Shown: positions 1 through 44,222 of the stretch, piece by piece
Numbering within the stretch: the stretch's first letter is position 1
How the letters are laid out: every line of letters begins with the position of its first letter
Assembly: GCA_013286575.1 (NCBI GenBank)
Contig: JABDFL010000007.1
Location: 1 to 44,222 of the forward strand
Source: Candidatus Omnitrophota bacterium
Lineage (GTDB): Bacteria; Omnitrophota; Gorgyraeia; Zapsychrales; Fredricksoniimonadaceae
Length of the DNA stretch: 44,222 nucleotides
Reading direction: 5' to 3'
Translations under genes and position numbers: made by a program
The notes under the pieces: generated by a model
The model's input: the letters and a program-made list of their open reading frames with translations, nothing else
Databases searched by the model: none
Told to the model about the DNA's origin: nothing

Positions 1-1902
1 CGTTTGGCCGCGGTGGTGCAGGGCAAGAAAAGCAATTACCAGACGGACATATTTGAACCGATCTTGCAGGAGATCAAAGCAAAGATAGAGGCTATTTCCG
101 AAACTGATGCGCGCATCATCGCTGACCATATGAGGGCTGTTGTTTTTGGCATTGCCGACGGTGTTGTGCCTTCCAACGAAGGCCGCGGCTATGTCATGCG
201 CAAGCTGATCGTTGATGTGACAAATATTACTTTCCAGGCACAGGTGGAAAGGCCTTTGGCCCATACCTTTGTGAGGACCGTCGTTAATACCATGAAAGGG
301 CCTTATCCCGAGCTTGTGGCCGTCCAGGAAGAAATCATTGAGACCGTCAGGCGCGTGGAAGAAACTGCTTTTAACCTCATCAAGGAAAAGATCCCGGAAT
401 TGATCTCGGAATTTGCCAAGCATGAGGGGCAGACTGATTATAAAGCTGCGGCCCAGAATTTGGGAAAGCTGATGTTTTTTTATAAAGACACCCATGGCCT
501 GCCTTCGGAATTGATCCATAAGATGATCAAACAAAACCATTCGATTTTGCATCATATGTATGAAGAAGCGGTGATGGTTGAAAAGCGTTTGATGGAAGAG
601 CAGAAAAACCGTTCCCGGGCCGGCAGTAAAATGACGGGGGATGTTTTTGCCAACCAGGATTTTACTTTGAATTTGCCTAAGACGGAATTTTTAGGGTATA
701 AAGAAACTGAGGCCCAAGTCCAAGTGCTGAAGATCTTAGAGGGTGACAAAGAAATTAATCAGGCGGGTCAAAACCAGGTCATTAAAATTATTTTAAACCG
801 CACTCCTTTTTATGCTGAAGCAGGCGGACAGGTGGGCGATAGCGGTTATTTGACCTTTGACAATGCCGAGGTGCTTGTCACTGATACACAGAAATCCAAT
901 GATATTTATATCCATAGCGCTGTTGTGGAGCAAGGTGCCATTAAAGCCGGAGACAAGGCAAAGGCTGTGATTAATAGGGCCCGCCGTCATGCCATCATGC
1001 GTAATCATACGGCCACACATTTATTGCAGGCAGCTTTGCGCGAGACTTTGGGGGCGCATATCAAGCAGCAGGGCTCGCTGGTCGAAGAAGGGCGCTTGCG
1101 GTTTGATTTTACGCATCCGATGGGGATCAAGGCTGAAGAGATGAAAAAAATTGAGAACAGGCTTAATGAGTTTATTGACCGGAAAGATCCGGTGACAACG
1201 GAAGTGTTGGCCCTTGACGAAGCCAGGAAAAAAGGGGCATTGGCGTTTTTTGCCGAGAAGTATGGCCAGACAGTGCGGGTCGTTTCCATCGGCGATTATT
1301 CCAAGGAATTTTGCGGCGGTACGCATGTTTCTTCAACGGGTGATATTGAAGCGATGAAGATTGTGTCTGAGGGGTCGGTTGCCCAGGGGATACGCCGTGT
1401 GGAAGCTCTGACCGGTAAAAGCGCTGTTGATGAATTTTTAAAAAAGAAAGCCCAGGAAGCGGCGGCCGTTGAAGAAGCCCAGCGGCTGAAGCAGGACGAA
1501 AAGAACAAACAAAATATTTATTTTGAAAAGCTCAAGTCTTCCGTGGATGAGGTGATTAAAACCGGTGAGACCGTCAAAGGTGCCAATCTTATCAGCTGGT
1601 CTTTAGAGAATATTGATATTATGCTTTTGCGCAAGCTTTCGGATTTGTTTAAGCAGAAGGTAAAATCCGGTGTTTTTATTTTGGGCGCCAAGGGGCCTGA
1701 AGATGCATCGTTAGTCCTTTCTGTGACGGATGATCTGGTGGCGCGCGGCATTAAGGCCAATGAATTGATGGGTCAAATCACACCGTTAATGGACGGCAGC
1801 GGCGGCGGTAAGCCGCAGTTGGCCCAAGCCGGGAGCAAAAGTCCGCAAAAATTAGAAGGGGCGTTAGCCCAAGCCAGGGAGATAGTAAAAGCCAAACTAT
1901 GA
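1..1902 (+). CDS. alaS: Alanyl-tRNA synthetase, C-terminal two thirds (5' end outside window)
   Basis: The enzyme charges tRNA-Ala with alanine and hydrolyses mischarged Ser/Gly-tRNA-Ala. The frame is open from base 1, so the start and the catalytic core lie upstream; the TTG at position 4 is internal. What remains is the end of the helical tRNA-recognition region, then the editing domain with HTATHLL (first zinc-ligand motif, about residue 338) and CGGTH (about residue 438), then a coiled-coil and the C-terminal DHHA1 domain with GSGGGKPQLAQAG near the end. The stop overlaps the hisD start as ATGA, so the his genes are probably translated from an alaS-containing mRNA. No internal stops or missing motifs are seen. 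Confidence 0.97.
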   Translation, partial: RLAAVVQGKKSNYQTDIFEPILQEIKAKIEAISETDARIIADHMRAVVFGIADGVVPSNEGRGYVMRKLIVDVTNITFQAQVERPLAHTFVRTVVNTMKGPYPELVAVQEEIIETVRRVEETAFNLIKEKIPELISEFAKHEGQTDYKAAAQNLGKLMFFYKDTHGLPSELIHKMIKQNHSILHHMYEEAVMVEKRLMEEQKNRSRAGSKMTGDVFANQDFTLNLPKTEFLGYKETEAQVQVLKILEGDKEINQAGQNQVIKIILNRTPFYAEAGGQVGDSGYLTFDNAEVLVTDTQKSNDIYIHSAVVEQGAIKAGDKAKAVINRARRHAIMRNHTATHLLQAALRETLGAHIKQQGSLVEEGRLRFDFTHPMGIKAEEMKKIENRLNEFIDRKDPVTTEVLALDEARKKGALAFFAEKYGQTVRVVSIGDYSKEFCGGTHVSSTGDIEAMKIVSEGSVAQGIRRVEALTGKSAVDEFLKKKAQEAAAVEEAQRLKQDEKNKQNIYFEKLKSSVDEVIKTGETVKGANLISWSLENIDIMLLRKLSDLFKQKVKSGVFILGAKGPEDASLVLSVTDDLVARGIKANELMGQITPLMDGSGGGKPQLAQAGSKSPQKLEGALAQAREIVKAKL

Positions 1903-3122
1903 AACTCATTAAACAAACAGGCCTGAATATTGAGAAGCTTTATAACCGCAGCAGGCTGGCGCGTAAAAAGCATATTGAAGAAAAAGTGCGCACCATCATT
2001 GATGATGTGCGTTTAAATGGCGACGATGCCGTGCTTAAATACACCCGGCGTTTTGACGGGGTCAAACTGACGGCCCGCCAGCTGAAGGTGGATGAAAGCG
2101 AGATTTCCGGGGCTTTTCAGAATATTACTCCGGAATTTGTGGGGCATTTAAAAACCATTATCAATAATGTTTCGACCTATTACAAAAAACAGCTGCATAA
2201 ATGCTGCAAGGTCAAAGGCCATGACGGGGTCATGCTTAAAGAAGAAGTGCGTCCTTTGGATTCGGTGGGCATTTATATTCCGGCGGGCACGGCACCTTTA
2301 GTGTCTTCAGTTTATATGACGGCGGTGCCAGCCATCATCGCCGGTGTTGAGCGTGTTGTGATTGTGACACCACCGAATAAAGAAGGTAATGTTAATCCGT
2401 ATATCCTGGCGGTGGCGAATCTTTTAAAGGTCAAAGAAATTTATAAAGTGGGCGGGGCGCAGGCCATCGCGGCTTTGGCCTTGGGCACTAAAACCATTCC
2501 CAAGGTGGATAAAATTGTCGGCCCTGGGAATATGTATGTTACGGAGGCCAAGCGTCAGTTATTCGGTTATGTGGATATCGATATGCTGGCAGGCCCAACG
2601 GAGCTGGTGGTCATTGCCAACCGTTACAGCAATGCGGATTTTGTGGTGGGAGATTTGGAAGCGCAGATGGAGCATGTGGGCGGAATGTCGATTTTATTGA
2701 GCACGTCCAGGCAATTGATCAAAAATGTGCGTACGCGCGTGGCTAATGGTTACTGCATTTATTGCAAGAACATGAATGAAGCTGTTGGGATCGCCAACCA
2801 GATCGCGCCGGAACATTTGCAGATCGTGACTAATAATGCCGTCAGTATTGCCAAACAGATCAGGCATGCCGGTGCGATATTTTTAGGGCCATATAGCCCC
2901 ACAGCGCTGGGTGATTACGCTGCTGGCCCGAGCCATGTATTGCCGACCATGGGAACAGCACGGTTTTTCTCGGGGCTGTCGCTGTCGAGCTTTACCAAGA
3001 CCAGCCATATAATTTCTTATAGCAAGAAAGCTTTGGAAAAAGTCCGTGAGCCTTTAGAGAAGGTCGCTAATTTAGAAGGTATGGTCAAGCACGCGGAATC
3101 TGTGAACGTAAGGTTTAGATAA
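1899..3122 (+). CDS. hisD: Histidinol dehydrogenase
   Basis: Catalyses the last two NAD-dependent oxidations of histidine synthesis, histidinol to histidine. The protein has 407 residues (family usually 420-440). It shows the HisD landmarks VGIYIPAGTAPLVSSVYM, the GGAQAIAALALGT segment, KIVGPGNMYVTEAKR, AGPTELVVIAN, and the zinc/active-site region with EHLQI and GPSHVLPT. The start ATG overlaps the alaS stop by 4 bp (ATGA). It is the first his gene of the cluster. A 142-bp gap with a structured inverted repeat separates it from hisB, unlike the tight packing elsewhere. Confidence 0.96.
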   Translation: MKLIKQTGLNIEKLYNRSRLARKKHIEEKVRTIIDDVRLNGDDAVLKYTRRFDGVKLTARQLKVDESEISGAFQNITPEFVGHLKTIINNVSTYYKKQLHKCCKVKGHDGVMLKEEVRPLDSVGIYIPAGTAPLVSSVYMTAVPAIIAGVERVVIVTPPNKEGNVNPYILAVANLLKVKEIYKVGGAQAIAALALGTKTIPKVDKIVGPGNMYVTEAKRQLFGYVDIDMLAGPTELVVIANRYSNADFVVGDLEAQMEHVGGMSILLSTSRQLIKNVRTRVANGYCIYCKNMNEAVGIANQIAPEHLQIVTNNAVSIAKQIRHAGAIFLGPYSPTALGDYAAGPSHVLPTMGTARFFSGLSLSSFTKTSHIISYSKKALEKVREPLEKVANLEGMVKHAESVNVRFR

Positions 3123-3130
3123 GCATGGTT

Positions 3131-3239
3131 GGCTGATACCGAGCCCTTCGGGCTGTATTTCAGAATCGGCGATGTAGATTGGCGGGACAACAGTGGTCTT
3201 CAAAAATTGTTTCCAAAGTCTATTTCTACAGTATCAGCC
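3131..3239 (+). promoter_or_regulatory. Structured leader between hisD and hisB
   Basis: A perfect 9-bp inverted repeat, GGCTGATAC at 3131-3139 and GTATCAGCC at 3231-3239, encloses about 91 nt. Inside it is a tight hairpin, AGCCC-TTC-GGGCT at 3142-3154. The GATAC of the outer left arm can also pair locally with GTAT just after the inner hairpin, so two exclusive folds are possible. The structure ends 25 nt before the hisB ATG. I see no poly-U tract, so if it regulates it would more likely act on translation or RNA stability. No known riboswitch class is recognised. Confidence 0.4.
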
Positions 3240-3264
3240 TGCGAAAGTTTATGAAAGGATAAAT

Positions 3265-3873
3265 ATGCAACGTAAAGCAGACATAGAACGTAAAAGTAAA
3301 GAAACGCAAATAAAGGTTTCGTTAAATGTCGATGGCACCGGCAAAACAAAGATCAAGACGCCCATAGGCTTTTTGGATCACATGCTTGAGTTGTTTGCGT
3401 TTCATGGTTATTTTGATTTGGAGTTATCAGTGACAGGTGATACCCACATCGATATTCACCATACTAATGAGGATATCGGTATTGCATTGGGAAAAGCATT
3501 TAAGCAGGCCCTTGGTGATAAATTAGGGATTAAGCGTTTTGGGTCTGCTTTTGCACCCATGGAAGATACATTAGGAAGTACTGTTATTGATATTAGCGGG
3601 CGTGGTCACTATAGAATTGATTGTGAGCGTCCTGCTACGATAGGCACTTCTAAAGAGAATTATACCTTTGAAGATTATAAGCATTTTTTGGAGTCATTTG
3701 CTAAGCAATTAGGTGCAAATATTATTGTGACAATAAAAAATGCAGAACTTGCAGATGTCCATACGATTTTAGAGACGGCATTTAAGTCTTTAGGTTTGGC
3801 GCTAGACCAGGCAACGACTATTGATCCTCGTCGTCAAGGACAGGTGCCCTCGACGAAGGGGATTATTGATTAA
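3265..3873 (+). CDS. hisB: Imidazoleglycerol-phosphate dehydratase
   Basis: Dehydrates imidazole-glycerol phosphate to imidazole-acetol phosphate, the sixth step of histidine synthesis. It is a monofunctional 202-residue protein. The IGPD metal-binding histidine motifs are present: GFLDHMLELFAFHG near residue 30, DIHHTNEDIGI near residue 60, and the repeat-2 equivalents SGRGHY and ADVHTILETAFKSLG. The ATG at 3265 follows an AAAGGA ribosome site; an upstream in-frame GTG at 3193 would add 24 unrelated residues across the structured leader and is unlikely. Codon third positions look more A/T-rich than in neighbouring his genes, which could reflect a different history. Confidence 0.95.
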   Translation: MQRKADIERKSKETQIKVSLNVDGTGKTKIKTPIGFLDHMLELFAFHGYFDLELSVTGDTHIDIHHTNEDIGIALGKAFKQALGDKLGIKRFGSAFAPMEDTLGSTVIDISGRGHYRIDCERPATIGTSKENYTFEDYKHFLESFAKQLGANIIVTIKNAELADVHTILETAFKSLGLALDQATTIDPRRQGQVPSTKGIID

Positions 3874-3912
3874 TTGCGGCGGGTGGCGAGGCCGAGACAG
3901 GCCCCGCTGGCT

Positions 3913-3950
3913 AAAAAGATTGCTTCGTCGCTGCGCTCCTCGCAATGACA
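3913..3950 (+). repeat. Dispersed palindromic repeat, copy 1 (half element)
   Basis: A 38-bp copy of the family that reads AAGATTGCTTCGTC, then CTCCTCGCAATGACA. Related copies lie at 8105-8186, 13892-13928 (opposite orientation) and 15499-15538. It sits in the hisB-hisH gap, immediately before the weak ribosome site of hisH. Confidence 0.85.
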
Positions 3951-3964
3951 TTTAGGTAAAGTAT

Positions 3965-4567
3965 ATGATTGCAATTATTGATTACGGCATGGGGAATTTG
4001 AGGAGTGTTCACAAGGCTTTTGAGGCTGTGGGGGCACAGGCGCAGGTGACTTCTAAGGTTGGGGATATTTTGCAGGCAGATAAGGTGGTCCTGCCGGGCG
4101 TCGGTGCCATGGGACCGGCCATGCAGAAATTGCAGGAATTGGCTTTGACCGGGCCTATCCGTCGTGTTATCCAAGACGGCAAACCATTCCTTGGTATTTG
4201 CCTTGGCCTGCAATTGCTGTTTGAAAGAAGCTCCGAAGGTGGTTTTGCTGAAGGCCTTAAAATTTTGAAAGGCAGTGTTGAGCGCTTTACTGCCTTGAAG
4301 GTCCCGCACATGGGATGGAATCAAATTCAAGCCCAGCCGTGCGGTACGAAATTATTTGAAGGGCTTTCATCCGGTGAGAATGTATATTTTTGCCATTCTT
4401 ATTTTGTAAAACCTCAAGATAACTCCATCGCTGCCGGCATCACGAATTACGGGATTGATTTTGTCTCTGCTGTTGTGCGTGACAATGTTTGGGGTGTGCA
4501 GTTTCATCCGGAAAAGAGCCAAAAGGCCGGCTTACAGATCTTAAAGAATTTCGCGGAGCAAAAATGA
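3965..4567 (+). CDS. hisH: Imidazole glycerol phosphate synthase, glutaminase subunit
   Basis: HisH hydrolyses glutamine and channels ammonia to HisF, which makes imidazole-glycerol phosphate and AICAR. At 200 residues it has normal length. The class I amidotransferase signature is complete: LPGVGAMG, the nucleophile cysteine in FLGICLGLQLLFE (about residue 80), HMGWNQI, and the His-Glu pair in QFHPEKSQ near the C-terminus. The N-terminal MIAIIDYGMGNLRSV is typical. A palindromic repeat ends 14 bp upstream, followed by a weak TAGGT ribosome site. The stop overlaps the hisA start by 4 bp. Confidence 0.96.
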   Translation: MIAIIDYGMGNLRSVHKAFEAVGAQAQVTSKVGDILQADKVVLPGVGAMGPAMQKLQELALTGPIRRVIQDGKPFLGICLGLQLLFERSSEGGFAEGLKILKGSVERFTALKVPHMGWNQIQAQPCGTKLFEGLSSGENVYFCHSYFVKPQDNSIAAGITNYGIDFVSAVVRDNVWGVQFHPEKSQKAGLQILKNFAEQK

Positions 4568-5349
4568 GTGAGAACCTGATTATATTCCCGGCCATTGATC
4601 TGATGGACGGCAAGGTCGTCCGTTTAAAGCAGGGCAATTTTGATAAAAAGACCGATTATTCCGATGATCCTCTGGCCGTGGCCCAGCATTGGAAATCCCA
4701 GGGCGCTCTATGGCTGCATGTTGTTGACTTAGACGGCGCTAAAGCCGGAGACATGAAGAATATTGATGTCATTAAGAAAATAGCCGGGAATGTCGATATT
4801 GCGATCCAGGTCGGCGGCGGTGTGCGCAGTGTTGAGCGGATCAAAGAACTTATAGATAGCGGTATCGAGAGGGTGGTTTTGGGAACAAAAGCCATCAGCG
4901 ACAATGATTTGATGAAGGAAGTTATAAAAAAGTATGCGGACCACATCGCTGTCAGCATTGACTGTTCCCAGGGCATGGTGGCCCAAAGGGGCTGGCTTGA
5001 GACGACCAAGATCAAGGGGACGGATTTTGCCAATGAGATGGAAGCCCAGGGCATTAAATACCTGATTTATACGGATATCCACAAGGACGGAATGCTTCAG
5101 GGGCCGAATATTAACGGTATCAGGGAAATTTTGAAAACAGTGGCCATTGATGTGATTGCCTCCGGCGGGGTTTCCGGATCACACGATATTGTGGAGTTGT
5201 GTATTCTCAAAGAGCAGCATCCTAATCTCTTGGGGGCCATTACAGGAAAAGCCATTTATGAGCTCCAGTATTTTGATGTTCAGAAAGCTTTGGAAACAGT
5301 CAAGAATTATAAGTTTCTTAAAAATAAAGATATAAAAGATGCTCAATAA
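4564..5349 (+). CDS. hisA: ProFAR isomerase (phosphoribosylformimino-AICAR-P isomerase)
   Basis: Isomerises ProFAR to PRFAR, the HisF substrate. It is a 261-residue TIM barrel with [17 protein letters not shown] (catalytic Asp in the first strand), the VGGGVRS phosphate loop and VIASGGVSG in the second phosphate-binding half. The ATG at 4564 lies in the ATGA overlap with hisH, which fixes the start; an in-frame upstream start would read through hisH. It overlaps hisF by 11 bp. The C-terminal tail ([14 protein letters not shown]) is a little long and lysine-rich. Confidence 0.95.
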
Positions 5350-6091
5350 ACGCATCATCCCATGTTTGGACGTCAAAGACGGCAGGGTGGTCAAGGGCGT
5401 CAATTTTGTTGACCTTCAGGATGCCGGAGATCCGGTGGATTGTGCCCGTGCCTATGACCGGGGTGGCGCTGATGAACTGGTTTTTTTGGACATCACGGCC
5501 AGCCATGAAAAACGCAAGATTTTTTTAGATGTGGTGCAGAAAACCGCGGAATGCGTGTTTATGCCTTTGACCGTCGGAGGCGGCATCAGCAATGTCAATG
5601 ATATCCGTGATTTGCTGAATGCGGGTGCAGACAAGGTCTCGATGAATACATCCGCGGTCAATGAACCGGGTTTGATCCGGCAGGCCGCGAATAAATTCGG
5701 CAGCCAATGCATTGTCGTGGCCATTGATGCCAAGCGCGTGGGTAACCGTTGGGAAGTTTTTACGCACGGCGGCCGTACGGCGACCGGCCGTGACGCCATT
5801 GAATGGGCCAAACAGACCCAAGCACAGGGTGCCGGAGAGATTTTATTGACCAGCATGGATGCGGACGGCACTAAAAATGGTTTTGATTTGCCTTTGACCA
5901 AGGCGGTTACAGCAGCAGTCAGCATTCCCGTGATTGCCTCAGGCGGGGCAGGGACGCTGGAGCATTTTTATCAGGTTTTTGCCGAAGCAGGGGCAGACGC
6001 GGCATTGGCAGCGTCGGTGTTCCATTACGGCGAAATCCCGATCGTGGAAGTTAAAACGTTTTTAAAACAAAAGAAAGTGAACGTGCGATGA
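5339..6091 (+). CDS. hisF: Imidazole glycerol phosphate synthase, cyclase subunit
   Basis: HisF uses ammonia from HisH to close the imidazole ring. The 250-residue TIM barrel carries [17 protein letters not shown] (catalytic Asp about residue 11), [23 protein letters not shown] (second catalytic Asp about residue 130), [14 protein letters not shown] and [10 protein letters not shown]. The start lies inside the end of hisA (11-bp overlap) and the stop overlaps hisI, so hisHAFI are translationally coupled. Confidence 0.96.
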
Positions 6092-6447
6092 GTTCGAACC
6101 CTGAAATAGAAACGATCCAGATCACCAAGGACAATCTGGATAAATTAAAATTCAATGCCGAAGGCCTGATCCCGGCCATTGCCCAGGATTATAAGAACAA
6201 TGAGGTCCTGATGATGGCCTGGATGAACATTGATTCTTTGCGCGACACCTTAAAAAGCGGCAAAGCCTCTTATTGGTCGCGCTCACGCAAGGCCTATTGG
6301 GTCAAGGGTGAGACGTCGGGCCATTTTCAGCATGTGAAGGAAATTTATTATGACTGCGATTGTGATGTGCTTTTATTAAAGGTGGACCAGATCGGCGCTG
6401 CCTGCCATACGAACAAGCGTAGTTGTTTTTATAGGAAAATCAAATGA
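6088..6447 (+). CDS. hisI: Phosphoribosyl-AMP cyclohydrolase (HisI only, no HisE domain)
   Basis: Opens the adenine ring of phosphoribosyl-AMP, step three of histidine synthesis. The 119 residues cover only the cyclohydrolase domain. Landmarks are [26 protein letters not shown], the metal-binding [14 protein letters not shown] and [12 protein letters not shown]. The pyrophosphohydrolase (HisE) domain fused in many bacteria is absent, so hisE must be elsewhere along with hisG and hisC. The ATG overlaps the hisF stop by 4 bp. The stop overlaps the ATG of a possible leader peptide of trpE. Confidence 0.94.
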
Positions 6448-6491
6448 GGCTAAACAGCCATTGGGATGAATTTTTTCCGCCAAAATGCTAA
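6444..6491 (+). CDS. Possible 15-residue trpE leader peptide
   Basis: An ATG overlapping the hisI stop (ATGA) opens a 15-codon frame reading [15 protein letters not shown], with one Trp codon at position 7 and two Phe codons. It ends 4 nt before a strong hairpin in the trpE leader. One Trp is weak for classical attenuation, so this may be chance. The coupling geometry and the mutually exclusive hairpins downstream make it worth recording. Confidence 0.25.
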
Positions 6492-6494
6492 ATA

Positions 6495-6597
6495 TTCCCT
6501 GTTCCTTGCTTGGCGAACAGGGAAACCCCAACGGATTAAGTTGGGAGCAAAAGCACGCATTTTGGCTACAAAAATTATCCCAACGTCTGTTTAGACG
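6495..6597 (+). promoter_or_regulatory. trpE leader with mutually exclusive hairpins
   Basis: The 158-bp gap before trpE contains a perfect 10-bp hairpin, TTCCCTGTTC at 6495-6504 and GAACAGGGAA at 6515-6524. Next, GTTGGGA at 6540-6546 can pair either backwards with CCCAAC at 6527-6532 or forwards with TCCCAAC at 6578-6584, but not both. A last hairpin, CGTCT-GTTT-AGACG at 6584-6597, competes for the edge of the forward pairing and lies just before the start codon. There is no U-run and no clear Shine-Dalgarno for trpE, so control of translation initiation is a reasonable guess. Confidence 0.4.
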
Positions 6598-6605
6598 CAA
6601 AACAT

Positions 6606-8099
6606 ATGAACTACCTGTCTCAAGAAGAGTTTTTGAAATTAAGCGGCCGCGGCAATTTGATCCCTGTTTACAGGGAGATGCCAGGGGATTTGGAGACGCC
6701 GGTGTCGGCGTATTACAAATTAGCCGGCCGTGCCGAGTATTCTTTTTTATTGGAATCGGTGGAGGGTGGGGAAAAGATCGCTTCTTACTCCTTTATTGCC
6801 CGCGACCCGGAATTGGTTTTTACCAGTAAAGGCCGTCAAGCCTGTATTCTGCGTTTTGTTAAGGGTAAACATAAACCTGAGAAGATTTCTTTGAGCGGTT
6901 CCCCTTTGTCCGTGGTGCGTGAATTGATGAAGGATTATAAAGCCGTGGATGTGGCGGGACTGCCGCGTTTTTATGGGGGCATGGTGGGATATTTGAGTTA
7001 TGATTGTGTCCGTTTTTTTGAACGCCTGCCGGATACAGGCACGGATGATTTAAACTTGCCTGATATTTGTCTGGCCCTGGCTAAAAATTTAGTGGTTTTT
7101 GATCATCGCCACCATACGATCAAGGTGGTCAGTTGCGTGCACCTTTCTAAGGAAGACGGCAGGGAAGCAAAAATCAAAAAATACAATGCCGCTCAAAAGG
7201 CCATTGATGCCCTGATTGCGGATTTACGGAAACCTTTATCATTGTCCGCCCCTAAAAAGACCCGCCGGAAAATATCCGTGGCTTCCAATTGCACAAAAGG
7301 GCAATTTCAAAAGATGGTCATTAAGGGCAAGGAACATATTAAGGCAGGGGACATTTTTCAGATCGTTCTCTCCCAGCGTTTTAAAGCTGATATCAGCGTC
7401 GATGCTTTTGAGATTTACCGTTGTTTGCGCGTGCTCAATCCCTCCCCGTATATGTTTTATTTAAATTTTGGCGGTTTACAGCTGGTGGGCGCTTCTCCGG
7501 AGCTTTTGGTGCGTTGTGAAAATGGTTTGGTTGAGACCCGGCCTATCGCAGGCACACGTCCGCGCGGGGTAAATGAGGCAGAGGATGCGGCCCTGGTCAA
7601 AGATCTTCTGGCAGATCCCAAAGAAAAGGCCGAGCATATCATGCTGGTGGATTTGGGGCGCAATGATCTGGGCCGTGTCTGTGAAAAAGGGACGGTGCGG
7701 CTTTCTGAATTCATGGGAGTCGAGAAATATTCCCATGTGATGCATATTGTCAGCAATGTGCAGGGCAAATTGCGTCCTGATATGGATGCTTTGGATGTTT
7801 TAGAAGCGGCATTTCCTGCGGGGACGGTATCAGGCGCCCCTAAAATCAGGGCCATGGAAATAATTGAGGGTTTGGAAGGCCAAAAACGGGGCCCTTACGC
7901 GGGGGCTGTTGGTATTTTGAGTTTTTCGAAAAACCTTGATACTTGCATAACTATACGTACAATAGTGGTTCATAAAGCCAAGGCTTATGTCCAGGCCGGG
8001 GCCGGAATAGTAGCTGATTCCGATCCTGCCACGGAATACACAGAAACGATGAATAAAGCCAAAGCGCAAATAAGAGCTATTCAATTAGCGCATGAGTAA
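6606..8099 (+). CDS. trpE: Anthranilate synthase component I
   Basis: Converts chorismate to anthranilate, the first committed step of tryptophan synthesis, with ammonia from a TrpG subunit that is not in this window. The 497-residue protein has the N-terminal feedback-binding region (IPVYREMPGDLETPVSAYYKL, then LLESVEGGEKIASYSFI) and the chorismate-binding C-terminal half with DIFQIVLSQRF, PSPYMFYLNF, ETRPIAGTRPRG, DLGRNDLGRV, FPAGTVSGAPKIRAMEII and GPYAGAVG. The start has no clear ribosome site and follows a structured leader. A palindromic repeat begins 5 bp after the stop. Confidence 0.95.
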   Translation: MNYLSQEEFLKLSGRGNLIPVYREMPGDLETPVSAYYKLAGRAEYSFLLESVEGGEKIASYSFIARDPELVFTSKGRQACILRFVKGKHKPEKISLSGSPLSVVRELMKDYKAVDVAGLPRFYGGMVGYLSYDCVRFFERLPDTGTDDLNLPDICLALAKNLVVFDHRHHTIKVVSCVHLSKEDGREAKIKKYNAAQKAIDALIADLRKPLSLSAPKKTRRKISVASNCTKGQFQKMVIKGKEHIKAGDIFQIVLSQRFKADISVDAFEIYRCLRVLNPSPYMFYLNFGGLQLVGASPELLVRCENGLVETRPIAGTRPRGVNEAEDAALVKDLLADPKEKAEHIMLVDLGRNDLGRVCEKGTVRLSEFMGVEKYSHVMHIVSNVQGKLRPDMDALDVLEAAFPAGTVSGAPKIRAMEIIEGLEGQKRGPYAGAVGILSFSKNLDTCITIRTIVVHKAKAYVQAGAGIVADSDPATEYTETMNKAKAQIRAIQLAHE

Positions 8100-8104
8100 A
8101 AATA

Positions 8105-8186
8105 GTGTCATTGCGAGCCCTGCTTTTTAGGGCGTGGCAATCTTTTTGAAAAGATTGCTTCGTCACTTCGCTCCTCGCAATGACAC
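8105..8186 (+). repeat. Dispersed palindromic repeat, full-length copy
   Basis: An 82-bp element bounded by the perfect inverted repeat GTGTCATTGCGAG (8105-8117) and CTCGCAATGACAC (8174-8186), with a second internal pairing (GGCAATCTTTTT against AAAAGATTGC). The other copies in the window are half elements that match its right half. It lies between trpE and rpsP and as RNA would form a long hairpin that could limit readthrough or stabilise the 3' end. Confidence 0.88.
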
Positions 8187-8208
8187 AATATCTTAAGAAA
8201 GGAATCAC

Positions 8209-8448
8209 ATGGAAGTTAGAATCCGATTACAAAAAGCAGGAAAAGCCTCTAACAAGGCTTATAATTACCGCGTCGTTGCGATGGCGGGACAAGAAGGCCG
8301 TGACGGCCGTACCTTGGATATTTTGGGTTATTATGACCCTTCCAAGAAATCTTATTTCCAACTCAAAAAAGATAAGATCACCGCCTGGATCGCCAAGGGC
8401 GCCCAGATGAGCGATACTGTCAGATCTTTAATGAAAAAAGCAAAATAA
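8209..8448 (+). CDS. rpsP: 30S ribosomal protein S16
   Basis: Small-subunit protein needed for 16S rRNA 5'-domain folding. It has 79 residues, with the typical start MEVRIRLQKAGKASNKAYNYRVV, then GRDGRTLDILGYYDPSKK and the ITAWIAKGAQMSDTVRSLM segment. An AAGAAAGGAA ribosome site precedes the ATG. The usual rpsP neighbours (rimM, trmD, rplS) are absent; it is followed by yajC-secDF instead. Confidence 0.95.
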   Translation: MEVRIRLQKAGKASNKAYNYRVVAMAGQEGRDGRTLDILGYYDPSKKSYFQLKKDKITAWIAKGAQMSDTVRSLMKKAK

Positions 8449-8485
8449 GACTGCCGCAGGGCAGGTCAGGGAAAGGAATATATAA

Positions 8486-8785
8486 ATGCTTCAACAGTCG
8501 GGATTGACACAGATGCTGTTCATGTATGTTCCTATTATCGCGATTTTTTATTTTTTGATCATCCGTCCCCAGCAGCAGCAACAGAAGAAAATGAAGCTGA
8601 TGCAGGAGGGCCTTAAAAAGAATGATGAAGTCATTACTTCTTCCGGCATTCACGGCACGGTGGCCATTGTCAAAGAAAAGACCGTGGTCATACGGGTGGA
8701 TGAAGGGTGCCGCATTGAATTTGACCGCGAATCCATTGCTTCAGTGGCAAATAGTGAATCTAAACCTGTCGAGGTAGTTAAATGA
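8486..8785 (+). CDS. yajC: Preprotein translocase subunit YajC
   Basis: Single-pass inner-membrane protein that joins SecDF in the Sec accessory complex. It has 99 residues, with one N-terminal membrane helix (about residues 10-27, MFMYVPIIAIFYFLIIRP), a Q/K stretch, then the conserved DEVITSSGIHGTVAIVKEKTVVIRV fold. An AAAGGAA ribosome site lies upstream. The stop overlaps the secDF ATG by 4 bp. Confidence 0.95.
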   Translation: MLQQSGLTQMLFMYVPIIAIFYFLIIRPQQQQQKKMKLMQEGLKKNDEVITSSGIHGTVAIVKEKTVVIRVDEGCRIEFDRESIASVANSESKPVEVVK

Positions 8786-10986
8786 CCCCAGAATTACGTA
8801 AACGTTTTTTTATTATACTCGCCGTTATCGCAGGTTGCTTCGCTTCTCTTATTCCCATCAATAAACGCATCAATCTCGGGCTTGACCTTAAAGGCGGCAT
8901 GCATTTGATCTTAAAGGTCGAGAACGATAATCTTCCCACCGAGCAGGCCAAGGAAGATGCCGTTCTTAAATCCATGGAAGTGTTGCGTAACCGCATTGAC
9001 GGCCTGGGTGTAGGTGAAACCCTGCTTCAGCGCCAGGGCCAGAATGAAATTTTGTTGCAATTGCCCGGTGTCACGGACCGTGATAAGGCCCTTGAAGTGA
9101 TCGGCCGTGTGGCGCGGTTGGAATTTCACCTGGTTGATGCTGATGAAAGCCATTTAAAGGATGCATTGGCAGGGCATGTGCCTGATGGCGAAGAGCTGAT
9201 GGTCATGAAAAGAGAAGACGGCGCACCGATTTTGATTGACAAAGATGTGGCCATGGATGGGGAAGGCATTAAAGACGCGCAGGTGGATTTTAGCAGTACC
9301 GGATTGCAGCCTAAAATCACCATGTCGTTTAATGATAAGGGGACCAAGGAATTCGGTGACCTGACTACCGCACACGTCAATGAGCGTCTTGCCATTGTCC
9401 TGGACAATGAAATCCTCTCCGCCCCAAATATCCGGGAACCTATTTTGACGGGGGATGCGGAAATCACCGGGGATTTTAAAGTTGAAGAAGCTAAACTTTT
9501 GGCTTTGGCCTTGCGCACCGGTGCTTTGCCTGTGCCCATGACTGTTGAAGAAGAGCGTACCATCGGTCCCTTATTAGGGAAGGATTCCATTGAAGCCGGT
9601 ATCAAGGCCACGATTTTAGGCGGGGTTGCCATTGTTTTCTTTATGTGCCTTTATTATTTTGTCGGAGGGTTTATTGCCTCGGCGGCCCTGGCCATCAATT
9701 TACTGATGATCATGGGAAGCATGGGTTTACTTAATATTCTCATGCCTGACTCCCAGGTGACCCTGACCTTGCCGGGTATCGCGGGTATTATTCTGACCCT
9801 GGGCATGGCGGTTGACGCCAACGTCCTTATCAACGAGCGCATCCGGGAAGAAATTGATAATGGCAGGCCGCTGGCTGCCTCCATCAATACCGGTTATGGC
9901 CGCGCCTGGTCAGCGATCCTTGACTCGCACGTCACTTCGCTCATCGCCGCATTTTTTCTTTTTCAATTCGGTTCCGGGCCCATCAAAGGATTTGCCATCA
10001 CCTTATCAACAGGGTTGATCGCCTCTTTGTTTACGTCCATCTATGTCACGCGCACCTGTTTTAACTGGCTGCTCTCGGCGAGGATCATCAAATCATTGCC
10101 GATGATGCATTTGTTCAAAAAGCCGGATTTTAACTTTTTAAACAAGAAATACATCTGTTTTGCCATTTCCGGAAGCATTATTATCGCGGGGGCCGTTGAT
10201 TTTATCCATAAAAAGGACACTGCTTTCGGCATTGATTTTGCCGGGGGCCAGATCCAGGAATTTAAATTCAGCCAACCCATCACTGCGGATGCTTTGCGCG
10301 GCCTTCTAAAGCAAGGAAATGTTGAGAATGCCGTTATCCAAACCTTTCCCAATGCTCCCCAGAATGTCATTATCCGCACCCAGCAAGACACTCATGCCCA
10401 GGTGGTTGCTATTTTTAAAAGCAGGATGCCGGATAATGCCTTCCAGGTTTTACGTATTGAAAAGGTGGGGCCGGTAGTGGGGCAGGCCCTGCGGATAAAA
10501 GCTATTTACGCCATTGTGCTGGCCATGCTGGGGATGCTGGTCTATATCGGTGTGCGTTTCAAGCATTTTTCCTTCGGCGCTGCTGCGGTGGTGGCTATTT
10601 TCCATGATGTGCTGATCACTTTAAGCCTTCTTCTTCTTTTTGGACGCCAGATAGACCTTTTGGTGGTCACGGCCATATTAACGATCACAGGTTATTCCAT
10701 CAATGACGCGATCATTATTTATGACCGCGTGCGTGAAAACGTGCCCAAGATGAAGAATAAATCCCTTCCTGATGTCATCAATGAGAGCATCAACCAAACC
10801 CTGGCCCGTACAGTGCTGACGACCTTTATGACGACATTGTCCGCTTTATCACTGTATTTTGTCGGTGGGGAAGTGCTTAACACCTTTGCCGTGGTTTTGA
10901 TCCGTGGTTTCCTGTTCGGGACATATTCCACGGTCTGGGTCGTGTCTCCGCTGTTTTTGTGGTGGCAGGGCGATAAAAAATGGTAA
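8782..10986 (+). CDS. secDF: Fused protein translocase subunits SecD-SecF
   Basis: Uses the proton gradient to pull proteins out of SecYEG at the periplasmic side. The single 734-residue chain carries both halves. SecD (about residues 1-430) has GLDLKGGMHLIL, the periplasmic P1 domain and LGMAVDANVLINERIREE. SecF (about residues 450-734) has GIDFAGGQIQEF and ITGYSINDAIIIYDRVREN. Twelve membrane segments are expected and the hydrophobic stretches fit. SecDF fusion is known in Bacillus and several other phyla. The mfd ATG starts on the base after its stop. Confidence 0.96.
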   Translation: MTPELRKRFFIILAVIAGCFASLIPINKRINLGLDLKGGMHLILKVENDNLPTEQAKEDAVLKSMEVLRNRIDGLGVGETLLQRQGQNEILLQLPGVTDRDKALEVIGRVARLEFHLVDADESHLKDALAGHVPDGEELMVMKREDGAPILIDKDVAMDGEGIKDAQVDFSSTGLQPKITMSFNDKGTKEFGDLTTAHVNERLAIVLDNEILSAPNIREPILTGDAEITGDFKVEEAKLLALALRTGALPVPMTVEEERTIGPLLGKDSIEAGIKATILGGVAIVFFMCLYYFVGGFIASAALAINLLMIMGSMGLLNILMPDSQVTLTLPGIAGIILTLGMAVDANVLINERIREEIDNGRPLAASINTGYGRAWSAILDSHVTSLIAAFFLFQFGSGPIKGFAITLSTGLIASLFTSIYVTRTCFNWLLSARIIKSLPMMHLFKKPDFNFLNKKYICFAISGSIIIAGAVDFIHKKDTAFGIDFAGGQIQEFKFSQPITADALRGLLKQGNVENAVIQTFPNAPQNVIIRTQQDTHAQVVAIFKSRMPDNAFQVLRIEKVGPVVGQALRIKAIYAIVLAMLGMLVYIGVRFKHFSFGAAAVVAIFHDVLITLSLLLLFGRQIDLLVVTAILTITGYSINDAIIIYDRVRENVPKMKNKSLPDVINESINQTLARTVLTTFMTTLSALSLYFVGGEVLNTFAVVLIRGFLFGTYSTVWVVSPLFLWWQGDKKW

Positions 10987-12894
10987 ATGTTCGAGTCCCT
11001 TGAATTTTTGGTTGGCCAGAAGGTCAACATCGATCAGGTGCTTCAGACTCTCGTCGCCTTTGGGTATACCCGGGCGACGAAAGTCTTTAGGGAGGGTGAG
11101 TTTGCCCTGCGCGGGGGCGTGCTGGACATTTATCCGGCTAATTTTGAGGTCCCCTTGCGTTTGGACCTGGATGATGATACTGTCCTTGCCATCCATGGGT
11201 TTGACCCCATCAGCGCTGAAAATATCGACGAGCACAGCATCGTCCTGGTCCTGCCTTTCAAGACTTCTTCAAAGTCTGTTTTTTCCTCTGATGTCCCTTT
11301 AAATAATTTTGTTGATATTCAACAGGGCGATTATGTCGTGCATAACCATCACGGCATCGGCCGTTTTATCGGTATTAAAGAATTTGATGTCAATACCAGC
11401 AATAAAGAACATCTCATTATTGAATATAAGGATGGGGACAAGCTATTTGTTCCCAAACATGATATCCATCTGGTCCAGAAATATGTTTCATTTACCAAAC
11501 GCCCGGCCCGCCTGCATAAGTTGGGAAGCAAGGAATGGCTGGCTACGCGGCGGGCAGTGGAGAAAAAGCTGAGGCTTTTGGCGGCAGAGCTTTTGCGCAC
11601 GCAGGCCTTAAGGGCCCAGTTGGCCGGCTTCTCTTTTTCCAAAGATAATGAATGGCAAAAAGAATTTGAAAACACCTTTCCTTATAAAGAAACCCCTGAC
11701 CAGGCTAAATCCACCATGGAGACTAAGAGCGACATGGAGTCTGCGAGGCCCATGGACAGGCTTATCTGCGGGGATGTGGGTTATGGTAAAACAGAGGTGG
11801 CCATGCGCGCGGCTTTTAAAGCCGTGATGGACCATAAACAGGTGGCCATCCTGGTCCCCACGACGATTTTGGCGGAACAGCATTATTATAATTTCAGCAA
11901 ACGCCTGGAAGGCTTTCCGGTCAAGGTGGGGATGCTGTCGCGTTTTCGCACCAAGCTTGAACAGAAAATGATCGTCAAGGAAACAAGCGAGGGCAAGGTT
12001 GACATTGTGATCGGCACGCACCGGCTTTTGTCCAAGGACGTTGCTTTTAAGGACTTGGGGCTGGTCATTATCGACGAGGAACAGCGTTTTGGCGTCAAGT
12101 CCAAAGAAAAGCTGAAACATTTCCGTTTATTGGCGGATGTGATGACGCTGACAGCGACACCCATCCCGCGGACCTTGTATATGGCCCTTTCCGGCGCGCG
12201 CGACATGTCGGTGATCTCAACCCCGCCGACCAACCGTTTGGCCGTAAAAACACAAATTATTGGCTATGATGAAGAAATTATCCAGGAAGCCATCAAGCGG
12301 GAACTGGCGCGCCACGGCCAGGTGTTTTTCCTGCATAACCGCGTGGATAATATTGATACCATTGCCAATAACATTAAAAAGCTGGCCCCCCAGGCAAGGG
12401 TGGCGGTGGGGCATGGGCAAATGAGCGGTCGCCTTTTGGAAGAAATTATGTTAAAATTCCTGAAACACGAAATTGATATTCTGGTGTGTACGACGATCAT
12501 TGAATCCGGTATTGATGTGCCCATGGCCAATACGCTGATCGTCAACCGCGCGGATAAATTCGGGCTGGCGGACCTGCACCAATTGCGCGGCCGGGTGGGG
12601 CGCCTGGATATCCAGGCGTACGCGTATTTTATCGTCCAAAAACGTGAGCTCCAGTCTGAAATTAGCCGTCAGCGGCTCCGTGCCCTTGAAAAACACAGTG
12701 ATTTGGGGGCGGGCTTTCATATTGCATTTGAAGATTTACAGATCCGCGGCGCCGGAAACTTGCTGGGCGCCCAGCAGCATGGTTTTATCACGAGCATCGG
12801 TTTTGATCTTTATTGCCGCTTGCTCAAAGAATCTATCGAACATCTAAAAAAAGAGGTGGAAACAAAACATGGACCGCATCCCGCAAAATATTAG
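10987..12894 (+). CDS. mfd: Shortened Mfd-type transcription-repair coupling factor (RNAP-binding plus translocase only)
   Basis: Mfd displaces stalled RNA polymerase by translocating DNA and recruits UvrA. This protein has 635 residues against about 1,100-1,150 in full Mfd. Residues 1-90 resemble a UvrB-like piece (EGEFALRGGVLDIYP). The RNA-polymerase-interacting domain follows directly (NFVDIQQGDYVVHNHHGIG, about residues 107-170). Then comes a full SF2 translocase: GDVGYGKTEVAMRAA Walker A about residue 262, DEEQRFG, TATPIPRTLYMAL, TIIESGIDVPMANT, LHQLRGRVGR. The UvrA-binding D2 and linker are missing, and the chain stops after GFDLYCRLL, before the autoinhibitory C-terminal domain. It starts immediately after the secDF stop and its end overlaps the next gene by 26 bp, so it reads as an intact coupled gene and not as wreckage. 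Confidence 0.85.
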   Translation: MFESLEFLVGQKVNIDQVLQTLVAFGYTRATKVFREGEFALRGGVLDIYPANFEVPLRLDLDDDTVLAIHGFDPISAENIDEHSIVLVLPFKTSSKSVFSSDVPLNNFVDIQQGDYVVHNHHGIGRFIGIKEFDVNTSNKEHLIIEYKDGDKLFVPKHDIHLVQKYVSFTKRPARLHKLGSKEWLATRRAVEKKLRLLAAELLRTQALRAQLAGFSFSKDNEWQKEFENTFPYKETPDQAKSTMETKSDMESARPMDRLICGDVGYGKTEVAMRAAFKAVMDHKQVAILVPTTILAEQHYYNFSKRLEGFPVKVGMLSRFRTKLEQKMIVKETSEGKVDIVIGTHRLLSKDVAFKDLGLVIIDEEQRFGVKSKEKLKHFRLLADVMTLTATPIPRTLYMALSGARDMSVISTPPTNRLAVKTQIIGYDEEIIQEAIKRELARHGQVFFLHNRVDNIDTIANNIKKLAPQARVAVGHGQMSGRLLEEIMLKFLKHEIDILVCTTIIESGIDVPMANTLIVNRADKFGLADLHQLRGRVGRLDIQAYAYFIVQKRELQSEISRQRLRALEKHSDLGAGFHIAFEDLQIRGAGNLLGAQQHGFITSIGFDLYCRLLKESIEHLKKEVETKHGPHPAKY

Positions 12895-13819
12895 CCGTTT
12901 ATTTATTGCATTCTTATTATTGACACCTTTAGCCTATGCCCAGGACGCCGGCCGTACCGACGCCATCATTGCCATCGTCAATGACGATGTCATTACTTTA
13001 AAAGATTTGCGTCAATATATAGCGGGCGTTGCCGGTCAGCTCAAAGTTGAAAATAAATCACCTGAAGAAATCCAGCAGATCATGGCGCAGTATGAACAAA
13101 AAGGTTTGGACAAGCTGATCGAAGATAAATTGATACTGGCCGCGGCCAATGATAAAGGGATAGACGTGCGTGATGATATTGTTGATAAACGGCTGCAGGA
13201 GATCAAGGCGCGTTATCCCAACGAAGATGATTTTCTAAACGCGCTTAACTCCCAGGGGATGACAGTCAGCGACCTGCAGCAGAAATTGACAGACCAGCTG
13301 AAAGTCAAATATGAGGTCGATATGGAAGTGCGGGACAAAGTTTTTGTCAATCCGCAGGACGTTACCGATTATTATAATGCGCATACGGGTGATTTTGGCC
13401 ATAAACCGATGGTGAATTTGCAGTCTATTTTTGTTTCTTATGACAAGTATAGTAAGCAGGAGGCAGAGAGCCGTGCCGCAGAGGCGCGCTCGCGTTTGCT
13501 GGCTGGTGAAGATTTTGACACGGTTTCTAAAAAATATTCAGACAGTTCTTCTGTCGGAGAAGTAGAGCAGGGCCAAATGGTCGATGCCGTGGAACGTGTG
13601 GTTTTTAATTTAAAGCTTGATGAAGTTTCTGACCCGGTTGAAGTTGAAAATGGGATCTATGTTTTTAAAGCCATCGGGATATCCCCGGCTAAACAGCAGA
13701 CCCTGGCTGAGGTCAAAGACCAGATTTACAGTAAATTATTGGACGATGAGTTCCAGGCCAAGTTCAGCGAATGGGTCAAAAAGCTGCGTGATAAGGCGTA
13801 TGTCGAGATCAAACAATAA
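12869..13819 (+). CDS. SurA/PpiC-type periplasmic peptidyl-prolyl isomerase/chaperone
   Basis: Probably a periplasmic chaperone for envelope proteins. The 316-residue protein has a signal peptide (hydrophobic about residues 10-22, cleavage after AYAQ), a SurA N-terminal domain beginning AIIAIVNDDVITLKDLRQY, and one parvulin-like PpiC domain (about residues 180-270; MVNLQSIFVS, AARSRLLAGEDFDTVSKKYSDSS). The usual GGD(L/M)G of active parvulins is replaced by SVGEVEQGQM, so isomerase activity is doubtful. It overlaps mfd by 26 bp and pdxA by 20 bp. The surA-pdxA-rsmA order is the same as in enterobacteria, which supports the SurA assignment. Confidence 0.85.
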   Translation: MDRIPQNISRLFIAFLLLTPLAYAQDAGRTDAIIAIVNDDVITLKDLRQYIAGVAGQLKVENKSPEEIQQIMAQYEQKGLDKLIEDKLILAAANDKGIDVRDDIVDKRLQEIKARYPNEDDFLNALNSQGMTVSDLQQKLTDQLKVKYEVDMEVRDKVFVNPQDVTDYYNAHTGDFGHKPMVNLQSIFVSYDKYSKQEAESRAAEARSRLLAGEDFDTVSKKYSDSSSVGEVEQGQMVDAVERVVFNLKLDEVSDPVEVENGIYVFKAIGISPAKQQTLAEVKDQIYSKLLDDEFQAKFSEWVKKLRDKAYVEIKQ

Positions 13820-14699
13820 AGTCATTGCTATCACTATGGGGGATCCCAAGGGCATAGGCCCGGAAGTGGTCCGCAAAGCCCTTAAAGACCATGTCATTGC
13901 GAGGAGCGAAGCGACGAAGCAATCTTTTATCGTGATCGGAGATAAGAAGAAATTAGGGCGGCTTCCGGCTTCGGTCCAGGTGATGGATGTGCCCTATAAA
14001 TCAGCCGGTGAAGGGGCGCTTAAGTTTTTGGACAAGGCCATTGATTTGATCAAATCAGGTGCCGCAGATGCCCTGGTGACAGCGCCTTTATCTAAAGAAG
14101 CTGTCAGCCGGTATCATAAGGATTTTAAGGGGCATACGGAATATTTGGCCCGGGCTTTTAATGTTAAGAATTTTGACATGATGTTTATTGCGCCTCACAT
14201 GCGCCTGACGATTGTGACCCGTCATGTGCCTTTGAAAGATGTTCCCCGGTTGATTACTCAAAAAACTGTATTCAACTCCATTGCCTTGATGGCAAAGACA
14301 TTAAAAGACAAGTTTAAGATCAAAGACCCTAAAATCGCCGTACTCGGCCTTAACCCTCACGCCGGCGAAGGCGGGCTTTTAGGCCTTGAAGATGTTAAGC
14401 ATATATTGCCGGCTATCAGCAAAGCCCGGGCCCAAGGCATCAATGTCAAAGGCCCGTTGCCGGCAGATACTTTTTTTGCATTTAAATCCCCCTACGACGG
14501 TGTTATCGCTATGTACCACGACCAAGGCTTAACGCCTCTCAAGGGCCTGTATATGAAAGAACTTGTTAATTTCACCGCGGGCCTGCCTTTTGTGCGCACA
14601 TCCCCGGCCCACGGCACAGCCTATGATATAGTCGGAAAAAACAAAGCTGATCCTTCATCCATGCTTGCAGCCATCAAACTTGCTTGCCAATTAGCATGA
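13800..14699 (+). CDS. pdxA: 4-hydroxythreonine-4-phosphate dehydrogenase with repeat-encoded insert
   Basis: NAD-dependent oxidation and decarboxylation of 4-phosphohydroxy-threonine in pyridoxal phosphate synthesis. It has 299 residues (family usually about 330), with VIAITMGDPKGIGPEVV, GHTEYLARAF, LGLNPHAGEGG, GPLPADTFFAF, AMYHDQGLTPLK and TSPAHGTAYDIVG. Residues from about 32 (VIARSEATKQSF) are encoded by a copy of the dispersed palindromic repeat, in frame, in the loop between the first helix and the next strand (IVIGD). The start at 13800 overlaps the upstream gene by 20 bp; an earlier in-frame ATG at 13617 would lie inside that gene and adds nonsense. The stop overlaps rsmA (ATGA). Confidence 0.93.
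   Translation: MSRSNNKVIAITMGDPKGIGPEVVRKALKDHVIARSEATKQSFIVIGDKKKLGRLPASVQVMDVPYKSAGEGALKFLDKAIDLIKSGAADALVTAPLSKEAVSRYHKDFKGHTEYLARAFNVKNFDMMFIAPHMRLTIVTRHVPLKDVPRLITQKTVFNSIALMAKTLKDKFKIKDPKIAVLGLNPHAGEGGLLGLEDVKHILPAISKARAQGINVKGPLPADTFFAFKSPYDGVIAMYHDQGLTPLKGLYMKELVNFTAGLPFVRTSPAHGTAYDIVGKNKADPSSMLAAIKLACQLA
13892..13928 (-). repeat. Dispersed palindromic repeat inside pdxA
   Basis: A 37-bp copy (TGTCATTGCGAGGAG, then CGAAGCAATCTTTT) in the opposite orientation to the intergenic copies at 3913 and 15499. It begins in the pdxA codon after His31, keeps the frame and adds no stop. Rickettsia palindromic elements are the known precedent for in-frame repeats of this kind. Confidence 0.88.
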
Positions 14700-15493
14700 A
14701 ATCAATTCATCGTCCCAAAAAAAATCTTGGACAGAATTTTCTTACTGACGTCCGTATCCAGCAGAAAATAATTCAGGCTTGTGATTTAAAGACTGAAGAT
14801 GTGGTGGTGGAAATAGGCCCGGGGCAGGGGGTTTTAACAAGGCTGATTGCGCCCTTGGTCAAGAAGCTTATCTGTATAGAAACTGATCATGATTTAATCG
14901 GGCCTCTCCGATTGTCATTCCCGGATGCTTCTGCCGGGAATCCGGTGGAAATCGTCCACGCTGATTTTCTTAAATGGGGCATGGGTCATTTACCGCAAGG
15001 GCTCAAGGTCATTGGCAATATCCCTTATTATATTTCCACGCCTATTATCGGGAAAATAATTCAAGATAGAGCTAAAATTTCATCAGCTTTTTTGACCGTG
15101 CAGCTGGAGTTCGGGCAACGCCTGACAGCGAAGCCGGGGGGCAAGGATTACGGCTCTTTAACCTGTTTCGCGCAGTATCATGCGGATATAAAAATGCTTT
15201 TTAAGATCAAGAATACCTGCTTTAAACCTGCGCCAAAGGTTGATTCTTGCTTTATAAGTTTAACGATGAAAGAGAAGCGGGAAGAATCTGCGCTGAATGA
15301 GGAGTTTTTGTTTGAGTTGATCCAAACAGCTTTTCAACAGCGGCGGAAGAATATCATCAACTCCCTTAAAGGCCTGGTTGCCCGTGATACGTTGGAAGGG
15401 GCGCTGGGAAGTTTAGGCATCGACTTTAACGCCCGTGCCGAGAATTTAACTTTGTCAAATTACATCAAGCTTTGCAATAAGATTATGATATAA
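14696..15493 (+). CDS. rsmA: 16S rRNA dimethyladenosine transferase
   Basis: Dimethylates two adjacent adenines in the 3'-terminal hairpin of 16S rRNA using SAM. The 265-residue protein has RPKKNLGQNFLTD at the N-terminus, SAM motif VVEIGPGQGVLTRL, the acidic strand end CIETDHD, the catalytic NIPYYISTPII, and the C-terminal helical domain ending with FQQRRKNIINSLKG. The ATG at 14696 overlaps the pdxA stop; an in-frame ATG at 14684 would add only four residues. Confidence 0.95.
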   Translation: MKSIHRPKKNLGQNFLTDVRIQQKIIQACDLKTEDVVVEIGPGQGVLTRLIAPLVKKLICIETDHDLIGPLRLSFPDASAGNPVEIVHADFLKWGMGHLPQGLKVIGNIPYYISTPIIGKIIQDRAKISSAFLTVQLEFGQRLTAKPGGKDYGSLTCFAQYHADIKMLFKIKNTCFKPAPKVDSCFISLTMKEKREESALNEEFLFELIQTAFQQRRKNIINSLKGLVARDTLEGALGSLGIDFNARAENLTLSNYIKLCNKIMI

Positions 15494-15498
15494 TTTTT

Positions 15499-15538
15499 AA
15501 AAAAGATTGCTTCGTCACTTCGTTCCTCGCAATGACAC
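15499..15538 (+). repeat. Dispersed palindromic repeat, copy between rsmA and ybgC
   Basis: A 40-bp half element (AAAAGATTGCTTCGTC, then TTCCTCGCAATGACAC) that begins 6 bp after the rsmA stop. The ybgC ribosome site AGGAG follows about 8 bp after its end. Confidence 0.85.
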
Positions 15539-15556
15539 TATTTTTAGGAGATCAAA

Positions 15557-15940
15557 TTGGAAAAACGCATTTATTACCACGACACCGACGCAGGCGGCAT
15601 TGTTTATTACGGGCAGTACCTGTGCTACCTCGAAGAGGCGCGTACAGAATTCCTGGAAAAAAGGGGATTGAGTGTCGAACAATTCAGGGACCGCGGTTAT
15701 TTTTATGTGGTGCGCCAGTGCAATGTCAGCTATCGCTCGCCGGCCCGCTACGGCGATACGCTTCTCTGCGATGCTAAATTAAAGAAAATGGGAGCTTCTC
15801 AATTGGTCTTTGACCAGACCGTCCACGATAAAAAAGACGGCCGGTTGATTATTGAAGCTGAAGTTTCCCTTGTTTGTTTAAATAAAGAGTTTAAACCCAC
15901 TGCGGTCCCCGAAGATTTAAGGGAAAAACTGGCTTCCTGA
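15557..15940 (+). CDS. ybgC: YbgC-type acyl-CoA thioesterase
   Basis: A hotdog-fold thioesterase that cleaves acyl-CoA, often associated with the Tol-Pal envelope system. It has 127 residues with the diagnostic start RIYYHDTDAGGIVYYGQYL (the Asp in DTDAGG is catalytic), then YLEEARTEFLEKRGL, and RSPARYGDTL in the third strand. The start codon is TTG, preceded by TTTTAGGAG at 7-nt spacing, a good ribosome site. No tol-pal genes are nearby, so the substrate is unknown. Confidence 0.9.
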   Translation: MEKRIYYHDTDAGGIVYYGQYLCYLEEARTEFLEKRGLSVEQFRDRGYFYVVRQCNVSYRSPARYGDTLLCDAKLKKMGASQLVFDQTVHDKKDGRLIIEAEVSLVCLNKEFKPTAVPEDLREKLAS

Positions 15941-15954
15941 ACTTCAACAAACCC

Positions 15955-15983
15955 TTGTTTTTGCCCTCCTTTGATGTTAGTAT
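15955..15983 (+). promoter_or_regulatory. Candidate promoter for a leaderless gatC transcript
   Basis: TTGTTT at 15955-15960 and TAGTAT at 15978-15983, spaced 17 bp. The -10 ends 7 nt before the gatC ATG at 15991, so transcription would start at or next to the start codon. No Shine-Dalgarno sequence is visible. Confidence 0.4.
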
Positions 15984-15990
15984 TTTGCCT

Positions 15991-16278
15991 ATGCCTATAA
16001 CCAAGGAAGATGTGAAATATATCGCTGCTTTAGCGCGGATTGACGTGCCTGAAGATAAGCTGGAGGGCATGACCAAGAGCCTGGGCGGTATTGTCCAATA
16101 CGTGGAGAAATTGCAGGAGCTCGACGTGGCTGATGTCAAACCCACCAGCCATGCCGTGCCGGTGGGGAATGTGTTGCGCCCGGACATCATTAAACCTTCA
16201 TTAACCAATCAGGAAGCTCTCGCCATTGCTGTTGAGGCAAAAGACGGATGCTTTAAAGTGCCTTTAGTCATCGAATGA
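15991..16278 (+). CDS. gatC: Aspartyl/glutamyl-tRNA amidotransferase subunit C
   Basis: Stabilises the GatA-GatB complex that amidates Glu-tRNA-Gln and/or Asp-tRNA-Asn. It has 95 residues with [43 protein letters not shown] and a C-terminal [14 protein letters not shown] that matches the family's conserved end. I chose 15991 over the in-frame 15955 start because homologues begin here. No ribosome site precedes it and a -10 box ends 7 nt upstream. It overlaps gatA by 4 bp. Confidence 0.93.
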
Positions 16279-17702
16279 ACCTGCACGCATTGACCGCCCA
16301 CGCTTTATTGGATTTATTCAAGTCCGGCAAAGCTTCTGCCAAAGAAGCTTATGAGGCTGTTGTAGGGCGCATTAAATCCATTGACCCTAAAGTCAAAGCC
16401 TATGTGCATTTGAGCCGGAGCCAGCCGCATTATGCCGGGGAATTTCAAATCCCCATTGCCATCAAAGATAATTTGTGTACCAAGGGCGAAGAAATTACCT
16501 GTGCCTCGCGGATTTTGAAGGGTTTCCGTTCGCCTTATGACGCCGGAGTCATCGAAAGAATTAAGAAAAGCGGCGGGTCTATTTTGGGGATTGTGAACAT
16601 GGATGAATTTGCCTTTGGTTCGTCCTGCGAAACATCCTGCTATGGGCCCACCTTTAATCCGTGGAATTTGCAATGTGTTCCCGGCGGCTCCAGCGGCGGG
16701 TCTGCGGCCTCGGTCGCTGCGGATGAAGCCATGTGGGCCCTGGGTTCAGACACCGGCGGGTCTATCCGCCAGCCTGCGTCTTTTTGCGGTATTGTGGGGC
16801 TAAAGCCCACCTATGGCCGGGTTTCACGATATGGCCTTATTGCTTTTGCTTCAAGCCTTGACCAAATCGGGCCTTTGACCAAGGACGTGCGTGATTGCGC
16901 CTTGCTCATGAATATTATTTCCGGCTATGATGAACGTGATTCTACTTCAGTCAATGAGCCGGTGCCTGATTATACCAGGGCCTTGGTCAATGATGTGCGG
17001 GGCCTTAAAATCGGGATCCCCAAAGAAGCTTTTGTCGAGGGGCTGGATGCGGAAGTCCGCCGGGCAGTTGAAAGCGCGCTTGATCTTTTGAAAAAACAGG
17101 GCGCTGTTATCAAGGAAGTATCTTTGCCGCATACACCTTATGCCGTGGCGACCTATTATATTGTGGCCACGGCTGAAGCCAGCTCTAATTTGGCGCGTTT
17201 CGACGGGGTGCGTTATGGCTTGCGCGTGCAGCCGGGCAAGGTCCGTAAAAATGCCCTGGTGGATATGTACGAGGAAACCCGTTCCAAAGGCTTTGGCGAC
17301 GAGGCCAAGCGCCGTATCATGCTTGGCACATACGCCTTGTCATCGGGTTATTATGATGCCTATTATTTGCGCGGCCAAAAGGTGCGGACCCTGATCAAAA
17401 ATGATCTGGACCAGGTTTTTAAGGATTGCGATGTGATCATGACCCCGACAAGCCCGACAGTGGCTTTTAAAGTAGGGGAGAAGGTGAGCGATCCTTTGAG
17501 CATGTACTTGTCGGATATTTATACGATCCCTGCTAATTTGGCAGGCATTCCGGCGATTTCTGTCCCCTGCGGCTTTTCCAAAAGCGGCCTGCCTATCGGA
17601 TTTCAATTGATGGGCCGTGCTTTTGATGAAGAGATGCTTTTGAGGGTGTCGTACACGTATGAACAAAATACAGAATGGCATTTAAAGAAACCAACAATTT
17701 AA
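16275..17702 (+). CDS. gatA: Aspartyl/glutamyl-tRNA amidotransferase subunit A
   Basis: Glutaminase/amidase subunit that supplies ammonia for tRNA-dependent amidation. The 475-residue amidase-signature protein has its Ser-cisSer-Lys triad at K64 ([11 protein letters not shown]), S139 ([13 protein letters not shown]) and S163 ([16 protein letters not shown]), with the same spacing as in characterised GatA. The [21 protein letters not shown] stretch is typical. It is coupled to gatC by an ATGA overlap, with a 25-bp gap to gatB. Presence of gatCAB implies indirect Gln- or Asn-tRNA formation in this organism. Confidence 0.97.
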
Positions 17703-17727
17703 GTGTGTATAATGGCACGGAAAAATC

Positions 17728-19164
17728 ATGTCCCAATTTGAAACGGTCATAGGCCTTGAGGTCCATTTGCAGTTAAGCACCAGAACTAAGATTTTTTGTT
17801 CTTGTGTCAATCAGTATGGCTGTGCGCCTAATACTAATGTGTGCCCGGTATGTTTAGGGTTGCCCGGCACCTTGCCGGTGTTAAATCATCAGGCCCTTTT
17901 GTATGGCATTAAGGTCGGCCTTGCCCTCAATGCGGAAATCAATTCCTTTGTCAAATTCGACCGTAAGAATTATTATTACCCGGACCTGCCCAAGGGCTAT
18001 CAAATTTCCCAGTTTGATTTTCCTGTGGCTAAAAAGGGCTATTTGAACATAAAAAGCGGCGGGCAGGAAAAACGCATCGGCATCACACGCGCCCATCTCG
18101 AGGAGGATGCGGGTAAATTAGTGCATGATAATTCAGGCTCCTGTTCCCTGGCGGATTTTAACCGCACCGGTACGCCTTTGATCGAGATCGTGACCGAACC
18201 TGATCTGCGTTCACCGCAGGAAGCCTATGATTATCTCAACACGCTGAAACTAACATTACAGTATTTAGGGATTTCCGACTGTGACATGGAAAAGGGCTCT
18301 TTGCGTTGCGATGCCAATGTTTCCATACGGCCCGTCGGGCAAGCAAGCTTCGGCACCAAGACAGAATTAAAGAACATGAATTCTTTCCGCGCGGTGAAGA
18401 CGGCCCTGGAATATGAGGTGCGACGCCAGACCCAAGTGATCATTGCCGGCGAAAAAGTGGTGCAGGAAACTTTATTGTGGGATGATGAAAAAGCACAGAC
18501 CCGGGCCATGCGCTCCAAAGAGCAGGCCCATGATTACCGTTATTTTCCCGATCCTGATCTGGTGCCTTTTACCATCGATTATAAGATCATTGACGGTGTG
18601 CGCGCTGAATTGCCTGAACTGCCGCAGGCAAAATTTTTACGCTTTTTAAGCCAATATGGCCTCTCAGAATATGATGCCAATATTTTAGTGGCTGATGGCG
18701 GCATGGCTGATTTTTTTGAGGCAGCGGTCAAAGAATATCCTCAGGCCAAGAAAATAGCCAATTGGCTGGCAGGCCCGGTTTTAATGGAGCTTAATAATCG
18801 CAAGACGCCTATTCAGGAATTAAAATTGTCACCCCAAGGCCTGGTAACCTTAATTGCGAAGGTGGAAGATGGGGTTGTCAGCAATCTGGTCGGCAAAGAA
18901 GTTTTGACCTTTATGCTGGATGAAGGCAAAGGTGCGGATGAAGTTATAAAGGAAAAGAGTCTGGCCCAGGTTTCCGATGACTCGGCCTTGCTTGCCATTA
19001 TTGATGAAGTCATTGCCCAAAACCCGGCGGTGGTTGAGCAAATCAAATCCGGCAAGCCTAATGCCGCCGGATTTTTAGTGGGGCAGGCCATGAAGAGATC
19101 AGGCGGACGTGCCAATCCCAAGAAATTGAATGAGTTGATAATGCGGAGAATAACCGGTGTCTAA
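17728..19164 (+). CDS. gatB: Aspartyl/glutamyl-tRNA amidotransferase subunit B
   Basis: Activates the tRNA-bound Glu/Asp with ATP and transfers ammonia from GatA. The 478-residue protein has FETVIGLEVHLQLSTRTKIFC, the Cys-rich NVCPVCLGLPGTLPVLN, RKNYYYPDLPKGYQISQ, HLEEDAGKLVH and the C-terminal YqeY-like tail ending in MRRITGV. A perfect TATAAT at 17708-17713 in the short gatA-gatB gap could give an extra start about 8 nt before the ATG, but no good -35 is seen. The stop overlaps the next gene. Confidence 0.97.
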   Translation: MSQFETVIGLEVHLQLSTRTKIFCSCVNQYGCAPNTNVCPVCLGLPGTLPVLNHQALLYGIKVGLALNAEINSFVKFDRKNYYYPDLPKGYQISQFDFPVAKKGYLNIKSGGQEKRIGITRAHLEEDAGKLVHDNSGSCSLADFNRTGTPLIEIVTEPDLRSPQEAYDYLNTLKLTLQYLGISDCDMEKGSLRCDANVSIRPVGQASFGTKTELKNMNSFRAVKTALEYEVRRQTQVIIAGEKVVQETLLWDDEKAQTRAMRSKEQAHDYRYFPDPDLVPFTIDYKIIDGVRAELPELPQAKFLRFLSQYGLSEYDANILVADGGMADFFEAAVKEYPQAKKIANWLAGPVLMELNNRKTPIQELKLSPQGLVTLIAKVEDGVVSNLVGKEVLTFMLDEGKGADEVIKEKSLAQVSDDSALLAIIDEVIAQNPAVVEQIKSGKPNAAGFLVGQAMKRSGGRANPKKLNELIMRRITGV

Positions 19165-20479
19165 AAAGAATTTTATATTAGGATTTGTTCTTCTTGCTCT
19201 GCTGGGTGCCTGTTCGGCGGGTATTTCGCAGAACACAGTCCAAAATAAGAAGGACTTATATTCCCAGGTCGAGCTTTTCAGCTACGCGTTAACAACTGTC
19301 CAGTCGGAATATGTGGATGAAAAGACCCCGCAGGACCTGATCTATGGCGCGCTCAAAGGCATGCTTTCATCGCTCGATCCTCACAGCGAATTCATGGACC
19401 CTGAAGAATACAAGGACCTGAAGACCGAGACAGAGGGAAAATTTGGCGGGCTTGGCGTTGAGATTTCCATCAAAGACGATTTATTAACGGTCATTTCTCC
19501 TGTGGAGGACACGCCGGCCTGGCACGCGGGCATCAAGGCAGGGGACAGGATCGTCAAGATCGGCCATGCCATCACCCGTGATATGACCCTGGATGACGCG
19601 GTCAAGTTGTTGCGGGGAGAGCCGGGAACCCAGGTGACGATCACCGTCCTGCGCGAAAGTGATGATTCAGTCAAGGATTTTGTCATTACCCGCGAAATTA
19701 TCCATGTGGATGATATCAAGGACCCGCACCTTTTAGGGGACCATATCGGCTATGTGCGGCTGACAGAATTCCGGGAAAATTCCTACAATGAATTACACCA
19801 GGCTTTGGAAAAATTAAAAGCCCAAGGCGCAGACAGCCTGGTCCTGGATTTGCGTAATAATCCCGGCGGGCTCTTGGATGTGGCCATCAAGATCGCTGAA
19901 GATTTCCTGCCTGCAGGCAAGACGATTGTTTCAACCAAGGGCAGGCATTCATCTGAAGATTTTACAGCCAATTCCCAAAACGATAACGGGGACTTTTTGG
20001 GCTGGCCGATGGTGGTGATGATCAATGAAGGCTCTGCCTCAGGAAGTGAAATTGTGGCCGGCGCTCTCCGGGACAATAAAAGGGCAGTGCTGGTCGGGGT
20101 CAAATCTTTCGGCAAGGGCTCTGTGCAGTCTGTGATACCGTTGCCTGACGGGTCAGGTTTACGTTTGACCACGGCGCGGTATTTTACGCCGTCGGGGGTG
20201 TGCATTAACGGCATCGGGATCACTCCGGATGTGGTGATAGAACAGAAAGAACCCGCAGATGATGACAGTGACCGGAAGAGTGCTGCTAAGGAAGACAGTG
20301 ATGATGTGGACACTGTCTTTACCGAACTCGAAGATAAAGAGAAGAATAAGAAAGTTTTGCCTACAGAAGATAAAAAACAATTGGCTTTAAAGAAAAAAGA
20401 CGAAGCTGATCTCCAGCTGCAAAGCGCCATTAATGTGATCAAAGGCATCAAGATTTACCGCCAGTTCCAGCAAAAATAA
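19157..20479 (+). CDS. C-terminal processing peptidase (S41, CtpA-type), lipoprotein
   Basis: Periplasmic serine protease that trims or degrades envelope proteins. The 440-residue chain has a lipoprotein signal (LALLGAC, lipid cysteine 19), a helical N-terminal region, a PDZ domain (about residues 95-180, GGLGVEISI), and the S41 core with catalytic Ser295 in EGSASGSE and Lys320 in SFGKGSVQS. Residues 340-400 are Asp/Glu/Lys-rich and probably unstructured. The GTG start lies inside the gatB stop region (8-bp overlap). The substrate-adaptor partner (NlpI-like) is not seen. Confidence 0.92.
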   Translation: MSKKNFILGFVLLALLGACSAGISQNTVQNKKDLYSQVELFSYALTTVQSEYVDEKTPQDLIYGALKGMLSSLDPHSEFMDPEEYKDLKTETEGKFGGLGVEISIKDDLLTVISPVEDTPAWHAGIKAGDRIVKIGHAITRDMTLDDAVKLLRGEPGTQVTITVLRESDDSVKDFVITREIIHVDDIKDPHLLGDHIGYVRLTEFRENSYNELHQALEKLKAQGADSLVLDLRNNPGGLLDVAIKIAEDFLPAGKTIVSTKGRHSSEDFTANSQNDNGDFLGWPMVVMINEGSASGSEIVAGALRDNKRAVLVGVKSFGKGSVQSVIPLPDGSGLRLTTARYFTPSGVCINGIGITPDVVIEQKEPADDDSDRKSAAKEDSDDVDTVFTELEDKEKNKKVLPTEDKKQLALKKKDEADLQLQSAINVIKGIKIYRQFQQK

Positions 20480-20480
20480 A

Positions 20481-21404
20481 ATGCCCAAAAAAAGAAAAAT
20501 AACCGGTCCCAGGGACAACGATACAAAACCCGCCGCCATTGTCCTTTGTTTGTTTGTCGCGGCCATTATCGTATTTGTCATTTTTTCAAGACATAAAGAA
20601 CCCAAGAAAGAAATGGCCCCTGCGCCCAACGAAGCTGCTGAGGTTTCGACACCGGTTGAAAGCGTTAACCCGGAGGCCTTTGTTTCTAGGCCGGCTGTTC
20701 CTGAGCCTCCTCCGGAGGGTGTTTCAGGTCCGGGCGGCGGGAAAATTGCCATCATTATTGATGATTGGGGGCAGACGACGACTAATTGCAAATATTTAAA
20801 AGAAATCCCCGAGCCTTTGGCAGTGTCCATATTGCCGGGTTTACGGCATACCAAGGACGTGGCCAATTGTGCCGGCCGATACCATAAGCTGGCCATGCTG
20901 CATTTGCCTTTGGAAGCCTTGCATAACGGTGATTATTATCCGCCCAATTATATTATCAAGACCACGATGAACGCGGATTTGGTTTCTAAAATCGTGGAAG
21001 AGGATTTAGACCAATTGCCGTCGATTGAAGGTGTCAACAATCACATGGGTTCCAAAGCCACGGCAGACAGGTCTTTGATGAGGATCATCCTTAGGATATT
21101 AAGGAAAAGAGGGTTGTTCTTTGTCGACAGCATGACATCGCCCCATTCTGTTTCTGCCACCTTGGCCGAGGAGATGGGTTTAAGGTATGGCAAAAGGGAC
21201 GTCTTTTTGGATAATATCAACACCAGGGAAGCGAATATTAAACAGTATGTGGTTTTGGCCAAAAGGGCCCGCCATAAAGGTTATGCGGTCGCTATTACCC
21301 ATGACAGGCCGATAAGTATGTCAGTGCTTAAAGAAGAAATCCCCTGGCTGGAAAAACAAGGCTGCCAGATTGTCAGCATCAAAGAGCTGCTCCACTACCG
21401 ATGA
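20481..21404 (+). CDS. Divergent polysaccharide deacetylase family protein (YibQ/DUF610-like)
   Basis: The 307-residue protein has one N-terminal membrane helix (about residues 20-40), a proline-rich linker, then a divergent polysaccharide deacetylase barrel: KIAIIIDDWGQ (double Asp), LAVSILPGLRHTK, AMLHLPLEA, GVNNHMGSKAT, GLFFVDSMTSPHS and AITHDRPIS. YibQ relatives are often encoded beside a CtpA-type protease, as here (1-bp gap), which supports the assignment and a cell-wall or envelope role. Activity and substrate are unknown. Confidence 0.87.
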   Translation: MPKKRKITGPRDNDTKPAAIVLCLFVAAIIVFVIFSRHKEPKKEMAPAPNEAAEVSTPVESVNPEAFVSRPAVPEPPPEGVSGPGGGKIAIIIDDWGQTTTNCKYLKEIPEPLAVSILPGLRHTKDVANCAGRYHKLAMLHLPLEALHNGDYYPPNYIIKTTMNADLVSKIVEEDLDQLPSIEGVNNHMGSKATADRSLMRIILRILRKRGLFFVDSMTSPHSVSATLAEEMGLRYGKRDVFLDNINTREANIKQYVVLAKRARHKGYAVAITHDRPISMSVLKEEIPWLEKQGCQIVSIKELLHYR

Positions 21405-22372
21405 AGATACTTGGCATAGAAACTTCCTGTGATGAGACTGCGGCCGCGGTTGTTGCGGACGGAGTAAAGGTGTTTTCTAATGTCATTGCCACCAGCCTCA
21501 AAGACCACCAGCGTTTTGGCGGCATCATCCCGGAAATTGCTTCCCGTCGCCAGATAGAATTCATCCATGGGGTGGTGGCTGAAGCTTTGGGTCAGGCCAA
21601 GACGGCCTTAAAGGACATTGATGCCATTGCCGTGACCCGTGCCCCCGGGCTCATCGGTTCTTTGCTGGTGGGGCTTTGTTTTGCCAGGGCCTTAAGCCGT
21701 GCCGCGAAAAAGCCGCTTGTTGAAATTGATCACATCAAGGCGCATTTGTACGCTAATTATTTACAGCTGCCTAACGGCCCACAAGCTTGTCCTCAGAAAC
21801 GGTTACCTGCTGTAGGCCTTGTGGTTTCCGGCGGGCATTCCAGCCTTTTTTATGTCAAAGATTTTAAGCATTTTAAATTGTTGGGCGTGACACGCGACGA
21901 CGCGGCAGGTGAGGCCTTTGATAAGGTGGCGCGTATTTTGGGCTTGGGTTATCCCGGCGGCCCGGTGATAGACCGTTTGGCAGCCAGCGGCATTAATAAG
22001 GAAATTAAATTCCCTCAGGCGCCGCTTGCCAATTCTTATGATTTTTCTTTTAGCGGTACTAAAACAGCAGTGCTTTATTACACCCAAAAGAATAAAAATA
22101 AGCCGGATTATTCCGTGCCCAAAGTGGCCTATGCCTTCCAGGAAAGTGTCGTCGCTGTTTTAGCGGAGAAATCCCTTAAGGCCTGCCGCAAGCTCAAGGT
22201 CAATACGCTTTTAGTAGGCGGCGGGGTGGCAGCTAATTCCGCCCTGCGCACGACATTGCAAGCCCAAGCTGTAGCGCAAGGTATCGAAGTGTTTTTTCCC
22301 CCGATGTCCCTATGCCTGGACAATGCCGCCATGATCGCAGGCTTGGCCTATCATTTACGCAGCAGTGTTTGA
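21401..22372 (+). CDS. tsaD: tRNA N6-adenosine threonylcarbamoyltransferase
   Basis: Transfers threonylcarbamoyl to A37 of ANN-decoding tRNAs, forming t6A with TsaB, TsaE and TsaC. The 323-residue ASKHA-fold protein has ILGIETSCDETAAAVV, the metal-binding histidines H111 and H115 in IDHIKAHLYA, GLVVSGGHSSLFYV, GEAFDKVARILGLGYPGG, FSFSGTKTAV and LVGGGVAANSALR. The start overlaps the upstream stop by 4 bp. It is the last gene of the 15.9-22.4 kb run. Confidence 0.97.
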   Translation: MKILGIETSCDETAAAVVADGVKVFSNVIATSLKDHQRFGGIIPEIASRRQIEFIHGVVAEALGQAKTALKDIDAIAVTRAPGLIGSLLVGLCFARALSRAAKKPLVEIDHIKAHLYANYLQLPNGPQACPQKRLPAVGLVVSGGHSSLFYVKDFKHFKLLGVTRDDAAGEAFDKVARILGLGYPGGPVIDRLAASGINKEIKFPQAPLANSYDFSFSGTKTAVLYYTQKNKNKPDYSVPKVAYAFQESVVAVLAEKSLKACRKLKVNTLLVGGGVAANSALRTTLQAQAVAQGIEVFFPPMSLCLDNAAMIAGLAYHLRSSV

Positions 22373-22397
22373 CCTCGGAGCTTTATTTTGTTAACAT
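22369..22397 (+). promoter_or_regulatory. Candidate promoter for the bactofilin-HTH operon
   Basis: TTGACC at 22369-22374 and TAACAT at 22392-22397, spaced 17 bp, overlapping the tsaD stop. The predicted start near 22404 would give a roughly 75-nt leader that contains the 22427-22458 hairpin. Confidence 0.4.
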
Positions 22398-22426
22398 TAA
22401 ACTAAACATCCAACCATTTAAATAAA

Positions 22427-22458
22427 CCCCGCCTGGACTGTTGGTCCAAGCAGCGGGG
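22427..22458 (+). promoter_or_regulatory. 5'-UTR hairpin before the bactofilin gene
   Basis: Nested stem: CCCCGC (22427-22432) with GCGGGG (22453-22458), and inside it TGGAC (22434-22438) with GTCCA (22444-22448). The strong ribosome site AAAAGGAGAGG begins 5 bp later. There is no U-run, so it is not a standard terminator; it may stabilise the mRNA or regulate translation. Confidence 0.55.
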
Positions 22459-22478
22459 TCCTAAAAGGAGAGGTCACT

Positions 22479-22997
22479 ATGGCCTTTAACCGCAAAGAAC
22501 AACATAAAGAATTACCTGAAGAAAAGATCATTGAAATCAATGCCCAAATGGAAGGGACGTTGACTTTTTCCGACCCGGTGAATTTGAAAATCCACGGCCG
22601 TTATACGGGCAAGCTCGATACCCGCGGCACCTTGACAATCGGGGCCAGCGCGCAGGTGGACGCGAATATTACCGGTGAGGCTGTCATCATCGCCGGAAAG
22701 GTCAAAGGTAATGTCATTGCCAAGAAAATGCTGGTGTTGATGCCCACCGCGGTGCTGCACGGGGACATTTCAACGCCTAAATTAAATATTGTTGAGGGCG
22801 CTTTGTTTCAGGGCCGCTGCCATATGCTGGAAGATGTCCTGACCATCGATGATTTAGCGCAATATCTGGAAATCGAAATACCCGCCATTTTGGAATTGGC
22901 GACGACGGGCAAGATACCTGCCCTTAAAGAGGGGGATAGCTGGAAATTTGAACGTGCCCAGATCGACCAGTGGGCCTCTTCAGGCAAGGTCAGATAA
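22479..22997 (+). CDS. Bactofilin fused to a C-terminal excisionase-type helix-turn-helix
   Basis: Residues 15-115 form a bactofilin beta-helix repeat (EINAQMEGTLTFSDPVNLKIHG, GTLTIGASAQVDANITGE, VIIAGKVKGNVIAKKMLVL), the fold of a polymerising cytoskeletal protein. Residues about 120-172 form an HTH_17/MerR-like DNA-binding domain (LTIDDLAQYLEIEIPAILELATTG, IPALKEGDSWKFERAQIDQW). A scaffold joined to a DNA-binding domain suggests anchoring of DNA or a regulator. It has a strong Shine-Dalgarno AGGAG. It overlaps the next gene by one base, and that gene carries a related HTH domain. Confidence 0.8.
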   Translation: MAFNRKEQHKELPEEKIIEINAQMEGTLTFSDPVNLKIHGRYTGKLDTRGTLTIGASAQVDANITGEAVIIAGKVKGNVIAKKMLVLMPTAVLHGDISTPKLNIVEGALFQGRCHMLEDVLTIDDLAQYLEIEIPAILELATTGKIPALKEGDSWKFERAQIDQWASSGKVR

Positions 22998-23299
22998 TGA
23001 GCAGCCAGTACATCACTGTCCGTGAAACAGCGCAGATCCTGGCCGTGTCCGAAAAAAAGGTCATGGACCTGATTGAAAGCGGCAAATTACAAGCATATAA
23101 AATTGCAGACCAATTTTTACGCCTTAAGCGCAATGAAGTCGCCAATATCCTTTCTACCGGCGAGGTCGTTTCTGAAAATATCTCACATAGTTACACTCCC
23201 CAAGAACGCGTGCGTGACTTTTTTTATTTCAACGATTTTTACCTGGTAGCTCTCATTGTTATCGGGGTCCTGCTTTATATCATTTTCTTTACCTACTGA
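22997..23299 (+). CDS. Membrane-anchored HTH_17 protein
   Basis: The 100-residue protein has an N-terminal excisionase/MerR-like HTH (YITVRETAQILAVSEKKVMDLI, KIADQFLRLKRNEV, residues 4-52), a linker, and one C-terminal membrane helix (residues about 80-98, DFYLVALIVIGVLLYIIFF). The topology would place the DNA-binding domain in the cytoplasm at the membrane. The start ATG at 22997 overlaps the upstream TAA; an in-frame start at 22970 would lie inside the upstream gene. The stop overlaps the next ATG by one base. The function is unknown. Confidence 0.75.
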   Translation: MSSQYITVRETAQILAVSEKKVMDLIESGKLQAYKIADQFLRLKRNEVANILSTGEVVSENISHSYTPQERVRDFFYFNDFYLVALIVIGVLLYIIFFTY

Positions 23300-23946
23300 T
23301 GGGGCAAATCCGTAAAATCAATGATGTCTATTATATCGAATTTTATGCGCGGGGCTTGCTTTACTCGCAGATCGCCGGCCCCCATTTAGAGGAAGCCCAA
23401 AAGCTCCTGCAGCAGGTGGAAGAAAAGATCGCCGGAGGTGAGGCCTTAACGATTGTCCGCCATATCGACCTATTGGATTTTTATGAGCGCTTTCTGGCTG
23501 AGGCAAGAGCGCAGTACAGCCCCAAAACCGTCCGGCGATTTGAGAGCACCATCAAACATTTCAGCGGTTTTCTTGAAAATAATTTCACCCAAGCCCATCA
23601 GCTTGCCCAACTGACACCTGCCATCATTGAATCGTACAAAGCTTATTTGGTTAAGACACAAAAATTAAAAGTCACGAACCTGACTATTCTTCTGATAAGG
23701 GATGTTTTAGAATTCGGAATAAAGTTGGGGTTTCTCAATGATAATCCCAGTTTGCATGTGCGTTTATTAGCCTGGCCTAAGGTGCCGGAACGAAAACCAA
23801 CAGCCCGTTATAATAAAGCTAAACAGTTATTACCCAAAGGGTTAGGCTTGGGTAAGTTTGCCCAATTATTAAACCTGCCGGATGTTTCCCGGACAATTTA
23901 TTATGCTCATTTAATTCCTTTAAGCAGGGAAGATGCTTATAATTGA
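23299..23946 (+). CDS. Integrase core-binding-domain protein without catalytic domain
   Basis: The 215-residue protein begins with an Arm-like beta-sheet (IRKINDVYYIEFYARGLLYS), then a SAM-like core-binding domain of tyrosine recombinases (about residues 55-165; FYERFLAEARAQYSPKTVRRFESTIKHFSGFL, YKAYLVKTQKLKVTNLTILLIRDVLEFGIKLGFLNDNP). The catalytic domain (Arg, HxxR, Tyr) is absent: after NPSLHVRLL there are only about 60 residues of unrelated tail. It cannot recombine DNA alone and may be a DNA-binding accessory protein. The one-base overlap with the HTH-membrane gene makes it the third gene of an operon. Confidence 0.65.
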   Translation: MGQIRKINDVYYIEFYARGLLYSQIAGPHLEEAQKLLQQVEEKIAGGEALTIVRHIDLLDFYERFLAEARAQYSPKTVRRFESTIKHFSGFLENNFTQAHQLAQLTPAIIESYKAYLVKTQKLKVTNLTILLIRDVLEFGIKLGFLNDNPSLHVRLLAWPKVPERKPTARYNKAKQLLPKGLGLGKFAQLLNLPDVSRTIYYAHLIPLSREDAYN

Positions 23947-23961
23947 AATTTAGAATCGCCC

Positions 23962-23990
23962 TTGTTAATCTTTCATAAACGTTCTATACT
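23962..23990 (+). promoter_or_regulatory. Sigma70-type promoter for the S74 protein, probably leaderless
   Basis: TTGTTA at 23962-23967, 17-bp spacer, TATACT at 23985-23990. The -10 ends 7 nt before the ATG at 23998, so the start site falls on or next to the start codon. No Shine-Dalgarno is present. Confidence 0.6.
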
Positions 23991-23997
23991 TTAATTG

Positions 23998-25374
23998 ATG
24001 AGATACTCTATATTCCCATATGCCGCACTTTTTTTGATCCTGGGAATGTCCTTTGCCTGCGCAGGACAGACCACCTTGACGACCTATTACCCTTCGCCCA
24101 GCGGTAATTATAATACTATGACAGTTGATACGACCGGCACTAATGCTACGACAAATTTGGGTACTACCGGAGCGGTTGATTATTTAGACTTGTACAATAG
24201 CTCAAATAACATAGTTGATTCAATTAATTATGAGGGTTGGGTCGGCGTCGGGACGAATAACCCGGGTTACTTACTTGATGTCCAGGACTCGAGTACCGGC
24301 GGTGCTCAAATTCGTGCCTATAACAGTAGCAACACCACCGGCCGTGCCGGCATAGCTATTACGCAAAGTAACGGTGGCGGCGGTTTTTCCATGCAGCAAT
24401 TAGAAACTGGGGTCGTTGCCATGCAAAACTATAGCACTCTTGATAATGCGATAGATTTTGTTGAGGGCAATGTCGGCATCAATCAAATAAGCCCCGCTTC
24501 TCCTTTGCAGGTGGGTGTTTACCCAACCAATAGCTATACTGCGGGAACAGTGGCTGATTTTAATGCCCCTGCTGACACTTTGTATGCGATTGCTTTACAC
24601 CGTGGTGGGGTAAACAATGCAGAGGGGCTTTTTTTAGGAGTTAATGAGACGTCAGGGTATGCGACAATCCAGTCATTGGAAGATAATGTTGCAGACGAAC
24701 CGCTTCTCTTAAATCCGAATGGCGGCAATGTCGGCATCGGGACGACGACGACGAATGGAACACTGCAAGTAAGCAGCAGCGCAGGTTATACTATTTATAG
24801 TACTAATTCCGGGAGCGCCCTCGGCAGTAATTATTCCATTTTTGCTACAAATTCCGGCACCAAGGCTGGTGCAAATTCTTGGGCCGGTGTTTTTAATAGC
24901 ACAAGCAATGCCTATGGCCTTTATGCATCAGATGTTGTTGGGGCGACCACCTATTATGCTGAGATCGCTGATGGTGCTTATGGTCTTATCACAAATGGTA
25001 CTATATATACCACAACCCTTGCAGCTAATACTAACATCATTAATGATTCCGACGAGCGGTTGAAGAAGGATATTTTGCCCCTTACCGGTGCTTTAGATAA
25101 GATAGAGCGCCTTAACGGTGTGACCTTCAGATGGAAGAAAAACGGTGCCAAAGACATTGGTGTTATTGCTCAAAATGTAGAAAAAGTCTTTCCTGAAATC
25201 GTCAAGATAACTGGCCGGGATGGTATGAAAGGCGTTGAATATGGCAATCTCGCGGCCTTGTTCATTGAAGCGATCAAGGACCAGCAGAAAGAAATTAAAG
25301 ACCAGCAAAAACAGCTCAAGGAACAACAAAAAGAAATTGAAGAATTACAGAAAAAAGTAGGGGTTAATAAGTGA
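23998..25374 (+). CDS. Secreted fibre-like protein with C-terminal S74 intramolecular chaperone
   Basis: The 458-residue protein has a signal peptide (hydrophobic about residues 8-22, FACAGQ), then the mature start QTTLTTYYPSPSGNYNTM. A Ser/Thr/Asn/Gly-rich beta body follows with recurring VGIGT and VGINQ motifs, as in phage and bacterial fibre proteins. Residues about 350-430 form an S74 chaperone domain with SDERLKKDI (Ser351, Lys nearby), FRWKKNGAKDIGVIAQNVEKVFPE and GNLAALFIEAIKDQ, then a coiled coil of KDQQKEI/KEQQKEI heptads. S74 domains trimerise the fibre and then cut themselves off. I use the ATG at 23998; a TTG three bases earlier is possible. It is probably a surface or secreted trimeric fibre. 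Confidence 0.82.
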   Translation: MRYSIFPYAALFLILGMSFACAGQTTLTTYYPSPSGNYNTMTVDTTGTNATTNLGTTGAVDYLDLYNSSNNIVDSINYEGWVGVGTNNPGYLLDVQDSSTGGAQIRAYNSSNTTGRAGIAITQSNGGGGFSMQQLETGVVAMQNYSTLDNAIDFVEGNVGINQISPASPLQVGVYPTNSYTAGTVADFNAPADTLYAIALHRGGVNNAEGLFLGVNETSGYATIQSLEDNVADEPLLLNPNGGNVGIGTTTTNGTLQVSSSAGYTIYSTNSGSALGSNYSIFATNSGTKAGANSWAGVFNSTSNAYGLYASDVVGATTYYAEIADGAYGLITNGTIYTTTLAANTNIINDSDERLKKDILPLTGALDKIERLNGVTFRWKKNGAKDIGVIAQNVEKVFPEIVKITGRDGMKGVEYGNLAALFIEAIKDQQKEIKDQQKQLKEQQKEIEELQKKVGVNK

Positions 25375-25730
25375 AAAGAATAACAGGGCTTTTATTTATA
25401 ACTCTCTTACTTTTGCCTTCAAGGTTTATCTTTGCCCAGGACAACCCGTCAGACAACTCAGACACTGTTATTGTTAATAATGACACCATGCAAGCTGCTA
25501 ACCCTTCGACAGACTCTACGCCTACTGTTATGCCGCAAATGCCCACTGGCGGGCCAACTACTCCTCCGCCAATACCTGCTATGCCTCCTAGAATTATAAT
25601 GCCCAAGACAGTGGTAGCCACTTCCGACGGGGGGATTGTTGTAGTGGAGGGGAACAAGATCACCAAATATGACAGCAACCTGCAGGAAACCAAATCCATT
25701 GATTTAGAGGATAGTGATAATAAACAGTAA
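25371..25730 (+). CDS. Small secreted Pro/Thr-rich protein, unknown function
   Basis: The 119-residue protein has a clear signal peptide (ITGLLFITLLLLPSRFIFAQ) and then a low-complexity Asn/Ser/Thr/Pro-rich stretch (residues about 25-75) with TGGPTTPPPIPAMPP. The C-terminal part, VVATSDGGIVVVEGNKITKYDSNLQ, resembles a single strand repeat of a beta-propeller. It starts with GTG inside the stop of the S74 gene (GTGA overlap), so the two secreted proteins are probably made together. No family is recognised. Confidence 0.7.
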   Translation: MKRITGLLFITLLLLPSRFIFAQDNPSDNSDTVIVNNDTMQAANPSTDSTPTVMPQMPTGGPTTPPPIPAMPPRIIMPKTVVATSDGGIVVVEGNKITKYDSNLQETKSIDLEDSDNKQ

Positions 25731-25809
25731 ATTTCTGCGCACCTTGCCGTATAATCCTGCGGTATGATTTGGAGAGAGGGGTAGAATAGATTTTTAATCA
25801 TTTTTGCTG

Positions 25810-25815
25810 TATAGT
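25810..25815 (+). promoter_or_regulatory. -10 box of mntA, probably leaderless
   Basis: TATAGT ends 6 nt before the mntA ATG at 25822. The matching -35 is poor (TAGATT at 17-bp spacing). No Shine-Dalgarno precedes the ATG. Confidence 0.35.
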
Positions 25816-25821
25816 TAATTT

Positions 25822-26115
25822 ATGAGTGATCTGGATAAAATAAAGAAGACTTTGAGACAAAATAAACGAGACCTTCGGCGAGAGTTTAAGGTGAAGGTGC
25901 TTGGTATTTTTGGTTCTTATGTCCGTGGAGAACAGAAGAAAAATAGCGATGTTGATATACTTGTGGATTTTTCCCGAACGCCTGGTTTGTTTGATTATAT
26001 GAAGGTTGAGAGCCGTTTAAGCGACATTCTTCATAAAAAGGTTGATTTGGTCATGAAGGGGGCATTGAAACCGAGCATTGGAAAGAATATCATGCGTGAG
26101 GTTGTTTACGTATGA
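25822..26115 (+). CDS. mntA: MntA-type minimal nucleotidyltransferase antitoxin
   Basis: In characterised MntA-HepT pairs this enzyme AMPylates a tyrosine of the HepT RNase and so blocks it. The 97-residue protein has the minimal nucleotidyltransferase motif G31-S32-x10-D43-V-D45 (GSYVRGEQKKNSDVDILVDF). The C-terminal half (VESRLSDILHKKVDLV, GKNIMREVVYV) fits the family. The stop overlaps the hepT start by 4 bp. The pair lies directly left of the tRNA-Ser insertion site and is AT-rich, so it may also have been acquired, but it is outside the att-bounded element. Confidence 0.88.
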   Translation: MSDLDKIKKTLRQNKRDLRREFKVKVLGIFGSYVRGEQKKNSDVDILVDFSRTPGLFDYMKVESRLSDILHKKVDLVMKGALKPSIGKNIMREVVYV

Positions 26116-26465
26116 TTAGGGAATATAAAGATTTCCTAGTTGATATTATTGATGCTATTGATAAGGTTGAATTTTTTGTCAAAGGAATGAAGTTTGAGAC
26201 TTTTGAGAAAGATGTCAAAACAAGTTTTGCGGTCATAAGAGCGTTTGAAATAATGGGAGAAGCTGTAGGCAAAATCCCTTCCGGTGTTCGCAATAAGCAT
26301 AAAGAAATACCTTGGAAAGAAATGGCTGGCATGAGGCATAAATTAATCCATGAATACTTTGGAGTTAAGCCTCGTGTTGTATGGAAAACAATCAAGCAAG
26401 ACCTGCCTAAAATAAAGCCACATTTACAAAGCATTTTGGATAATCTTCCTAAATCACAACAATAA
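26112..26465 (+). CDS. hepT: HepT-type RNase toxin (DUF86)
   Basis: HEPN-fold ribonuclease toxin of the MntA-HepT system. The 117-residue all-helical protein carries the exact RX4HXY motif at R75, H80 and Y82 (RHKLIHEYF); the tyrosine is the residue AMPylated by MntA in studied homologues. The N-terminal YKDFLVDIIDAIDKVEFFV and RAFEIMGEAVGKIP are typical. It is coupled to mntA by ATGA. The motif is intact, so the toxin is probably active. Confidence 0.9.
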   Translation: MIREYKDFLVDIIDAIDKVEFFVKGMKFETFEKDVKTSFAVIRAFEIMGEAVGKIPSGVRNKHKEIPWKEMAGMRHKLIHEYFGVKPRVVWKTIKQDLPKIKPHLQSILDNLPKSQQ

Positions 26466-26566
26466 TCATTATTTTTTATTATGATTTTAGTACAGTCGAA
26501 GATTTTTGATTTTAAAAATAAAATATGGATTTTATAAGCATATTAAATTAAAGTAGTTGCGATCAT

Positions 26567-26654
26567 GGAGAGGTGGCAGAGTGGCCGAATGCGGCGGTCT
26601 TGAAAACCGTTGCCTCGCGAGGGGCCGTGAGTTCGAATCTCACCCTCTCCGCCA
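26567..26654 (+). tRNA. tRNA-Ser (anticodon UGA), 3' CCA encoded; integration target
   Basis: An 88-nt class II tRNA. Acceptor GGAGAGG (26567-26573) pairs with CCTCTCC (26644-26650), followed by discriminator G and an encoded CCA. The anticodon stem CGGT/ACCG holds loop CTTGAAA with anticodon TGA at 26601-26603. There is a long variable arm (GCCTCGCGAGGGGC) and a T-arm with GTTCGAATC. The last 17 nt plus one flanking base are repeated at 37745-37762 as the other end of an integrated element. Confidence 0.96.
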
Positions 26655-26655
26655 T
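26638..26655 (+). repeat. attL direct repeat (3' end of tRNA-Ser)
   Basis: TCTCACCCTCTCCGCCAT, identical over 18 bp to 37745-37762; bases on both sides differ. It keeps the tRNA 3' end functional after insertion. Confidence 0.9.
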
Positions 26656-26669
26656 ACTTTTAGTAGCAA

Positions 26670-26700
26670 TTGTAACTATCTTGTAATAGGATAGTTACAA
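26670..26700 (+). promoter_or_regulatory. Inverted repeat at the left end, before the integrase
   Basis: A perfect 11-bp inverted repeat, TTGTAACTATC (26670-26680) and GATAGTTACAA (26690-26700), with a 9-nt loop. It could be a recombinase/excisionase binding site or an operator (a TACAAT -10-like box overlaps its right arm). No U-run follows. Confidence 0.5.
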
Positions 26701-26726
26701 TATCTCGACTCCCCCGTTGAGATGAG

Positions 26727-26747
26727 TGTGCCCAAATTGGGCCCATG
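26727..26747 (+). repeat. Left copy of a TGTGCCC palindromic motif
   Basis: TGTGCCCAAATTGGGCCCAT plus one G, an imperfect palindrome in the integrase 5' leader. A copy with one mismatch in 21 lies near the right end at 37596-37616, and a related palindrome at 37537-37556. Confidence 0.65.
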
Positions 26748-26775
26748 TTCAATCAACATCAACGGGGAGGTCAGT

Positions 26776-27807
26776 ATGGCAAGTCTTAGATTCAGAGCTG
26801 GTCGGTATTATGTTGATTACCGTGTCAAAGGCCGCAGGGTACGTAAGTCCGTCGGTAAATCACGAAAAACAGCAGAATTAGCAGTCAAAGACATTGAAGT
26901 AAAGTTAGAACGGCAAGAAATTGGTTTTGTAGAAAACGATTCAGAATTAAGTAAACTCTTCGAAGAATACAAAGTCTACAGTCAAGTCCATCACGCTCCT
27001 GCCACACAAAATCGCTATAGAGCCATCCTCGATAATTTCAAAAGATACTTAAAGAAATTTCCCTTCGTAAAGAAAGTCTCCCAACTCGATTCAAAATTCT
27101 TTGAAGACTATCAAGCCTACCGCAAATCGCAAAATGCCGCCAATAAAACAGTCAATGTTGAGGTGATTTGTTTAAAGGCCATGTTCTATCAAGGCATGCG
27201 GTGGGGTTATGTTAGAGTCAATCCCTTAAAGGGCGTTAAGGAACTCAAGGAAGAGGTTAATAAAAAGCCGCGGTTCTTGAGCAAAGAGGAGTGCAAAGCG
27301 CTTCTTGAGAACTGTGATTCATTTTTTCGCCCAATTTTCTATACCTTCCTGAATACAGGGATGCGTAAAGCCGAACTAGAAAATCTGACCTGGAATGATA
27401 TCGACTTCGGGCGCAGGAAAATAAAAATCCGCTATAAAGATGATTGGAGTCCTAAAACATCAGAGCGTGAAATTCCAATCAATAACGGCTTGTTTGAACT
27501 ATTAACCGATCTAAAACAAAAGACCTTCATCAAATCCTGCCCCTATATTTTTCATCGTGATGGAGAAAAGATCGATCCAAACTATCTACGCCGTCAGTTG
27601 ATTTTATTAGCTAAGGTTTGTGAATTTCAGGACGTCACCAAAATTCATACGCTTAGACACACCTTTGCCAGTCATCTGATCATGGGTGGGGTTGATTTGC
27701 CTACCGTCAAAAAGCTATTGGGACATGCAAATATCGATACAACCATGATCTATTCCCATCTGGCCGATGAGCATGTGGACAAGGCGGTGGAAGCCCTAAG
27801 CTTTTAG
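26776..27807 (+). CDS. int: Tyrosine site-specific integrase
   Basis: Catalyses integration and excision at the tRNA-Ser att sites. The 343-residue protein has an N-terminal arm-binding sheet (LRFRAGRYYVDYRVKGRRVRKSVG), a core-binding domain (about residues 65-165), and the catalytic domain with Arg in NTGMRKAELENLTW, HTLRHTFASHL (HxxR), GHANIDTTMIYSHL (His and Tyr nucleophile). I chose the ATG at 26776 because GGGGAGG lies 5 bp upstream; an in-frame ATG at 26722 would translate the palindromic left-end motif. It reads inward from attL, the usual layout of tRNA-targeted elements. Confidence 0.94.
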   Translation: MASLRFRAGRYYVDYRVKGRRVRKSVGKSRKTAELAVKDIEVKLERQEIGFVENDSELSKLFEEYKVYSQVHHAPATQNRYRAILDNFKRYLKKFPFVKKVSQLDSKFFEDYQAYRKSQNAANKTVNVEVICLKAMFYQGMRWGYVRVNPLKGVKELKEEVNKKPRFLSKEECKALLENCDSFFRPIFYTFLNTGMRKAELENLTWNDIDFGRRKIKIRYKDDWSPKTSEREIPINNGLFELLTDLKQKTFIKSCPYIFHRDGEKIDPNYLRRQLILLAKVCEFQDVTKIHTLRHTFASHLIMGGVDLPTVKKLLGHANIDTTMIYSHLADEHVDKAVEALSF

Positions 27808-27810
27808 GGT

Positions 27811-27838
27811 TTGACAATTGTATCAAGTGTGATACACT
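27811..27838 (+). promoter_or_regulatory. Promoter with embedded operator for the DUF4160/HTH pair
   Basis: TTGACA at 27811-27816 and TACACT at 27833-27838, 16-bp spacer. The spacer holds a perfect 7-bp inverted repeat with 4-bp gap, TGTATCA-AGTG-TGATACA (27819-27836), reaching into the -10. This is the classic place for an XRE-type autorepressor to bind. Confidence 0.7.
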
Positions 27839-27874
27839 TTAATTAATCAGTAACCGTTCTTTGGGAGATAGTAT

Positions 27875-28069
27875 ATGAGTGAGAAAAAGATTGGAGGATT
27901 CATTTTTAGAATATATAAAAATGATCATCGTCCGTACCATGTGCATATTATTAAAGGCAACAAAGAAATAGGAAGATTTGATATTGAGAACCAAAGATCA
28001 ATGGATGAAAGACTAAAAATAACAGGGCAATTACGTAAAGCTTTAAAAGAAGCCGGTTATTTAAAATAG
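27875..28069 (+). CDS. DUF4160-family small protein, probable toxin partner
   Basis: The 64-residue protein has the DUF4160 hallmark FIFRIYKNDHRPYHVHII followed by GRFDIENQR. DUF4160 genes commonly sit beside DUF2442 or HTH genes in toxin-antitoxin-like pairs; the biochemical activity is not established to my knowledge. A GGGAG ribosome site precedes the ATG. The next gene starts 10 bp later and encodes a protein with an XRE HTH, so the two are probably one operon under the 27811 promoter. Confidence 0.8.
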   Translation: MSEKKIGGFIFRIYKNDHRPYHVHIIKGNKEIGRFDIENQRSMDERLKITGQLRKALKEAGYLK

Positions 28070-28079
28070 GAGTAAATTT

Positions 28080-28922
28080 ATGAAATCAGATATTTTATTA
28101 TTAACAAAGAATACGAGAATAGCCAACGAGTTAAAGCATCTCTCTAATGCAAAGGTCCATACTGTTGGTGTTCCTTCTCAAATTAACAATATTTTTAAGA
28201 AGAATGGAAAGCATTTAGAGGTGGCTTTGCTTGATTTAACTTATCCAGAAGATGATCTCAATAGGTTTATTTTCTACATTAAACAGTATAAAAAAGACAT
28301 TCCTGTTTTATTGCTTAGTTCAAATCGCTATTTAAATGCAGAAAGCGAAGCTATGCGTAATCTATCTGTTTATGGATATATAAAACATCCGGAAAATATT
28401 GAGGAGATAGAAGAAATTTTAGAGGATTTGAACAGATTGTTTGAGCTCGATATGGACAAGAAATTCGATAAAGTTGATTATCTGGAAGGTGAAAAAGTTT
28501 TTGCATGCACTTTTAAGGATATGAAGAAGTATTTTCTTAAGCGAAGCAGTGTTCCTGATAATGTTGATAGTAAAATCACTGATATCGATATTGATAAAAC
28601 AGGATACCATTTTACTATTGAATATGCATCTGGTGAAAAATCCGTTATTCCCTGGGATTATGTGAAACATATGTGTGATGACAAGTACGAATATTATAGA
28701 ACCAACAATAAGACTGATGTTCCAGCTCATGAGATTGGACGGAGGATAAAAGAAATTCGTCAATCAAAGAAATTGACGCAAGATGAATTAGCTGTGAAAT
28801 CAGGTATTCAAAGGGCAAATATTGCCAGGATTGAATCAGGCAAACATAAGCCTTATTTAGAAACATTAGAGAAGATAGCTGGGGCGTTTAATATGCCTGT
28901 TGCCTATTTTATTGCACGTTAA
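28080..28922 (+). CDS. Pseudo-receiver / DUF2442-like / XRE helix-turn-helix regulator
   Basis: The 280-residue protein has three parts. Residues 1-120 look like a response-regulator receiver: Asp52 in LLDLTYPEDD, Ser80 in VLLLSSN, Lys102 in YGYIKHPE. The acidic pair that binds Mg is missing (ILLLTKN replaces ILIVDDD), so phosphorylation is doubtful. Residues 130-205 resemble DUF2442 (VFACTFKDMKKYFL, YHFTIEYASGEKSVIPWDYV). Residues 218-278 are an XRE HTH (IGRRIKEIRQSKKLTQDELA, SGIQRANIARIESG). The ribosome site is AGGAG. It probably represses its own promoter at 27811 and neutralises the DUF4160 partner. Confidence 0.75.
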   Translation: MKSDILLLTKNTRIANELKHLSNAKVHTVGVPSQINNIFKKNGKHLEVALLDLTYPEDDLNRFIFYIKQYKKDIPVLLLSSNRYLNAESEAMRNLSVYGYIKHPENIEEIEEILEDLNRLFELDMDKKFDKVDYLEGEKVFACTFKDMKKYFLKRSSVPDNVDSKITDIDIDKTGYHFTIEYASGEKSVIPWDYVKHMCDDKYEYYRTNNKTDVPAHEIGRRIKEIRQSKKLTQDELAVKSGIQRANIARIESGKHKPYLETLEKIAGAFNMPVAYFIAR

Positions 28923-28947
28923 TAAATATTATTCTTAAAAATAATAT

Positions 28948-28974
28948 GTCATTCCCGCGCAAGCGGGAATCCAG
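28948..28974 (+). repeat. GTCATTCCCG-type palindromic repeat
   Basis: GTCATTCCCGCGCAAGCGGG followed by AATCCAG: stem ATTCCCGC/GCGGGAAT. A diverged relative lies at 37414-37447 in the opposite orientation. Similar short palindromes are dispersed in many bacterial genomes. It lies just before the next gene's ribosome site. Confidence 0.65.
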
Positions 28975-28988
28975 AAACGGAGGCGAAC

Positions 28989-29384
28989 ATGTTAGGAAGC
29001 TTCTGTAGTAGGCTTGCTAACCATAATTACAGAATTCTATTGGTCGAAGCAGTAGTCCTGTCTGTAATAATAGGCGCCGGTCTTGCCTCATGGCCCGGAG
29101 TTATTGTTTTACTAGTGGCCTTAACGTGGGTATTGAGCAAACATTGGGGAACAATTTATTTGATTGGCATTTTTAGCAGTGCCTGGGGTTTCCTAGCCGG
29201 CATGATCGGTTATGGCATAGGTGGATGGGCTTGGACATTGCTATTGGGCATCTTGGCCTTAATAAGCGGTGTTAAGATTCACTTACGGGATCTGAAAAAG
29301 CCGCTTGTTGATGAAGTTTTTGAACAATTCAACAGTCAGCAATGGAGACAGAACTGGCATTTGGGACCTCAGAATTTGAATTAG
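28989..29384 (+). CDS. Small multi-pass membrane protein, unknown
   Basis: The 131-residue protein has three to four hydrophobic segments (about residues 17-33, 36-50, 56-75 and 78-95) rich in Gly/Ala (IIGAGLASWPGVIVLLVAL, GFLAGMIGYGIGGWAWTLLLG), then a polar cytoplasmic-type tail (DLKKPLVDEVFEQFNSQQWRQN). A good CGGAGG ribosome site precedes it and a strong terminator follows, so it is a monocistronic unit. No family is recognised. Its base composition is closer to the host than the rest of the element. Confidence 0.65.
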   Translation: MLGSFCSRLANHNYRILLVEAVVLSVIIGAGLASWPGVIVLLVALTWVLSKHWGTIYLIGIFSSAWGFLAGMIGYGIGGWAWTLLLGILALISGVKIHLRDLKKPLVDEVFEQFNSQQWRQNWHLGPQNLN

Positions 29385-29411
29385 AGTCAGTTATTTAGCT
29401 TCAAAATACTT

Positions 29412-29444
29412 ACCTCCTTATTTTATAAGGAGGTTTTTATTTTT
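29412..29444 (+). terminator. Rho-independent terminator
   Basis: Perfect 9-bp stem ACCTCCTTA (29412-29420) and TAAGGAGGT (29426-29434) with a 5-nt loop, then TTTTATTTTT. It ends the unit of the small membrane protein before the KAP ATPase cluster. Confidence 0.92.
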
Positions 29445-29469
29445 GGTAGTATAATCCTGTAATTGTAGA

Positions 29470-29498
29470 TACAGGACATGTAACGGGGATTATAAGTA
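29470..29498 (+). repeat. Recurrent intergenic motif, copy before the KAP ATPase
   Basis: TACAGGACATG then TAACGGGGATTATAAGTA. The same string with small changes occurs at 32832-32863 and shortened at 33327-33348. A TATAAT lies just upstream at 29450-29455. Confidence 0.6.
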
Positions 29499-29516
29499 AA
29501 AAGTATTTAAAAGAAT

Positions 29517-31790
29517 ATGTTTATGAGTAAAATTGCTAATTTAATTGAGAATTTATTTAAAAAGTTTTCTGTTAATAAGAAAACCAAAAAAATGTCCGGA
29601 GAGAAAAATAATCCAGCCGTAGATATTTTATCTAAGAATTCTTTTCTCTCAGATTCTCCTTTAACCGAATCTACAAAAGATGAATTTAAAAGAAGGCCTT
29701 TTGCTCAAAAACTAGCAAAAATAATATTATCTCATTTAGGGTCTGATAGCCTAGTGATCGGCATAAATGGGAAATGGGGAGAAGGAAAAACAACAGTACT
29801 AAAATTCATTGAGAACGAAATTAAAGAAGATCCTAATAAAGTCATTTGCATTTGGTTTAATCCTTGGGTATACAAGGACGAGGATCTACTGCTTCTGCAT
29901 TTTTTTAATAGCTTATCTACTGAATTACAAAAATCACTAAAATCATCTAAAGAAGTTGTTGGAGCATTAATAAAAAATGGAAGTTATGTATTTCCTACTT
30001 TTGATGTCTCGATGCCTGATGGATCAACAGTGGGAATTAATATCGGAGAAAGCTTAGAAAGATTTGGTGACAATTTATCGTCTGTTGACAACAGTGAGTT
30101 AAAAACTCGTCTAGAGAAAATATTAAAGGCTCTAGGAAAACGTATAGTCATCTTGATGGATGATATTGATAGACTTGACAAGAGTGAAATTCAGAATATT
30201 TTTAAGCTTATTAAATTGATGGCCAATTTCCCATATACAAATTATATTTTAACATTTGATCAGGAAATGGTTTCTAAAGCACTTGGTGAACAATACGGTG
30301 GAGGGTCAGAAGAAGGATGCAATTTTCTAGAAAAGATTATTCAGGTTCCCATTAATTTGCCGTTACTAGATAAGGCTTCGCTGCGCACGTATTGTTTTAA
30401 TATAATTAATGAAGTATTTAAGATGTCTAAAGTTGAACCGAATGAAGACCAAGCTAGGGAGTACGCAAGGTGTTTTGTAAATTTTCTAGAAATTAGACTA
30501 AAAACACCTCGAATGGCCAAAAGGTATGGGAATCTTTTAACTTTTATATTGCCACTAATAGGAAATGAAGTCAATTTAGTCGATTTGATGTTAATTGAAG
30601 GAGCTAGGGTTTTTTACCCGGATTTGTATACATTTATTAGGACAAAACAAGATTTATTTTTAGGTCTATATTTGGATTCTTTAGGCAGAAAACCGGAAGT
30701 AAAAACAAAAATTGTAAAATATATTAATGGATGTTTGGAAAATCTAAATGAAGATGAGAAGGATGCTGCGAGAGAATTGATAAAGTATTTATTCCCTACG
30801 CTTGAATGGGTATTTGGTGGTGCTGTCTATGATGGGCTTCAGTGGGAAGAAAAGTGGGCGGAAGATAAACGGGTTGCCTCTAGAGCTTATTATCGTAGAT
30901 ATTTTACTTATTCGGTTCCAGAGGGAGATATTTCTGATGAAGAGATCGAAGGATTTATAGTGAAATTAAAGGATTCTGATATTAATACTATCATATCGGA
31001 AATAAGGAAGCTGGTCGGCGAAACTAGAGCAGAAATTTTCGTTTCGAAACTTAAAGCATATGAAAAGAAATTTACGGTTGATGTTGCTCGCAACCTATCC
31101 TTAGCAATATCAAAATTAGGCAACATATTCCCTGACCCAGATATGATGTTTTCTGTTGGGCCTTTTTCTCAAGCCGCAATTCTTATTGGTCGTTTAATTA
31201 AACTGGTCCCACAGAATGAAGGTCGTTTTGATTTGGCAAAGACTATAATTACAGAGGGAGATCCTCTATATTTTGTAAGTGAGTGTTTTCTGTGGATAAA
31301 GGCCTCTAAAGAACACGAAGAAAATAGGTTATTAACAAAAGAAGAGGAAAAGCAGCTTGGCGCTATAATTGCTAACCGCGTAGAAGCGTTATCGAAAAAT
31401 GAAGTAATTTTTCTGAGTTTCCCTAAAGCTGCCCAACGTTTTTTATCAATGTGGTCCCAATGGGGGGATAAGAAAAAGGTACAACAGTATTTGGCTGACT
31501 TAATTAATACTGATTCGAAAAATGCAATTTTATTAATTAGGAGTTTTCTATCAAGATCGTATGGTGAGGATGGGGTACGACTAAAGAGTGATTTTGATAG
31601 AAATGGGTATGAGGTTATTAAGCAGCTTATTGATCCTGAAATTTTAATTAAAGGACTAACCAAATTATTTGGGGAGTTAGATGGTAAGACATATCGTCAT
31701 CTGGAAGACACGAAGGGTGAAGATGAAGACAAAATATTAGCAGAGCAATTTGTTTCCATTCATAATTATGCTAAGTCGGAGAATAAGTAA
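29517..31790 (+). CDS. KAP-family P-loop NTPase, candidate defence ATPase
   Basis: The 757-residue protein has a KAP Walker A, GINGKWGEGKTTVL (about residues 82-95), the W-F-N-P-W motif CIWFNPWVYKDEDLLLLHFF after it, and Walker B RIVILMDDIDRL (about residues 209-220), followed by the sensor-like LTFDQEMVSKALG. The long C-terminal half is helical and of unknown fold. The membrane helices that often interrupt KAP domains are absent here. KAP ATPases occur in antiphage systems such as Qat. The start is either 29517 or the ATG at 29523; neither has a clear ribosome site. It heads a run of co-oriented cargo genes. Confidence 0.85.
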   Translation: MFMSKIANLIENLFKKFSVNKKTKKMSGEKNNPAVDILSKNSFLSDSPLTESTKDEFKRRPFAQKLAKIILSHLGSDSLVIGINGKWGEGKTTVLKFIENEIKEDPNKVICIWFNPWVYKDEDLLLLHFFNSLSTELQKSLKSSKEVVGALIKNGSYVFPTFDVSMPDGSTVGINIGESLERFGDNLSSVDNSELKTRLEKILKALGKRIVILMDDIDRLDKSEIQNIFKLIKLMANFPYTNYILTFDQEMVSKALGEQYGGGSEEGCNFLEKIIQVPINLPLLDKASLRTYCFNIINEVFKMSKVEPNEDQAREYARCFVNFLEIRLKTPRMAKRYGNLLTFILPLIGNEVNLVDLMLIEGARVFYPDLYTFIRTKQDLFLGLYLDSLGRKPEVKTKIVKYINGCLENLNEDEKDAARELIKYLFPTLEWVFGGAVYDGLQWEEKWAEDKRVASRAYYRRYFTYSVPEGDISDEEIEGFIVKLKDSDINTIISEIRKLVGETRAEIFVSKLKAYEKKFTVDVARNLSLAISKLGNIFPDPDMMFSVGPFSQAAILIGRLIKLVPQNEGRFDLAKTIITEGDPLYFVSECFLWIKASKEHEENRLLTKEEEKQLGAIIANRVEALSKNEVIFLSFPKAAQRFLSMWSQWGDKKKVQQYLADLINTDSKNAILLIRSFLSRSYGEDGVRLKSDFDRNGYEVIKQLIDPEILIKGLTKLFGELDGKTYRHLEDTKGEDEDKILAEQFVSIHNYAKSENK

Positions 31791-31812
31791 ATTAAAGATG
31801 TAGGGAAAGGTA

Positions 31813-32781
31813 ATGAAAATGGAAGATTTGTTAAAAAATCTTAGAGATTCAATACTGGTAACGGTTATTACTATTATATTCACGTCTTTTGGGTTTAAAA
31901 CTTGGTTTGAGTATTTGATTCTTTTTTGTGTCGTTGTTGTCGTATTACAGGTATTAAAATTGTTTACTCCATTTGTGGTACTTTTAATGAATATAAAACG
32001 AAAATATTTAGTTAAAGTTGCGATTTTAAATGGTTCAATTTTTCAAACAGAAAAAGAACATAGGTGTGTTCGTACCTGGATAGGGATTACTCCAGAAATG
32101 TGGCGTAGGGCATTAATTCCTCTTTTTCCCTATTTTGGTAAATCATGGACTAGATCTTTGCATTTAATCCCTGTTACAGAAATTAATGATTCATGGTCAA
32201 TAATTATTAATCCGTTTGGAGATAATTTTCCAGAGAAAGATCAAAAGCTCCATGAAACCTTTTATAAAATATGCAGTTTTGTTTCCAATGGAGGGATTTT
32301 TATAGTAACGGGAGGAGCTTTCTTTTTGCATCAAAATCCAATTGTTTCAGAGAAAGCAGAGCTTTTCATGACTCATCTTATTGATGGTAAGCAGAATTTG
32401 GAGACATCATCATTGTTTCAAGAATTTGGCGTAAGGATGACAGGGGATGTCTATGAAAATAATCAGTTGGTTTCTAGTGAACCAGTTAGAGTAGGGGTTG
32501 AACAAACACAAGAAGACATTGAACGTTTTGGTAATGTTTTACAAGGGATTACTTCCTTAGAAAGATTCCGTTCCACATCTGCAGGGAGTTCTAACTACCT
32601 TCCTTTAATTCGGCAAATTGATGGATTAAATTTTCCCATTGCAATTATCCCGTATGGTAAAGGAGCATTAGTTCATATTGGTTTACATATTACGTCTGAA
32701 ACTTCCGATGAATTTAAAGTTGTTACACGGGTATTAACAAGTATTATCCAAAACAATATGCAAAGTGTGCTTGGTCAATAG
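31813..32781 (+). CDS. Membrane-anchored protein with amidotransferase-fold-like domain
   Basis: The 322-residue protein has two N-terminal hydrophobic segments (about residues 14-30 and 33-58), then a soluble domain. Features such as SWSIIINPFGDNFPEKDQ, FYKICSFVSNGGIFIVTGGAFF and the late FPIAIIPYGKGALVHIGLHI resemble the Rossmann-like class I glutamine amidotransferase/ThuA scaffold, in which SxGGxxV/IxxGG forms a strand-turn. No catalytic Cys at the expected place is visible, so it may be a ligand-binding sensor. The ribosome site AGGGAAAGG allows ATG 31813 or 31819. It sits between the KAP ATPase and a nuclease gene. Confidence 0.6.
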   Translation: MKMEDLLKNLRDSILVTVITIIFTSFGFKTWFEYLILFCVVVVVLQVLKLFTPFVVLLMNIKRKYLVKVAILNGSIFQTEKEHRCVRTWIGITPEMWRRALIPLFPYFGKSWTRSLHLIPVTEINDSWSIIINPFGDNFPEKDQKLHETFYKICSFVSNGGIFIVTGGAFFLHQNPIVSEKAELFMTHLIDGKQNLETSSLFQEFGVRMTGDVYENNQLVSSEPVRVGVEQTQEDIERFGNVLQGITSLERFRSTSAGSSNYLPLIRQIDGLNFPIAIIPYGKGALVHIGLHITSETSDEFKVVTRVLTSIIQNNMQSVLGQ

Positions 32782-32863
32782 GGATTATAAGAAGTAGGGG
32801 ATTATAAAAATATATCTCCTATAATAGAAGTTACAGGATATAACGGAGATTATGATAAGTAGG
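32781..32863 (+). repeat. Recurrent intergenic motif, double copy
   Basis: GGGATTATAAGAAGTAGGGG at 32781-32800 is followed by ATTATAA, a TATAAT at 32820-32825, then TACAGGATATAACGGAGATT and ATGATAAGTAGG ending at 32863. The second half matches 29470-29498. ATCTCC and GGAGAT flank the middle as an inverted pair. Confidence 0.55.
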
Positions 32864-32873
32864 CGTTAGTTAT

Positions 32874-33326
32874 ATGACTTTAAAGCCGGACGATTTAGAG
32901 ATGGTAATATTTGATATTCTAAAGAAAGAGCTTTCCTTAGATGACGTTCATATTTTTTTAGAGAAGAAGTTCTACGAGTCTTCTCAAAAATATCCCAATG
33001 TTAAAGATATGGTCGTATTTGTTACATATTTTTGCCAAGATCGGTTACGTTTTAAAGACAATCAAAAAGCAGAAATTATTAAAGTAGATCTATTATCAAG
33101 GGATTTTTCTGCTCAAACTGGTGTGATGGATATTCAAATGGCTTTAAAATCAAAATATGCCAGAGAACAACAGGAAAAATTTAATATCAATATCCTTAAT
33201 ACAAGTGAACCAATGGATTTGTCTTCACTTGAAGGAAAAGGCATTCGATGTAGGTATGAAATAAATATTACAGTTTTAAATAATTCACATTCCATTGATT
33301 TTGATTCTAGAAAATTGTCAAGATAG
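32874..33326 (+). CDS. Small protein of unknown function, helical N-terminus
   Basis: The 150-residue protein has an all-helical N-terminal part (LEMVIFDILKKELSLDDVHIFLEKKFYESSQKYPNVKDMVVFVTYFCQDRLRF, residues 8-60) that resembles effector-associated or death-like adaptor domains in length and pattern. The rest (residues 65-150) looks like alternating strands with no known motif. It has no signal peptide or membrane segment. The ribosome site is weak. It is flanked by recurrent intergenic motifs and lies directly before the nuclease gene. The adaptor idea is inference only. Confidence 0.6.
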   Translation: MTLKPDDLEMVIFDILKKELSLDDVHIFLEKKFYESSQKYPNVKDMVVFVTYFCQDRLRFKDNQKAEIIKVDLLSRDFSAQTGVMDIQMALKSKYAREQQEKFNINILNTSEPMDLSSLEGKGIRCRYEINITVLNNSHSIDFDSRKLSR

Positions 33327-33348
33327 CAGGGATTATGATAAATAGGGA
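33327..33348 (+). repeat. Recurrent intergenic motif, short copy
   Basis: CAGGGATTATGATAAATAGG then GA, matching the 3' half of 32832-32863. It overlaps the AGGGA ribosome site of the nuclease gene. A weaker copy (AATAATAGGGACTATCAT) lies at about 34378. Confidence 0.55.
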
Positions 33349-33355
33349 AAATTAA

Positions 33356-34366
33356 ATGTTTGAACCACTTCAATTTGAGAAGTTAAATGAGGCAGATGTC
33401 AGAGAAGAAATACTGGCGCCTCTAATTAATGCTTTAGGTTACCGTTCAGGGGATATTAATGGGGTTATCCGCGAGCAATCACTACGGTATCCACAAATTT
33501 TCTTAGGACGAAAAGACCCTAGAAAAGATCCTCTTTTGAGAGGTAAGGCAGATTATATACTTGAGGCGGGAGAAAGGGTCAGGTGGGTTCTCGAAGCAAA
33601 AGCGCCAGATCGTGAAATTCTTATTGATGATATTGAGCAGGCTTGGAGTTACGCGAATCACCCTGAAGTACGTGCTGTATATTTTGTTCTGTCCAATGGA
33701 CGGACTTTTCATGTTTACCAGACAAGAAACGGCCCCAATGTGGCACCGATTTTTATTTTAAAATACGAGGAATTGTCAACTAACCTCTCTCGCGTTAAGA
33801 ACCTCTTGGGTCCAGAGGCGATTCTTCGTGATAATCCATCTATTATTCCTGATACCGGGGAACCTCTAGGAACTGGGCTTCGATCAGTAGCTCGTATTAC
33901 TGGTGGGTTTATTAAATATGAATCTAATTCAGTTGGGTTGGCTGCTCTTAATGAATTGCAAGTAGCGATTTCTGAAGGAGCGGTTGAGAGGAATGAAACA
34001 GGGAAAATGGTAGCTTTCCTTAAAACATTAAGCCCTATTCGTTCCTTTCAGGAACTTAATGATCGACTTGGCTTATCATCGTTTGAGATGGTTAGCGAGA
34101 GCGGTGTTCTCTCTGTAGATCGTCAATTGCCAACAAGATTTTCATATGATAATACAATTATATTTCCAAAGGGTGAGCGTTTGTTGAACCTTTTGACGTG
34201 GGAGAATGTTGTTTTACCGTTTAATTTGTCATGTCATGTGCAGGCTGAGGCAATGGGGATTCTTATAGGACACAAATATTCAGGAAGATTTTCGACCGAA
34301 ATACGGTATGTTGAGCAACCTTTAGTTGTAAAAGTAATTGGTGTATTTGAACTAACTATCGTGTAA
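33356..34366 (+). CDS. HsdR-N-like PD-(D/E)xK nuclease
   Basis: The 336-residue protein opens with the type I restriction R-subunit N-terminal nuclease pattern: NEADVREEILAPLINALGY (Glu-rich first helix), VIREQSLRYP, RGKADYIL with Asp66 and WVLEAKAP with Glu80-x-Lys82, then IDDIEQAWSYANHPEVRAVYFVLSNGRTFHVYQ. The catalytic D...ExK is complete. No helicase or specificity domains follow; residues 200-336 are an unrecognised C-terminal region. It is probably a stand-alone DNA-cutting effector of the cargo cluster. A good AGGGA ribosome site lies 8 bp before the ATG. Confidence 0.82.
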   Translation: MFEPLQFEKLNEADVREEILAPLINALGYRSGDINGVIREQSLRYPQIFLGRKDPRKDPLLRGKADYILEAGERVRWVLEAKAPDREILIDDIEQAWSYANHPEVRAVYFVLSNGRTFHVYQTRNGPNVAPIFILKYEELSTNLSRVKNLLGPEAILRDNPSIIPDTGEPLGTGLRSVARITGGFIKYESNSVGLAALNELQVAISEGAVERNETGKMVAFLKTLSPIRSFQELNDRLGLSSFEMVSESGVLSVDRQLPTRFSYDNTIIFPKGERLLNLLTWENVVLPFNLSCHVQAEAMGILIGHKYSGRFSTEIRYVEQPLVVKVIGVFELTIV

Positions 34367-34425
34367 TAAGTGGAAATAAATAATAGGGACTATCATATTT
34401 TGAAAATATAATGGGAGAGCAATCT

Positions 34426-35547
34426 ATGCTTTTAGGTCAGTGGATGGGACCAGTTGGGAATGGTACTAATAAAGGTTTTGTTATTGTAAATTTTGAATCT
34501 TATATCGAGAGAGAAGGTATGTGGACTGGACGTTTTTGTTTCACAGATGATGATAAGACTTTGGCTAATTTCTTTGGAATAGTGCAAATTAAAAAAGAAG
34601 GTGATAAATATAATGGTTTAGCGTTTGATTTTTTTATTTCAAACACTGAGAAGAATATTCTAGAAAGCAGAGATTCTTGGTTAACCCACCATAGGGAATC
34701 TAATTTTCCTAAATTAATAAAAATTACTAACGGAGTTTGTGACGGATCAATTCTAAAAGCGCAATATCAGTCTGATGCTTCCACAAATGGTGATTTTATC
34801 GTACATAAGATTGACACTGATACCGTTATTAGCCCAAAAAAGATTTTTACTTGGAAAGATTTCAAAGCGTGGATTGATAGTAGAAAAAAAGGACTCTTAT
34901 TTAGGGGGCAAAGAGATAGCCAGAAGCTAAAAACATCATTTCATCGCCACGGGAGAAATGATCTTATTCGTTATTTTCAGAATGATTTTCAAACTCTCGG
35001 GCATAACATGAATTCTTTAAAGGATTATACCTATAACCTTAATGATAGTACGGATAGAAATGCATTAATAAGTGTTGCTCAGCATCATGGTTTTCCAACA
35101 CCTTGTTTAGATTGGACAGAATCGCCGTATATAGCTGCATTTTTTGCATTTGAAGGAATAGATAAACGAAACGTCAATCAAATATCAAATGTAAGAATTT
35201 TTGTTTTTGATTATGGAGAATGGTCTAAACCAGAAAACCCCAATTATTATATAAAAGGGAATTTTTTAGATACTAGGCCTTCTTTAGTATTTCATTTGTT
35301 CCCAGCTGTAAATAATGATCGCGCTTTACCGCAGCAGTCGGTGTTTATGTTTTCAAATATTTCTGATATTGAGAGCTGGGTTCATCATTGTGAGGGGATT
35401 GGTAAGGAGTATTTATATTGCTTTGACTTGCCATATTCTGAACGTCAATTAGCAATGGATGATTTACGATCAATGGGCGTAACTCACGCATCTTTATTCC
35501 CTGGGAAAGATGGTATTTGTAAGTCTTTAAGGGAAAGATTGTTTTGA
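34426..35547 (+). CDS. FRG-domain protein
   Basis: The 373-residue protein has a beta-rich N-terminal half (FVIVNFESYIEREGMWTGRF) and an FRG domain in the C-terminal half: LLFRGQRDSQKLKTSFHRHG, SVAQHHGFPTPCLDWTESPYIAAFFAF, PQQSVFMFSN. FRG domains are found in defence and toxin contexts and have been likened to ADP-ribosyl-processing or nucleotide-binding enzymes, but their activity is not firmly known. I prefer the ATG at 34426, with GGGAG 8 bp upstream, over the ATG at 34411, which lies at that ribosome site. Confidence 0.8.
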   Translation: MLLGQWMGPVGNGTNKGFVIVNFESYIEREGMWTGRFCFTDDDKTLANFFGIVQIKKEGDKYNGLAFDFFISNTEKNILESRDSWLTHHRESNFPKLIKITNGVCDGSILKAQYQSDASTNGDFIVHKIDTDTVISPKKIFTWKDFKAWIDSRKKGLLFRGQRDSQKLKTSFHRHGRNDLIRYFQNDFQTLGHNMNSLKDYTYNLNDSTDRNALISVAQHHGFPTPCLDWTESPYIAAFFAFEGIDKRNVNQISNVRIFVFDYGEWSKPENPNYYIKGNFLDTRPSLVFHLFPAVNNDRALPQQSVFMFSNISDIESWVHHCEGIGKEYLYCFDLPYSERQLAMDDLRSMGVTHASLFPGKDGICKSLRERLF

Positions 35548-35582
35548 AATTAAATAGTTTGGTTTTAACGCGTTAGCTAATT

Positions 35583-35611
35583 TTGACAGAAGGGTAATTA
35601 AGGTTTATAGT
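35583..35611 (+). promoter_or_regulatory. Strong sigma70-type promoter
   Basis: TTGACA at 35583-35588, 17-bp spacer, TATAGT at 35606-35611. Start site expected near 35618, giving a leader of about 50 nt before the ATG at 35670. It is preceded by a TAACGCGTTA palindrome at about 35567. Confidence 0.7.
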
Positions 35612-35669
35612 ATGAATCTATTTCATTTTAATATTAACCATTTTATTAGAAACAACAGGAAATAAAAGT

Positions 35670-36059
35670 ATGGCAAACACTTTAGAGTACCTTTTTACTT
35701 GTGGTCGTGTAATAAGAGATCAAACTTCAGGATTATTTACTTATGTTGATGGATTTGACACTCTTTTTATTCCAAAAGAGTCTGATTTTCTTTATCAAAA
35801 TATATGTATTATAGCAAGAGTATATTATGCTGTTGGCGGTATTGTTAAAGCAGAAATAAGGTTTGTAGATCCAGATAGGGTTGATTCAACCCCAGTAGTT
35901 ATAACAGGAGCTATGTCCCCTGGTTATATTCAACTCGCGGCCGCTTTTCCAATACAAAAGTTTACTAAAGTAGGTAAATACTATATGAAAATAAAATTTC
36001 AAGACGTAGAATTGGAGAATGAAAACAAATTTTATTTTGAAGTCTTAAAACGACAATAA
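35670..36059 (+). CDS. Small beta-rich protein, possibly DUF6941-like
   Basis: The 129-residue protein has predicted strands throughout (LEYLFTCGRVIRDQTSGLFTYVDGFDTLFIP, CIIARVYYAVGGIVKAEIRFVDPD, YIQLAAAFPIQKFTKVGKYYMKIKFQDVELENENKFYFEVL), an arrangement like C2/Ig-type sandwiches and like small DUF6941 proteins. It has its own strong promoter and an AGGA ribosome site. The next gene follows 5 bp later, so the two form a small operon. Function unknown. Confidence 0.6.
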   Translation: MANTLEYLFTCGRVIRDQTSGLFTYVDGFDTLFIPKESDFLYQNICIIARVYYAVGGIVKAEIRFVDPDRVDSTPVVITGAMSPGYIQLAAAFPIQKFTKVGKYYMKIKFQDVELENENKFYFEVLKRQ

Positions 36060-36064
36060 TATTT

Positions 36065-36430
36065 ATGCCTGATCAATCACAAATTCCGCCTCCGGATACT
36101 CCTAAGGGACAGGGTTTAGATGGGAAACAGTCTCCAGATTCCCCTCAGAATCTCGAAGCAAAACTTTTAGAAAAAGTTGAAACTCTAGCAGAACAAATAA
36201 AACTAGCTACTAGCGATATTAAGCTGGGCAAAGAAGATCTTCAAAAAGGCAAAGAGGATATAAAGGCAACAAAAGACATAGTATATTTTGGGTTTATCAT
36301 TCTATTATTTATGTTTGGTTTATCAATAATTCAATCTTGGGATGAAAAAACTCGATCTAACATGACATTAATAGATAAAGTCGATTCTTTACAAACTCAG
36401 CTTAAATTACTAGAACAATCAAATAATTAA
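36065..36430 (+). CDS. Coiled-coil single-pass membrane protein, unknown
   Basis: The 121-residue protein has a Pro/Gln-rich N-terminus, a charged coiled coil with near repeats (DIKLGKEDLQKGKEDIKATKD, residues about 25-72), one membrane helix (IVYFGFIILLFMFGLSIIQS, residues 73-92) and a short second coiled coil (MTLIDKVDSLQTQLKLLEQ). It is translationally linked to the upstream gene (5-bp gap, no own ribosome site). It could be the membrane anchor or pore partner of the beta-rich protein. No family recognised. Confidence 0.6.
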   Translation: MPDQSQIPPPDTPKGQGLDGKQSPDSPQNLEAKLLEKVETLAEQIKLATSDIKLGKEDLQKGKEDIKATKDIVYFGFIILLFMFGLSIIQSWDEKTRSNMTLIDKVDSLQTQLKLLEQSNN

Positions 36431-36553
36431 ATTTCACCTAATGTCTCACCTTATACGTCGGAGAATCTTCCGGCCGATTATAGTAATATTTCCTGTAATA
36501 ACATTTTCAGGATGTAAACGTATCAGGTTTATTACAATTTCATTACAAAATCA

Positions 36554-36590
36554 TTACAACTGTCCGTAACGAAGTTGTAATTTTTTATTT
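36554..36590 (+). terminator. Rho-independent terminator
   Basis: Stem TTACAACT (36554-36561) and AGTTGTAA (36573-36580) followed by TTTTTTATTT. It is preceded by three near-direct CATTACAA repeats. It closes the cargo operon. Confidence 0.75.
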
Positions 36591-36596
36591 CTGTAA

Positions 36597-36714
36597 CTCT
36601 CCCATTGGCAAGGGGTTTTCGGGATGAAGCTCCCGAAACCGCGGCAGACCACTCCCCCTCAACGATAAAGCGAGAGGGGTAGTGGTCTGCCGCTACCAAT
36701 TGCCAATGGGAGAG
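36597..36714 (+). ncRNA. Large three-way-junction inverted repeat, candidate structured RNA or DNA site
   Basis: Outer stem: perfect 15 bp, CTCTCCCATTGGCAA (36597-36611) with its complement at 36700-36714. Inner arm 1: GGTTTTCGGGA (36614-36624) with TCCCGAAACC (36631-36640), one bulge. Inner arm 2: perfect 13 bp, GCGGCAGACCACT (36641-36653) with its complement at 36681-36693, extended by CCCCTC/GAGGGG and capped by a 13-nt loop. The nearly gap-free junction suggests selection for structure. It could be an ncRNA, a cruciform protein-binding site or a replication/recombination site. The strand of transcription is not known; plus is given by default. Confidence 0.6.
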
Positions 36715-36974
36715 AGTAGGTATTTAGAGAGGTAGTATAAGTTAAGTGTAGTTAGTAGAGGTATGAGATGAATGATGAATAGGATGTATGGTTGGGTAGG
36801 TTATGTTGAAGGGTGGGTTGTGTTGATGGATTAGGATGTGTTGATGAGTAAGTTGTTGTTGAAGGGTGGGTTGGGTTGATGAATTAGGAGGTGTTGTGTT
36901 GGTTGTTTTGTGGGTTGTTTGGGGTTTAGGGAGGGTGTTGATAGGATGGTTGTTAGTGGTTATGGAATGTTGTT
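36705..36974 (+). other. 270-nt tract with no cytosine on the plus strand
   Basis: From the A after C36704 to the base before C36975 the plus strand contains only A, G and T. It begins inside the right arm of the three-way-junction repeat. It is rich in GGGTGGGTTGGG-type runs, so G-quadruplexes are possible on the plus strand. Short open frames through it are low-complexity (Val/Leu/Trp/Gly) and not convincing genes. Confidence 0.95.
36804..36896 (+). repeat. Direct repeat within the cytosine-free tract
   Basis: Two 40-nt units at 36804-36843 and 36857-36896 (period 53), both starting TGTTGAAGGGTGGGTTG, matching at 37 of 40 positions. Confidence 0.85.
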
Positions 36975-37206
36975 CCAGTTTCGGTCATGAAAAGTATATA
37001 CTGCGGGAGCATCCCCAAAATGCTCCAGGCGTTGTATTGATAGGAATAATTGACTTATCGGCTTGTTATGGTATTATACAAATATTGATTAATAATCAAT
37101 TATAGTTTGATTAATTATATGTAAGCTCAATTTCTTTTCCCAAATAAGGTTATTGAACTTTCAAGATGCGTTTTTTGTATCTTGAAAATTTTATGGGGGA
37201 AAAGAA
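36975..37206 (+). promoter_or_regulatory. Promoter, operator and leader hairpins of the excisionase-like gene
   Basis: A hairpin GGAGCAT/ATGCTCC lies at 37006-37026. The promoter is TTGACT at 37050-37055 and TATTAT at 37072-37077 with an extended -10 TG at 37069-37070. Directly after it an inverted repeat ATTGATT-AAT-AATCAAT (37084-37100) could be an operator. The leader contains a perfect 9-bp hairpin TTTCAAGAT (37159-37167)/ATCTTGAAA (37179-37187) shortly before the GGGGGA ribosome site. Confidence 0.6.
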
Positions 37207-37452
37207 ATGGAGAGATTATTGAAGATCAACGAAGTTAGCGAAATGTTGCAGATGAGTCCTAAGACGATTTATCATTGGGTGCATTGTGGGAGTATTCCTT
37301 ATTTTAAAGTTTATCGTGAGCGTGGTGCTGCTGGGGTTATTCGGTTTAGGCAGTCGGATTTGGAGAAGTGGTTGCAGGTGAGGAGGCAAAATAAAAATCG
37401 GTTAAGTGCTATGTCTGGATCCCCGACAGAAGCATTCGGGGATGACAATTAG
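37207..37452 (+). CDS. Excisionase-like HTH_17 protein (recombination directionality factor candidate)
   Basis: The 81-residue protein has an AlpA/excisionase-type winged HTH: LLKINEVSEMLQMSPKTIYHWVHCGSIPYFKVYR, then VIRFRQSDLEKWLQVRRQ. Its place near attR, with a well-made promoter, fits an excisionase for the integrase at the other end. The ribosome site is GGGGGAAAAG. The last 12 residues (SGSPTEAFGDDN) come from a palindromic repeat that has entered the 3' end of the gene, so the original C-terminus was probably different. Confidence 0.8.
   Translation: MERLLKINEVSEMLQMSPKTIYHWVHCGSIPYFKVYRERGAAGVIRFRQSDLEKWLQVRRQNKNRLSAMSGSPTEAFGDDN
37414..37447 (-). repeat. Palindromic repeat at the 3' end of the excisionase-like gene
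   Basis: TCTGGATCCCCGACAGAAGC then ATTCGGGGATGACA: stem TCCCCGA/TCGGGGA. It is related to 28948-28974 in reverse orientation (TCATCCCCG, then GGATCCAGA). It encodes the last residues before the stop of the host gene. Confidence 0.65.
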
Positions 37453-37536
37453 AATTAATTAAAAAAGATTTAGATTTATCCTGCCTTGATTTAGTGCTAT
37501 AATTTCTATCGTATAAATTGCTTTTATCCGACGAGC

Positions 37537-37556
37537 TGTGCCCATGTTTGGGCACA
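37537..37556 (+). repeat. TGTGCCC palindrome, right end copy 1
   Basis: TGTGCCC-ATGTTT-GGGCACA, perfect 7-bp arms. Same core as the left-end motif at 26727. Confidence 0.65.
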
Positions 37557-37595
37557 AAATCGGAAAGTGTTCAAGTAAAAGGTTTTTATTAATTT

Positions 37596-37616
37596 TGTGC
37601 CCAAATTGAGCCCATG
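37596..37616 (+). repeat. TGTGCCC motif, right end copy 2
   Basis: TGTGCCCAAATTGAGCCCAT plus one G; one mismatch in 21 to the left-end copy at 26727-26747. Same orientation. Confidence 0.7.
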
Positions 37617-37744
37617 ATCTCACAAAATGGGGGGTAACGGAAGGTAAGGCGAAGGAAACGTAAGAGGGGCTAATATCTTGCAATAAAACGGGTTATATCG
37701 TAAATCGTTTTATTTCAAAAAGTTAAAAAAACAGCCTAAAAGTT

Positions 37745-37762
37745 TCTCACCCTCTCCGCCAT
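37745..37762 (+). repeat. attR direct repeat
   Basis: TCTCACCCTCTCCGCCAT, exact 18-bp copy of the tRNA-Ser 3' end. Flanking bases do not match, so this defines the right boundary of the element. The next gene starts 22 bp later. Confidence 0.9.
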
Positions 37763-37783
37763 TTATATTAGAGGAGATAAAAA

Positions 37784-38317
37784 ATGAAATATTTTCTAAG
37801 CGCATTAAGTTTTTTATTTTTACTTGGCCTTACACCGTTGGCCCATGCTGATACCAGGGCTTATTTTTCTCCCAATGGCGGCTGCCAGGATGCGGTGATC
37901 ACAGAGATCACCAAGGCCCAAAAGTCAATTGACATAGCGATGTACTCCATTACCTCGAGAGAAATAGCCCAGGCGATTCTTAAGGCAAAAGAACGGAACG
38001 TCAAGGTCAGGATCGTTCTGGACAGGTCGCAGATCCAGGAGCATTTTTCAAAAAGCAGGTATCTTATTAATAAAGGGATCGATGTTAAATTTCATTTAGG
38101 CCCGGGCCTTATGCACGATAAGTTTGCCGTGATCGATGATCAGGTCCTGTTGACCGGTTCATTTAATTGGACTGTTTCAGCGGACAAGAAGAATGCGGAG
38201 AATTTATTGGTCATCACAGACAAGGAACTGGCCCGGAAATACACCAAAGAATTCAAGCATTTATGGAATCAGAGCGGGCAGGGCGCGTTTAATGCAAAAA
38301 GCATCCCCAAGGAATGA
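37784..38317 (+). CDS. Secreted phospholipase D-like nuclease (single HKD)
   Basis: The 177-residue protein has a signal peptide (FLSALSFLFLLGLTPLAHAD) and one PLD domain with IDIAMYSITSREIAQAILKA and the catalytic HDKFAVIDDQVLLTGSFNWT, which fits HxK-x4-D-x6-GSxN exactly. Single-HKD proteins such as Nuc act as dimers and cut DNA; this one would work in the periplasm. The ribosome site AGAGGAG is good. It lies just outside the element. Confidence 0.9.
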   Translation: MKYFLSALSFLFLLGLTPLAHADTRAYFSPNGGCQDAVITEITKAQKSIDIAMYSITSREIAQAILKAKERNVKVRIVLDRSQIQEHFSKSRYLINKGIDVKFHLGPGLMHDKFAVIDDQVLLTGSFNWTVSADKKNAENLLVITDKELARKYTKEFKHLWNQSGQGAFNAKSIPKE

Positions 38318-38340
38318 GGCAGGTAATTTATTAAAAACAA

Positions 38341-38369
38341 TTGAAGGGAAAATATTTTGTTAGGATAAT
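38341..38369 (+). promoter_or_regulatory. Candidate promoter for a leaderless gspE transcript
   Basis: TTGAAG at 38341-38346, 17-bp spacer, GATAAT at 38364-38369. The -10 ends 6 nt before the ATG at 38376 and no Shine-Dalgarno is present. Confidence 0.45.
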
Positions 38370-38375
38370 CCTTAC

Positions 38376-39722
38376 ATGGTAACGCTGAAGGACAAATATA
38401 GTAAGCTTATTAATGCCGCCAAAGAAAAAAAGAAGACCGGCTGGGGCAAGCCTGCCCAAGACCAGGACGCTACTCTCACCAGCGATATTGTTGATCTGAT
38501 CTTATCTGAAGCTATTTCAAACAGGGCCAGTGACATCCATTTAGAGCCGATGCAGCATTGTATCCGCCTGCGTTACCGCATTGACGGGAAGTTATACAAT
38601 ATGCTAGAAATCGTTGAAAGCCCCGAGATTTTTTTATTGGCCAGGATAAAAATATTGGCCAATATACCGACGGACACCGTCAGCAGCCGCAAGGCCTGGG
38701 ACAGCCGTTTTTCCATGGCCATTGCCGGCCAGCAATATGATTTCCGTGTGGCCACCTTCCCGACAGTAACGGGGGACAAGATGGCCATCCGTGTTTTAAA
38801 TAAGAATTCAGAATTAGTTGATTTAAAAAAGATCGGGCTGCGCCCCGAAACTTTGTCCGTCCTTGAACAGATCATCCAGCGCAAAAGCGGCCTTTTAATT
38901 GTCAGCGGTCCGACAGGGGGAGGCAAAACGACAACGCTTTATTCCATCCTTGGCCGTTTGAATGTCCCCTCTGTCAATATTGTGACCCTGGAAAACCCTG
39001 TCGAATACCAGATTGACGGGCTTAATCAATGTGATATCAATAAGAAAGTCAGCGAAGATTTTACCTCCGCGTTAAAAGCGACCTTGCGCCAGGATCCGGA
39101 CATTATCTTAATAGGCGAGATCCGTGATTTGGAAAGCGCGGAAATCGCCCTGCGCGCCTCCATCACCGGGCATTTTGTCATGACGAGCATCCACGCCAAC
39201 AGCGCCATAGGCATGGTAGAGCGGCTTATTAACATGGGCCTGGAACGGTCCTTGATAGCTTATGCGCTGGTTGGTTCAATATCCCAGCATTTGGTGCCGC
39301 GTATCTGTGACGGATGCCGAGTTCCCTATGATATTGATCCTTCGGGTTTCAACAAAATTTGCTCTCAATGCGGCATAGACCCCAATACACTTACTGATAA
39401 GATTTTTAAAAAGGGTAAACATGATATCCAATATATGACGGAAGAACCTGTTCTTGCAGAGAGTTTTCCTTTTTATAGAGGCAACGGATGTGATTTATGC
39501 AAAGGAACAGGTTACTACGGGATGACAGGGGTCTATGAAATTGTGGAATTTACCGAAGATTTGCGTGAGGCCATTTTAAATAATGCCCCCATTGTAGAAA
39601 TTGAGAACATAGCCATTATGAAAGGCTTTCAGTCAATGGCCGTGGATGCCCTGCAAAAAGTGAAAAGCGGCCGTATTCATTTTGATGATATTTACCATAT
39701 CCTGTTAGAGAAAATCCGCTGA
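38376..39722 (+). CDS. GspE/PilB-type secretion or pilus assembly ATPase
   Basis: Hexameric ATPase that powers type II secretion or type IV pilus extension. The 448-residue protein has the N2 domain start (ASDIHLEP, RLRYRIDGKLY), Walker A SGPTGGGKTTTLYS (about residues 177-190), Asp box LENPVEYQIDGLNQ, Walker B DIILIGEIRDLESAEIA, His box TGHFVMTSIHANSA, and a C-terminal zinc region with CDGC, CSQC and CDLC pairs. The N-terminal N1 domain of long GspE is missing. No other secretion genes are nearby, so it may serve a system encoded elsewhere. Confidence 0.93.
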   Translation: MVTLKDKYSKLINAAKEKKKTGWGKPAQDQDATLTSDIVDLILSEAISNRASDIHLEPMQHCIRLRYRIDGKLYNMLEIVESPEIFLLARIKILANIPTDTVSSRKAWDSRFSMAIAGQQYDFRVATFPTVTGDKMAIRVLNKNSELVDLKKIGLRPETLSVLEQIIQRKSGLLIVSGPTGGGKTTTLYSILGRLNVPSVNIVTLENPVEYQIDGLNQCDINKKVSEDFTSALKATLRQDPDIILIGEIRDLESAEIALRASITGHFVMTSIHANSAIGMVERLINMGLERSLIAYALVGSISQHLVPRICDGCRVPYDIDPSGFNKICSQCGIDPNTLTDKIFKKGKHDIQYMTEEPVLAESFPFYRGNGCDLCKGTGYYGMTGVYEIVEFTEDLREAILNNAPIVEIENIAIMKGFQSMAVDALQKVKSGRIHFDDIYHILLEKIR

Positions 39723-40949
39723 CGCGGCGATTTTCTGCACCACACAGGCACCGATACAATCCCCCTCAACATTAACTACCGTACGGACCGTGTCCAATGG
39801 CCGGTCAATGGCGATCAGGATGGCCACGGCCTGGGCAGGCAATCCGACGGATTGCAGGACCATGATCATGGTCACCATGCCGGCACTCGGTATGCCGGGC
39901 GCTCCGATGGATGCCATCATGGCCGTTAAAACGACAGTGGTTTGGGCAGGCAGGGAAAGATGGGCCCCGCATAGATTGGCCACGAATAAGGCAGCCATGG
40001 CCTCGTACATGGCAGTGCCATCCATATTAAGGGTCGCCCCCACCGGCAGCACAAAGCGGGCGATGGGGGCATCGACCTTCAGATTTTCCGTGATGCAGCG
40101 CAGGCTTACAGGCAAGGTGGCTGTTGAGGAGCTGGTGGAAAATGCGGTGATAAAGGCCTCTTTCATGGCAAGGAAAAATTTCCATGGTGAAATTCCGGTT
40201 ATCAGCCACAAAATAAGAGGCAGGGTGATAAGGCCGTGAAAAAGGGTGGACCCAACAACGACGAGAATATATTTACTTAAAACAAAAAGCAGCTGGGTGT
40301 TGGCCTGGGCCACCAGTTTGGTCAAAAGCCCCATGATGCCAAGAGGCGCCAGACGCATGATCCAGCGCACGATGGTCATGGTGATTTCAAAAAGCTCGTT
40401 GATCACTTTTAATACAGTTTGGCTTTTTTCACCTAAAATAATGATGGCGATCCCTAAGAATACGGCAAATACAACAACGCCAAGGATATTGTTCTGGCCC
40501 ATGGCAGCCACCGGATTCATGAATATAGCGTCAACAAAGCTGTGGGCAAAACCGTTGAGGGTCAGGGAATGGATTTGAAAGGAATCCATGTTTTCCTTGA
40601 ATAAATGGATGTCCAGCCCGACGCCGGGTTTTATAAAATTCATGGCTGTCAGGCCTGTGACGGCAGCTAAGGCAGTGGTGGTCAAAGAGTAGAAGATAAG
40701 GGTCGGCCATATCCGTTTGGCATGAGGGCTGTTTTTAAGATTGGCAATACCAGCGGTGATGGAAGTAAAGACCAGGGGGATGACGATCATTTTAAGCAAA
40801 TTGATGAAGATTTTGCCTAAAAGATCAAAGCCGGAAAGGAATGGTGCGCTGGTCTGCGGGGGTAAGGCGGTGTGGCCTAAAATGGCCCCCAAAGCCAGTC
40901 CCAGAAGGGCGCCTAAGAAAATTTGTGTATTCAGGGATATTTTCATCAT
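39705..40949 (-). CDS. Dicarboxylate/cation symporter (DAACS family)
   Basis: Sodium- or proton-coupled uptake of glutamate, aspartate or C4-dicarboxylates. From the chosen start it has 414 residues and about eight membrane segments, with HP1/HP2 features TAFSTSSSTATLPVS (serine-rich loop), GATLNMDGTAMYEAMAALFVA (the NMDGT motif), GAPGIPSAGMVT and IAIDRPLDTVRTVVNVEGD. The frame stays open upstream to 41039, but homologues begin close to MMKISLNTQIFLG; no ribosome site decides between ATGs at 40952, 40949 and 40946. It is convergent with gspE, overlapping by 18 bp. Confidence 0.92.
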   Translation of the reverse strand: MMKISLNTQIFLGALLGLALGAILGHTALPPQTSAPFLSGFDLLGKIFINLLKMIVIPLVFTSITAGIANLKNSPHAKRIWPTLIFYSLTTTALAAVTGLTAMNFIKPGVGLDIHLFKENMDSFQIHSLTLNGFAHSFVDAIFMNPVAAMGQNNILGVVVFAVFLGIAIIILGEKSQTVLKVINELFEITMTIVRWIMRLAPLGIMGLLTKLVAQANTQLLFVLSKYILVVVGSTLFHGLITLPLILWLITGISPWKFFLAMKEAFITAFSTSSSTATLPVSLRCITENLKVDAPIARFVLPVGATLNMDGTAMYEAMAALFVANLCGAHLSLPAQTTVVLTAMMASIGAPGIPSAGMVTMIMVLQSVGLPAQAVAILIAIDRPLDTVRTVVNVEGDCIGACVVQKIAASADFL

Positions 40950-41061
40950 CATTTTTACGGCCAAAGGATAATACACCATTTTCCATGCTTTTGTATATAG
41001 AAAATGCTTGCTAATCTTTTTTTTCTCGTCTAAAATCATCTTTCTTTAATTTGTCATTTTT

Positions 41062-41134
41062 GGCGGGGTAGCTCAGCTGATAGAGCATTCGGTTCATACC
41101 CGACAGGTCGGTGGTTTAAATCCACTCCCCGCCA
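41062..41134 (+). tRNA. tRNA with CAU anticodon (elongator Met, or Ile2), unusual A19/U56
   Basis: A 73-nt cloverleaf without encoded CCA. Acceptor GGCGGGG (41062-41068) pairs fully with CCCCGCC, discriminator A. The anticodon CAT is at 41095-41097. The G1-C72 pair rules out a normal bacterial initiator. The D-loop reads AGCTGATA (A at position 19 instead of G) and the T-loop TTTAAAT (T at position 56 instead of C), a matched double change in a normally invariant tertiary pair. Position 27-43 is a T-C mismatch. Confidence 0.9.
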
Positions 41135-41157
41135 CTTTCTTTTCCATTGAGATCTAT

Positions 41158-42822
41158 ATGCGCCTATTTTACCTCAAGCGAATTTCCATCCTTATTCTGA
41201 TCTGCGGCGCTTTGTTTTTATCGGGTAATAATTTATTCAGCCTCTCCGATCCGGATGAGGTTTTTTATTCCCTGACCGCCAAAGAAATGGTCGCCCACCA
41301 TGAATGGCTGACGCCTTTGATTTTCGGCCAGCCCCAATTCGAAAAACCCCCTTTGACCTATTGGCTTCTGGAAACAGCTTTTAAAACCTGGGGGGAAACT
41401 CCTTTCGCAGCGCGTTTTTTCCCGGCGGTATTTGCGGCGATTGGCGTTTTGGCGGTTTATTTCTTAGGCTTGATGGGATTTAAAGATGAGCGTAAGGCTT
41501 TTTTGTCCGCGGTGGTGCTGGCCACGTCCGCGTTTTATGCCGGCATGGGCAAGACGGTTTTTACGGACATGATTTTTACGGTCTTTATTTTATGCGCCAT
41601 AACCATGTTTGTGCTCGGGTTTACTGACCGGCGGCGCCTGGGGATCAGTTTTATCGGGTTTTATCTGTTTTGCGCCTTGGCCACCTTGACTAAGAGTCCT
41701 TTGGGTTTTGTCATCCCTCAGGCGGCTGTTGTTCTTTTCCTATTGTACCAGCGGCAAATTAATTTTTTAAAAAGCTGGTGGGTGCCGGCCGGGATTGTGG
41801 TGTATTTAGCAGTGGCTTTACCATGGTATGCTTATATCTACAATCAATATGGCCACGCTTTTATCAGCGAGTTTTTCTATAATGACCACTGGCGCAGGTT
41901 CCTGGAGGCAGAGCACCGGGGCAATGATCATTGGTATTTTTATCCGATGACCATGGTTGCCGGGCTTTTTCCCTGGAGTTTGTTTTTGCTTGCCGCCTGG
42001 GTGGATTTATTTAAGCGGCTTAAAAGCTCGGTCACTGCCGTAGATTATTTGAGCCTTAGCTGGATCATAATGGTATTGGCGGTCTTTCAAATGGCGCATT
42101 CCAAGCTGGCCAGCTATGTGCTGCCTTTATTTCCGGCGCTGGCTTTGATGACAGGTAATTTTTTGGGCAATGCTTTGTCCCAAATTCAGCATCGTCAGAA
42201 AATGCATTATTTATTGTGGCTAAGTTTTTCCTTATTGGCACTGCTGGGTATTGCTCCGATGGCGGCACACAAGGTTTTAGGGCATTATCTTTCTTCCCGA
42301 TTACCAATGTATTTTTTATCAGGCTCTTTGATTGCCTTAGCCGGAATAGGCATTACCCTGGCATTTAAAGAGCGCTTCCAGCTGGCTTTGTATGTGCTTG
42401 CCCTGAGCCTGTGCCCGGTATTTTTGACGGCCTTTATGATACGGACGGACATAGAAGGGTATGTGTCTTCCCATGAGGCGTCTGAATATATACCGCAGCG
42501 CTCATTGGGAGAGATGACGGTGCTGGTTTCGAAGGCAAATGCCCGCGGCATCTATTTTTATACGGGGCAGGATGTGGCTGTCGTTGATTATTCAGGCAAG
42601 CCGTTTTTTAGCCCGCATCCCATCCCTATTTTAGATACCACCGATAAAATTATGAAGGTCCTGGAAAGCCAGCGTTTGACCTTTGGTGTCATCCGTAAAA
42701 CAGCCTATCAGGACATCCTTAAAAATTGCGGCAGCCGTTATCATGTGGCGTTATTAAGGACCATAGGTTATGACTATGTGGTAAGGATTGAGGCTTTAAA
42801 CATCCGCGGTAAAAAAACATGA
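41158..42822 (+). CDS. ArnT-like membrane glycosyltransferase (GT83/PMT superfamily)
   Basis: Transfers a sugar from a polyprenyl-phosphate donor to lipid A or protein. The 554-residue protein has about twelve membrane segments. The first periplasmic loop contains the catalytic-type acidic motif LSDPDEVFYSLTAKEMVAHH, then FEKPPLTYWLLETAFKTWGE and ARFFPAVFAAIG, as in ArnT and related mannosyltransferases. The C-terminal 130 residues form a small soluble domain (GRGIYFYTG-like segment after ISKANA). No arn or lipid A genes are adjacent, so the acceptor is unknown. It overlaps the next gene by 4 bp. Confidence 0.88.
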   Translation: MRLFYLKRISILILICGALFLSGNNLFSLSDPDEVFYSLTAKEMVAHHEWLTPLIFGQPQFEKPPLTYWLLETAFKTWGETPFAARFFPAVFAAIGVLAVYFLGLMGFKDERKAFLSAVVLATSAFYAGMGKTVFTDMIFTVFILCAITMFVLGFTDRRRLGISFIGFYLFCALATLTKSPLGFVIPQAAVVLFLLYQRQINFLKSWWVPAGIVVYLAVALPWYAYIYNQYGHAFISEFFYNDHWRRFLEAEHRGNDHWYFYPMTMVAGLFPWSLFLLAAWVDLFKRLKSSVTAVDYLSLSWIIMVLAVFQMAHSKLASYVLPLFPALALMTGNFLGNALSQIQHRQKMHYLLWLSFSLLALLGIAPMAAHKVLGHYLSSRLPMYFLSGSLIALAGIGITLAFKERFQLALYVLALSLCPVFLTAFMIRTDIEGYVSSHEASEYIPQRSLGEMTVLVSKANARGIYFYTGQDVAVVDYSGKPFFSPHPIPILDTTDKIMKVLESQRLTFGVIRKTAYQDILKNCGSRYHVALLRTIGYDYVVRIEALNIRGKKT

Positions 42823-43346
42823 TTCTACGTATTTTATTATTGGTTTTCTTTTTTTCCGCTTCTGCCTGGGCCGATGATAACACGGACGATCTTTTTAATT
42901 ATTCCAAAAAACAGGATGAAGCCCTGGTTGTCAAGGTGATCGCCTCTGACCTGATTGTCCTGGAAGACGGCAGGCGCATTAAGCTTATCGGGGTGGAATC
43001 TTTGGGGCCGCCGCCTGTCCAAATCGTCAAGTATGATGACAAGGGCCGTGTGATCGAACAGCCGGTGGAGCCTACCATCCCTTTGGAAGAACAGGCCCTG
43101 ACCTATGCGCAGGAATTGTTGGAAAATAAGAAAGTAAAATTGGAATATGATGAGGATGCGACTGATCCCAACGGGCGTCTTTACGCGTATGTTTATTTGC
43201 CTGACGGGCGCATGGCCAATGCGGAGCTTTTGCGCATGGGTTTTGTGAAATTAAGGATCATTTTGCCCAATGTTAAATATCAGGATAAATTGAGCGAAGC
43301 CTACCAGGAAGCTAAAAAAGAAAAGCGCGGTTTGGAAGGCGAGTAG
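42819..43346 (+). CDS. Secreted thermonuclease (SNase) homologue
   Basis: Probably a periplasmic Ca-dependent nuclease. The 175-residue protein has a signal peptide (ILRILLLVFFFSASAWAD) and an SNase OB-fold: VVKVIASDLIVLEDGRRIKLIGVES, the EEQALTYAQELLENKKVKLEYD segment (equivalent of the catalytic Glu region) and DPNGRLYAYVYLPDGRMANAELLRMGFVKL (catalytic Arg in GRLYAYV). An insert, VQIVKYDDKGRVIEQPVEPTI, follows the first sheet. The start overlaps the ArnT-like stop (ATGA). Whether all catalytic residues are kept needs an alignment. Confidence 0.87.
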   Translation: MILRILLLVFFFSASAWADDNTDDLFNYSKKQDEALVVKVIASDLIVLEDGRRIKLIGVESLGPPPVQIVKYDDKGRVIEQPVEPTIPLEEQALTYAQELLENKKVKLEYDEDATDPNGRLYAYVYLPDGRMANAELLRMGFVKLRIILPNVKYQDKLSEAYQEAKKEKRGLEGE

Positions 43347-43353
43347 ACCTGCC

Positions 43354-44222
43354 ATGACATTCGAACAAGGTATCCTTCAATTCATCAAAAAAAATAAATT
43401 GATGGCCCCCCGGGGGTTGGTTGTCATCGGTGTGTCAGGGGGCGCTGATTCCATGGCGCTGTTGCTGGTTTTGGCAGGGCTGCGCCATGATTTGGGCGTA
43501 CAGCTGCACGCGGCGCATTTTAACCATCGGTTCCGCCCTGAAGCTTTGCGCGATGAGCGCTTTGTTGCCGGCTGGTGCAGGCGGTTAAATATTCCTTTGA
43601 CTGTCGGCAAGAGGGCCGGTCCAAAAATCAAGCATCTTTCCGAGGATGATGCCCGGCAGATGAGGTTTGAATTTTTTATCAAGACAGCCCGTTGCCTTAA
43701 AGCCCGGGCAGTGGCCCTGGCGCATACCCGCAATGACCTGGCTGAGACCGTGCTGATGCGCCTGATGCGCGGCAGCGGCCTTTACGGCTTAAGGGCGATT
43801 TTGCCGCGGCGTTCCATGGAAGGGGTCTTGTTTGTACGCCCCTTGTTGGGGGTCAATCGCCCGGATGTTGAAGATTATTTGAAAATTCGAAAAGTCCCTT
43901 TTTGTTCGGACGCCACCAACCGCTTGAGCAAGTACGAGCGCAATAAAGTAAGGCTTCATCTTTTGCCTTTACTTGCCAAAGAATACAACCCTAACATTAC
44001 AGGCGTCTTGTCGGATTTGGCCGCGACAGCGGGGGAAGATTATGAATTCCTTGCCATGCATGCGCGCAGGCAGTTTGACAAATTTTGTACTGTTTCCGGC
44101 AAAAAAATTAAATTGGATTTAAAGGGCATCAGGCGCCAGCATCCGGCCATTTTGCGTTTGGTGTTCCGGCAAATGGCGGAAAGCCTGACTAAGGAACCGG
44201 CAGTACTTACTTTCGAGCATAT
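43354..44222 (+). CDS. tilS: tRNA(Ile)-lysidine synthase, N-terminal part (3' end outside window)
   Basis: Adds lysine to C34 of tRNA-Ile(CAU), switching its identity from Met to Ile. The 289 codons visible contain the PP-loop VIGVSGGADSMALL (about residues 24-37), HAAHFNHRFRPEALRDERFVAGWC, ARQMRFEFF, ALAHTRNDLAETVLMRLMRGSGLYGL and the NRLSKYERNKVR motif, all typical of TilS. The frame is open at the window end. It starts 7 bp after the SNase stop with no strong ribosome site. FtsH often follows tilS, but that lies beyond the window. Confidence 0.94.
   Translation, partial: MTFEQGILQFIKKNKLMAPRGLVVIGVSGGADSMALLLVLAGLRHDLGVQLHAAHFNHRFRPEALRDERFVAGWCRRLNIPLTVGKRAGPKIKHLSEDDARQMRFEFFIKTARCLKARAVALAHTRNDLAETVLMRLMRGSGLYGLRAILPRRSMEGVLFVRPLLGVNRPDVEDYLKIRKVPFCSDATNRLSKYERNKVRLHLLPLLAKEYNPNITGVLSDLAATAGEDYEFLAMHARRQFDKFCTVSGKKIKLDLKGIRRQHPAILRLVFRQMAESLTKEPAVLTFEH

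What the first reader, a model, noticed from the sequence alone, without database searches (positions are those of the whole stretch)
36705..36974. 270 consecutive bases without a single cytosine on one strand
At ordinary base composition such a run has negligible probability. It carries a 40-nt direct repeat and many GGG/TTG runs. Explanations include strand-specific C-to-T conversion, an RNA selected to lack C, a G-quadruplex-forming site, or a DNA-unwinding or replication-related tract. It starts exactly in the arm of a large structured repeat.
Basis: seen in the sequence. Interest (0 to 1): 0.8.

Follow-up and report, generated by a model that had tools for sequence, protein, structure and literature searches.

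The report
Cytosine-free arm of a DNA-transfer origin
The 270-base stretch without a cytosine is real and is one arm of what looks like an origin of DNA transfer (oriT) on a small mobile island in an uncultured Omnitrophota bacterium; the same arrangement (11-base repeats, a large hairpin, then a stretch depleted of C on one strand) recurs beside conjugation genes in relatives, which suggests that the bare stretch helps to open or feed single-stranded DNA during cell-to-cell transfer.

Summary
Confirmed: 36705-36974 is one 270-nt C-free run; the next longest in the window is 62, and order-3 Markov simulations never exceeded 72. It is the 3' part of a conserved ~450-bp non-coding module: 11-nt direct repeats with inverted copies (36532-36590), a three-way-junction hairpin (36594-36718), then the C-depleted tract. 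A covariance model finds about 28 copies in 19 of 81 genomes of the order. C-depletion is conserved and polar (25 of 26 copies), although tract sequence is not. In the order's 81 genomes, C-free runs of 126 nt or more occur in six; three are this module. The module lies just upstream of a winged-helix/PD-(D/E)XK protein (Pfam Replic_Relax, the MOBC relaxase type) that heads VirB/VirD4 conjugation operons, or up to 53 kb before one, always in the same orientation. In the window it sits in an 11.1-kb tRNA-Ser island (18-bp att repeats, integrase, defence-like cargo) that has no relaxase. Best reading: a MOBC-type oriT on a relaxase-less mobilizable island. The tract is probably a structure-free, strand-marked segment for opening or loading ssDNA; that function, the nic site and the transfer direction are not shown. 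New variant of a known kind.

The parts
26567..26654 (+). tRNA-Ser (tga), integration site of the island
   Evidence: ARAGORN
26638..26655 (+). attL: TCTCACCCTCTCCGCCAT, 3' end of the tRNA gene
   Evidence: exact 18-bp repeat with attR
26722..27807 (+). tyrosine integrase of the island
   Evidence: Pfam Phage_integrase 2.2e-29
29517..31790 (+). island cargo: KAP P-loop NTPase, PifA-like
   Evidence: Pfam KAP_NTPase 2.6e-53; PADLOC PifA 277 bits
34411..35547 (+). island cargo: FRG-domain protein, defence candidate
   Evidence: Pfam FRG 4.7e-19; PADLOC PDC-S15 5e-41
36532..36590 (+). iteron module: TTACAA units at 36532, 36543, 36554 (11-nt spacing), inverted copies at about 36564 and 36575, then a T-run
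   Evidence: sequence; lag-11 autocorrelation z = 12.9 over all copies
36594..36718 (+). three-way-junction hairpin: outer stem about 36597-36611/36700-36714, short arm 36612-36640, long arm 36641-36693
   Evidence: fold z = -11 as RNA and as DNA; covariation; model R1 139 bits
36705..36974 (+). C-free tract (G-free on the minus strand); no predicted fold as ssDNA on either strand in the 150 nt tested
37207..37452 (+). HTH_17 protein, excisionase-like by domain and position
   Evidence: Pfam HTH_17 6.6e-13
37745..37762 (+). attR
   Evidence: exact 18-bp repeat of attL

Best explanation
The tract is the 3' part of an origin of conjugative transfer (oriT) of the MOBC type. SHOWN: iterons, three-way hairpin and C-depleted tract form one recurring module; in relatives it stands in fixed orientation before a wHTH + PD-(D/E)XK protein that heads a VirB/VirD4 operon; in the window it sits in an 11.1-kb tRNA-Ser island with an integrase, an HTH_17 protein and defence-like cargo, in which no relaxase was found. 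INFERRED: the relaxase of a co-resident conjugative element binds the 11-nt repeats and nicks in or next to the hairpin, so the island is mobilized in trans (an 'iOriT'). INFERRED, weaker (about 0.4 on its own): the C-free/G-free tract is kept so that once the duplex opens neither strand can form G:C hairpins; it serves as the melting and loading segment for a helicase, the coupling protein or the departing strand, and the choice of strand gives it polarity. The confidence below is for the oriT identity.
For: Covariance model built from 7 copies finds about 28 in 19 of 81 genomes of the order, mostly confined to this order in a 384-genome phylum sample. Covariation: 20 of 45 pairs compensatory in 7 sequences; in the larger set 400 two-sided against 14 one-sided cells, none of 500 shuffles reaching it (that set includes some antisense rows). 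Iterons: 11-nt periodicity z = 12.9, sequence differing between copies. C-depletion: mean C 4% in the first 25 nt after the hairpin against 16% before it, recovering over about 200 nt; C below G in 25 of 26 copies; the five lowest copies are below all 404 control intergenic windows. Relaxase candidate: in 14 of 81 genomes, 13 of which also have the module (Fisher p = 9e-10); 10 adjacent cases (16-847 bp) and 4 on the same contig (10-53 kb), all 14 in the same orientation. It is followed by VirB2, VirB4, VirB6, TraE, VirB10 and VirD4 homologues. One member passes the Pfam Replic_Relax cut-off (28.3 against 25.3 bits); the AlphaFold2 model (pLDDT 90.9) has an N-terminal wHTH and an alpha/beta nuclease-like C-terminal part. 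PF13814 is the MobC class in CONJscan (PMC5357655); the MOBC prototype TraX of pAD1 has a wHTH plus a restriction-enzyme-like domain and binds five direct repeats 70-120 bp from nic (PMC12857230). Island: 18-bp att repeats at tRNA-Ser. The tract has zero predicted ssDNA folding on either strand over the 150 nt tested.
Against: No nic site, nicking or transfer has been shown. No relaxase or candidate was found in the window's own genome, which is only 52% complete. Most relaxase-candidate members fall below the Pfam cut-off and the fold search gave no significant PDB match (best E 0.13, restriction enzymes). C-depletion is weak or absent in some copies beside the relaxase gene (G046, G080, G053, G011b), so a C-free tract cannot be strictly required. 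CloDF13, a plasmid with a MOBC relaxase by the literature, shows no such tract. Both strands are equally structure-free, so lack of structure alone does not explain the strand bias.
Confidence: 0.8

Rival explanations
1. Transcription insulator: the iteron hairpin plus T-run is an intrinsic terminator for incoming sense transcripts, and the G-free, C-rich minus-strand RNA of the tract is a Rho-loading site that stops antisense transcripts before the hairpin.
For: The minus-strand RNA would have 0 G and 41% C over 270 nt, the known composition of rut sites (own knowledge); the iteron module ends in a T-run. Gives a reason for the strand polarity.
Against: YC dinucleotides preferred by Rho are not enriched in the window tract (64 observed, 69 expected) and only 1.1-fold over all copies; 270 nt without any G exceeds what a rut site needs; no transcript data.
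Confidence: 0.15
2. Replication or priming origin of the excised circle: transcription through the tract makes a G-rich, C-free RNA and a stable R-loop (or a G-quadruplex) that primes DNA synthesis.
For: Strong G-over-C strand bias downstream of the hairpin; a canonical G4 motif exists in the window copy; iteron-like repeats are also typical of plasmid origins (own knowledge).
Against: Canonical G4 motif in only 1 of 27 copies; no replication initiator recognised in the window island; the linked gene is of a relaxase class and heads a conjugation operon.
Confidence: 0.1
3. Mutational scar: repeated exposure as single strand during transfer lets cytosines deaminate to uracil, so C is lost with distance from nic and nothing is selected.
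For: C-depletion is highest at the hairpin and decays over about 200 nt; tract sequence is not conserved while composition is.
Against: T rises by only a few points while G rises too; in the window tract G is 41% and A falls to 22%, which C-to-T change alone cannot give.
Confidence: 0.12
4. A structured non-coding RNA with a C-free tail.
For: Very stable RNA fold with covariation; an island-encoded RNA needed for mobilization is known from SGI1 (PMC9299015).
Against: G-U is only 1.9% of paired cells against 5.4% in tRNAs of the same loci, and two-sided changes outnumber one-sided ones 400 to 14, as expected for a DNA-level palindrome; no confident Rfam match.
Confidence: 0.07

Closest known systems
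oriT of MOBC systems (pAD1 TraX; CloDF13 MobC)
   Same: Direct repeats as candidate relaxase-binding sites, inverted-repeat structure, and a relaxase candidate with wHTH and restriction-enzyme-like fold (PMC12857230).
   Different: Three-way-junction hairpin with conserved loops, strictly 11-nt iterons with inverted copies, and a strand-specific C-depleted tract; CloDF13 has no comparable tract. pAD1 was not compared at sequence level.
iOriT elements (integrative mobilizable elements with oriT only)
   Same: Integrase, att repeats at a tRNA, defence-like cargo, oriT-like module, no relaxase (PMC11389934).
   Different: In Omnitrophota, where I know of no described case; the helper is inferred, not shown.
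Frpo/ssi single-strand promoters of leading regions
   Same: Hairpins that act as ssDNA near an oriT, upstream of ArdA (PMC11541004).
   Different: I saw no -35/-10 pair in this hairpin. A separate hairpin with TTGACA in its stem, upstream of ArdA in relatives, is the better Frpo candidate.
Integron attC / CALIN hairpins
   Same: Imperfect DNA hairpin kept by compensatory change, repeated in mobile DNA.
   Different: No cassette array with an integron integrase seen; linked instead to a Replic_Relax-like protein and T4SS genes.

Membership tests
oriT of a MOBC-type conjugation system | linked to a MOBC relaxase gene | tested here: met
   14 linked cases in relatives, all in one orientation; not in the window's own island
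oriT of a MOBC-type conjugation system | direct repeats as relaxase-binding site | tested here: met
   11-nt periodic repeats beside the hairpin; binding itself not tested
oriT of a MOBC-type conjugation system | strand- and site-specific nicking (nic) | not testable with these tools
   needs biochemistry
oriT of a MOBC-type conjugation system | mobilization in cis when relaxase and T4SS are supplied | not testable with these tools
   needs a mating assay
MOBC relaxase (the linked protein) | Replic_Relax profile (PF13814) | tested here: inconclusive
   one member above the gathering score (28.3 against 25.3 bits), the others tested below it
MOBC relaxase (the linked protein) | wHTH plus PD-(D/E)XK nuclease fold and motif | tested here: inconclusive
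   confident model with wHTH and alpha/beta nuclease-like part; invariant PD..EYER.LK residues; best PDB matches are restriction enzymes but E = 0.13
MOBC relaxase (the linked protein) | encoded with T4CP and T4SS | tested here: met
   followed by VirB2-VirB4-VirB6-TraE-VirB10-VirD4 in most loci
iOriT integrative mobilizable element (window island) | integrase plus flanking att repeats | tested here: met
iOriT integrative mobilizable element (window island) | no relaxase in the element | tested here: met
   most island ORFs scanned with Pfam and PADLOC, no relaxase; candidate relaxase profile finds none in the (52% complete) genome
Known RNA family | Rfam match | tested here: not met
   only sub-threshold matches
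G-quadruplex element | conserved G3+ motif | tested here: not met
   1 of 27 copies

The most novel reading that the evidence does not exclude
A MOBC-type relaxase (a class for which no covalent relaxase-DNA intermediate was observed in the prototype, PMC12857230) uses a conserved strand-specific C-free (complement G-free) segment next to its oriT hairpin as the structure-free entry or loading strand for the transfer machinery: a new functional part of an oriT defined by base composition, not by sequence.
Probability: 0.35. Interest if true: 0.82.

Novelty: new variant of a known kind. Interest (0 to 1): 0.64.

Why it matters
It gives an oriT candidate, with a matching relaxase candidate and T4SS, for conjugation in Omnitrophota, and a searchable covariance model for small relaxase-less islands that carry defence-like genes there. 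It also points to an oriT part recognised by composition (no C on one strand) rather than sequence. How DNA is recruited to the secretion channel without a covalently bound relaxase is stated as an open question for MOBC systems (PMC12857230); the tract makes that testable.

Tried and rejected
Rfam: only sub-threshold miRNA/snoRNA/sRNA matches. Exact DNA pattern of the hairpin in the family: only the window copy. G4: not conserved. Rho preference (YC dinucleotides): not enriched in the window copy. CloDF13 as yardstick: no C-free or G-free run above 43 nt and no obvious 11-nt array. Close relatives of the relaxase candidate in plasmid records: none. Solved structures: only weak matches by sequence or fold. 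Empty integration site in relatives: flanking region found, but no tRNA-Ser next to it in the loci retrieved, so not resolved.

Full report
Observation. The C-free run 36705-36974 is exact. The next longest C-free run in the window is 62 nt, and 60 order-3 Markov simulations of the window never exceeded 72. The 40-nt repeat and the start inside a large inverted repeat are as described.

Anatomy. Reading the + strand: three TTACAA units at 36532, 36543 and 36554, two inverted copies and a T-run; then a 125-nt hairpin (36594-36718) with an outer stem and two arms; then the C-free tract. The fold is far more stable than shuffles both as RNA and as DNA (z about -11). The tract itself has a predicted folding energy of zero as single-stranded DNA on either strand over the 150 nt tested.

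Relatives. A first DNA search found copies in genomes of the genus and family. Seven of them gave a structure with 20 compensatory pairs of 45. A covariance model from these found about 28 copies in 19 of 81 genomes of the order and almost none outside it in a 384-genome phylum sample. Three weaker matches lie in other families; two of them (G098, G135) stand directly before an ORF with the same HD/PD..EYE residues. On the larger alignment (which includes some antisense rows) two-sided changes outnumber one-sided ones 400 to 14 and none of 500 shuffles reaches the observed covariation. G-U makes up 1.9% of paired cells against 5.4% in tRNAs of the same loci. I read this as a structure kept at the DNA level; it is suggestive, not decisive.

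Iterons. The sequence of the repeats differs from copy to copy (TTACAA, GAACAAA, GGCACAAA and others), but the period is 11 nt throughout (lag-11 autocorrelation z = 12.9, no other lag above 3).

The tract. In 26 copies mean C falls from about 16% before the hairpin to 4% just after it and recovers over some 200 nt; C is below G in 25 of 26. Five copies are lower than all 404 control intergenic windows from the same loci. Copies with 87-89% identical hairpins have tracts only 55-59% identical, near the 52% of unrelated pairs: composition is kept, sequence is not. An unbiased scan for C-free runs of 126 nt or more in 81 genomes found six genomes; three of the runs are this module. The depletion is not universal: G046, G011b, G080, G008 and G068b are near background.

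Gene context. In G039, G053, G054 and G069 the module lies just before a ~240-aa protein that heads a run of TrbC/VirB2, TraC/VirB4, VirB6-like, TraE-like, TrbI/VirB10 and TraG/VirD4 genes. That protein occurs in 14 of 81 genomes, 13 of which carry the module. Ten pairs are adjacent and four more lie 10-53 kb apart on one contig, all in the same orientation. One member passes the Pfam Replic_Relax cut-off, the model has an N-terminal wHTH and a nuclease-like part, and weak fold matches are led by restriction enzymes. Replic_Relax is the MobC class in CONJscan (PMC5357655). The MOBC prototype TraX of pAD1 has the same two-domain build, binds five direct repeats 70-120 bp from nic, and gave no covalent intermediate (PMC12857230). 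In G006, G010 and G027 the first genes after the module include the antirestriction gene ardA, typical of leading regions (PMC11541004).

The window's copy. The module lies in an island bounded by an 18-bp repeat of the tRNA-Ser 3' end (26638-26655 and 37745-37762), with a tyrosine integrase at one end and an HTH_17 protein at the other. Cargo includes a PifA-like KAP NTPase and an FRG-domain protein. No relaxase or T4SS gene was recognised in it. This is the layout of an iOriT (PMC11389934). A possible helper type is the conjugative element of G006, in the same genus, whose module is 87% identical in the hairpin and has the same TTACAA iterons.

How it probably works. Shown: the module, its conservation, its link to the relaxase candidate and operon, the island. 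Inferred: the relaxase of a helper binds the iterons, nicks at the hairpin, and the strand leaves through the VirB/VirD4 channel. For the tract I favour a structure-free, strand-marked segment for melting or loading, at about 0.4. The direction of transfer is open: the rule that transfer genes enter last and the pAD1 geometry favour leftward transfer; ardA and RadC/ParB-like genes (the latter by sequence inspection) next to the tract favour rightward transfer. Rivals for the tract are a Rho-dependent insulator, an R-loop/priming site and a mutational scar; each is listed with its test.

Taxonomy. Relatives of the relaxase candidate come from records named Candidatus Omnitrophota. One contig named Phenylobacterium carries both an Omnitrophota-like relaxase candidate and the module, which may be contamination or transfer.

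Noticed in passing
L013:16644-17740 (minus strand): Three copies of the module in tandem within 1.1 kb, next to a large serine recombinase: possibly stacked mobilizable elements.
   Followed up: partly
L010 about 11450-11540; L012 about 10157-10239; also L053: Long hairpin with TTGACA in its stem, repeated upstream of ardA and another early gene: candidate Frpo-like single-strand promoter.
   Followed up: partly
L003:1694-2149 (minus strand): C-terminal part of an ORF with a YSDD motif, reverse-transcriptase-like by eye, cut by the contig end, just upstream of the module; no Pfam match.
   Followed up: no
window 25822-26465: MNT/HepT-like pair (nucleotidyltransferase and HepT-like RNase) just outside the island, beside tRNA-Ser.
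   Followed up: no
window 23299-25374: Truncated integrase N-terminal domain and a Peptidase_S74 chaperone protein: possible prophage or island remnant.
   Followed up: no
L099:1231-1363 (minus strand): Contig labelled Phenylobacterium carries the module (91 bits) and the relaxase candidate: contamination or transfer across phyla.
   Followed up: no
L005/L014:4668-4733 (minus strand): Module variant without the long arm, with GGCACAAA iterons, upstream of a Fic gene and near a serine recombinase.
   Followed up: partly
L007:1343-1600: Truncated module directly downstream of a tRNA-Ser (gga): relic of a similar island.
   Followed up: no

Follow-up and report, generated by a model that had tools for sequence, protein, structure and literature searches.

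The window analysed here, a stretch of 44,222 nucleotides from a Candidatus Omnitrophota genome, contains an island of about 11 kb integrated at a tRNA-Ser gene. In this study, we found that a three-way-junction inverted repeat near the right end of this island is a real and conserved site. Our results indicate that this junction is very probably the origin of transfer (oriT) of a MOBC-type system (TraX/MobC, with a restriction-endonuclease-like relaxase), used by a defence island that lacks its own relaxase. Because the island carries no relaxase gene beside the site, the function that we assign to the window copy rests on its relatives. The features of the island and of the site are collected in Table 1.

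Table 1. Features of the tRNA-Ser island and of its putative oriT (positions in the window)
Feature	Position	Strand	Basis
tRNA-Ser(TGA), integration target	26567..26654	+	ARAGORN, Rfam
attL, 18-bp direct repeat TCTCACCCTCTCCGCCAT, equal to the tRNA-Ser 3' end	26638..26655	+	
Tyrosine integrase, 361 aa	26722..27807	+	Pfam PF00589, E 2e-29
Cargo; starts: HTH regulator 28080, PifA-like KAP NTPase 29517, HSDR_N-like 33356, FRG protein 34411, DUF6941-like 35670, small protein 36065	28080..36430	+	Pfam, PADLOC
Direct repeats of the probable oriT, putative relaxase binding site	36527..36582	+	Autocorrelation, p 0.003
Foot 5' of the outer stem (GTAAC including the first stem base)	36593..36596	+	f1 alignment
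Three-way-junction inverted repeat, putative nic-containing oriT core	36597..36714	+	Fold, stem search, covariation
Cytosine-free G/T-rich tract, 270 nt	36705..36974	+	
Promoter-like motif common to the ICE relaxase/tra operon, here upstream of xis	37124..37179	+	
xis-like HTH_17 protein, 81 aa	37207..37452	+	Pfam HTH_17, E 7e-13; TIGR01764
attR, second copy of the 18-bp tRNA-Ser repeat	37745..37762	+	

Structure and layout of the site

The junction is built from a perfect 15-bp outer stem (36597-36611 / 36700-36714) that encloses two arms. Arm 1 has 8 bp (36617-36624 / 36631-36638), and arm 2 is a perfect 13-bp stem (36641-36653 / 36681-36693) which extends to 20 positions with one mismatch (36641-36660 / 36674-36693). 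The first-pass annotation of this DNA had described the same inverted repeat, with its 15-bp outer stem, two arms and 13-bp stem, and we recovered it at identical positions. Its judgement that the repeat is too regular for chance is borne out by folding. As RNA, the region 36580-36730 reaches -85.6 kcal/mol, as compared to a mean of -43.0 for 200 dinucleotide shuffles, none of which was as stable (z -11.2). The minus strand of the junction region folds equally well (z -11.4). Among the eight aligned f1 copies of the junction, the TAAC of the foot is invariant and the loop ACCATA is kept in seven. Directly past the outer stem come AGTAGG on the plus strand and TTACAG on the minus strand. This lack of a T-run speaks against an intrinsic terminator for the junction. 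A smaller terminator-like hairpin with a T-run is located upstream of the junction, at approximately 36535-36590.

The order of the elements is fixed: direct repeats of 11-12 bp are followed by the junction, and the junction by a cytosine-poor tract. In the window, the sequence ATTACAA occurs at 36531, 36542 and 36553, with a spacing of 11 bp, and the inverted form TTGTAAT at 36575. Neither these repeats just upstream of the junction nor the tRNA-Ser-integrated island in which the site is set had been recognised in the first-pass annotation. The cytosine-free tract had been noted and is indeed present beside the repeat; it already begins within the 3' half of the outer stem. Across 30 sites, tandem repeats with a period of mostly 11-12 bp were detected on the 5' side in 20, the window included, and on the 3' side in one (p<=0.05 per site, 300 approximate shuffles). 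The C content of the flanking 200 nt fell below the 5th percentile of a background of 8,898 windows on the 3' side of 22 of these sites and on the 5' side of three. These layout statistics leave out opposite-strand echoes of the sites, G019:C84 (which has no junction fold), G178, G189, G154 and G210:C43, and the 30 sites are partly non-independent, comprising tandem copies and related genomes.

Conservation and covariation

When 141 related genomes, that of the window among them, were searched at the DNA level, seven gave matches, and several of these have junction copies that are 69-88% identical. A covariance model built from eight junction copies (R1) matched 20 of the 384 genomes of the phylum, distributed over five families, and 10 of the 32 genomes of the family of the source genome. 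When 30 sequences were aligned to the model, two-sided changes were found in 35 of the 41 base pairs. The covariation score of this alignment was 0.62, versus 0.17 after shuffling and at most 0.20 with slid partners; the alignment was fitted to the model and is hence biased to the model's own structure. The outer stem is variable at every pair. Arm 2 retains a GACC..GGTC core, and 13 of its 19 pairs covary. The first-pass annotation had proposed a covariance search as one way to check the structure, and in the homologues that we collected the pairing is kept by compensatory changes rather than lost.

Two further searches addressed the stems themselves. A stem search that is blind to mismatch type covered 34 sites, namely the 30 mentioned above, L048, L049 and two in L050. 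Scans for exact patterns on the outer stem matched one genome contig, from the REEB160 Omnitrophota MAG, and no viral contig.

One contig (G003:C3, L023:14980-15994) bears three tandem junctions within about 1 kb, all in the same orientation, each with its own distinct direct-repeat sequence and its own C-poor tract. Judging from its sequence, this triple site looks like an array of three oriTs, each specific for a different helper.

Linkage to a MOBC-like relaxase family

The commonest gene found 3' of the site belongs to a single family, F0. At the N-terminus, the F0 proteins have a region that resembles a winged helix, and they share an invariant PD, ExE, K pattern, the winged-helix and PD-(D/E)XK readings having been made by eye. 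The five members that were compared with the NCBIfam model 'MobC family replication-relaxation protein' all matched it with E values of 2e-6 to 2e-15, below the curated cut-off, and one member gave a match to Pfam Replic_Relax just under the cut-off. Among PDB sequences, the relaxase profile gave only a chance-level match, and the viral contigs searched with the relaxase alignment contained no relative.

We detected F0 in 28 of the 384 genomes and the junction in 20, and both were present in 15 (Fisher p 1.5e-15, with kinship not corrected for). The site and F0 share a contig in 18 pairs, 17 of them from the main count and the 18th (G060:C10, with a gap of 52.6 kb) added to these. In every pair the gene is preceded by the site and both have the same orientation; the gap measures 27-852 nt in 14 pairs and 10-53 kb in the other four. 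An R1 match is absent from 13 of the 28 F0-positive genomes. A second covariance model, R2, built from 30 Omnitrophota sites, found a site in 21 of 33 F0 loci. Among the 23 F0 loci that were not used in the model, a site was found in 11, and in all 11 it is located 5' of F0 and on the same strand, as determined by coordinates. Five site-positive genomes (G000, G002, G017, G019 and G046) gave no F0 match, two of which, G002 and G017, are at least 94% complete. The existence of such genomes fits the expectation for relaxase-less hitchhikers.

Comparison with known MOBC plasmids

TraX of plasmid pAD1 has been experimentally shown to be a MOBC relaxase. The protein is akin to restriction endonucleases and has a winged helix at its N-terminus, and its binding target is a set of five direct repeats situated about 70-120 bp from nic (PMC12857230). 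Plasmid pAM373 is MOBC by PLSDB typing. In pAD1 and pAM373, Francia and Clewell reportedly described in 2002 a large inverted repeat beside short direct repeats, with specificity residing in the repeats. We found that four enterococcal plasmids, including pAM373, have 11-12-bp repeats and then a deep fold upstream of the MOBC relaxase gene. Repeats and fold sit between a TraG-like gene and the relaxase gene. The fold is three-armed in pAM373 and in that of E. faecalis L135 and has a related shape in the other two, and the arm-2 core of these enterococcal sites is TTCCTGACC..GGTCAGGAA.

The model R2, which contains Omnitrophota sites only, matched Bacillota plasmids from E. hirae (E 1.9e-8), Carboxydocella (6e-8) and E. 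faecalis (1.3e-4, on the opposite strand). At E <= 10 it gave no match in pAM373, in the E. mundtii plasmid or in an Enterobacter MobC plasmid; for pAM373 and E. mundtii, it was the fold alone that revealed the site. A clear C-poor tract, with 1 C in 60, is seen in pAM373 and E. faecalis L135. In E. hirae it is less marked, and neither E. mundtii nor Carboxydocella has one.

The pAM373/pAD1 oriT resembles the Omnitrophota sites in its 11-12-bp repeats, in the three-armed inverted repeat of about 120-140 nt, in the MOBC relaxase gene that comes next and in the arm-2 core TGACC..GGTCA. In pAM373 and L135, the sequence AACTAC stands past arm 2. On the other hand, the outer-stem and repeat sequences differ, the hosts of the plasmids are not Omnitrophota, and the C-poor tract is long in the window but short in pAM373 and L135. 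Unlike the plasmids, moreover, the window copy is not accompanied by a relaxase gene.

The host island and its predicted helper

The integrase occupies the left end of the island and the xis-like gene the right end. Compared with TIGR01764 (excise), the xis-like protein scores 27.7 bits (E 2.5e-6), where the cut-off is 28.8. PADLOC matched two of the cargo proteins, one to PifA (E 6.5e-83) and another to PDC-S15 (E 5e-41), and the FRG-domain protein represents a candidate defence family. The PifA-like KAP NTPase, at 29517-31787, is a homologue of a phage-exclusion protein. A 131-aa protein encoded at 28989-29384 has no Pfam match; it is kin to genes near the sites in L021, L084 and L096 (family F12), and this family is a possible backbone gene of these elements.

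A Pfam search of the 11 main ORFs of the island, from int to xis, found no relaxase, coupling protein or T4SS gene. Likewise, no match to a MOBC-like relaxase, to TraG_C/T4CP or to TraC/VirB4 was obtained in the assembly to which the window belongs, a genome that is 52% complete. When we looked for an empty tRNA-Ser site in relatives, flank matches were seen, with no tRNA-Ser beside them.

In 33 loci scanned, the promoter-like motif upstream of xis occurs only five times: before xis in the window, and before F0 in L020, L022, L028 and L096, the last of these being assigned to F0 by coordinate (G027:C143:27769). With no conjugation genes of its own and with xis behind an ICE-type motif, the island looks like a relaxase-less mobilisable island of the iOriT type. 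Integrative mobilizable elements of this class have an oriT and lack relaxase or mating-pore genes (PMC11389934). The gene content of the window island is the same, including the integrase, xis and att repeats at a tRNA gene by which the class is recognised; here, the assignment is a prediction made from sequence, and the helper is not in the assembly.

The ICEs that bear the site carry TraC/VirB4, VirD4/TraG, xis and an integrase. The G010 element is bounded by a tRNA-Pro gene and, at the other end, by a 40-bp duplicate of a section of that gene, and contains the site, an ArdA-family gene (assigned by similarity), F0, TraC/VirB4, VirD4/TraG, a xis-like gene and an integrase. The same order is found in G006:C47, with about 34 kb, metabolic cargo included, between the site and F0; the distance from site to relaxase gene is 12-34 kb in these two ICEs. 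The F0 protein of G006:C47 is 254 aa long. The repeat unit ATTACAA is common to the window and the G006:C47 ICE (ATTACAACT), and the junction regions of both are 87% identical, which makes a G006-type ICE the predicted helper that would drive the window island.

The metabolic genes of G006:C47 (L018-L020), an apparent ICE, include those for the nitrate reductase alpha subunit, an anaerobic ribonucleotide reductase and NadA, among others. They are placed between the oriT and the tra operon.

Alternative explanations

The first-pass annotation had left two readings side by side, a new structured RNA of this element family and a hairpin DNA site for replication or mobilisation. The second is the one that held up, because pairing is kept by double-sided changes and relatives of the site adjoin MOBC relaxase genes, and the RNA reading is not supported. 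A structured non-coding RNA made from either strand, such as a mobilisation RNA, would account for the stable three-way fold and for the loop ACCATA kept in most f1 copies. There is also a precedent, since SGI1 requires a self-encoded sRNA that is encoded beside its oriT (PMC9299015). However, the site matches no Rfam family, and among the 569 cells of arm 2 we counted 540 Watson-Crick pairs, 0 G-U, 9 A-C and 20 others, which is unusual for an RNA transcribed from the plus strand. The stems delimited without regard to mismatch type gave a similar picture on the plus strand, with 13 A-C and 0 G-T in 34 sites; the A-C excess is inflated by related rows, arm 2 perhaps representing five independent events. 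The presence of A-C in the absence of G-U speaks against an RNA from the plus strand and would agree with folding of the minus strand, be it as RNA or as single-stranded DNA. In the fitted alignment, G-U cells amount to 12 in the outer stem, versus 11 A-C, and to 19 in arm 1. The counts hint at folding of the minus strand, but the signals outside arm 2 are mixed, and from the location of ardA, ssb and relaxase genes 3' of the site one would expect the opposite leading strand. The extreme perfection of the long stems and the cross-phylum linkage to relaxases fit DNA processing better. Overall, we regard a non-coding RNA as unlikely.

As a DNA site, the junction could instead be the place where the excised element starts vegetative or rolling-circle replication, with the repeats as iterons. 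The iteron-like 11-bp repeats beside a large hairpin are in line with such an origin, as is the name 'replication-relaxation' of the neighbouring gene family. Nevertheless, the site is linked to T4CP and T4SS genes, the replication initiator of pAM373 is encoded more than 10 kb from the equivalent site, and TraX, the MOBC prototype, is experimentally a relaxase (PMC12857230), so that we judge a replication origin very unlikely. The frequent position of the site between co-directional genes, together with the tandem triplicate of G003, might also recall an attC-like cassette boundary or recombination site that joins defence genes without any transfer. attC sites have an R-box layout, for which a mirrored foot would be expected. 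The 5' TAAC foot has no mirror on the 3' side in most copies, and the close same-strand linkage of the site is to one gene family, the relaxase; an attC-like function seems highly improbable. Finally, the link to a relaxase family was the reason to set aside several other readings that were considered: an integron attC, a terminator, a minus-strand Rho rut site, a type III toxin-antitoxin system and a retron msr-msd.

Proposed mechanism and implications

For the oriT that we favour, the transfer mechanism that we infer would start when a helper ICE enters the cell or is induced. The activator of the helper would turn on the motif that is common to the ICE tra operon and the island xis, and the island would excise. 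The MOBC relaxase of the helper would bind the 11-bp direct repeats via its winged helix and nick within the three-way junction, which would fold once the DNA becomes single-stranded. Export of the strand would be mediated by the coupling protein and the F-type T4SS of the helper, and the refolded junction would serve in rejoining.

Comparable systems are known in other bacteria. In SGI1, xis is activated by AcaCD of the helper (PMC9299015). MGI/SGI1 islands are like the window island in that they are integrated with int and xis, find their conjugation parts in trans and have xis behind a helper-type promoter. They differ in phylum and relaxase class, and SGI1 itself encodes mobilisation proteins, with an oriT that is unrelated. 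Non-conjugative replicons of staphylococci carry mimics of the oriT of the pWBG749 family, in several subtypes (PMC8136818). They resemble the window island in having an oriT that imitates that of a conjugative family. Unlike the island, these replicons are plasmids. The relaxase family of pWBG749 differs from MOBC.

More tentatively, at a little less than an even chance, we propose that MOBC relaxases across phyla read a common DNA shape code, and that relaxase-less islands collect addresses for several helpers. In such a code, an exchangeable 11-bp direct-repeat 'address' would set the specificity, the three-way junction beside it would be conserved in shape and variable in sequence, and the cytosine-free strand would keep the adjoining single strand unstructured. 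The tandem sites of G003, with three different repeats, would then be three addresses for different helpers.

The MOBC oriT and the iOriT island are known kinds. In the literature searched, we found no description of an oriT with a three-way junction and a relaxase, nor of a cytosine-free oriT. Relative to that literature, what appears to be new is the shape model that spans phyla, together with the C-poor tract and the Omnitrophota system. The usual way to find origins of transfer is to look for similarity in sequence to the few that are known. The covariance model detects sites of the MOBC type even where the sequences are unrelated, in Omnitrophota as well as in plasmids of Bacillota. With this approach, oriTs and relaxase-less hitchhiker islands of the MOBC class could be listed directly in genomes. 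Moreover, an uncultured phylum gains a concrete conjugation and mobilisation system, which suggests how its defence islands could spread, and DNA recognition by the non-covalent MOBC relaxases becomes testable.

Other sequence elements

Several smaller elements were observed around the site and at the ends of the island. A short hairpin motif, GGGAGCATCCCCAAAATGCTCC, lies past the C-free tract at 37000-37035, and similar motifs are found near the sites in G003 (L023) and G006:C1 (L027). In other loci, hairpins of the form CGTGTCAAGG..CCTTGACACG are located 3' of the C-poor tract near ardA-like genes (L018:11450-11537, L021:10161-10235 and L021:11579-11661), and are possibly single-strand promoters of a leading region. 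A perfect 12-bp inverted repeat, ATTTCTTTTCCC (37130-37141 / 37197-37208), brackets the promoter region of xis and runs into the start of the gene, which makes it a candidate operator. Near attR, at 37547-37605, there is an inverted repeat, TTTGGGCACAAAAT, and a related one, GTGCCCAAATTGG, is placed just upstream of 26722, near the integrase start; both are likely integrase arm sites.
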